DNA from: Candidatus Thermoplasmatota archaeon
GTDB taxonomy: Archaea; Thermoplasmatota; E2; DHVEG-1
DNA: 36,433 bases
Reading direction: 5' to 3'
Assembly: GCA_029907305.1 (NCBI GenBank)
Contig: JARYMC010000003.1
Coordinates: forward strand, 1 to 36,433
Both the position numbers and the translations under genes were made by a program. The notes under the pieces are model-generated. The model searched no databases. It was not told where the DNA came from and saw only the letters and a program-made list of their open reading frames with translations. Positions 1 through 36,433 of the stretch are shown here, in pieces (the first letter of the stretch is position 1; each line of letters begins with the position of its first letter).

Positions 1-113
1 TGTGAAATCACCGATTGAGACAACATTTTTCTGTATGTTCTATGATCTATTTCAAAGTAAAATATTGTTCAAGAGATGATTCTTCGACTCATTTCGGGAT
101 GTAGCCAAAGGTT

Positions 114-130
114 AAAAAAAATTTATATAG
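114..130 (+). promoter_or_regulatory. TATA-type promoter of the tRNA genes
   Basis: An A-tract followed by TTTATATAG lies about 45 bp before tRNA-Gly, the right distance for an archaeal TATA box transcribing a short 5' leader plus both tRNAs. No second clear TATA box lies in the 20 bp between the two tRNAs, so they are probably co-transcribed. Confidence 0.55.
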
Positions 131-172
131 CAAACTACTAAAATAAAAATTGTATTTTCCCTTCGTTTAAAT

Positions 173-244
173 GCGGGTGTGATCTAGGGGTTATGATTAA
201 GGCCTTCCAAGCCTTCTGCCCGGGTTCAAATCCCGGCGCCCGCA
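173..244 (+). tRNA. tRNA-Gly (anticodon UCC)
   Basis: The 72-nt sequence folds as a full cloverleaf. The acceptor stem GCGGGTG pairs with CGCCCGC (one G-U), the T arm carries GGTTCAAATCC, and the anticodon loop is CTTCCAA with anticodon TCC. The discriminator base is A and the CCA end is not encoded. No intron is present. It reads GGA codons, and GGG by wobble. Confidence 0.96.
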
Positions 245-264
245 CTCGTTTAAAACAGTAATTT

Positions 265-384
265 GCAGGGGTAGCCAAGCATGGCCAACGGCGCAGGACT
301 TAAGATCTAAAACTTAAGAAAAGAAGGGTTCGATGAGATATCCTGTCTCGAAGGAGTCCGAGGGTTCAAATCCCTTCCCCTGCA
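265..384 (+). tRNA. tRNA-Leu (anticodon UAA) with intron
   Basis: The acceptor stem GCAGGGG pairs with CCCCTGC, and a long variable arm (class II) marks Leu. Anticodon TAA lies at 301-303. A 35-nt intron fits at 305-339, directly after position 37 (the usual archaeal site): joining 304 to 340 restores the anticodon stem CAGGA/TCCTG. The intron holds a second copy of ACTTAAGA (312-319), whose core CTTAAG is self-complementary and could pair with the anticodon loop of the precursor to build the bulge-helix-bulge cut by the archaeal splicing endonuclease. The exact junction is uncertain by two bases because both junctions begin with AT. CCA is not encoded. A T-tract at 385-391 may terminate transcription. 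Confidence 0.94.
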
Positions 385-409
385 CTTTTTTAATATTTGG
401 TAGGTTTTA

Positions 410-505
410 ATGTTTATGAATGACACTCTTCAACTACCTATTTTTATACTTTTGTCCGTGTTTTCTATCTATCAAGCAATGTCCAAGGTAACTCAGTATA
501 AATAA
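410..505 (+). CDS. possible 31-residue hydrophobic micropeptide
   Basis: An open frame runs from ATG at 410 (or 416) to TAA at 503. The peptide has a hydrophobic middle (PIFILLSVFSIY) and a basic tail (SKVTQYK), as in a tiny single-span membrane protein. GGTAGGTT lies just upstream but is too close for an ideal ribosome site. It sits between tRNA-Leu and two membrane-protein genes. No family is recognised, and it could be chance in AT-rich DNA. Confidence 0.25.
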   Translation: MFMNDTLQLPIFILLSVFSIYQAMSKVTQYK

Positions 506-577
506 AATTTTTAGGGGATAATTTAAAATAATTTTTAAAAAACATCTCTTAAAAGAATATTCGTTACATTTTTAGAA

Positions 578-1045
578 ATGTTTAAGAATAAAATATGGAT
601 TATTATGCTCATGTTTGAAAAGCCTGAGACACTGAATATTTTAAAAAAGATGATTGTTATCGCTGCTCTTGCGCTTCTCATAATCCCTATATTTGATCTT
701 ATTGTTGCAGAAGCAGAACTCAGTACAGACGCAAATTCTGTATTATTATTAATTAAAAATCCACTCGTTTATTTTATAGCATTGCTCCTTTGGTTCCAAA
801 TCATCACATTTCTTTTAAGTATCTATTGGGAAAAAGATGATCTTTCAAAAGGAATTACGACTAGCTCTTTTCTTGTTATTATTGGCTATACTATCCAACA
901 GATTAATACATCCGTTCTTCTTCCAATCAATAAACCAATTGCATCTGCACACACTCTTATATCTAACATTGGTTTGCTCATTTTATTATTTGGCTTTATA
1001 AATATCTTCTATAATATTATGAAATATCTGTGGGTGAAAATATGA
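578..1045 (+). CDS. small integral membrane protein, unknown function
   Basis: The 155-residue protein has four predicted membrane spans, roughly at residues 25-45, 60-82, 95-117 and 125-148, joined by short loops, with a charged loop (YWEKDDLSKG) near residue 85. I do not recognise a family. Starts at 605 or 611 are also possible and would shorten the N terminus by 9 or 11 residues; no strong ribosome-binding site chooses between them, and an AT-rich promoter-like stretch at 520-545 would fit a short leader. The stop codon overlaps the next start (ATGA at 1042-1045), so the two membrane proteins are probably translated together and may form one complex. Confidence 0.7.
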   Translation: MFKNKIWIIMLMFEKPETLNILKKMIVIAALALLIIPIFDLIVAEAELSTDANSVLLLIKNPLVYFIALLLWFQIITFLLSIYWEKDDLSKGITTSSFLVIIGYTIQQINTSVLLPINKPIASAHTLISNIGLLILLFGFINIFYNIMKYLWVKI

Positions 1046-1398
1046 GCCTTGTAGATTTGCCTCTTCCAAGCTGGACTGCTAATATTACAATTATTATCTT
1101 TGTATTAGTCTTCGGTACAATCCTGATTAAAAAAGTAATGGAACTATTACAGAAATTATTAGTCTCGTTTAATATTGCAGAAGATGTTACCAAGAATTTT
1201 ACTACATTTATTACAGCTTTATTCTGGTTATTCATCGTCGGAATTGCTTTACAAAATCTTCCCACATTGTTTAATCCGAATATTTTCCCAGCAAGTTTTG
1301 TCGGAGACCTCATTCTTAGGTTTGTTGGTTATGCGTTCGGATTAATACTGCCAATTGTTCTCCTCTATGTTGTCATGGAAATACGAAATAAAAAATAG
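1042..1398 (+). CDS. small integral membrane protein with three spans, unknown function
   Basis: The 118-residue protein starts at the ATG inside the ATGA overlap with the gene before; an upstream GTG at 1030 is also in frame but less likely. Three hydrophobic segments are visible at about residues 16-38, 55-75 and 90-112, and the tail is basic (RNKK). The loop between spans 1 and 2 is amphipathic. The layout loosely recalls small MscS-like or TM-helix repeat proteins (conserved-TM-helix type), but there is not enough to assign it. The tight coupling to the upstream membrane protein suggests a two-component membrane unit. Confidence 0.65.
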   Translation: MSLVDLPLPSWTANITIIIFVLVFGTILIKKVMELLQKLLVSFNIAEDVTKNFTTFITALFWLFIVGIALQNLPTLFNPNIFPASFVGDLILRFVGYAFGLILPIVLLYVVMEIRNKK

Positions 1399-1720
1399 TG
1401 TAATTTATAATATTGTCATGTCGGTAAATTAGGTGGTTCAAAATTCCTTCCCTCCATAAACATTAATCAATATATGTATAAAAGAATATTTTACCTCTTA
1501 TATAAGCATATGTGTGGGAGTAATTATCTAAGATAACAATGTTGCTTTATTAGGGCGAAATAATAAAAAAATAAGGAGAATTTTATTATTAATGGATTGG
1601 AATTTAAAATTTCTTCCTCTAAGTCTTTTTATCTTTCTTGCATTAGAACTCATAATTTTTTAATTTAGCTGCATATGCACCAGTATAATATCATAATAAA
1701 GGGGTATTTGAATTCTGGTT
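1399..1720 (+). other. 322-bp gap with a promoter and a micropeptide frame
   Basis: The gap holds a clear TATA element, TTATATAAG at 1498-1506, an AAGGAG element at 1573-1578, and the 23-codon frame listed separately at 1592. A TTCAAAATTCC stretch near 1437 weakly recalls a tRNA T arm but does not fold as a tRNA. Nothing else is supported. Confidence 0.5.
1592..1663 (+). CDS. possible 23-residue membrane micropeptide
   Basis: ATG at 1592 opens a 23-codon frame ending in TAA at 1661. After a short polar start (MDWNLK) the peptide is almost wholly hydrophobic, about one membrane span, with one buried Glu. It follows a good TATA box (1498-1506) and an AAGGAG element 13 nt upstream of the start, slightly far but usable. 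No gene otherwise explains that promoter, except the RAM-domain gene that begins 70 bp later and could share the transcript. Coding status rests on signals and composition only. Confidence 0.35.
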   Translation: MDWNLKFLPLSLFIFLALELIIF

Positions 1721-1732
1721 TTGGTAAGAAGG

Positions 1733-2044
1733 ATGCACACAAGGAAAATACAAACAAATCACACAAAAACAGATATAAAAAAACATTACAAACCTATCCG
1801 GGCATACATAATGACAAATATGTATCCAGGGACGTATAACAAAGCATTAGATGAGATAAAGAAGCTAAATCATATTGAAAAAATCTCAATTGTTACTGGT
1901 GACTGTGATATAGTTATAAAAGTGAATGTTAAAAATCTTAGCCAGCTTCATGAACTGACAAGTCAATTACAAAAATTGGATGGCATAGAAAAAACAAACA
2001 CCCACGTTATAGAAAAAGAGTGTAAATCATTACCTCAAAGATAA
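1733..2044 (+). CDS. stand-alone Lrp/AsnC effector-binding (RAM) domain protein
   Basis: Residues from about 24 onward match the RAM (regulation of amino acid metabolism) fold of Lrp/AsnC regulators: a first strand RAYIM, then PGTYNKALDEIKKL, a central strand with TGDCDIVIKVNV, and the final GIEKTNTHVI strand. No helix-turn-helix domain is present; the first ~24 residues are short and basic. Such single-domain proteins bind small ligands such as amino acids and assemble as dimers or octamers, and can modulate full-length Lrp partners (family knowledge). The start is uncertain: ATG 1733 is used, but TTG 1721 is in frame, with a GGGG element 16 nt upstream. A second RAM-only gene occurs at 7227-7460. 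Confidence 0.75.
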   Translation: MHTRKIQTNHTKTDIKKHYKPIRAYIMTNMYPGTYNKALDEIKKLNHIEKISIVTGDCDIVIKVNVKNLSQLHELTSQLQKLDGIEKTNTHVIEKECKSLPQR

Positions 2045-2161
2045 TCCTTTAATTATATATCACCTTGATGCCATTGTTTATTTAAAACCTTAAGTTTTAT
2101 ATTCAATAATTGTATATAAGATAAAAAAAATAGTAATGGTGAAAAAAGGAGAGTATGGTAA

Positions 2162-2896
2162 ATGGCTGAAGACGGCCTATGTAAAACAGGTATGGAAGAA
2201 CTTGATTTACAGATAAGCGGCGGTATACCTGTAGGGAGCACAGTTTTAATGGTGGGGAGCAGCGGCTCAGGTAAAACCACTCTTTGTATGCAGTTCCTCA
2301 TAAATGGGGCTAAAATGGGAGAACGAGGTGTCTTCTTTACAATCACAGAACCCTTGTTTAAATTAACAAAAAATATGGAGAGTTTCAAGTTCTACGACAA
2401 AAAACTGATAGAATCAGGTATGGTGAACCTCATAGACCTCAGAATCATAAGTGAGAGACTGGGTTTAAACACAGAAAAATACAGTATAGAGGATGCTGCT
2501 GCTCTGCTTGATGTACTAAGAGACATAGCAGAGGAGCTTAATGTAAAAAGACTTGTTATAGATTCTATAACAGCTCTTTGCTATAGGCTGCAGACAAAAG
2601 AGATGATAAGAGATTTCATATTCAAACTAGGGTCATCACTAGCTGCGATGAAATGCACAACTTTTTTAACATCAGAGGTGCCACCAAGAACCTTCCAATA
2701 TTCACAATATGGTATAGAAGAATTCATTGCCGATGGCATAATCTTCCTGGGTGACATAGAAAGAAAAGGAGATCTAATTAGAACATTCCAGATCATTAAA
2801 ATGAGGGGTATACCACATAGTAGAACAAAGTTTGCTATGAGCATCTCATCAAAGGATGGTGTAGAACTAGCTCCGCTGCTTAAATCAAAGGCATGA
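2162..2896 (+). CDS. KaiC-like RecA-fold ATPase (intact motifs)
   Basis: This 244-residue single-domain KaiC/RAD55-family protein opens with the family start TGMEELDLQISGGIP. Walker A is GSSGSGKT at 32-39, the catalytic acidic position after strand 2 is E63 (TITEP, so only one Glu of the usual pair), and Walker B is LVIDS with D134. A potential inter-subunit segment TSEVPP lies near residue 170. The product should bind and hydrolyse ATP as a ring or filament; what it signals to is unknown. A GGAGAG element lies about 10 nt before the start and a TATA-like TGTATATAAG lies near 2111. The stop overlaps the next start (ATGA). It heads a group of three KaiC-like genes, of which it alone keeps the nucleotide site. 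Confidence 0.9.
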   Translation: MAEDGLCKTGMEELDLQISGGIPVGSTVLMVGSSGSGKTTLCMQFLINGAKMGERGVFFTITEPLFKLTKNMESFKFYDKKLIESGMVNLIDLRIISERLGLNTEKYSIEDAAALLDVLRDIAEELNVKRLVIDSITALCYRLQTKEMIRDFIFKLGSSLAAMKCTTFLTSEVPPRTFQYSQYGIEEFIADGIIFLGDIERKGDLIRTFQIIKMRGIPHSRTKFAMSISSKDGVELAPLLKSKA

Positions 2897-3480
2897 TAAT
2901 TATGGTTACACTGATAGATAGTTTAAAAGAAAGGATATCAAATGCTATAACAATCAATCAGTCAGTAGGCATACTTTTACCTGGGAACAACTACACCGAG
3001 TTTATACAGGCTTTGTTGGAGTTTGTACGCGCGAGACCACAGGATGCATGGGTTTATGTTAGTGTAACAAAACCTTATGAGAACATCGTTAAACAATTCG
3101 GTGATTTATCAGCTTTAAAAAACATAAGGTTCATAGATTGTATCTCCCGCGCATCAGGTATATCAAAGACTTACCCGAATTGTACGTTCATAGAAAGCCC
3201 GACGATGCTTGAAAAACTTGGTTTGGAGATAATGAATACATTCAAAGAAGTAGATGAAAACGTAACCAAATATTTGGTGATAGATTCACTAAGCACCCTG
3301 ATAATATACAATGATCTAAATATAGTGACAGAGTTTTTTTACCAGCTCGCAAATAGGACAAGAGCAAGAAACATACATGCTATGTCAATAGTTATAGAGG
3401 AGGAGGATACAAGCAAGTATCTAAACAAATTAATCTACCTAAACGACAAGATCCTAAAGGTTAGAGACTCTTTTATTTAA
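2893..3480 (+). CDS. KaiC-like pseudo-ATPase lacking Walker A
   Basis: This 195-residue protein is translationally coupled to the intact ATPase by a 4-nt overlap. The RecA-like order is retained: a first strand SVGILLP where the P-loop should be, but followed by NNYTEF with no glycine-rich GKT; a second strand WVYVSVTKPYENI; and a Walker-B-like strand YLVIDSLSTL. With the P-loop lysine missing it should not bind ATP conventionally. Pairing of an active and an inactive RecA-fold subunit suggests a hetero-oligomer in which this protein regulates or scaffolds the active one (inference). An ATG at 2902 (codon 4) is an alternative start. Confidence 0.75.
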   Translation: MIIMVTLIDSLKERISNAITINQSVGILLPGNNYTEFIQALLEFVRARPQDAWVYVSVTKPYENIVKQFGDLSALKNIRFIDCISRASGISKTYPNCTFIESPTMLEKLGLEIMNTFKEVDENVTKYLVIDSLSTLIIYNDLNIVTEFFYQLANRTRARNIHAMSIVIEEEDTSKYLNKLIYLNDKILKVRDSFI

Positions 3481-3505
3481 AAAAATTTTAAACGGCGAAA
3501 TAAAT

Positions 3506-3571
3506 ATGAATAGACCGACTGAAAAGATTTTAAAGGAAACAAAAAAAGATTTGAAGAATAAAAAATTATGA
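3506..3571 (+). CDS. possible 21-residue basic leader peptide
   Basis: A 21-codon frame from ATG 3506 ends with TGA at 3569-3571, overlapping the next gene's ATG (3568) as ATGA. The peptide is very lysine-rich (tail KDLKNKK). The overlap matches the coupling style of the locus, and the following KaiC-like gene has no good ribosome site of its own. It may be a translated leader, or chance. Confidence 0.3.
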   Translation: MNRPTEKILKETKKDLKNKKL

Positions 3572-4332
3572 CGAATGAGGAATTTATAAGCACTGGCATT
3601 GAAAAACTCGATAAACTACTGGAAGGAGGTATACCAAGAGGTTTCACTGTTTTGATTCTTGGGACACCTGGTAGCAGCGTGGAGATACTTAGTAAACAGC
3701 TAACAACAACTGGAAAAGTACTGTATTTTACGACAGAGGAAACAAAGAATGAAGTCCTTGATACAATGAAGAGGTTCAACTGGAATCCCCGGGAGATAGA
3801 GTTTGTTGACATAGCTGAAAAATATTCGCAGAGTGTTCTAAGCGGGGAGCAGAAACGTGTTAGCATATATGAGCAAAGATCAAAATTAAAGCTGAAAGAG
3901 TTGATTGAAATCGGTTCTTCTGGTTTACCACCAACAATAAAAGGTGATGAAGATTTTCTAGCTATATTATCAAACAAGATTAAATCATCGAACTATCAGA
4001 AGATTGTGATAAACTCTCTTGATTTTTTCTTAAGCCAGTATTCACAGGATGAGGTAATCAGGACGGTTTATGCAGCGAAACTGAGTAATCTGCAAAACAA
4101 AGGTGCTTTATTCATCATAATGACGAGGGGGATATATGGTGATGTTTTTGAGAGGAAGATGGAGGGTACCGCTGATTGTGTACTGGAGCTGGAAGTGTTA
4201 CAGAAGGGTTCTACTTTTGAGCGTTTCCTTTCTGTTAAAAAGATGAGGAATTATGCGAAAAAAATTGGTATAGCAAGGTACACGATAGATAGCGATGGTT
4301 TTGTTTTAGAGATGATAGAAAGAATAATGTAA
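3568..4332 (+). CDS. KaiC-like protein with degenerate Walker A and B
   Basis: This 254-residue relative of the gene at 2162 has the same opening (STGIEKLDKLLEGGIPRG). The P-loop reads GTPGSSVE at 32-39, so the essential Lys is Val, and the Walker B strand is IVINS with N149 in place of Asp. The paired acidic residues E57-E58 (FTTEET) remain. It ends with a C-terminal β-rich segment (FLSVKKMR...DGFVLEMIE) as in other KaiC-like proteins. It most likely lacks ATPase activity and acts as a structural or sensing subunit (inference). It is followed by T-tracts, so the three KaiC-like genes probably form one transcript. Confidence 0.85.
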   Translation: MTNEEFISTGIEKLDKLLEGGIPRGFTVLILGTPGSSVEILSKQLTTTGKVLYFTTEETKNEVLDTMKRFNWNPREIEFVDIAEKYSQSVLSGEQKRVSIYEQRSKLKLKELIEIGSSGLPPTIKGDEDFLAILSNKIKSSNYQKIVINSLDFFLSQYSQDEVIRTVYAAKLSNLQNKGALFIIMTRGIYGDVFERKMEGTADCVLELEVLQKGSTFERFLSVKKMRNYAKKIGIARYTIDSDGFVLEMIERIM

Positions 4333-4342
4333 AAAAAAATTG

Positions 4343-4361
4343 TTTTTTTGTAAATTTTTTT
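4343..4361 (+). terminator. T-tract terminator after the KaiC-like genes
   Basis: Two runs of seven T (4343-4349 and 4355-4361) follow the stop codon at 4330. Archaeal termination typically occurs at such T-tracts without a hairpin. Confidence 0.55.
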
Positions 4362-4423
4362 AGATGCATTTTTACATGAATATATAGAAGTATATGTAGC
4401 TGATTGTTCATGGGGGCGACTAA

Positions 4424-4468
4424 TTTATAAATAGGATGTGATATACATTTTAATTACATTTTAATTAC
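4424..4468 (+). promoter_or_regulatory. TATA box with a tandem 11-bp repeat at the expected start site
   Basis: TTTATAAATA at 4424-4433 is a strong archaeal TATA box. About 18 bp downstream, CATTTTAATTA is repeated exactly in tandem (4446-4456 and 4457-4467), covering the predicted transcription start (~4454). Placement fits an operator where a bound protein would block RNA polymerase, perhaps the winged-helix protein encoded just downstream (inference). Confidence 0.5.
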
Positions 4469-4478
4469 GAGTGATGGG

Positions 4479-4832
4479 ATGCAGTTGGAGAGTAGGAATT
4501 CGGAAGACTATTCCAGCTTAAAAAGACCTCTTGTTGTTAGGGCTTTGAGGAGGAGTAATATAAGGAAAAAGATTGCTGAGTATCTTTTTGATATAAGCCC
4601 TAGTTATAGTTATACTTCTGAGATTGCTTATCATGTTAAAACCACGCCGACTAATGTTATTGGTGCTATTCGTGGTATGGATTCTAGGTATAAGGAAGAT
4701 GAGTCTCTGCTTAGTTTGAAGATAGTTGAGGAGAAGAGTGGTGGGGGTAACATAAAACTCTATGGTTTAACTCCTTTTGGTCGGGAGATAATTGAAACAG
4801 AGTTAAAGGAATCTGTTAAAAGCAGGCGGTAA
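4479..4832 (+). CDS. winged-helix transcriptional regulator
   Basis: This 117-residue protein has a predicted winged helix: SNIRKKIAEYLFDI (helix 1), YTSEIAYHVKTTPTNVIGAIRGM (helix-turn-helix) and a wing NIKLYGLTPFGREIIE ending in a helix. It belongs to a class of small archaeal regulators related to the ArsR/MarR fold. A purine-rich GTGATGGG immediately precedes the ATG. It has its own promoter carrying a tandem repeat, which suggests autoregulation, and it lies between the KaiC-like genes and pdxS with the same orientation; a link to either is not shown. Confidence 0.8.
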   Translation: MQLESRNSEDYSSLKRPLVVRALRRSNIRKKIAEYLFDISPSYSYTSEIAYHVKTTPTNVIGAIRGMDSRYKEDESLLSLKIVEEKSGGGNIKLYGLTPFGREIIETELKESVKSRR

Positions 4833-4952
4833 AATTAAAAAAATCTTTTTTTATGGATATCCTATAGTGGGTTTTTAGACAATAAATTTATGTAGTACCA
4901 CAGCGCTTAATAAGGAGTTGTATATATCGGGATTTGAAGTTACACAGAGTTT

Positions 4953-4959
4953 GGGAGGT
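4953..4959 (+). promoter_or_regulatory. ribosome-binding site deciding the pdxS start
   Basis: GGGAGGT lies 9 nt before ATG 4969, favouring this over the adjacent in-frame TTG at 4966. A likely TATA element (AATAAATTTA) is at 4881-4890. Confidence 0.65.
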
Positions 4960-4968
4960 TGAAATTTG

Positions 4969-5976
4969 ATGAAAGGTTTAGATACTCCGAAGTTGAAAGT
5001 TGGTACACCACTGTTAAAGAAGGGTTTTGCTAAGATGCAGAAAGGCGGTGTTATAATGGATGTTACCACTGCTGAGCAGGCTAGGATCGCTGAGGATAGT
5101 GGTGCTGTTGCTGTTATGGCTTTGGAGAGGGTACCAGCTGATATCCGTGCACATGGTGGTATTGCTCGTATGGCTGACCCTGCTGTTATTAAAAAGATAA
5201 TGGATTCTGTTAGTATACCTGTTATGGCTAAGGTTCGTATAGGTCATTTTGTTGAGGCTCAGGCGCTTGAGGCTCTTGGTGTTGATATGATTGATGAGTC
5301 TGAGGTTCTTACACCAGCTGATCCATTTTATCATGTTGATAAACGCAAGTTCACTGTTCCTTTTGTTTGTGGTTGTAGAAACCTTGGTGAAGCAGTGCGT
5401 AGGATTTGGGAGGGTGCTGCGATGATTAGAACCAAGGGTGAGGCGGGTACAGGTAATATTGTAGAGGCGATAAGGCATCAGAGAATGGTTATGGGTATGA
5501 TTAAAAGACTTGGTTTTTTGGATGACAACGAAATACATAAACTCGCAGAGGAGTATTCTCAGAGTTATGTTAACGCCATTAAAACAATAACAAACAACGA
5601 CAGGGTGGATGATGACACACTGGTTTTTGAGGAATACACATATGGTGAGGTTAAAAAAGATATTTTCAAGATTTTAAAGGACATAAAAAATGTTCATCAT
5701 CGTCTACCTGTTGTTAACTTCGCAGCTGGTGGAATTGCAACACCTGCTGATGCAGCTATAATGATGCAACTTGGCAGCGACGGTGTTTTCGTTGGATCAG
5801 GCATATTCAAATCTGAGAACCCTAAGAGTAGGGCAAAAGCCATTGTCGAAGCGGTAGCACATTACAAAGAACCTGAAGTTATAGCAGAGATAAGTAAAAA
5901 CCTTGGTGAACCCATGCATGGTATTGAGATTCAGACTTTATCAAAAGAACAGATGCTCCAGGAAAGAGGATGGTAA
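4969..5976 (+). CDS. pdxS: pyridoxal 5'-phosphate synthase subunit PdxS
   Basis: PdxS is the TIM-barrel subunit that makes pyridoxal phosphate from ribose 5-phosphate, glyceraldehyde 3-phosphate and ammonia delivered by PdxT. Family residues are visible: D31 (MDVTT), K88 (MAKVRIGH), K156 (RTKGEAGTG), and the C-terminal phosphate-site motifs [13 protein letters not shown] and [12 protein letters not shown]. At 335 residues it is about 40 longer than bacterial PdxS; the extra sequence is near residues 185-225 (charged, [10 protein letters not shown]), matching the insertion seen in methanogen PdxS. It overlaps pdxT by 7 nt. Confidence 0.97.
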
Positions 5977-6572
5977 AAAAATTATCAATTGGTATCCTAG
6001 CGGTACAAGGGGCTGTGTCTGAACATTTTAATGCTATGACAAATACGCTTATAGAATCAAACATAAAAGGTGAAATAATTTTTGTTTACAACAAAAATGA
6101 TATTAAAAAAATAGACGCCCTTATACTACCTGGTGGGGAAAGCACAACAATATCAAAAATTTTGTACAAAAACGGTATGCATGAAATAATACATGATCGA
6201 GTTAGAAAAAATAATTTACCGATAATGGGTACATGTGCTGGTTGTGTTATACTTGCAAAAAAACTAACAGATGATGACAACAAGGTTAGGTTGTTGAAAG
6301 TTATGGATATGCAGGTTGAACGCAATAGTTTTGGTAGACAACGTGAATCATTTGAAAAAAACATAATCATAGAAGGTTTTTCTGAGCCTTATAATGCTGT
6401 TTTTATATGAGCACCAACGATAAAACGCGTCTGGGGTGGATGTAAGGTTTTAGCAAAGATAGACGAAGAGATAGTGATGGCTAGGCAGGATAAATTCCTA
6501 GCCTTATCTTTTCACCCTGAACTAACTGATGATCTTAGGATACACAGATATTTTTTAGATATAATAATCTAG
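5970..6572 (+). pseudogene. pdxT: PdxT glutaminase interrupted by an in-frame TGA
   Basis: PdxT hydrolyses glutamine and channels ammonia to PdxS. Reading through the TGA at 6408-6410 gives a 200-codon frame of normal length and full conservation. The N-terminal part has LPGGEST, the nucleophile C89 (GTCAG) and VERNSFGRQ; the part after the stop has the catalytic pair H182 and E184 (SFHPELTDD). The stop replaces the Arg normally found in the VFI-R-AP motif, a one-base change from CGA or AGA. As written, translation ends at 146 residues without His/Glu, so the product would be inactive. No frameshift is seen. Options are a real nonsense mutation, a sequencing or assembly error, or read-through. 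The start overlaps pdxS by 7 nt. Confidence 0.88.
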
Positions 6573-6898
6573 GTTTTTAGTATAGCACAGGTTCTACTCT
6601 ATACCCCCTATAATTTGCATCGAGAAAAACTCTTTTAAGTTAGTAATGGTTTTTAAATTGCAGATTTTAATGGAGAAAAATATGTATAAGGTTGAAAGAG
6701 GTTCCACATGGGATCAATACTTTAAACAAGTTGATATCCATAATGATAGATGCCAAGTGGAATAACCAGCGGATTTAATCAAAAAAACATTAAACAGAGA
6801 TATACAAACAACAAAAAATAGATTTTCTAAAGAAAAGATAAGATAAATTAAAAAAAAGAATAAGATTGTGTTTTTTTTCCTAAGTCAGTAACGAAGTA
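6573..6898. other. 326-bp region between convergent gene blocks
   Basis: It contains the small interrupted frame listed at 6670-6846, an A-tract (6848-6855) that is a T-tract on the minus strand and could terminate the 6899 gene, and a T-tract near 6871-6878 that could terminate plus-strand transcripts. No RNA gene or repeat was recognised. Confidence 0.4.
6670..6846 (+). pseudogene. small frame with an in-frame TAA, possible gene remnant
   Basis: From ATG 6670 a 31-codon frame (N-terminal MEKNMYKVERGSTWDQYF) ends at TAA 6763-6765, and the same frame continues open for 26 more codons (PADLIKKTLNRDI...) to TAA 6844. Both halves look like hydrophilic, helix-forming protein. This could be one 58-codon gene broken by a stop or simply a 31-residue peptide. 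No family is recognised. It lies directly after the interrupted pdxT. Confidence 0.25.
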
Positions 6899-7210
6899 CT
6901 ACGCCTTCATTATAGCCAGTAGGAATATACCAAGAGCTATTAACGCCCCAACTACTGCACCAACAACAGCTACTATACCATTTATAACAGTTCCAACAAA
7001 GTCCATTGTATCTGGTACATTACCCATTTTTAGTACTCCAGCTCCCCATAGGAACAATATGAACACAATTATCCCTATGATTATTAGTATAGCCCCAACT
7101 GCTCTGCTTTTACCAGATCCGAAATATGCAGTGAATATACCAGCTATTATGCTAGCTATCGCGAATACCAGCGTCAGCATACTCAGGAAATATTGTACTA
7201 ATCCTTCCAT
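6899..7210 (-). CDS. small membrane protein with three spans
   Basis: The 103-residue protein has hydrophobic segments at about 8-30, 37-58 and 76-101, with a Gly/Ser turn (FGSGKSR) after span 1. The Gly/Ala/Val-rich third span (GIVAVVGAVVGALIALG) resembles packed helices of small channel- or pilin-accessory-like proteins, but no family is recognised. GAGGTGA lies 8 nt before the ATG. It is 16 nt downstream of the RAM-domain gene, so the two are almost certainly co-transcribed; the RAM protein may sense a ligand for a process involving this membrane protein (inference). Confidence 0.7.
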   Translation of the reverse strand: MEGLVQYFLSMLTLVFAIASIIAGIFTAYFGSGKSRAVGAILIIIGIIVFILFLWGAGVLKMGNVPDTMDFVGTVINGIVAVVGAVVGALIALGIFLLAIMKA

Positions 7211-7226
7211 TTTTTATTTCACCTCA

Positions 7227-7460
7227 TTAAAATTTTGTTCCCGTCAAGGTTTTTGTATCAATCACACCAGGTATCGACCTAATCTTGTTTACAACTATGT
7301 TACCAAGTTTCTCGAAGTCTTCTGCCTCTATCTTAGCAATGAGATCATATTCACCAAAAAGCGGGTGAAGCTCAACTATCTCAGGCACCTTAGAAAGCTT
7401 GTTGTAAACCTCGTGTTCATGGGCAGGTGCAGCACTTATAAGCACAAAACCTATAGCCAT
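7227..7460 (-). CDS. stand-alone Lrp/AsnC RAM-domain protein
   Basis: This complete 77-residue RAM domain has no DNA-binding part: first strand AIGFVLISAAPAHEHEVYNKL, then VPEIVELHPLFGEYDLIAKIEA and the closing IRSIPGVIDTKTLTG. These are typical family hallmarks (ligand site at G-E-Y-D). It starts at ATG 7460 behind GGAGA. Stand-alone RAM proteins bind amino acids or similar ligands and form rings (family knowledge). It is the second such gene in the window and is only distantly similar to the one at 1733. Confidence 0.88.
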   Translation of the reverse strand: MAIGFVLISAAPAHEHEVYNKLSKVPEIVELHPLFGEYDLIAKIEAEDFEKLGNIVVNKIRSIPGVIDTKTLTGTKF

Positions 7461-7521
7461 ATTTTATTTCTCCTTTCTACCCCTTATATTTTCTTGTAAT
7501 ATAAACTTTATCAAAAAAATG

Positions 7522-8244
7522 TTAGAAGAGAACTGTTAAAACACTAGCAGTCATAAGGATAACTGTTGCGCTAGCAATAACATATTTTTCCACAGGTTTG
7601 AGTACAAGACTTTTCTTGATTATCTCTTGCTCTCTCAGATAAACTAGTGGTATAGCAACAAATACAATAACCAGGGTTGTAGACAAAAGATGCCATATCA
7701 TAGATGGGATACCACCAATGTAAACCATAGCCAGACCATCAAGGTTCTGCGGATAGAACCCCAACTTAGAATAAGCTAACCAGAAACCAAAGTTAGACCA
7801 CAAATCATAGAAAACTATACCTAGGGCGCTTGTTCCTAAAATTTTTGGTATAAACAATCTGTTAATCTCTGATTTTCTTCTTGTTAAATAACCGGTTAAT
7901 GCCAAAACCACGTACCCTGACCAAGTAAACAGGAAAAGCCAAGTCAACCAGCTGGCAGCATTTACAGGGTCAACCAATGCATAAAATATATCAGTAATAC
8001 CTATAACACAAACCGGTACAACAAACGTATAATATTTACCTAGAAGAACACCACTAAAAACAGAAACTGCTGCAACAGCAAAGAACACATCCAATGGCAA
8101 CGGGTAACCACCAGTGGAAATAGGGTTAATTATACTATAGAAAAAATCATGCAAAAGTATCCTTGATAAAACACCTACAGCTACCAGTAAAACAGCTAAC
8201 ATCAACTTATCTTTATTTTCCTTTACATCTCTTAATATATCCAT
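7522..8244 (-). CDS. DUF6580-like integral membrane protein (ECF S-component-like)
   Basis: The frame opens at 8274, but GGGAGGA at 8253-8259 stands 8 nt before the ATG at 8244, giving a 240-residue protein starting MDILRD. About six spans are visible. The pattern matches DUF6580: PLPLDVFFAVAAVSVFSGVLLGK, then VCVIGITDIFYALVDP, GTSALGIVFYDLWSNFGFWL, and YP..LDGLAMVYIGGIPSMIW. That family looks like substrate-binding (S) components of ECF vitamin importers, but no ECF ATPases are nearby and the substrate is unknown. An extra C-terminal span (VIASATVILMTASVLTVL) extends it beyond the usual length. Confidence 0.78.
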   Translation of the reverse strand: MDILRDVKENKDKLMLAVLLVAVGVLSRILLHDFFYSIINPISTGGYPLPLDVFFAVAAVSVFSGVLLGKYYTFVVPVCVIGITDIFYALVDPVNAASWLTWLFLFTWSGYVVLALTGYLTRRKSEINRLFIPKILGTSALGIVFYDLWSNFGFWLAYSKLGFYPQNLDGLAMVYIGGIPSMIWHLLSTTLVIVFVAIPLVYLREQEIIKKSLVLKPVEKYVIASATVILMTASVLTVLF

Positions 8245-8252
8245 AATTTTAT

Positions 8253-8259
8253 TCCTCCC
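8253..8259 (-). promoter_or_regulatory. ribosome-binding site choosing start 8244
   Basis: GGGAGGA (minus strand) lies 8 nt upstream of ATG 8244 and inside the longer open frame, arguing that the true start of the DUF6580-like gene is 8244 and not 8274. Confidence 0.65.
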
Positions 8260-8285
8260 AGCACCCGTAAACATTATACCTATAT

Positions 8286-8489
8286 TTAAAATTTAACAAA
8301 ATGTAATGTCAAGTCAGATGGGTAACATTTTTTTAAGGAGAAGATGTAACCTTCATGTTGCATATGCACAGAGGGATTACCAGTGTTTTCAATTATCACA
8401 CCTTGGTCAATGATGTTACTGATGTCATTTGACTTTACACAAAAGCATACCCTGGGATGGACGAATAAAAAATCATAAGATTTGCCCAT
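8286..8489 (-). CDS. possible 67-residue protein overlapping the hflX end
   Basis: ATG 8489 lies 17 nt inside the end of hflX in another frame (GATGGGCAAATC). The frame has ordinary codon choice, three Cys residues and a plausible folded pattern (DFLFVHPRVCFCV, then GVIIENTGNPSV), and it fills an otherwise empty 190-bp stretch. No family is recognised and no separate ribosome site is clear, so it may be a small coupled gene or non-coding. Confidence 0.35.
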   Translation of the reverse strand: MGKSYDFLFVHPRVCFCVKSNDISNIIDQGVIIENTGNPSVHMQHEGYIFSLKKCYPSDLTLHFVKF

Positions 8490-9738
8490 CTAATTCATTA
8501 CATCTAGACAGTATCTTGTCTTTTATCTCAATGTTACAATCAACAGAAACCGTGATATAATCATTATAAACAACATCATAGACACGTGCTTTTTCGTACA
8601 TCCAGGATATAAAAGACTGGGTTTTTTCGTTAACAGGCAACCTTAACTTCAAACTAGAGATACGAGGTAGGGAATCATGGATCATATCAAGAAGCATATC
8701 AACATTCTCTTTGTTTTTAACAGATATGGACACAATTTTTTTGTTTTCCAACAAACCAGCAACCCTTAGATAATCAACCCTGCTCTCCAACTCCTCTTTG
8801 TTTAGCAAATCAATTTTATTAAAAACGATTATAACCGGGGATACCACACCAATCTCAAGAAGTTCATCAATTGAAACCCTAAGTTTCTTTTCAATAACCT
8901 CTTTGCTTTCACTAGCATCAACAACCAACAAGACAACATCAGCCAATGACAATTCTTCAAGCGTGGAATGAAAAGCATCTATAACCCAAGTAGGCAGATT
9001 TTTTATGAAACCAACTGTATCAGTCAACAAAATAGGTAAAAATCTATCGTTTATCTTACGTGTTGTTGTAGACAACGTTGAAAATAATTTACCATCAACC
9101 TTAACTTTTTCGTCAGCTAAAAGGTTCAACAAACTGCTTTTACCAGCATTCGTATAACCAGCTAATGAAACAAGGTAAAAACCACTTGTATGCCTATGTC
9201 TCCTACGTATCTCCCGCTCATCCCGTATCTTTTCTAAATCCTCTCGTATATTCTTCATCTGTTTCTTTATCATCTCATAATAGTCATCAACCTGGTATTC
9301 ACCACCAGCCATAAAACCCGGGTGTTCACCAGCTCTAGCACGATGTATAAGCTCCCTAACAAAAGGCCGCTCATATTGTAGTTGTGCCAAACGCACCTGT
9401 AGTTTAGCTTCTTTACTATCTGCTCTCTCCGCAAATATAGCAAGAATAAGTCTTATCCTATCATAAACATCAATCTTCAGTTTCTTTTCCAAAGCAAACC
9501 ACTGAGAAGGCTTCAACTCACCATCAACAATCACCAGATTAACAGAATCCTCCCCCTGCTCCTCTAAAAACTTTTTAATTTCATCTACCTTACCTGGACC
9601 AACATAATAATTGGTATCAGGCGTTTTTTTATGTTGAATAAAAGTTTTAACAACATTATAACCAAGTGTATCAGCTAGTTGTATTATCTCCTGTACATCA
9701 TCACTGAGAGAGACAATTACAGCGTTTTTTCCACTCAT
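8473..9738 (-). CDS. hflX: GTPase HflX, ribosome-associated
   Basis: HflX GTPases bind the large ribosomal subunit and help rescue or split ribosomes under stress. The 421-residue protein has the HflX N-terminal domain (VGPGKVDEI near 46-54; RIRLILAIFAERA near 94-106), the glycine-rich linker HPGFMAGGEYQ, a basic coiled coil around 150-183, and the G domain: G1 GYTNAGKSS (194-202), TTTRK switch I, G3 DTVGF (240-244) and G4 NKID (307-310). A C-terminal domain of about 70 residues follows. Its ATG overlaps the stop of the upstream phosphatidyltransferase gene (ATGA), so translation is coupled. Confidence 0.96.
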   Translation of the reverse strand: MSGKNAVIVSLSDDVQEIIQLADTLGYNVVKTFIQHKKTPDTNYYVGPGKVDEIKKFLEEQGEDSVNLVIVDGELKPSQWFALEKKLKIDVYDRIRLILAIFAERADSKEAKLQVRLAQLQYERPFVRELIHRARAGEHPGFMAGGEYQVDDYYEMIKKQMKNIREDLEKIRDEREIRRRHRHTSGFYLVSLAGYTNAGKSSLLNLLADEKVKVDGKLFSTLSTTTRKINDRFLPILLTDTVGFIKNLPTWVIDAFHSTLEELSLADVVLLVVDASESKEVIEKKLRVSIDELLEIGVVSPVIIVFNKIDLLNKEELESRVDYLRVAGLLENKKIVSISVKNKENVDMLLDMIHDSLPRISSLKLRLPVNEKTQSFISWMYEKARVYDVVYNDYITVSVDCNIEIKDKILSRCNELDGQIL

Positions 9739-10367
9739 TTTCTAAACCATCTTAGAGTACTATAAAAACGTTGAACAGCAGTTATATTACCAACAACCGC
9801 AAAATAGATCAGCATCCACTCAAGCAAATAAAAACCATATATGATCTGATAACCATAGTGAATCAGTATATGCTGCACAATAGGTATAACCATCAACAAC
9901 GCAAGCCTATCAGCACGACCAAGTAAACCAGAGTATTCACGTTTATAGCCAACAGCCTGAGACTGGGTACCCATATAACTAGTCAACAACATACCAACAA
10001 CAGCTAAAAGCCCTATCCTAACATCACACCATGGGCTAATAGCAATACCACCAACCATCAGGACATCAGCATACCTATCAAGAGCATGATCAAGGAAATC
10101 ACCCATCCTTGACTCCTTTTTAGTCAACTTAGCAACCTTACCATCAACAGCATCAAAAAAACCATTTAAAAAAACAAACAAAGAAGCAAAAAAAAGATAA
10201 TAATTTGACAACTCCAAATCAGGAGAAGAAAAATAAAAAAACAACCCAGCTAGAAAAGCAAAAACCAGAGACAACCAAGTCAAAACATTAGGGTTCACAC
10301 CCACAAAAACTTTGGCAACAAATGATAAAACAGGATCAATGTTATCCCTCTGAGTATCCAACACCAT
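9735..10367 (-). CDS. CDP-alcohol phosphatidyltransferase, likely archaetidyl-lipid synthase
   Basis: This enzyme class joins a CDP-lipid to an alcohol phosphate in the membrane; in archaea close relatives make archaetidylinositol phosphate. The 210-residue protein has about six spans. The catalytic signature is complete in spacing: D72-x2-D75-G76-x2-A79-x9-G89-x3-D93-x3-D97, but the usual Arg after the Ala is K80. Polar IAISPWC loop follows. The start ATG is preceded by GGAGA. It lies 27 bp after the AK6-type kinase gene and overlaps hflX. The alcohol substrate cannot be read from sequence. Confidence 0.88.
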   Translation of the reverse strand: MVLDTQRDNIDPVLSFVAKVFVGVNPNVLTWLSLVFAFLAGLFFYFSSPDLELSNYYLFFASLFVFLNGFFDAVDGKVAKLTKKESRMGDFLDHALDRYADVLMVGGIAISPWCDVRIGLLAVVGMLLTSYMGTQSQAVGYKREYSGLLGRADRLALLMVIPIVQHILIHYGYQIIYGFYLLEWMLIYFAVVGNITAVQRFYSTLRWFRK

Positions 10368-10394
10368 GTTTTCTCCATCTCAAAATCTTTTTTT

Positions 10395-10943
10395 TTAGAA
10401 TTCTTTAAGTATCTCCTCGGACCAATCAATATATCCTATATTATATTTTTTCATAGGTTTAAATTTATTTTCAACAACCTCAAGTACACATGATGCCACC
10501 TGATCAACAGTTTTATCAGTTGTATCTATCTCAAAAATGTTTTTCCTATGATGATTCTCAACGCTCTCACATAAAACTATGTCAAGAACCTCAGCCTCAA
10601 CGTTTTCTTTTATTTTCTCCTTGTTCCAGTTTTTCTCAGCTAAACGTTTTTTTAAAACAGAAGGATGACACCTAAGAATTATTACTTTATCCATGTTTTT
10701 CAAAAGATGAGAAAGATGCCCCTCAAAGAAAACCAAGTTTTTCCCCTTGGAAAAACCTCCAACGTATCTATCCAACTTGTCAACATCTACTATCCTAGAA
10801 CCCCTTTTTTTATCAAAACCAACAACAAAACCTTTCTCAACCGATAACTTGTTTAAATCAAACACCTCAAAACCATGCTGTTCTAAAATTTTTGAAACAG
10901 ATGTTTTACCTGTCCCTGGTGTACCAGAGATTGCTACAAGCAT
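10395..10943 (-). CDS. AK6/Fap7-type adenylate kinase
   Basis: This 182-residue P-loop kinase has Walker A GTPGTGKT at 7-14, followed by the AK6 features: short lid near RCHPSVLKKRL, a long helix KENVEAEVLDIVL, and the family tail YNIGYIDWSEEILKEF. AK6/Fap7 converts ATP and AMP to ADP and assists maturation of the small ribosomal subunit with uS11 (family knowledge). Its start is 2 nt after the stop of glyA, so the two are translated together. Usual length for archaeal members is 170-185 residues. Confidence 0.93.
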   Translation of the reverse strand: MLVAISGTPGTGKTSVSKILEQHGFEVFDLNKLSVEKGFVVGFDKKRGSRIVDVDKLDRYVGGFSKGKNLVFFEGHLSHLLKNMDKVIILRCHPSVLKKRLAEKNWNKEKIKENVEAEVLDIVLCESVENHHRKNIFEIDTTDKTVDQVASCVLEVVENKFKPMKKYNIGYIDWSEEILKEF

Positions 10944-10945
10944 AC

Positions 10946-12241
10946 TCAGATCAACTTTTGATAATCATATCCCCTAAAACCTTCTTTGAAACAGTAATGC
11001 AGCTCCTGAAAGTTTTTGCGGAATTCTTTAACCTCTTCCCTGATTTTCTTCGTGTTCTCGTTTTTCAAAAGCACCCTCTCATAAAAACTAGCGATCTCAT
11101 CCATTTCACTCTCTTTCATCCCTATCCTCGTAAGCTCTGGTGTCCCTAGACGTAAACCAGATGGGTTAATCGGGTCTTTATCACCAGGTATCATGTTCAT
11201 GTTTGTAATAATACCAGCCTCCTCAAGTTTTTTAGACGCTTCCTTTCCCTTACCTGGTCCGATTTCAACAAGAACCTGATGAGACTCTGTGAAACCAAGT
11301 TTCTCACCAAAAACCTTGAACCCGCGTTCATACAATGACTGCGCAAGCCTTTTAGCGTTTTTTATAGTCTGAGTAGCATAAGCCTCACCAAACTCAAGGT
11401 GTTCAGCAAAAGCTATACCCTTAGCCGCAACATGGTGGAGATGATAAGACGAAGTAACACCTGGGAAAACACCGAAACCAAGCTTCCTCAAAAAAGATTT
11501 ATCCTCCTCAGTATCACCCCTATGATCAGATAGTACCACACCACCCTGAGGACCAGGTAGTGTCTTATGTGTGCTCCCATTCATAACATCAGCGCCCTCA
11601 CGCAACGGATCCTGAAATTTTTTACCCCCAATAAGACCCAAGACATGGGCTGCATCATACACAACATATGCACCAACCTCATGTGCTGCATCGGCGATTT
11701 GTCTAAGAGGCGTAGGAAACAAAAAAACAGACTGCCCACAAAGAGCAAGCCTTGGTTTAACATCTCTTATAAGTTTAACAGCTTTATCAACATCTATGTT
11801 CATCTCCTCATTATTAAACGGGAAAGAAACAAGGTTTATACCCCTCACACCAGCCGCACCCCATTTACCAAAAGAGATATGTGCACCATTTGCTGTATCA
11901 AGCACAACAGCGTTTTCACCTGGTTTAATCAAAGCCTTAAGTACAGCCATATTCGCAGTAGTACCAGACGTGGGACGCACATCAGCATAAGAACATTTGA
12001 AAAGTTTCTTTGCAAGCTCCATAGATTTCTCTTCCACTAGGTCAAAAAACTTACAACCCTCATAGTATCTATTACCAGGAGTACCCTCAGCGTACCTACC
12101 ATGGAAATCAGTTATAAGCATCTCCCTACACAGAGGTGACAAAACATTTTCACTTGCTATCATAGGTAGAGAATTCGCGAAGAACTCGTTGTTTTTCATC
12201 GCCTGTTTCCTAATATATTCAGCTTCATCATACCATTTCAT
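10946..12241 (-). CDS. glyA: serine hydroxymethyltransferase, archaeal type
   Basis: PLP enzyme interconverting serine and glycine with transfer of a one-carbon unit to a tetrahydropterin. The 431-residue protein shows MIASEN (27-32), GRYAEGTPGNRYYEG (48-62), D196 (YDAAH) that contacts PLP, and the Schiff-base lysine K226 (STHKTLPGPQGG). The C terminus is the archaeal form without the bacterial insertions. GGTGTGA is placed before ATG 12241. It heads a four-gene run (glyA, AK6, CDP-alcohol transferase, hflX) with gaps of 2 and 27 bp and an overlap. Confidence 0.97.
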   Translation of the reverse strand: MKWYDEAEYIRKQAMKNNEFFANSLPMIASENVLSPLCREMLITDFHGRYAEGTPGNRYYEGCKFFDLVEEKSMELAKKLFKCSYADVRPTSGTTANMAVLKALIKPGENAVVLDTANGAHISFGKWGAAGVRGINLVSFPFNNEEMNIDVDKAVKLIRDVKPRLALCGQSVFLFPTPLRQIADAAHEVGAYVVYDAAHVLGLIGGKKFQDPLREGADVMNGSTHKTLPGPQGGVVLSDHRGDTEEDKSFLRKLGFGVFPGVTSSYHLHHVAAKGIAFAEHLEFGEAYATQTIKNAKRLAQSLYERGFKVFGEKLGFTESHQVLVEIGPGKGKEASKKLEEAGIITNMNMIPGDKDPINPSGLRLGTPELTRIGMKESEMDEIASFYERVLLKNENTKKIREEVKEFRKNFQELHYCFKEGFRGYDYQKLI

Positions 12242-12309
12242 AGAAAATCACACCAAAGTCAGTATCAATGATTCTCATAAAAATGTAATGGAAAAAAGAT
12301 AAAATACTC

Positions 12310-13398
12310 TTAAATCTCAAAGAAACCTTTCGGTGATTTAGTTAAAACCTCCACACCATTCTTTTTAATTAGAACATCATCCTCTATCCTCACACCACCA
12401 AAACCTGGTACATAAACACCTGGCTCAATAGTAAAAACCATGTTTTCTCTGAGCGCAAACTTGCTCTCAGAGCTGAAACCTGCTCCATCATGAACAGATA
12501 AACCAAGAGAATGACCTGTAGAATGGACGAAACATCCTCTGAACCTTGTTTTTTCTATATAATTACTTACATTATTATGCACCTTATACGCTTTTACACC
12601 AGGTTTTATAGAATCTAATCCTACTTTTTGTGCCTCTAAAACAGTTTCATACATCTCTCTTTGTTTTTTATATGCTTTACCAAAAACAAAAGTCCTAGTT
12701 ATATCAGAGTTGTATCTATGGTAACATGAGCCGAAATCAAACAAAACAAAAAAACCTTTCCTAAGCCGGGTCGCACCATGGCTATAGTGAGGCTCAGCAG
12801 TGTTTCTACCAAAAGAGGATATTGTCTCAAAAGCAGGTTTATCAGCACCATTCTTCTGCATAAGATAATCTATCTCAGCAGCAACCTCATACTCATGCAT
12901 CCCCTCATAGAGCATACTTAGAACAGTTTTCATAACTTTATCAACTATCTGACACGACCTCCTTATTAGTTTTATCTCAAGCTCATCTTTAACAAGCCTA
13001 GTCTTCGCAAGATTCTCTGATACATCTATAAAACTCAACTTCTTGTATTGCTCTTTCAGTTTACAAAAATCCCTATGAGAAACCATATCAAAATTCAAAC
13101 CAACTTTTTTAACATCTGATAAAAGTTTTTTCAAAAAACCATCAAAAGTTTTTTTGTCCCTATAAACATAGAGATTTGCATCAGCTTTTTTTGCAGCTTC
13201 AGCCTCAAGCTCAGAAACCAATAGGTCAACCCCACCATCGGGATATATCAAAGCTATCGCGCCCTCAAAAATCCCCTTATCCAAACCAGTTACATAAAAA
13301 AAGTTGTCATCACAACATGGACCACCAGGGTTTTTAATCAATACAACATCAAGCTTCTTACCCAAGTTTTTAAAAATATTTTTAACCCTCTTTTTCAC
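12310..13398 (-). CDS. M24-family metallopeptidase, Xaa-Pro dipeptidase type
   Basis: The 362-residue protein has an N-terminal creatinase-like domain (1-135) and a C-terminal pita-bread domain. All five metal ligands are present: D221 (LFDFG), D232 (SDITRTF), H296 (STGHSLG), E325 (TIEPGVY) and E339 (RIEDDV), so it should bind two metal ions and cleave X-Pro peptides in the cytoplasm. The start is a GTG at 13398 behind GGTGGT; no ATG fits. It stands alone with an AT-rich upstream region of about 95 bp. Confidence 0.93.
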   Translation of the reverse strand: MKKRVKNIFKNLGKKLDVVLIKNPGGPCCDDNFFYVTGLDKGIFEGAIALIYPDGGVDLLVSELEAEAAKKADANLYVYRDKKTFDGFLKKLLSDVKKVGLNFDMVSHRDFCKLKEQYKKLSFIDVSENLAKTRLVKDELEIKLIRRSCQIVDKVMKTVLSMLYEGMHEYEVAAEIDYLMQKNGADKPAFETISSFGRNTAEPHYSHGATRLRKGFFVLFDFGSCYHRYNSDITRTFVFGKAYKKQREMYETVLEAQKVGLDSIKPGVKAYKVHNNVSNYIEKTRFRGCFVHSTGHSLGLSVHDGAGFSSESKFALRENMVFTIEPGVYVPGFGGVRIEDDVLIKKNGVEVLTKSPKGFFEI

Positions 13399-13493
13399 TT
13401 TAATACCACCAACACAAACATTCTCAAATTCTTTTAACCTAAATGAAATTAAATAAAATAGAATAATATTTAGATATATTAGATTTTAAAAAT

Positions 13494-13880
13494 TTATTTT
13501 TTATACTGCTGTATCAAGTTGTTAAGCTGCGATAAATCCTCTTTGATCGTTTCTACTTGTTTCATTTTTTCCTGCTCAAACAATTTCAGTATCTCTGGTA
13601 AACTCTTTGTAAGCTTGTAAACATGAACAGGCCTTCCTTTCCCTTTCTTTTTAACGTCTCTCTTTTTAGCCCATCCTCTTCGTCTGAGTTCCTGCATCGC
13701 AACACTTACCTCTGGTTGTCTAAGGTCCGCTCCCTGCTCCACGTCAGCGGAACGGCATTCATTAACCTGTGAGATGTACATTAAAGTCTTAGCAAGGTTT
13801 TTTGGCATCCCAAGATCTGTAAATAGCTGAACAGCTCTTTCATCCTTTTCATCTAATACAAATGACCTCTTATGCTTCAT
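13494..13880 (-). CDS. winged-helix regulator with C-terminal coiled coil
   Basis: This 128-residue protein has a TrmB/ArsR-like winged helix: LGMPKNLAKTLMYISQ, SADVEQGADLRQPEVSVAMQELRRRGW (recognition helix), a Lys-rich wing KKRDVKKKGKGRPVHVYKL, and a C-terminal helix (ILKLFEQEKMKQVETIKEDLSQL) likely for dimerisation. A GGAGA element precedes ATG 13880 and a TATA-like AAAATATAAATA lies upstream near 13912-13924. It lies 46 bp downstream of the deaminase gene but with its own promoter. Targets are unknown. Confidence 0.85.
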   Translation of the reverse strand: MKHKRSFVLDEKDERAVQLFTDLGMPKNLAKTLMYISQVNECRSADVEQGADLRQPEVSVAMQELRRRGWAKKRDVKKKGKGRPVHVYKLTKSLPEILKLFEQEKMKQVETIKEDLSQLNNLIQQYKK

Positions 13881-13926
13881 TTTCTCCTCGGTAATGGTAA
13901 TTCATTCGTCGGTATTTATATTTTTC

Positions 13927-14400
13927 TCATTTTTTGATTTTAAGTGGATTTTGATCCACAAATTTTTTGATTTTTATGCCACTTTCTTTAAGCATTTTTT
14001 TGGCAAGATCATCAGGGTAATCACCAGAAAAAATAATTTCTTTAACACCCGCGTTAATAAGCATTTTAACACAAACAACACAAGGTGTGTTAGTGCAATA
14101 AAGAGTTGAATCTTTTATTGATGTACCAAAAACAGCAGCCTGTATGATCACATTCTGCTCAGCATGTAAGCCTCTGCAGAGCTCATGGCGTTCACCAGAT
14201 GGAACATTTAGTTTCTCCCTGAGGCAACCAACCTCTGAACAATGCTTAAGCCCCTTAGGCGCACCATTATAGCCTGTGCTCAGTATATGTTTATCTTTAA
14301 CAAGTATGGCCCCTACTTTACGTCTTAGACATGTACTCCTCTTTGAAACCACATGAGCCATTTCCATAAAGTATTCATCATATGATGGTCTTTCTTCCAT
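13927..14400 (-). CDS. dCMP deaminase-type zinc enzyme
   Basis: The open frame runs back to 14505, but the family start is [15 protein letters not shown] at 14400, just after the upstream ATPase gene; the longer version would overlap it with unrelated sequence. The 157-residue protein has the zinc site H79-A-E81 and C107-x2-C110 (PCVVC), and extra Cys/His (C54, C59, H72, C75) typical of ComEB/dCMP deaminases with a second zinc site. It should convert dCMP to dUMP for dTTP synthesis. It is 40 bp downstream of the P-type ATPase, probably on one transcript by position only. Confidence 0.92.
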
Positions 14401-14440
14401 AGAAATCAAAACAGAATAGCTGCGGTGCTTAATAAAATTG

Positions 14441-17170
14441 TTATGTAGTTGATGTTGATGCTGTTTGTTTACCATGCTTTGAACTAGGGAGGATGTCATC
14501 ACCAAAAACAGCTCGGAATACTGTAGTCAAAACAGAAAACACAATGATTAAACCCCAGAGATAAAAATCAAAAATCGGTTTTGTTTTGAAAAAAGTGTTC
14601 AACTCAGGGACATAGATAATTGCTAGTATCATCAATATGGTAAAAACAAAAAAAGATTTCAGTAGAAGATTTTTTCTTTTGAACCTATCAATCAATTTTC
14701 CTTCACGTAAAATAAAAACATAGAGCTGTGGTGATATAAGCGTGACAGCAAAAGAAACAGTACCAGCGAATACACCAGCATCTTTTGCATCAAAACCCTG
14801 GCTTATCATATAATCACGTGCAAGAATATACGATGCTGCGATACATAAACCAAAAACAATACCATCAACAATCATCATCATCCTCTGCCGTTTTGTGATA
14901 ATTGGCTCTGAGAGCTTAGACGGTTTATGTTTCATTATACTTTTATCAGCGGAATCTGTACTTATCCCAACAGCTGGGAGACTCTCCATAACAACATTTG
15001 ACCATAAAAGCTGCAAAGGTAAAAGAGGAGCAGGATAACCAAAAATAGGAGTAATCAAAATACCTACAACCTTGCCTATGTTATTTGTTAGAAGATAACG
15101 AATAAGCTTCTTTAGGTTTTGATAAACCTTCCTACCCTCCTCAACAGCTTTCACAATAGTAGAAAAATTATCATCAGTTAAAATCACATCAGCTGCTTCC
15201 TGAGAAACCTGGGTTCCAGCACGACCCATGGCTATACCAACATCTGCTTTTTTCAAAGCAGGGGCATCATTTACACCATCACCAGTCATAGCAACAATAT
15301 GCTCTTTTTCCCGCAGTTTATCAACAATCTTTAGTTTATCCAGTGGTGCAACACGTGAATAAACACGGATATTTTCAACGCGGTGACTAAATTCATCGTC
15401 ACTCATCCTTTCGAGGTCTCTACCCTCGATAACCTGATCGATATCACTCGCTATACCCACGCTTTCAGCTATAGAGAAACCAGTTTTTTTGCTATCCCCA
15501 GTGATCATAACAACGTTTATGTTCGCCTCTTTTGTCTCCTGGATCATCTGTTTAACCTCATCTTTTGGTGGATCATATATAGCTGCTGCAGCAAGAAAAG
15601 TGAAACCCTTCAGATTATTGGTATCAATTTTTTTTATGTCATCTACTTTTTGTTTTTTCGCAAAACCTATGAGTCTGAAACCTTTTTCAGATCTAGTAGA
15701 AAGTTCTTTTAATATATGCCGTCTGTGATGCTCGTCAAGAGGCTGTGTTTTACCATCAACATAATAAGAATCACAGAACGATAGTATCTTCTCTGGCGCC
15801 CCTTTGATGTATATCTCCTTCTTCCCCTTATTATCCTCTGTGAGGATAGCTGAAAACATTAGATCAGATGAAAAAGGCACGTTATCTAATATTTTAAATG
15901 AATCAAAATGATCAGGTTTGAAACCGTTTAGGATAGATGCTTTGATTAGAGCGATCTCAGTTGGATCACCGATTTCTTTTACAACGTTTCCCTCTTCCTC
16001 TATTACCTGAGCAGTAGAACATTTAACAGAGGTTAAAAAAATATCATGTAATAGATCTGATTTACCTTCTGCGACCATTTTGAAGAGATCAGACATCACA
16101 TGGAATTTATTTCCAATGAAAGATTCTTTAACAGTCATATCATGTTTTGTGATAGTCCCTGTTTTATCTGTACAGATGTAGTCTACATTACCTAGTGTCT
16201 CAACAGATGAGAGTTTTTTTACTATAACAGAGTTTTTTGCAAGCCGTTCCATAGCAAGCGAAAAAGCTATAGTCATCGAAGCAGGCAACCCCTCTGGGAA
16301 TACAGCAACCATGATGCTGATAGCAAGTAGCACAGATGAACCAAGGTCGACATTTCTTAAAACACCCATCAGTAAAACAAGGAGTGTTGCAACAAAAGCA
16401 AGACCTACCAATGCTTTTACTTCTCTGTTCATTTTCTTCTGGAGAGGTGTTTGTTCATCCTTTGTTTCTTGTATGTTTTTTGCGATTTTACCAATCTCTG
16501 TGTTAGCTCCTGTTTTTACAACAACAGCTTTACCATAACCATTTAGAATTTTGCTTCCACCAAAAATGATGTTACTCATCTCATACAGCTTTAGGTCCTT
16601 ACCATCTAACTTATCTGCATTTTTGTTAATAGGCTCACTTTCCCCAGTTAAATGCGCCTCATCAACCAATATGCTGTTTCCTTCTATAACACGCGCATCA
16701 GCAGGTAGAATATCACCTGATTCGAAAACAATTATATCACCTGGCACCAGAAATTTAGAAGCGATAACCTCAATATCACCATCCCGGATAACCTTAAACT
16801 GAGGAGACAATATTTTTTTAAGTTCATCTGATGCTTTCTCCGCTTTTCCCTCTTGTATCAAACTAATTATCGTATTAATTAACACAACACCTAGAATAGC
16901 AGCTGCTTCTAGTAAATCATTTAGGATAAAATAAGAAAGGAGAGAAGCGATTATCAAAATAAGCGCCATAGGTTCAATAAGTGCTTCTAAAATTTTCCTA
17001 AGTATTGATTTTTTCTTTTCTTTAGCAATCTCATTTGGCCCATAAATTTTCAACAATTCCTCTACTTTTTCATTAGATAACCCGTTTATTGAAGTCCCAA
17101 ATTTTTTAAACAACTCTTCTGTAGAGTAACTGTAAAATTCTGTTAATTGACCATTTTTCTGTGAAATCAT
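14441..17170 (-). CDS. P2-like cation-transporting P-type ATPase
   Basis: The 909-residue pump has the full P-type layout: N-terminal cation-ATPase domain, TGES actuator motif, phosphorylation site D335 (CTDKTGT), KGAP nucleotide motif, [20 protein letters not shown] hinge and about ten spans. M4 keeps PEGLP with E293. The ion site differs from SERCA: in M5 N697 is kept, but K700 stands where SERCA has E771; in M6 N725 is kept, with M728 for T799 and E729 for D800. Ca2+ binding of the SERCA kind is therefore unlikely, and the transported ion is unknown. The start ATG overlaps the stop of a possible 16-codon leader frame. It is not a heavy-metal type (no CPC). Confidence 0.93.
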
Positions 17171-17217
17171 ATTTTTCGAAAACGGATATCATCAGTTTCT
17201 ACTTTAATCTTTGTCAT
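17167..17217 (-). CDS. possible 16-residue leader peptide before the P-type ATPase
   Basis: ATG 17217 opens a 16-codon frame ([16 protein letters not shown]) whose TGA overlaps the ATPase ATG as ATGA. A TATA-like ATATATTT (minus strand, 17235-17242) is centred about 22 bp upstream, so transcription would start at or just inside this frame. It may be a coupled leader; the distance is borderline. Confidence 0.3.
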   Translation of the reverse strand: MTKIKVETDDIRFRKI

Positions 17218-17259
17218 AATAGTAACGATAAGAAAAATATATGATAAGATTCAAGTCAC

Positions 17260-18180
17260 TCATTTTTTAAGTCTAATTTCAACTTCCTGGAAATCCCTTG
17301 CAACAAAAGAGTTTTTGAAAACCTTCCTAGCATCATTCTCAATTATACGATAATCAGTGTAACGCGGGCTTATATGTGTCAAAAAAAGTTTTTCAACATT
17401 GGCTTTTTTAGCGATCTCTGCAGCCTGAGAAGCAGTAGCATGACCGTATTCAATAGCAATTTCCTCTAGCTCAGAGTCAAATGTTGCATCATGGATAAGC
17501 ACATCTGCATCCTTTGAAAATTCTATCAACTTTTGATATGGTTTTGTGTCACCTGTTATAACTATTTTCCTGCCTTTCCTCGGCTCACCTAAAACCATAT
17601 CAGGAGTGATCCTTTTACCATTATCCAATGTTATAGACTGACCATGTTGAAGCTTGCTAAAAAGCGGCCCCTCTGGTATACCCAGTTCAAGAGCCTTTGG
17701 TTTATTAAACCTACCAGGTCGTTCATCCTCTTCCATGCAATATGCTAGAGATGGAACATTATGATCAACCTGAAGCGTATGTATAGAGTACCCATCAAAA
17801 ACCAGTGTATCATTGTCTTTTAGCTCATGTGAAACTATCTTATATGATGGTTGAAAGTAACCAAGAGATAACAACTGCGATGTCAACTTATTCATCCCAC
17901 GTGGTCCATAGATATCAAGCGGTTTATCCCTATCATTCAACTGCATAGTCTGAATCAAACCAAGGAGACCAAGGAAATGATCACCATGAAAATGCGTTAT
18001 AAAAACCTTGTCTACCTGCATATAACTAAGATTTGATTTCTGGAACTGACGCTGCGTACCCTCACCACAGTCAAACAAAATAACCTCACCACCTCTTTTT
18101 ACAGCTACAGATGAAACGTTTCGTTTCACAGTAGGCCAGCTACCACTAGTACCAAGGAATATAACACTCAGCTGCGTCAT
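17260..18180 (-). CDS. rnz: ribonuclease Z (tRNA 3' endonuclease)
   Basis: Metallo-β-lactamase-fold endonuclease that removes 3' trailers from pre-tRNA, relevant here because the tRNAs lack encoded CCA. The frame opens at 18288, but family alignment starts at MTQLSVIFLGTSGSWPT (18180); the earlier residues would be a hydrophobic stretch overlapping the preceding gene. Zinc motif HFHGDH spans 63-68, with further ligands in the GDT, HDATF and LTHISPRY segments. The exosite-like region GRFNKPKALELGIPEGPL is present. Length of 306 residues is normal. It is 43 bp after the tRNA methyltransferase gene. Confidence 0.95.
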   Translation of the reverse strand: MTQLSVIFLGTSGSWPTVKRNVSSVAVKRGGEVILFDCGEGTQRQFQKSNLSYMQVDKVFITHFHGDHFLGLLGLIQTMQLNDRDKPLDIYGPRGMNKLTSQLLSLGYFQPSYKIVSHELKDNDTLVFDGYSIHTLQVDHNVPSLAYCMEEDERPGRFNKPKALELGIPEGPLFSKLQHGQSITLDNGKRITPDMVLGEPRKGRKIVITGDTKPYQKLIEFSKDADVLIHDATFDSELEEIAIEYGHATASQAAEIAKKANVEKLFLTHISPRYTDYRIIENDARKVFKNSFVARDFQEVEIRLKK

Positions 18181-18223
18181 TTCCGAAATGGTGGATGACG
18201 ATTCTATTGTAAAAGCGTTTTGG

Positions 18224-19231
18224 TTATTTCCTATATACAGCAAAATAACGAGTGAGACTACGATGAACCCTAAAATCATGCTTCTCAACTAGTGAAAAAT
18301 ATTTTTCACCAACATATATCATATCTTCATTTGATAAACCGATAACAGCTTTACCATCCTTTTTTAGTACACCTGAAATGTTTTTAAAAGCACGCTCATA
18401 AAGCTGGTTTATATCTTCTCCTCTTGTCGTGGTCGATTTACCATATGGCATATCTGTAACAACAGCATCGACCGCCTTGATATGTTTCTTTATATCACCT
18501 ATATCAATGCAAAACAACTCATAATCCTCTATTTTGTAGAAATCAAGGGTCTTCTTGCAACCATCTACCATCTTTTTTTCTATGTCACTACCAATAACCT
18601 TTATACCAATTAAACCAGCCTCAAGTAGTATACCGCCGGTTCCACAAAAAGGATCTAGTAATGTTTCATTTTTTTTAGCACAAGAAAGATTCACTAAAGC
18701 CCGTGCGATTTTAGGATGAAGAGATATAGGAGAGAAAAATGGTCTAAACTGTACTTTTCTTTTTTCAAACTGTGACCTATCTACTGTTGATATCAGCAAA
18801 CCAACATACACAGCTGTGTCTGTTATCAAAGCTCTAATAGTCATATCTGGGTTTGTTAAGTCTACTCTCTTGTTTTTTGTATAAACATCTTCTATTACAT
18901 CGAGAATAGGTTTTGAGTCAATGTTTTTTGACCTGTTTTTATGTTTTATAGCTATAGAGCCTTCTTTTTTGATTGGTCTTTTTTTTGAATAATTTTTAAT
19001 ATCATCTAGGTCATGTGAACAAGAAAAAAAAAGTTCGTTTATATTAAATGTGAGCGACAATCTATGTCCAATTTGTTTAATTTTAGGTTCAGATGCATCT
19101 GTTTTAATAACTAAAACATCATCGTTTGAATCCACTATACTATAACATATATTCTCTGCGTTTAGACACGCCAGTATCTCATTTTTTGGCAAGGTTTTAT
19201 GTTCTTTTGACAACTCAAATAATATTAACAT
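18224..19231 (-). CDS. tRNA (guanine-10-N2) methyltransferase TrmG10-type
   Basis: The 335-residue protein has an N-terminal THUMP-like RNA-binding region (about 1-150) and a C-terminal Rossmann methyltransferase domain. The SAM motif is DPFCGTGG at 193-200; the catalytic tetrapeptide is DMPYG starting at D260, the form used by TrmG10 enzymes that methylate G10 of tRNA. HRSLTRYFAVYRK ends the protein as in the family. A 16-bp palindrome overlaps the start codon. It is followed closely by rnz, giving a tRNA-processing pair. Confidence 0.92.
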   Translation of the reverse strand: MLILFELSKEHKTLPKNEILACLNAENICYSIVDSNDDVLVIKTDASEPKIKQIGHRLSLTFNINELFFSCSHDLDDIKNYSKKRPIKKEGSIAIKHKNRSKNIDSKPILDVIEDVYTKNKRVDLTNPDMTIRALITDTAVYVGLLISTVDRSQFEKRKVQFRPFFSPISLHPKIARALVNLSCAKKNETLLDPFCGTGGILLEAGLIGIKVIGSDIEKKMVDGCKKTLDFYKIEDYELFCIDIGDIKKHIKAVDAVVTDMPYGKSTTTRGEDINQLYERAFKNISGVLKKDGKAVIGLSNEDMIYVGEKYFSLVEKHDFRVHRSLTRYFAVYRK

Positions 19232-19246
19232 ATCAAATATTTGATA
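19231..19246. repeat. 16-bp perfect palindrome at the TrmG10 start codon
   Basis: TATCAAATATTTGATA is self-complementary over its full length and sits against the ATG (19231). It might be an operator or form an mRNA hairpin, but perfect AT-rich palindromes of this size can arise by chance. Confidence 0.35.
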
Positions 19247-19274
19247 AATAATATAGAGTTAATATATTAATAGG

Positions 19275-20519
19275 TTACCAGAATTTTGTCCGCCAGAATC
19301 TTTTAAAAATGTTTTCAAGGCTTATCGTCGTTTTTATCAGAATTGGTGCAATCAGTGTTGTTACAATGGTTAATAAAATGGTTGTAGCTAGTATCTTATC
19401 AGCAACCTCCCCAACTATCACACCCTGTATAATTGCTATACTAACTGTTATAAGAGCCATCTCCATACGCGGTACCATGCCTACACCAACCTCTATGGAT
19501 TCTGATATTTTCATACCAGCAAGTTTTGCTCCTACACTGCAACCAACTATTTTACCTAATACACCAACAGCAATAACTACAAGAGCAAACGGGCCAATAG
19601 TTAAAAATGCTGTTAAATCTATGCTAGCACCAACCCATACAAAGAACAATGGAATAAAAATACCGTAACCTATTGTTTTCACATCATCGATTACCCTATT
19701 TGAATACACCGTGTTACCTATTAGCGTACCTGCAAGGAACGCTCCAATTATGCCTGTGATACCTGATTGGTATGCAAAAAAAGAGTATATTAACATAATA
19801 GATATTGAAATGCCTAGAAATGCTTTTGGGAGCTGAATTTTTTCCCCTAGGTTCAATACTCTACCTATAAATTTTACTCCCAAGTAAGCAAAAATTAGGA
19901 AATATAAAAGCATCTTAAATGTTATAGCTATCATTGAATCTGTGCCTAATAAAAATGTTAACAGAATTATACCAATGACATCGTCGATTACAGCGGCTCC
20001 AAGTATTGCTATACCAGGATATGTGCTAAGCAGCCTCAAATCCATTAATGTCCTAACAGTAACACCAACAGAGGTAGCAACCAATATTAGCCCTATAACC
20101 GTACTAGCCTGCCATGAAAAACCAAAATACATGCCAGCAATGAAGCCTAGTATCAGTGGTAAAACAACGCCACCAACTGCAATAAAGAACGAGGCTTTTT
20201 CCATACCCTTAAACTTAGATATGTTTACCTCAAGACCAGATATAAACATAAAAAATAATATACCCAAGCCAGCGAACAAACTAAAATATTCCCCGGTATA
20301 GTCTAAATTTGGAAAACTAAAACTCCAGTTAAAAATTGAGAAACCCTGCTTAGAAATCAAGCCTAAACCAAAACCTCCTAATATTATACCTGCGATAATC
20401 TCCCCTATCACAGCAGGCTGTTTTAGTTTATCAAAAATATAGCCCAAGAATCGAGCAACAATTAGAGCCAAAGCAACTGCGAGTGATATCTCCAATACTG
20501 TATCAAGCGTGAAAATCAA
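19275..20519 (-). CDS. monovalent cation:proton antiporter, CPA2 family
   Basis: The 414-residue membrane protein has about 12 spans in the Na+/H+-exchanger fold. The ion-binding pair D179-D180 (AVIDDVIGI) is the CPA2/NapA-type double Asp, which fits electrogenic Na+ or K+/H+ exchange. Other hallmarks are QPAVIGEIIAGIILG (35-49), LFFMFISGLEV and the late PRMEMALI segment with its conserved basic residue. No KTN/TrkA domain is attached. The start is TTG at 20519; no ATG fits nearby. It lies 6 bp after the CBS gene, which may supply nucleotide-dependent control. Confidence 0.9.
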   Translation of the reverse strand: MIFTLDTVLEISLAVALALIVARFLGYIFDKLKQPAVIGEIIAGIILGGFGLGLISKQGFSIFNWSFSFPNLDYTGEYFSLFAGLGILFFMFISGLEVNISKFKGMEKASFFIAVGGVVLPLILGFIAGMYFGFSWQASTVIGLILVATSVGVTVRTLMDLRLLSTYPGIAILGAAVIDDVIGIILLTFLLGTDSMIAITFKMLLYFLIFAYLGVKFIGRVLNLGEKIQLPKAFLGISISIMLIYSFFAYQSGITGIIGAFLAGTLIGNTVYSNRVIDDVKTIGYGIFIPLFFVWVGASIDLTAFLTIGPFALVVIAVGVLGKIVGCSVGAKLAGMKISESIEVGVGMVPRMEMALITVSIAIIQGVIVGEVADKILATTILLTIVTTLIAPILIKTTISLENIFKRFWRTKFW

Positions 20520-20525
20520 CCTTCT

Positions 20526-21017
20526 TTATCTATTTATAGGATGATATTGAGTTGCAGCATAGTACTTCCTAATAAGCTGATTTAGAGTAAGCTCACCAAC
20601 GATTCTCTTTCCCTCAACAACAGGTAACCTACGCGTCTTATATACAACCATCTTATGAAGCGCATCTGCAACCTTATCATCAGGTTTACAGGAAACAACA
20701 TTATGAAACATGATATCCCCAGCTGTTTTTGCTGTACCATGCTGAATAGATCTAACATCAGGCATACCAAAAACATAGGCTGGCAGACGCTTAGGAGCCA
20801 ATATAGATAAAACATCATGCTCAGTTATAACTCCAACAAGCTCATTGCTGCTTTTACTTTTAACAACCCATATATGATGTCTCCCACAAAGGATAGACAA
20901 AACATGATAAATATCCTCATTTTCCTCTATCAACGGGAGATCCCAAACACGTTTATCCATCAACTGTTTAACACTAAGCTCATAAAAATCAGCTATTAAC
21001 CTGTTTTCTTTTGTCAT
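20526..21017 (-). CDS. two-CBS-domain protein
   Basis: The 163-residue protein contains a tandem CBS pair: about 15-80 (VKQLMDKRVWDLPLI...LVGVITEHDVLSIL) and 98-155 (AGDIMFHNVVSCKP...KTRRLPVVEGKRIVGELTLNQLI). Such modules bind adenosyl ligands such as AMP or ATP and regulate partners. Six bp separate it from the antiporter gene downstream, so it is probably the antiporter's cytoplasmic regulator (inference). Confidence 0.92.
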   Translation of the reverse strand: MTKENRLIADFYELSVKQLMDKRVWDLPLIEENEDIYHVLSILCGRHHIWVVKSKSSNELVGVITEHDVLSILAPKRLPAYVFGMPDVRSIQHGTAKTAGDIMFHNVVSCKPDDKVADALHKMVVYKTRRLPVVEGKRIVGELTLNQLIRKYYAATQYHPINR

Positions 21018-21082
21018 TAAAGCGCATAAATCAAAGAAGCAATATTTAAAAACTACTTAAAATGATAAATCAACTAATCCAA

Positions 21083-21991
21083 CTAATTCCTTTTCCTGTC
21101 TTTTTTCTTAATCTTCTCATCTATCTTAGCTCTTATATCATCTATACCCTCAAACCATTTATCAACACCATCTTCATCAATCTTACCAGTTATCCTATCT
21201 ATCTTGTACCTAATGTCTTCCTCGCCCTCAAACCAATCATATTCATGTTTTCTCATAGCTTTACGAGCAGAGATATTCTCAATCTCTTCCTCGGTTTTCA
21301 CTGAGACTATCTCCTTGTCTTTACGAGGCCTACTAATCCTGATTTCTTCGATTTTTGGACCACTTTTTGAATCAATATAGATCTCTTCTGTTGATACACC
21401 CTGATTTATTTGTTTACCTGCTTCTTTTTCATCTGAGGACACAGATACGACCACGCCATGTAAACTACTCTTAATAGGCTGTTCCTTTAGGGTTTCTCCA
21501 ACCAAGTTTCTCTCATGCCTTTTTTGTCTAAAATTAACAACTAGTATAGCTGATAAAACAGCTATTACAGCAATAACTATCGGGATATATTGGTTTTGTA
21601 ATAGAGACTCGATAAGTCCTGGAGGAACATAGATCTTCACAGATTTTCTCCCATCTTTATATCCCTCTTTCTGTGCTATAATCGTTATCTCATTACAATT
21701 ACTAGGAGCAGTTAATATAGCAACGCCCTCATCATCTGTGATTTCTGTTTTTCCCACGATATTCTGTATTGCAACTGATACTCCTTTTACAGGCATGTTA
21801 TATTCATCTTTAACTACAACAGTGAAAGGTTCATTTGATTTAATGATATATTCATTTACTGTAACAAACAGTTGTTTATCCTGAGCTAAAACTGGACTAA
21901 TAAAAAGAAGTATAATAAAAAATAGACTAATACCTATAATAAATGAGATGAAGAAAGGATTATTTTTATTATTTAAAGTTATTATCCTCAT
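21083..21991 (-). CDS. membrane-anchored secreted protein with Ig-like domain and WFEG tail repeats
   Basis: The 302-residue protein has an N-terminal hydrophobic signal (12-36), an extracytoplasmic carboxypeptidase-regulatory-like β-sandwich (about 38-120, with DEYNMPVKGVSVAI and TDDEGVAIL), one span (135-153), and a long charged cytoplasmic tail. The tail ends with two copies of a W-F-E-G-x2-D-I-R-x-K-I-D motif, at W253 and W279, 26 residues apart. GGTGG precedes the ATG at 21991. The cytoplasmic repeat could dock a partner. No named family is recognised. The β-sandwich resembles those of the pilin-like proteins at 29789 and 31091. Confidence 0.75.
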   Translation of the reverse strand: MRIITLNNKNNPFFISFIIGISLFFIILLFISPVLAQDKQLFVTVNEYIIKSNEPFTVVVKDEYNMPVKGVSVAIQNIVGKTEITDDEGVAILTAPSNCNEITIIAQKEGYKDGRKSVKIYVPPGLIESLLQNQYIPIVIAVIAVLSAILVVNFRQKRHERNLVGETLKEQPIKSSLHGVVVSVSSDEKEAGKQINQGVSTEEIYIDSKSGPKIEEIRISRPRKDKEIVSVKTEEEIENISARKAMRKHEYDWFEGEEDIRYKIDRITGKIDEDGVDKWFEGIDDIRAKIDEKIKKKDRKRN

Positions 21992-22259
21992 TAACCACCT
22001 TTCTAGAGTGCCATGATAGGATATCTTAGGGCATATTTATTTTTTTTTAAAAGGAAAATTAGTAATGTATACCAAAAAATATTATTATTTAATATAAAAG
22101 ATATTAATAGTTTGGGTCCAATAATATAATGTAAAAATATAATGTTATATCTGGATAAAAAAAACACGTTTCATATCTGAAAAAGAAAAATGGTAAGTAT
22201 TGTAAACAAAGATTTATATATTAATAGAAATAATATAACTTACATAAGGTGAGACAAAA
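21992..22259. promoter_or_regulatory. divergent intergenic region with surface-protein promoter
   Basis: It separates two divergent genes for secreted proteins. TTTATATATT at 22213-22222 is a good TATA box for the plus gene, followed by AGGTGAG at 22247-22253, 6 nt before its ATG. The rest is AT-rich without recognised elements. Confidence 0.55.
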
Positions 22260-25178
22260 ATGCATCTCTCCAGAGAAATCAGAGTGTGCTTCGTGACAAT
22301 CATATTGCTACTTAGCTCACTGTCAGTTTTAACTATTTTAACCTCCGACGTCAAAGCAGAAGAACAGGTAGGAACTACAACACTTTATTTCCATGAACAG
22401 ATAACCGAAGATGATGATTTATCTTATATACTTGAAGTTTATAACGAAGAAAAATTATTAGATTTATTATATAAATCTGGTTTAGAAGAAAATTTGACTG
22501 AGCCTGAATTAGAAAACCTGTCTGATATTGAATATATTAAACTGATATTATCAATCTCTGGCTATGGTAGAGTGATGGATCAAAATCCGCCAATTAAAAC
22601 CAATGACTCAGAATACCCGCCAACCATTAAAACAATAATAGACATGTGTAGGAAAGGTGAATGGGAAGAACTATTATCAGAAGAATTCCTAGTTTCATAT
22701 TTCGCACCATTTCAAGGCGCCTATGTTTATAGTGGTGAAGAAAAATTAGATTTGAAGGGAGACGTGAACTTCAACCTATACTTTGCATCGCCACCATGGT
22801 ATCTCTGGGATAACGACACAGTTAACGTCAGTTTTTTAGTATTAAAAATATTAGGTGATGAAGAACTACAAACTAAATTCACTGAATCGAAAGAGGTTAA
22901 AGTAAAAAGAAAATTGCTATCACCTCTAAAAGATACCATAGAGTATAAATTTTCTATTCCAGTTGAAACAGTTTTGGAACCAGGGGATGTGATACTAGCA
23001 GAAATTAAAATATCTGCTGGGGATAAACTACTTCTTAATTATGTTAATTTCGATTTATCAAGTTTAAATGAAACATTAAAGTCGTTGGGTGAAGCTCTCA
23101 GCAATATAAGTTTCTTATCTAACTTAAGTGAGACTTTATTGAAACTCAGCGAAATTTTTGGTAGCGAAGAATTCGCTGGTTTTAATATTACCGAATTTAT
23201 AGAGATGATGTCGTCCTCATTTATCTACGATTCTGTGAATCATAAATCATCTATGACACTACCATGTAGCATAACAGGCGAAGTGGAAAACATAAGAACA
23301 TATTATCTGCATAGCGAAAACAAGATGAGCAGTGATCCACCTGAAAACGATAAACCATCAGTAGCAACTATATCAAAGAACCCTGCTAAATGGAGCAGCC
23401 TAGGGCTCGAAAGAAACAAGTTGATAGAAGCGGCAACAGCCAGTTTATATGTTGATCATAGGGATATGCGTAGGTTAATCAATATTTTACGTGGTAAAAT
23501 AAAAGTAGTCGCAACATTATTAGATGGTAATACCACTATTTCTTCTTCTGAAAAAGAGTTAGATAGAACAGGTATACTAGATTTATTACAGAAACCAAGT
23601 GAACCGATACTGTTTAATTTTGATTGTAAGAATTATGAGATTTATTATGGTAAAAACCTAACTCTCAAGGTTTCAGCAACTGATAATAAACTTGGTCTGT
23701 TTAGAATGGCAAATTTATTATATGATTCAGTAAACTATCCTTCCTCATTAACGGTAAAATTTAACGAAACAGGCCATATAAAGATAGTTGATGTTGTTAA
23801 AAACCCATCAGATGAAAAGATCGCTCTTGGTGACAGCATAATCTATACTTTTAATGTCACAAGTAAGTACAACGAGGATAACATACAGCTTAGTTTTTCA
23901 AAGAAAGACAATGATAAATGGGGTGTAACTATTACGCCTAATAAATTCTCGTTAGCTGCTGGTGGTAAACAAAATGTTACAGCTATCGTTAAATCAAAAG
24001 CTACAAAATACGATAAGGATCGTTATGGGGATGTTTTACGTGGTAAATTCGTTGCAGAGGGTAAAACAGGTAAATTTGTTTATCCTGTAAACGTAGAGAT
24101 ATCTGAGGATGCTGTTGAATATCGTATTGGTATTGCTGGTCAGTCTCAGGAGATAAAATATGGAAAAAATGGTACCTATGTATTTAAGGTTAAAAACTTG
24201 AACACAGGGTTCTGGCCTGATACTTATAATATAAAAGTTGAATCTGAACATAACTGGAAATTAAACCTATCTAAGGATGAGATAAAGAATATTGCTGCTG
24301 GTGATGAAGTAGAGGTTAAAGTAACAATTTTTGTTCCTAAAAACACTAGTGCATCATCTGATTTACTAAAATTCATTGTAACTTCCAAGGAAGGTAAAAA
24401 AACTGTTGCATTAAATGTAACAACAACAGTCATAGGCCCAAACATACTTGAATGGATCTACGATGCATTTGATTCAGCATCATATAGCCTTGGTTTAAAT
24501 GCTGTATTTGGATCCTATGGAGCACACGTACTAGCAATAATAATATTTGTTATAATATTCTTCATAATTATATTACTAGTCTATCTGCTTACAATAAAAT
24601 ATGCGAATCTGATCTGCTTAGAACGTATAAAAGAGATACAACCAGGTGAACAAGCTAAATTCAACATAACACTACAAAACCCTTACAAGAGGAGATTAAG
24701 CTATGAGATTTACACGAAATACCCATCTTCATCTGGCTGGAACGTTTCCTTGGATATAAACAACGTTTCACTTGAGAGTAAACAATCAAGAGACCTAACC
24801 CTGCGTGTTACACCCACCAGTTTCGTTAAAGCTGATGACTGGATTGAGGTAGTTGTAGGTGTTAAAGTTTTAGAAAAACAGAAAAACATTGAAATCTCCA
24901 CTGTTACAACCATAAAAGATGCTAAACCAGATCTACATATAACAGATGTGATTCATTCACCAGAGGTTTTCAAAAAAGGAGACAGGGTAGACACATCTTT
25001 TAAGCTTGAGAACAGAGGTAAAGTAGCAGCTACCCATGTTAATGTTATCCTTTATGTAAACGGGGAGGAAAAAAATAAAGTAGAGGATATCACTATCCCC
25101 AGTGGTGGCTACGCTGAAATAAGGATGCCGTGGATTGCCAGCAAAAGAAAAAATGAGTTTAATATAGTAGTTAAATGA
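22260..25178 (+). CDS. large surface protein, NEW3/CARDB-like domains, one internal span
   Basis: The 972-residue protein starts with a signal peptide (about 1-33, ending KAEE). The N-terminal half has no recognised fold. Two NEW3-like β-sandwiches lie at roughly 510-625 and 628-730 (KNPSDEKIALGDSIIYTF; YGKNGTYVFKVKN). A single strong span at about 757-779 follows, then 190 more residues with another NEW3-like domain (780-900) and a CARDB-like domain (905-972; KGDRVDTSFKLENRG). The CARDB domain stops at NIVVK, where family members normally continue, so the C terminus may be truncated. Many N-x-S/T sites suggest glycosylation. Basic residues after the span predict a cytoplasmic C terminus, odd for such domains. 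Confidence 0.85.
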   Translation: MHLSREIRVCFVTIILLLSSLSVLTILTSDVKAEEQVGTTTLYFHEQITEDDDLSYILEVYNEEKLLDLLYKSGLEENLTEPELENLSDIEYIKLILSISGYGRVMDQNPPIKTNDSEYPPTIKTIIDMCRKGEWEELLSEEFLVSYFAPFQGAYVYSGEEKLDLKGDVNFNLYFASPPWYLWDNDTVNVSFLVLKILGDEELQTKFTESKEVKVKRKLLSPLKDTIEYKFSIPVETVLEPGDVILAEIKISAGDKLLLNYVNFDLSSLNETLKSLGEALSNISFLSNLSETLLKLSEIFGSEEFAGFNITEFIEMMSSSFIYDSVNHKSSMTLPCSITGEVENIRTYYLHSENKMSSDPPENDKPSVATISKNPAKWSSLGLERNKLIEAATASLYVDHRDMRRLINILRGKIKVVATLLDGNTTISSSEKELDRTGILDLLQKPSEPILFNFDCKNYEIYYGKNLTLKVSATDNKLGLFRMANLLYDSVNYPSSLTVKFNETGHIKIVDVVKNPSDEKIALGDSIIYTFNVTSKYNEDNIQLSFSKKDNDKWGVTITPNKFSLAAGGKQNVTAIVKSKATKYDKDRYGDVLRGKFVAEGKTGKFVYPVNVEISEDAVEYRIGIAGQSQEIKYGKNGTYVFKVKNLNTGFWPDTYNIKVESEHNWKLNLSKDEIKNIAAGDEVEVKVTIFVPKNTSASSDLLKFIVTSKEGKKTVALNVTTTVIGPNILEWIYDAFDSASYSLGLNAVFGSYGAHVLAIIIFVIIFFIIILLVYLLTIKYANLICLERIKEIQPGEQAKFNITLQNPYKRRLSYEIYTKYPSSSGWNVSLDINNVSLESKQSRDLTLRVTPTSFVKADDWIEVVVGVKVLEKQKNIEISTVTTIKDAKPDLHITDVIHSPEVFKKGDRVDTSFKLENRGKVAATHVNVILYVNGEEKNKVEDITIPSGGYAEIRMPWIASKRKNEFNIVVK

Positions 25179-25232
25179 TAACGGCATCTCAAAAAAAATC
25201 TTAAGTAAGCAGAGGCTTTGTTGTGATTTCTT

Positions 25233-26120
25233 ATGCCAAAACATGATTCTAGCAAAAAGAAAGATACCGGACAACTCAAAGATGCAGAAAAAAAGTACCA
25301 GGCTTACATTGAAAAAAGAAACGAGCTAAACGAGATGGCACGTTTGATTCGTGAAGAAAGAGATATGATAAATGAAAGGCGGAAAGAAATCAAAGAAAAA
25401 ATGGAAAAAGCCAAAGCAGAACGGGATAAACTTGTCTTAAAGATGAAGCAACACAGAGATATGCGTAATAAACTTCAGCAACAGGCGAAGGAGCTAATCG
25501 AGGCTAAAAGAAAGAAAAAAGGTGAGGTTTTCAAGAATCTACCTTTACGTGTTGAAGAGCTTAAAGCTGATTTTCAGATGTTGGAATACAAACAGCAAAC
25601 GACTCCTATGTCACCTGCTGAAGAGAATGAGTTAATTGAAAAAATACGCCAGAAAAAAGCAGAGTACGAAAAATTTAAGAAAATGCTGCAAAAACAGAAG
25701 GTTATTGAGATAGACATCTCAGACAAAGACACTGCCATAGATGCACTTTTTAAGAAGGCTAATGAAGAGCACGAGAAGGCTCAGAAATATTATAATGAAA
25801 GCCAGAAGAAACACGAAGAGTTTATGAAGCTGGTTAACGAGTTTTCTATCTCTATAAATGAGGCGAACAAGAAACATAAAGAGTATATCGAGATTAAGAA
25901 AGAAGCTCAGGCGATTCATGAGAAGGCTTTTGAGATGAGATCCAAGATTATATCTATCCGTGGTGAGAAGAAAAAGCAGCGTGATGAAGCTAAAAGACTT
26001 ATCCAAGAACAAAATCTGCAGGCTAGGAAAGCTGTTTTTGATAAGAAGAAGTTGGATGAGATTGCTGAAGAGTCACTTGATGAGTTGAAAAAAGGTAAAA
26101 AAATTTCATTATTCAGCTAG
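25233..26120 (+). CDS. long coiled-coil protein, COG1340-like
   Basis: The 295-residue protein is almost wholly α-helical, rich in Lys/Glu, with heptad-like runs at about 15-100 and 165-290 separated by a short proline-containing loop near 125 (TTPMSPAEENELIEKI). It resembles the archaeal coiled-coil family COG1340, whose role is undefined. There is no membrane span. A GTGATTT element precedes ATG 25233. It follows the surface-protein gene by 54 bp and precedes the mevalonate operon, which has its own promoter. Confidence 0.82.
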   Translation: MPKHDSSKKKDTGQLKDAEKKYQAYIEKRNELNEMARLIREERDMINERRKEIKEKMEKAKAERDKLVLKMKQHRDMRNKLQQQAKELIEAKRKKKGEVFKNLPLRVEELKADFQMLEYKQQTTPMSPAEENELIEKIRQKKAEYEKFKKMLQKQKVIEIDISDKDTAIDALFKKANEEHEKAQKYYNESQKKHEEFMKLVNEFSISINEANKKHKEYIEIKKEAQAIHEKAFEMRSKIISIRGEKKKQRDEAKRLIQEQNLQARKAVFDKKKLDEIAEESLDELKKGKKISLFS

Positions 26121-26153
26121 TATATCGCTGATAAACGAAAAAATAATCGGCAA

Positions 26154-26163
26154 TTTTATATAC
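26154..26163 (+). promoter_or_regulatory. TATA box giving a leaderless HMG-CoA synthase mRNA
   Basis: TTTTATATAC is centred about 28 bp upstream of ATG 26186. Archaeal initiation occurs about 26 bp after the TATA centre, so the mRNA should begin at or next to the start codon; no Shine-Dalgarno is present, in agreement. Confidence 0.6.
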
Positions 26164-26185
26164 TTTCTCATGTTTTTGCTTCGGC

Positions 26186-27244
26186 ATGACAAAAAACAAT
26201 GTTATTGGTATAGTAAGCTACGGAGCAAACATACCAAGGTATAGAATCAAATCCTCTGATATAGCACTAGCATGGGGAAAAGACCCAGACACTATAATTA
26301 ATGGATTAGGTATAAACGAGAAATCAGTTCCATCACTTGACCAAGATGTTGCTACGATAAGTGTAGAAGCAGCTAGGGCGGCTCTTGCAAGATGCGATAT
26401 TAATCCACAGGACATCGGTGCTATATATGTTGGTAGTGAATCTCACCCATATGCGGTTAAACCCACTGGAACCATTGTTGGCGAAGCAATAGGTGCCACA
26501 CCTGATCTAAAAGTTGCTGATTACGAGTTTGCCTGTAAAGCTGGGACTGCTGCCATCCAATCATGTATGGCATTGGTAAAAGCAGACATGATAAAATATG
26601 GTTTAGCCATAGGATCTGATACATCACAGGCGGCACCTGGCGATGCATTGGAATATGCAGCTAGCGCTGGGGGAGCAGCATTTATTATTGGTAAAAAAAA
26701 TGTGATTGCATCAATCAACTACACCTGTTCTTTTACCACTGATACACCTGATTTCTGGCGTAGAGAGGGAAGGAAATACCCATCCCATGGTGGACGATTC
26801 ACCGGTGAACCAGCATATTTTAAACATATTGTGAACAGTACAAAAAACCTTATGGATCATGTTGGTACGAAACCAGAGGATTACAACTATGTTGTTTTTC
26901 ATCAGCCCAACGGTAAATTTCCTATGAGGGTTGCAAAAATGCTAGGTTTTTCTCCTGAACAAGTTAAACAAGGTCTTTTATGCCCTTTTATTGGAAACAC
27001 CTATTCTGGTGCATCTATGCTTGGTCTTGCATCTGTTTTAGATGTAGCAAAACCTGGTGACCGTATAATGGTTACAAGCTATGGCTCTGGGGCTGGTAGT
27101 GATTCATTTGATATAACAGTCACAGAACAAATAAATAAAATGCAAAGAAATAAAGCCCCATTGGTATCTCAGTTGATTGAGGATAAGGAATACATAGATT
27201 ATGCTACATACGCTAAATTTAGGGATCTTTTGTATTGGGAGTGA
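26186..27244 (+). CDS. hydroxymethylglutaryl-CoA synthase, archaeal
   Basis: Condenses acetyl-CoA with acetoacetyl-CoA to HMG-CoA, the second step of the mevalonate route to archaeal isoprenoid lipids. The 352-residue thiolase-fold protein has the catalytic Glu E85 ([12 protein letters not shown]), nucleophile C117 (EFACKAGT) and H239 (FHQPNGKFP), with [11 protein letters not shown] near the end. Archaeal members work in a complex with thiolase and a DUF35 protein that share one CoA channel (known from methanogen structures); both genes follow at once (6 bp, then a 4-nt overlap). The start is leaderless by promoter position. Confidence 0.97.
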
Positions 27245-27250
27245 TAAAAG

Positions 27251-28426
27251 ATGAGGGAGGTAGCAGTGATAGGTGTTGGTTTAACAGAGTTTGGTGAACT
27301 ATGGGATAAATCATTCAGACAGCTAATCGCGGAAGCTGGGTCAAAAGCAATATTTGATGTAGAGGGGCTAGGTATAAAAGAGATCGATGCTTTGTACATT
27401 GGTTCTATGAGTGCTGGGAGGTTTATAAGCCAAGAACATATTGGTGCCCTTGTTGCTGATCACGCTGGTTTTTCGCATATGCATATACCAGCTATTAGGG
27501 TTGAGGGTGCATGTGCCTCTGGTGGCCTAGCTTTTAGACAAGGTTATCTCTCAGTTGCATCTGGTATTAATGACGTGGTTGTGGTTGGCGGTGTAGAAAA
27601 GATGACAGACGTAACAGGCAGCACGGCTTCTGATATTCTTGCAACATCTCTAGATCAGGAATGGGAAACGTTTTTTGGTGCAACCTATGCTGGTATCTAT
27701 GCTATGATAGCAAACAGGCACATGTATGAATATGGTACTACAAGGGAACAGCTTGCAGAGGTTGCTGTTAAAAACCATGCGAACGGTGCTTTAAACCCTT
27801 ATGCTCAGTTTAAGAAACCTATAGATATTAAAAGCGTGTTGAATGCACCAATGGTGGCATCTCCACTAGGTATGCTTGACTGTTCTCCCCTAAGCGATGG
27901 TGCCGCAGCCGTGGTTCTATGTTCTATGGATAAAGCAAAAAAGTATACAGATAAACCAGTTAGGATTATTGGTTCTGGTCAGGCATCTGATATGCTCCCA
28001 CTGCATGGCCGTGAAGATCTTTGTACATTTGAGGCGACTGTTTACGCAGCAAAAGCTGCTTATAAACAAGCAGGGATACAACCAAAAGACGTAGATGTAG
28101 CAGAGGTACATGATTGTTTCACTATAGCTGAGATACTCGCAATCGAAGACCTGGGTTTTGTTAAAAAAGGAGAGGGTGGTAGAGCCATAGAAAACAAGAT
28201 AACAACCCTTGATGGTCAAATCCCTGTTAACACAAGTGGTGGTTTGAAAGCCAAGGGTCATCCTGTTGGTGCTACAGGTGTAGCTCAGATCGCAGAGATC
28301 GTATTCCAGCTTAGAGAAGAAGCTGATAAAAGACAGGTTAAAGACGCAAATATCGGGCTTGCACATAACATTGGTGGTGGCGGGGCTTCCTGTGTTGTTC
28401 ATATATTGGAGGCGATGAAAAAATGA
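27251..28426 (+). CDS. acetyl-CoA C-acetyltransferase (thiolase), archaeal complex type
   Basis: Makes acetoacetyl-CoA from two acetyl-CoA. The 391-residue protein has C88 (VEGACASGG) as nucleophile, the HDCFTIAE motif and the H in [12 protein letters not shown]. The C-terminal motif reads [11 protein letters not shown], the SCP-x-like form in which the second Cys of bacterial thiolases is replaced. This type passes the unstable intermediate directly to HMG-CoA synthase. GATGAGGG around the ATG. It overlaps the DUF35 gene by 4 nt. Confidence 0.95.
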
Positions 28427-28833
28427 CAGACGCAGCTGTACCAAGGTTCTGGAGAGAGATACCGCAGAGATACAACCTAATTGCAAACCAATGTGGTGTA
28501 TGTGACAAGGTTTATTTCCCCACGCGCGAGTCCTGCCCATATTGCAGACGTAAGAGTATAGGTAAAATGAAAAACATTAAACTCGGTGGAAAAGGAGAGG
28601 TTGTAACCTACACAATAATACATGAGGCACCTGAGCAGTTTGAAGGACAGGCACCGTACCCGATAGCGGTCATTAAGCTTGATGAAGGGGTAAAGCTTAC
28701 CGCCCAGATCGTTGACTGCGACCCTAAAGATGTTAAAATTGGTATGAGAGTCCAATCAACATTTAGGAAGATACAGGAAGATGGTTCTGTAGGTGCGATC
28801 TATTATGGCTACAAATTTAGGCCCGTGAAATGA
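28423..28833 (+). CDS. DUF35 OB-fold zinc protein of the thiolase/HMG-CoA synthase complex
   Basis: The 136-residue protein has a rubredoxin-like zinc ribbon (C24, C27, C38, C41) followed by an OB-fold ([18 protein letters not shown] ... [18 protein letters not shown]). In archaeal complexes this protein bridges thiolase and HMG-CoA synthase and shapes the shared CoA-binding site. The start codon overlaps the thiolase stop (ATGA). Confidence 0.95.
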
Positions 28834-28837
28834 GAAT

Positions 28838-29539
28838 ATGGATATTAAAAATGCTTTATCTGAAAAAATCGCAGGCGAGATAACCCTTAGCCCAAAACCT
28901 GGTCAGACTATACGTAAATGGCGTAATATATTTGATATATCTCAGACTGATCTTGCGAATTTTTTGAAGCTGTCACCCAGTGTTATAAGTGATTATGAGT
29001 CTGGGCGTAGGAAATCACCGGGTATACAAACTATTAGGAAAATAATAGAGGGTTTTATTGAGATAGATAAAAAAAGAGGGGGAAAAATTTTACATCACTA
29101 CCTTTCGTTGATTGAAACTAGCGAGGGAGTCATAGAGATGATGGAGTACCCATATTCTATAGCTGCTAATGACTTCATTAAAAGCATAGATGGGAAGATT
29201 TTGACGCCTAAAAATGTTGGTTTGGATAATAACGTAAAAGGTTTTACTTTGATTGATAGCGTTAAAATTATTGAGACCATGGATTCCACTGATTATGCAC
29301 GTCTCTATGGTTGGAGTACTGATAGAGCATTGATATTTACTAATATTAGATATGGTCGTAGTCCTATGATTGCTGTTCGTGTACATCCCGTTAAACCTAC
29401 TGTTGTAGTGTACCATAGACCAGGTTCTGTTGATCCTCTTGCAATAAAACTGGCTGAGCGTGAAAAAATTCCTTTGGTTCTTACAGATCTTCGTCTAGAT
29501 GATTTAAAGAAGAAATTAGTTTCAATAGGGGAAAAATAG
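28838..29539 (+). CDS. XRE-type helix-turn-helix regulator, COG1709-like
   Basis: The 233-residue protein has an XRE/Cro helix-turn-helix at about 24-66 (TIRKWRNIFDISQTDLANFLKLSPSVISDYESGRRKSPG) followed by a conserved archaeal C-terminal domain (about 90-230), with RYGRSPMIAVRVHPVKPTVVVYHRPG, which probably senses a ligand. It begins 4 bp after the DUF35 gene, so it is in the mevalonate-entry operon and may adjust it in response to a lipid precursor or CoA ester (inference). Confidence 0.88.
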   Translation: MDIKNALSEKIAGEITLSPKPGQTIRKWRNIFDISQTDLANFLKLSPSVISDYESGRRKSPGIQTIRKIIEGFIEIDKKRGGKILHHYLSLIETSEGVIEMMEYPYSIAANDFIKSIDGKILTPKNVGLDNNVKGFTLIDSVKIIETMDSTDYARLYGWSTDRALIFTNIRYGRSPMIAVRVHPVKPTVVVYHRPGSVDPLAIKLAEREKIPLVLTDLRLDDLKKKLVSIGEK

Positions 29540-29542
29540 TTT

Positions 29543-29683
29543 ATGGACTTAATGGGGTTATGTAGTATATGTGGTAAACCAGATGCTATGTTTACCTGTA
29601 GTTTATGTGGTAGACTAGTTTGCAGGAATTGTTTCGATATGCACAATAGTGTATGTTGTTTTTGTGCTAGTGGGAAAAATTAG
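29543..29683 (+). CDS. 46-residue zinc-finger peptide
   Basis: A frame from ATG 29543 to TAG 29681 encodes 46 residues with eleven-odd zinc-ligand candidates in regular pairs: C7-x2-C10, C19-x2-C22, C27-x2-C30, H34, and C38/C39-x-C41. The pattern recalls B-box or ribbon-type zinc folds binding two zinc ions. It begins only 3 bp after the regulator's stop, with GGGG 10 nt upstream, so it is the last gene of the mevalonate-entry operon. Regular Cys pairing makes chance unlikely. Role unknown; a partner for the XRE protein or an RNA/DNA-binding adaptor is possible. Confidence 0.8.
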   Translation: MDLMGLCSICGKPDAMFTCSLCGRLVCRNCFDMHNSVCCFCASGKN

Positions 29684-29737
29684 TTTTGTTATAAAAAATT
29701 ATATTTTTTAAATAATTTTATTAATATACACCAAAAA

Positions 29738-29780
29738 TTTTATATATTGATTAATACAATATCTTGTTTGTCGGGGAGGT
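29738..29780 (+). promoter_or_regulatory. promoter and ribosome site of the first pilin-like gene
   Basis: TTTTATATAT at 29738-29747 is a TATA box and GGGGAGGT at 29773-29780 lies 8 nt before ATG 29789. The strong ribosome site decides the start over longer in-frame options back to 29747. Confidence 0.65.
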
Positions 29781-29788
29781 ATAAAAAA

Positions 29789-30250
29789 ATGAGGAAAAAA
29801 ATTTTTGTTAAAAATGAAGAAGGTGACGTTCTAGGTCTACCTATGTACCTCATTGTTGTGATGATAGTAGCGGTTGCTGTCATCGCAGCAGTTATATACA
29901 TGATTCCTAAAGGAACAAGAACCATGACCGCACAAGTAGTTAGTGGTGCTACCCAAACAGGAACAATACAAACCGATGGTTCAGTGAGTTTTGGTAGCTT
30001 TAGTGTAAAAGTTACTGTTACAACCAACGACGACCGACGTGATCCTGTAGTAGGCGCTACAGTAAGATTTTCTGGAGGCGGGGTAGTAGCAGAGGGGAAA
30101 ACAAATGCTCAAGGCGAAGCTACTATAACAGTTAACGGTGCAAATCTTAACGTAGGAGTAAATGAGGCGTACATGAAAATGACAGTTAAAGCATCTGGTT
30201 TCGAAGATTTTGATGATGACTCAGCGGTATTATTGTACAGACCATCATAA
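29789..30250 (+). CDS. pilin-like protein with β-sandwich domain (GLPM type)
   Basis: The 153-residue protein has a short basic/acidic N terminus (MRKKIFVKNEEGDVLGLPM), a hydrophobic helix at about 20-43, and a carboxypeptidase-regulatory/Ig-like β-sandwich (about 60-150; DPVVGATVRFSGGG, TNAQGEATITV). The N-terminal layout resembles archaeal class III (pilin-type) signal segments, with the charged stretch then a G-x-x-G-L-P before the helix, though no exact PibD site can be proven. It shares clear homology with the protein at 31091 (GVNEAYMKMTVKA versus GVNEDYLDVSVKA). Probably a surface filament or adhesin subunit. Confidence 0.72.
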   Translation: MRKKIFVKNEEGDVLGLPMYLIVVMIVAVAVIAAVIYMIPKGTRTMTAQVVSGATQTGTIQTDGSVSFGSFSVKVTVTTNDDRRDPVVGATVRFSGGGVVAEGKTNAQGEATITVNGANLNVGVNEAYMKMTVKASGFEDFDDDSAVLLYRPS

Positions 30251-30345
30251 GAATAAATAAGAATCGTATCGAATCTGGAAAAATACAAGTTAATCTAACA
30301 CTATACCTAGTTTATTATTCATTTGAGTACAAAAAATAGGGAATA

Positions 30346-31086
30346 GTGGAGTTGGATAATTTGCTAGTAAACAAAAATAAGACGAAAAATAGAATAGAAA
30401 AGGATAGCTATTCATCAGAAGAAAACATACAATCATTTAGAAATTGGATAAGGAAAATAGAACAAACAACAAATAGTATAAGCTCTCGTCTTTCTGCCGT
30501 AGAAAAAAGGATATCTAGAAAAACAGATGATTCAGATAAAAAAATATTATATGGTACACTAGAAGAACCTATAAGCAGAGTTTTTACTGTTTTAAAAGAC
30601 GAAGAAAACAAAAAAACCATTGAAGAAGCAGCTCAGGTGTTAGACAGCGAATTCTCAATAATGCAAGAAGAGATAAAATCATTACAAGATGATGTTGATG
30701 GGTTAAGAGAAAAAACCGATGAACTCAAATCACTTCTAAATAAAATAAATGAAAACATTAAGGTTAAACAAATTTATACTTCAAAGGTTTTGTATGACAT
30801 CAGCTTGAGGTTAGAAAAAATTGAGCGAAGAGAGCCACCTTTTATGAAACTCGGTGATATGGAAATACCTATAGAGATCACTGGTTTTATCGGTGGCATA
30901 CTTGTTTTCATAATAGCCGTAATGGTTGCTTTAGGACATAAAGAAATAGTGATATCCCCACTGTTCCTATTTCTCATAGGCATCGTGTTAATAGCGTCTA
31001 CGTTACTAAAAACATTTAACATAAAGGCTTCAAATTCTAAACCCTTTAGAAAACCAAAACCTAGCAAAATCAATGATAGTTCCTAA
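30346..31086 (+). CDS. coiled-coil protein with two C-terminal membrane spans
   Basis: The 246-residue protein is helical and charged for about 165 residues (IRKIEQTTNSISSRLSAVEKR; EEIKSLQDDVDGLREKTDELKSLLNKI), then has two spans near 178-196 and 203-221 and a basic tail (KPFRKPKPSK). Long coiled coil plus a membrane hairpin suggests a membrane-anchored scaffold. The start is a GTG at 30346 preceded by AGGGA; TTG 30352 is also possible. It lies inside the pilin-like cluster and converges with the minus-strand pilin gene, 4 bp apart. No family is recognised. Confidence 0.7.
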   Translation: MELDNLLVNKNKTKNRIEKDSYSSEENIQSFRNWIRKIEQTTNSISSRLSAVEKRISRKTDDSDKKILYGTLEEPISRVFTVLKDEENKKTIEEAAQVLDSEFSIMQEEIKSLQDDVDGLREKTDELKSLLNKINENIKVKQIYTSKVLYDISLRLEKIERREPPFMKLGDMEIPIEITGFIGGILVFIIAVMVALGHKEIVISPLFLFLIGIVLIASTLLKTFNIKASNSKPFRKPKPSKINDSS

Positions 31087-31090
31087 AAAA

Positions 31091-31567
31091 TTATTGTTTT
31101 ACAATTTTTATCATATCCTGCTGAGAAAAAGTCTCGCGACATGCTGCCTTAACAGAGACATCAAGATAATCTTCGTTTACACCTTCTTCAAGTTTAACTG
31201 TTATATGAATAACGGTTTTACCATTCTCATCTGTAACACCAGAGCCTAAACCACCTGCTCCTTTGACAACAACATTTGCATTAACAATTGGGTGACCATC
31301 TATTTCGTTAACAAAAACAATGATATCAAGATCAACTGGGTCGCTACCAGATATAATATTCATCGTTGGTGTAATTGAAACAATCATCTTGCTAGGAAAT
31401 AAACATGGGTTCAATACATATGACACTATCGCTGCTAATGCAACAGCTCCAATTATGAGCGATACGGTAAGCCTCATAGGCAAACCAAGAACAGCTTTTT
31501 TGTTTTTGATAAAAAACCTGAAACTATCACGGTAGATGAGATGCAGACGTTTCATAACAAAAATCAT
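31091..31567 (-). CDS. pilin-like protein with β-sandwich domain, paralogue of 29789
   Basis: The 158-residue protein has basic N terminus (RLHLIYRDSFRFFIKNKK), the shared motif AVLGLPM, a helix (about 30-50) and a β-sandwich (about 60-155, with DGHPIVNANVVVKGAGG and TDENGKTVIHITV). The C-terminal end aligns with the 29789 protein. It is the only member on the minus strand, divergent from the 31629 gene across a 61-bp promoter region. ATG 31567 or 31555 may be the start. A TATA about 30 bp upstream predicts a leaderless mRNA. Confidence 0.72.
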   Translation of the reverse strand: MIFVMKRLHLIYRDSFRFFIKNKKAVLGLPMRLTVSLIIGAVALAAIVSYVLNPCLFPSKMIVSITPTMNIISGSDPVDLDIIVFVNEIDGHPIVNANVVVKGAGGLGSGVTDENGKTVIHITVKLEEGVNEDYLDVSVKAACRETFSQQDMIKIVKQ

Positions 31568-31628
31568 TTATTGATAGATAGTTATTTAAATATTTATATA
31601 TTTTTATAATGAGTATACGACGTAAAAT
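31568..31628. promoter_or_regulatory. shared divergent promoter of two pilin-like genes
   Basis: The 61-bp gap holds an AT-rich, nearly symmetric element AAATATTTATATATTT (31588-31604) that reads as a TATA box on both strands. Its centre is about 30 bp from both start codons, so both mRNAs would be nearly leaderless. Confidence 0.5.
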
Positions 31629-32129
31629 ATGAAAGAATTAAACGTATCTAACAAAGAGGCGGTGATGGGTTTACCCATCTATCTCATAGTAGCAATTATC
31701 GTAGCATCCGCTATCACAGCAGTTTTATCAATATCTATATACAATGTTTATGTAGATTCACAATTTCATAAAACACAACAAGAGGTAAACAAAATTGTTT
31801 ACGAAGCAGAAAACATGTTCGAATATGCAGATGAAGGAACAATGATAACAATCAAATGTGAATTCCCATCGTATATGAAGTTTGTTGTTTTCGGTGGTTT
31901 ACCAAAAAACAAAACAAACGAAATAAATGATCTCACGTTGGATGAAAACACAAGCAACAACTATTTTTTTGTGATGAACAACGGAGAAATATCAGTCTCT
32001 CATTCAACTGCGAGATTCTCAGGTAAAAACACTAACCAGGTAGCTGTTTTCTACCCAGGAATTTATGATTTAAAACTTGAGTTAGTTAAAGAAGTTGATG
32101 GAAAAACGTATGTCAAAATTTACAAATGA
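31629..32129 (+). CDS. pilin-like protein (GLPI type)
   Basis: The 166-residue protein starts MKELNVSNKEAVMGLPIYL, then a hydrophobic helix (about 15-38) continuing into an amphipathic helix (QQEVNKIVYEAENMFEYA) as in type IV pilins, and a β-rich globular region (about 65-166). The last 20 nt overlap the next pilin-like gene. The layout suggests an archaeal pilin or minor pilin, held in the membrane until assembly. No gene for a pilus ATPase or platform protein is within the window. Confidence 0.72.
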   Translation: MKELNVSNKEAVMGLPIYLIVAIIVASAITAVLSISIYNVYVDSQFHKTQQEVNKIVYEAENMFEYADEGTMITIKCEFPSYMKFVVFGGLPKNKTNEINDLTLDENTSNNYFFVMNNGEISVSHSTARFSGKNTNQVAVFYPGIYDLKLELVKEVDGKTYVKIYK

Positions 32130-32751
32130 TGAAAAAGGTATAATGGGTCTAACGCTCTCACAAATTGGTTTGATAGTTGCGACCGGCGTAATTCTAGCTG
32201 CGGTTTTTTCGCTGATATTTCTTAATGATTGGCAGAGAAATGCGGAGTTGAAGAATATAGCAAATGTTTTTTCTACGTTGGTGGAAGGAGCTGAAACTAA
32301 ATTTTTTGAGGAAACAACGGTTTTTAATTTCCCTAAAAAAGATTATGATTATAATGTTAGTATCTCATCAGAATATATTGTTGTGTCAGCTAAAGGAAAA
32401 TTTGGTAATGAAATTTTTTGTAAAGAACGTTTTTTGATTAAACCATGGCCGCAGAAAAAAAATTCACCGTGGTTTGGTAGAATTGGTTTGCATAATTATT
32501 TAAAAGAAAATTTTGGAAATTCTGGTAATGTTTCTGATCCGATAAAAAAAATTTATATTGATGATGTTAAAAATTATTTTAAAGATGAGATGGAGAATTT
32601 AAACAAATCTTTTGCTTTATCGCCTTTTTATATCCTTAGAAATAAAACTGTTTACATAGAGAATGCTTTTGTTTATTATGATAACAATGACAATAATTTT
32701 TGGGATGATGCTGATGAGAAACAAGTTTTTATTTTTGTTTATCAAAAATGA
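32110..32751 (+). CDS. pilin-like protein (GLTL type)
   Basis: The 213-residue protein (starts 32110; ATG 32098 is an in-frame alternative) has a short charged N terminus (SKFTNDEKGIMGLTL), a hydrophobic helix (about 15-38) and an amphipathic continuation (ELKNIANVFSTLVEGAETKF), then a β-rich region. G-L-T replaces the G-L-P of its neighbours. It overlaps the previous gene by 20 nt, so both are probably made together. The C-terminal region is rich in aromatic and Asn residues (YYDNNDNNFWDDADE), possibly a calcium or partner site. Confidence 0.7.
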   Translation: MSKFTNDEKGIMGLTLSQIGLIVATGVILAAVFSLIFLNDWQRNAELKNIANVFSTLVEGAETKFFEETTVFNFPKKDYDYNVSISSEYIVVSAKGKFGNEIFCKERFLIKPWPQKKNSPWFGRIGLHNYLKENFGNSGNVSDPIKKIYIDDVKNYFKDEMENLNKSFALSPFYILRNKTVYIENAFVYYDNNDNNFWDDADEKQVFIFVYQK

Positions 32752-32924
32752 TTTTTAAAAAATGAATTTGCTGAAAAAAAAATATTTTACTATTTTGAAA
32801 ATGAAAATTTTTTGCGTTTTTCTTCAAAAAATTTTAATACATCTTTATCGATATCATTTATGTTGTGAGTTGATAAAAAAAAGTATGATGATGTTTGAGG
32901 AGATTGGGAGTTGATGGGAAGTTG

Positions 32925-33902
32925 ATGAACTTCCAGAAAGAAAAAGAGGGGGCACCATTTTTTAATTTTGAGAGTGTTGGGAACACTTTATTTACAAGAG
33001 CAAGAAACATCGAAAACGTTATTGGTTTTGGTAGGGTTCATATAAAATTTGAGGGTGTGAATCCAACTGGTACTCAAAAAGATAGGATTTCTGTTTATCA
33101 CATTAATAAAAGTTTAGAGGGGGAGTATGATGGTGTCACAGTTGGTACTTGCGGTAACTATGGTGTTTCTCTTGCGTATTTTGCGAAACTAGCTGGTTTG
33201 AAAACTAAGATTTTGATTCCAGAAAAATATTTTATTACGCCTAAAAGGAAAATTGAACTTAATGCTCTTGGTGCTGAGATAATTACTGTTGATGGTAAAT
33301 ATGAGGATGCTGTTGAGGAGAGTAGGAGGGTAGCAAAGAAAGAGAACTTGTATGACGCAAATCCTGGTAACGATAGTGAGGGGTGGCGTGGTTATATGCC
33401 GATAGCTTATGAGATTTTTAATCAGCTTGGTCGTGTGCCAACAGCTGTTTCTGTGCCAGTTGGGAATGGGACTACACTGCTTGGTATTTATCATGGTTTT
33501 AAGGATCTTCTTGATCGTGGTTTAACGGATGTTATGCCTTATTTAGTTGGGGCGTCTACGAGTGGTGGTAACCCGATTGTTAATAGTTTTAAAAACGGTG
33601 ATTCGAAGGTTGTGGATTTACGTCCAGATGAGCTGAGAGAGACTGCTGTGAATGAGCCGCTTATTAGTTATCATTCTTATGACGGTGATGAGGCTTTGAA
33701 GGCGATATATGAAACCAATGGTTGGGCTGATTACGTAAGTGATTCTCGTATGTTGCAGCTTCATACTCTGCTGAAGGATTTTGAGGGTTTGAATGTTCTT
33801 CCTGCGTCAACTAGTGCGATTGATGCTTTGATAAAATTCAAGCAGCATAGACAGTTGAGTAGTGATTATGTTTTGGTTTTAACTGGTAGGAAGTTTAGAT
33901 AA
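32925..33902 (+). CDS. threonine-synthase-like PLP enzyme, reaction unknown
   Basis: A fold-type II PLP enzyme of 325 residues. The lysine that binds PLP is K52 (NPTGTQKDR, as in threonine synthase PTGSFKDR); the substrate loop is GTCGNYGVS, where synthase has SGN; and GNGTTLLG binds PLP phosphate. It is shorter than archaeal threonine synthase (about 400) and lacks its N-terminal part, so another β-replacement or elimination is likely. The ATG at 32925 is preferred over TTG 32895. Co-oriented with DUF1611 (36 bp gap) and MurL-like genes, suggesting it serves the same pathway. Confidence 0.82.
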   Translation: MNFQKEKEGAPFFNFESVGNTLFTRARNIENVIGFGRVHIKFEGVNPTGTQKDRISVYHINKSLEGEYDGVTVGTCGNYGVSLAYFAKLAGLKTKILIPEKYFITPKRKIELNALGAEIITVDGKYEDAVEESRRVAKKENLYDANPGNDSEGWRGYMPIAYEIFNQLGRVPTAVSVPVGNGTTLLGIYHGFKDLLDRGLTDVMPYLVGASTSGGNPIVNSFKNGDSKVVDLRPDELRETAVNEPLISYHSYDGDEALKAIYETNGWADYVSDSRMLQLHTLLKDFEGLNVLPASTSAIDALIKFKQHRQLSSDYVLVLTGRKFR

Positions 33903-33938
33903 TTGCACGTATTTCAATGGGGGGATTAATACAAGTTT

Positions 33939-34994
33939 ATGTTGAAGAACCAAGCTGTTGTATACGCTGACCGTCTTTATAGTTGTGCTGATGGTAAGAC
34001 TGCGCATGGTCTTGTGCGATTCAGCAAAAAATATGACATTGTTTGTGTTGTTGATTCAACTTTACCAAAGAGTGATGCTGGCGAGATATTAGATGGTATC
34101 AACCGTGGTATACCTTTGGTAAATGATCTTGAGGAGGTTTTTTCTTTTGCTAAACCAGATACGTTTATTGTTGGAGCGGTGTCTGAGGGTGGTGTCCTCC
34201 CAAAAGGTTATGAAAAGGCTGTTGAATGGGCGCTTTCAAATGGTCTTGATGTTGTTTCTGGTTTGCATCAATTTATTTCTGATGACCCGGTTTTTTCCAA
34301 GCTTGCGGAAAAAAATAATTGCACAATCACTGATGTACGTAAGATATTTCGTGATCACAGACGTTTTTATACAGGTGAGATAAAAAATGTTGAATCTTTT
34401 CGTGTTGCTGTTCTAGGGACTGATTCTGCGATAGGAAAAAGGACACTCGCTGTGTTAATAGTTGAGGAACTAGAAAAACGTGGATACAAGGCAGACATGA
34501 TTTACACTGGTCAAACTGGTTGGTTGCAGGGATGGCCACATGGTGTTATCATAGATGCTATGGTAAATGATTTTGTTTCAGGTGGTATAGAAGGTGCGAT
34601 ACTTGACTCCTGGCGTGATGAACAACCTGATTTTATGATTATTGAAGGGCAGGGGAGTTTGGTTCATCCTTTTTTCCCAGGTGGTTTTGAGATTCTGGTT
34701 GCTGGAAAAATCAATGGTTTTTTACTCATGGATGCACCAAAACGTCCTCATCTAGATGGTTTCCCAGGTTACCCTATGCCTAACCCAGAACGGGTTGTAA
34801 AAATAGCAGAGCTACTCACAGAAAAATCATTGTTTGGCATCGGCATAAACCATGAAAACATGAAAAAAACAGATATAAAATCAGCAAAAGAAAAACTAAG
34901 CAGAGAATTCCGTGTTCCAGTGGTTGACCCAATCTTTGATGGCGTAGATGCTATTGTTGATGTGTTGGAGGAGAAAACATGCCAAGTGAACTAG
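33939..34994 (+). CDS. DUF1611 (COG3367) P-loop protein, DgcN-like
   Basis: The 351-residue protein has an N-terminal Rossmann-like domain (1-145; IVGAVSEGGVLPKGY, SGLHQFISDDP) and a C-terminal P-loop domain with GTDSAIGKRT (160-169), EGQGSLVHPFFPGG and DAPKRPHLDGFP. These are the features of DUF1611. Some members (DgcN) N-acetylate D-glutamate in a D-Glu breakdown or synthesis route; others pair with an enolase-superfamily epimerase. No such epimerase is seen here; a MurL-like gene overlaps instead (16 nt). GGGGGGA precedes the start by about 12 nt. Confidence 0.88.
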   Translation: MLKNQAVVYADRLYSCADGKTAHGLVRFSKKYDIVCVVDSTLPKSDAGEILDGINRGIPLVNDLEEVFSFAKPDTFIVGAVSEGGVLPKGYEKAVEWALSNGLDVVSGLHQFISDDPVFSKLAEKNNCTITDVRKIFRDHRRFYTGEIKNVESFRVAVLGTDSAIGKRTLAVLIVEELEKRGYKADMIYTGQTGWLQGWPHGVIIDAMVNDFVSGGIEGAILDSWRDEQPDFMIIEGQGSLVHPFFPGGFEILVAGKINGFLLMDAPKRPHLDGFPGYPMPNPERVVKIAELLTEKSLFGIGINHENMKKTDIKSAKEKLSREFRVPVVDPIFDGVDAIVDVLEEKTCQVN

Positions 34995-36433
34995 ATAAGT
35001 TTTTGTGTTTCTCTTCGATTAATTTATCTGAACCCAAATTAGTTGGTAAATCAGTAAGAGCTGATGTGACGTTAAATAAAATCACTGGTGAGGAAAAAAA
35101 ATTTTCCATGTTGGTTCGTTATGAAAATAACGTTGACGAAAAGCATCTGCCTTTGTTGAGAATGGCTTTTTGTATGCCCCTTTTGAATTATGGTCTTTTT
35201 TCAAAGAAACTTTTGTTGGATTTTCCTGTAAGTAAATCTGACCTGAGTCTATTGAATGATTTGAATGTTGTTTTCAGCGGGGATATTCTTGTTAACAAAA
35301 TTCTGCGACGTCGAGCAGATTTTATTCTACCAGAGTTTATACCAGATAAGAAAAAGATAAAACCCGAGGATGCAAAACCTAGAGCATGTATAGAACCAAA
35401 AGAGGTTGTAAATGATTTTCCTGTCGCCAAGGGTATTATGAATCAAAACAGTTGTGGGATATTATCAAGTGGTGGGAAAGAAAGTCTTTTGACATATGCT
35501 TTGTTGAATGAGCTGGGAGTTGAGGTGCATCCACTTTATGTTAATGAAAGCGGTGGTCATTGGAGAACCGCTATACCTGCATATAATTATCATAGACGCA
35601 TAAACCCAAATACTTGTCGTGTGTGGGTTAATGTAGATAGATTATACACTTTCATGCTTGATAACCTAAAATTTATAAGAAAGGATCATAGACTAGTAAA
35701 AGCAGATACTTACCCGATTAGGCTGTGTATTTTCCCGTTTTATATATTCATACTTTTACCAGTTTTTGTTGAACGCAGAATCGGTAATCTTCTTATGGGT
35801 AATGAATTTGATGACCTTAGACAAAAACCTGTGTATCTTGGTATAACACACTACTATGGGATATATGATCAGGAACAAATATTTGATATCAGGATGCATC
35901 AATGGTATAATAAGAGGATACCTGGTATGAATCAATGGTCTATACTCAGAGGTCTGTCAGGTCTTGTAGAAGAAAGAATACTTACAAGGCGTTATCCTGA
36001 TCTTGCGAAATACCAGCGTTCATGTCACTCGTGCCACATAGAAAACGGAGAGATAGTACCATGTGGCAAATGCTCCAAATGCCTAGGGATTTTGTTGTTT
36101 TTAATTGCGAACAAGGCTGATCCAAAAGTTATGGGTTACAAAGATGAAGACATAAAGGCTTTCCCAGATAGAATTGAACCTTCTGATCTGCGTCTTGATG
36201 AGGATGAAAAAAACCAATCATTTTATTTGCTAAATGACAAAAAAAGATACCCAGATATAAAATATATAGATCATGTAGAAAAAATACACATAGACCCTGA
36301 GACTTGTGATATAAGTCTGATACCAGCACAGTTCAGAGACGGTTTGATGAGGATCATTGAGCAATATACCACTGGTTACTGTAAATTTCATGGTGAAAAA
36401 TGGATAAACATAGAAAAAACTGAGGTTGAATCT
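34979..36433 (+). CDS. MurL-like epimerase, partial (cut by window end)
   Basis: ATG 34979, behind GGAGGAG, opens a frame that stays open to the window edge: 485 codons with no stop. It matches my memory of MurL, the ATP-dependent epimerase that turns L-Glu to D-Glu in UDP-MurNAc-L-Ala-L-Glu. Visible are the PP-loop-like SSGGKES (163-169), VNESGGHWRTA (188-198), the GNEFDD segment near 274-279, YDQEQIFD (296-303), SILRGLS (321-327), and a CxxC zinc-like cluster (C349, C352, C362, C365, C368 in PCGKCSKC). It overlaps DUF1611 by 16 nt. The substrate in an archaeon is unknown. Family call moderate; the C terminus is unseen. Confidence 0.7.
   Translation, partial: MPSELDKFLCFSSINLSEPKLVGKSVRADVTLNKITGEEKKFSMLVRYENNVDEKHLPLLRMAFCMPLLNYGLFSKKLLLDFPVSKSDLSLLNDLNVVFSGDILVNKILRRRADFILPEFIPDKKKIKPEDAKPRACIEPKEVVNDFPVAKGIMNQNSCGILSSGGKESLLTYALLNELGVEVHPLYVNESGGHWRTAIPAYNYHRRINPNTCRVWVNVDRLYTFMLDNLKFIRKDHRLVKADTYPIRLCIFPFYIFILLPVFVERRIGNLLMGNEFDDLRQKPVYLGITHYYGIYDQEQIFDIRMHQWYNKRIPGMNQWSILRGLSGLVEERILTRRYPDLAKYQRSCHSCHIENGEIVPCGKCSKCLGILLFLIANKADPKVMGYKDEDIKAFPDRIEPSDLRLDEDEKNQSFYLLNDKKRYPDIKYIDHVEKIHIDPETCDISLIPAQFRDGLMRIIEQYTTGYCKFHGEKWINIEKTEVES

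Follow-up and report, generated by a model that had tools for sequence, protein, structure and literature searches.

What does an archaeon do with three consecutive genes for a threonine-synthase-like PLP enzyme, a DUF1611 protein and a MurL-like protein, a set that joins families with known ties, in other settings, to the epimerization of D-Glu or peptides? The question is raised by one end of the window, by which we mean the entire contig analyzed here (C3, 36,433 bases), coming from a genome (G000) of 1.41 Mb in 141 contigs that is 95.5% complete and whose nearest named relatives are Thermoplasmatota MAGs, in agreement with an archaeal origin. The original prediction placed three near-contiguous or overlapping genes in this region, and its gene calls proved largely right. 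The features that matter for the argument are the following:

32925 to 33902, + strand: PALP, a threonine-synthase-like, fold-type II PLP enzyme (PF00291, NF004996)
33078 to 33080, + strand: lysine of the GTQKDR motif of PALP, expected to bind PLP; it aligns with Lys61 of 1UIM and is unchanged in all 66 operon PALPs
33150 to 33152, + strand: cysteine of the PALP substrate-binding loop, TCGNYG; Cys in all 66 operon PALPs, Thr85 in 1UIM
33939 to 34994, + strand: DUF1611 protein with a Rossmann-like N domain and a P-loop C domain, a distant DgcN relative (PF17396, PF07755)
34416 to 34445, + strand: Walker-A-like motif of the DUF1611 protein, GTDSAIGKRT, whose Gly, Asp, Gly and Lys do not vary among 74 operon proteins and 11 canonical ones
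34979 to 36433, + strand: MurL-like or QueC-like PP-loop protein of 485 residues with its 3' end lost (ORF, AlphaFold, Foldseek)
35465 to 35485, + strand: PP-loop motif SSGGKES, predicted to bind ATP; invariant in 70 homologues save for Glu or Asp at one place
35543 to 35563, + strand: motif NESGGHW, of which Glu, Gly, His and Trp do not vary among the 70 homologues
36023 to 36082, + strand: predicted zinc site SCHSCH...CGKCSKC; C349, H350, C362, C365 and C368 invariant in the 70 homologues

The first two genes are separated by 36 bp, while the second and the third overlap by 16 bp. PALP starts with an ATG at 32925, with an alternative upstream TTG at 32895 being possible, and it apparently opens the operon, since upstream of it lie genes for pilin-like proteins or for small unassigned ones, none of which has a convincing match in Pfam. 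At the other end, the MurL-like ORF runs unterminated to 36433, where the contig ends. As the MurL-like proteins of relatives stop near this very position, the window copy misses its final residues only.

Together the three genes form the core of one conserved gene set, which is common to archaea and bacteria and not specific to archaea. Namely, the MurL-like protein was matched in 24 of 99 related genomes (in one of them, G012, through a paralogue alone), and a scan of the collection yielded 249 relatives, 80 of which were retained. In the resulting 81 loci, i.e. those 80 and the window, DUF1611 is found in 75 and PALP in 68, so that the comparison of neighborhoods called for in the original prediction finds the gene set kept. 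What is more, the order PALP, DUF1611, MurL-like recurs in most of the other 80 loci, archaeal as well as bacterial, which is far beyond chance and upholds the earlier view of an operon joining these families. The pairwise identity matrices of the three proteins also co-vary (r of 0.92, 0.76 and 0.73), with none of 500 permutations giving values as high. Carriers include Thermoplasmatota, Bathyarchaeota, Bacteroidota, Acidobacteria, Myxococcota, Zixibacteria, Gemmatimonadetes, Rhodothermota and Caldisericota, where it should be noted that many of them are MAGs and that some taxon labels may be wrong. Isolates carrying the operon are found among the Flavobacteriaceae (Robiginitalea sediminis, Eudoraea adriatica and Croceitalea dokdonensis). 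In the literature search we found no characterized member of the operon, and nothing relevant on DUF1611 or archaeal MurL.

Could these nevertheless be ordinary, separate functions, for example a threonine synthase and two unrelated proteins, which are neighbors by accident? The PALP protein does match PF00291 with an E-value of 3.6e-55 and reaches 411 bits against the model named threonine synthase (NF004996, cut-off 266), which bears out the threonine-synthase-like PLP gene of the original prediction and speaks for such a reading. Moreover, it aligns overall with the threonine synthases 1UIM and 2ZSJ and shares with them the fold type and the PLP lysine. However, it differs from them exactly where the substrate is bound: T85 is replaced by Cys, T88 by Tyr (in 65 of the 66 operon PALPs) and F60 by Gln (in 63), and the loop around Arg160 is altered. 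In addition, homoserine dehydrogenase (PF00742) has no match in the source genome, although all 14 control genomes were positive, and PALP is the only PF00291 match there. On these two grounds, the missing dehydrogenase and a substrate loop changed at invariant positions, we rejected threonine synthesis by PALP as improbable, and the name of NF004996 may be wrong for the operon clade; the earlier statement that the PLP reaction was unknown still holds. With the operon also kept across so many phyla, an accidental neighborhood of separate functions is highly improbable.

The DUF1611 protein carries both of its Pfam domains above the gathering scores (PF17396, E = 1.1e-23, 83.8 bits; PF07755, E = 5.6e-56, 189.6 bits), and its matches in the PDB are 2g0t (E = 9e-39) and 7xrj (E = 9e-34). 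Its proposed relation to DgcN is borne out as a distant one: compared with the D-Glu catabolic pair DgcN-DgcA, in which a DUF1611 protein acts with an enolase-superfamily racemase, it has the same core and P-loop residues, and the operon loci of some relatives also contain an enolase-superfamily epimerase. On the other hand, the window protein scores 167 bits against the NCBIfam DgcN model, for which the cut-off is 480, the operon clade gives 147 to 167 bits, and in the tree they all lie on one side of a branch (support 97/80) from 11 canonical proteins. The clade has invariant residues of its own, W195, Q197, E251 and D273, of which E251 and D273 are variable in the canonical proteins. It also differs from the DgcN-DgcA pair in having gained PALP and MurL-like partners, and no DgcA-type racemase adjoins DUF1611 in the source genome, which contains no MR_MLE_C protein at all.

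The third protein has no match in Pfam even at E = 10, and its score against the NCBIfam MurL model NF041275 is 13.4 bits (E = 0.021), far below the cut-off of 700, with other family members reaching at most 18.8 bits. In other words, of the profile searches suggested in the original prediction, the one for DUF1611 succeeded and the one for MurL did not, and the identification as MurL falls, whereas the motifs on which it was based (SSGGKES, NESGGHW and CGKCSKC) are present and almost invariant in the 70 homologues. That said, the family is likely to be distantly akin to MurL without being a member of it. We made this comparison by way of NF041275 and an intermediate paralogue, L054, from a related genome. 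Namely, MurL is the best or only NCBIfam match for most family members tested (E-values between 6e-4 and 0.05, the matching part of the C-terminal region being the same), and L054 bridges the two, with an hhalign probability of 98.7 to the MurL-like family and an E-value of 4.8e-4 over 200 residues to the MurL model. Besides this distant sequence kinship across the PP-loop and Cys-rich regions, ATP-dependent activation of a carboxylate is a plausible feature in common. The setting is different, however: the operon protein is partnered by PALP and DUF1611 and not by MurD2, and its host is without Mur ligases. MurL itself consumes ATP to AMP and epimerizes one way only, from L to D (PMC8788868).

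As for the fold, the AlphaFold model built with the 70 homologues (pLDDT 95.2, pTM 0.93) is of the QueC/QatC PP-loop type, its best Foldseek matches being QatC (E = 8e-5), Cap9 and QueC (TM-score of 0.66 to 0.68 on the QueC target). The predicted fold, the SGGK[ED]S PP-loop and the CGxCxxC cluster are common to all of these enzymes, and by analogy with QueC the Cys/His cluster would bind zinc. Additional N- and C-terminal regions set the MurL-like protein apart, and its profile does not match that of E. coli QueC significantly. We also rejected a role in anti-phage defense, which the top-ranking fold match to QatC might suggest, as the PADLOC search gave no match.

A fold of this type is, by itself, no indication of epimerization. 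PP-loop enzymes also form amides, thiolate RNA and attach deazaguanines, and QueC works on a carboxylate without epimerizing anything. The main rival of our best reading, and one almost as probable, is that the MurL-like protein works as a ligase of the QueC type, in which an adenylated carboxylate would react with ammonia or an amine to give an amide or a conjugate from an unusual amino acid that PALP supplies. In that case the operon would make a dipeptide-like metabolite, be it an osmolyte, a cofactor precursor or a signal, and the homologues of creatininase, M14 peptidase and epimerase found at some loci would recycle it. The structural matches speak for such a ligase, and so does the fact that the PP-loop and the predicted zinc site are the most conserved parts of the protein. 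The bacterial loci, where the order is PALP, DUF1611, MurL-like, creatininase family and epimerase, add a further argument, as a creatininase fused to a MurL-like domain in a bacterium (L120, by Pfam; the sequence of L122 shows the same fusion, and in L123, L126 and L131 the MurL-like protein has the length of a fusion) suggests that the making and the breaking of an amide are paired. Sequence profiles point the other way: for most members tested the best listed NCBIfam match is MurL and not QueC, no QueC model is listed for the window protein in either Pfam or NCBIfam, the MurL model is absent from the listed matches of E. coli QueC, and hhalign of the family to E. coli QueC covers the PP-loop alone, at a probability of 4%.

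Which substrate, then, would such a set of enzymes act upon? Some information can be gained from the genes that accompany the core at a part of the loci. A dipeptide-epimerase homologue lies beside the operon in 18 of the 81 loci, eight archaeal loci pair it with an M14 protein, and in the archaeal family of the window a convergent GNAT is usual; most loci have neither peptidase nor epimerase next to the operon. The catalytic KxK, D, E, D and K and the DxD motif are intact in all 19 operon-linked epimerases, as in the dipeptide epimerases of B. subtilis (1JPM), E. faecalis (3JVA) and M. capsulatus (3RIT), yet the linked homologues score 249 against a cut-off of 500 for the L-Ala-D/L-Glu model. 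Moreover, all 19 have Glu at the position of B. subtilis Arg24, which from the work on 1JPM and 1TKK we take to be the residue binding the side chain of glutamate, and Asn or Asp at position 298. Nine enolase-superfamily relatives of the same phylum, which have no link to the operon, lack this pair. Arg24 is not universal either, as the residue is Gly in 3JVA and in YcjG of E. coli; in the alignment 3RIT has Arg at position 24 and Asp at position 298. Judging from this substitution, L-Ala-D-Glu would be an unlikely substrate of the linked epimerases. Taken together, the acidic residues in their Glu-binding site and the fixed E251 and D273 of DUF1611 suggest that the residue acted upon is cationic or carries an amide, rather than being glutamate.

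These observations bear directly on the idea that the operon salvages peptides with D-amino acids from detritus, for instance from bacterial murein. There, M14 would act as MpaA, the epimerase as YcjG, and DUF1611 would acetylate the freed D-amino acid as DgcN. The pairing of epimerase and M14 recalls E. coli, where ycjG adjoins mpaA, DgcN takes part in D-Glu racemization, and the absence of biosynthetic Mur ligases from the source genome is as one would expect. We still consider salvage improbable: the linked epimerases are without the Glu-binding Arg, an ATP-spending L-to-D enzyme would make little sense in such a pathway, and peptidase and epimerase are missing beside the operon at most loci. 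In addition, while all eight M14 proteins keep HxxE, the downstream His and the late Glu, their match to the Pfam M14 family is marginal and no convincing homologue was found by sequence in the PDB.

The reading put forward originally, a D-Glu or gamma-linked polymer, finds no support. No Mur ligase (PF08245; controls positive in 12 of 14), Asp/Glu racemase or enolase-superfamily epimerase was matched in the source genome, in searches for which the control genomes were positive in 10 to 14 of 14, although any single absence could be an artefact, as about 4.5% of the genome is missing. The absence of these enzymes together with that of homoserine dehydrogenase means that neither murein nor threonine synthesis fits, and with no Mur ligase or racemase we rejected murein or a D-Glu polymer; the MurL score and the Glu of the linked epimerases also leave that proposal unsupported. 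The related suggestion that MurL replaces the epimerase here agrees with the source genome, where no such epimerase was found. It is not a rule of the family, as both co-occur in the 18 loci mentioned above.

Our best reading, which we offer tentatively, is that the operon encodes an uncharacterized pathway acting on a small peptide or an N-acylated amino acid and involving an ATP-driven epimerization. In particular, the MurL-like enzyme would convert ATP to AMP and PPi in adenylating the alpha-carboxylate of the C-terminal residue of the peptide, and this would acidify the alpha-proton and drive a one-way L-to-D epimerization, as proposed for MurL. From their family membership, DUF1611 may act on the same molecule by transferring or activating an acyl group, and PALP may carry out a beta- or gamma-elimination or replacement, thus making or degrading an unusual amino acid. 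At the loci that have them, the epimerase of the enolase superfamily and the hydrolases would return the product to the L form and cleave it. A more specific version, in which an undescribed, ATP-driven and non-murein peptide epimerization is common to archaea and bacteria, with the QueC-fold enzyme inverting a cationic dipeptide-like metabolite at its C-terminal residue and the enolase-superfamily epimerase with the rebuilt pocket returning it, is speculative and rather unlikely as a whole.

Most likely the operon handles a small peptide with a carboxylate activated at the expense of ATP, and for what follows, a MurL-type epimerization or a QueC-type amide formation, the chances are about equal. 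Our slight preference for epimerization comes from two genes that recur beside the operon, one for an epimerase of another superfamily and one for a D-aminoacyl-tRNA deacylase, the latter about 160 bp upstream of it in 27 loci of mine Thermoplasmata; it should be noted that this neighborhood is confined to one lineage and may be plain or chance synteny. Counting against our best reading, the source genome has neither an enolase-superfamily epimerase nor a close homologue of the operon-type GNAT (the best, a 30% match on contig C40, is not an orthologue), and the core must therefore function without them.

What do these results mean beyond the window? MurL has been reported to be without known conserved domains (PMC5808125, PMC8788868), and the model of the MurL-like protein, by tying its family to the QueC/QatC PP-loop fold, suggests such a fold for the wider family. 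DUF1611 genes that are counted as dgcN in metagenomes, particularly in Bacteroidota, may include members of the operon clade. Finally, the chemistry of D-amino acids in archaea is poorly known, and the operon provides a testable pathway for it, one which can also be tested in cultivable Flavobacteriaceae such as Robiginitalea, Eudoraea and Croceitalea.

The DUF1611 protein of L144, a locus in another genome (G033:C2, 2171-3250), branches immediately outside the operon clade, and neither a MurL-like nor a PALP gene was found beside its gene. A second MurL/QueC-like PP-loop paralogue, with an identity of about 26%, is encoded without the operon in two further loci:

L053, 2916-4151: second MurL/QueC-like PP-loop paralogue
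L054, 437-1855: second MurL/QueC-like PP-loop paralogue

A sulfotransferase-like gene lies close to the paralogue in L054, and in L050 (G016:C38) a heliorhodopsin gene (2249-3199; PF18761, 326 bits) adjoins an orphan MurL-like gene, which is a second copy.

As for the surroundings of the operon itself, the window encodes upstream of it, at 29747-32751, four short proteins whose N-terminal hydrophobic segments are pilin-like (e.g., GIMGLTLSQIGLIVATGVIL); one of them is encoded on the minus strand, and a weak match to the Ig-like Big_1 domain was seen in one of the four. In one archaeal genus (loci L036-L041), a conserved pair of LuxC (acyl-CoA reductase) and LuxE-like genes, accompanied by a copper-type P-ATPase, is found near the operon, at positions of about 2-19 kb within these loci.

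Finally, the MurL-like protein of L080, a locus labelled as belonging to a Myxococcales MAG, shares 50% identity with the archaeal one, and the convergent GNAT gene present there is of the archaeal type. This locus represents either a mis-binned contig or a recent transfer.
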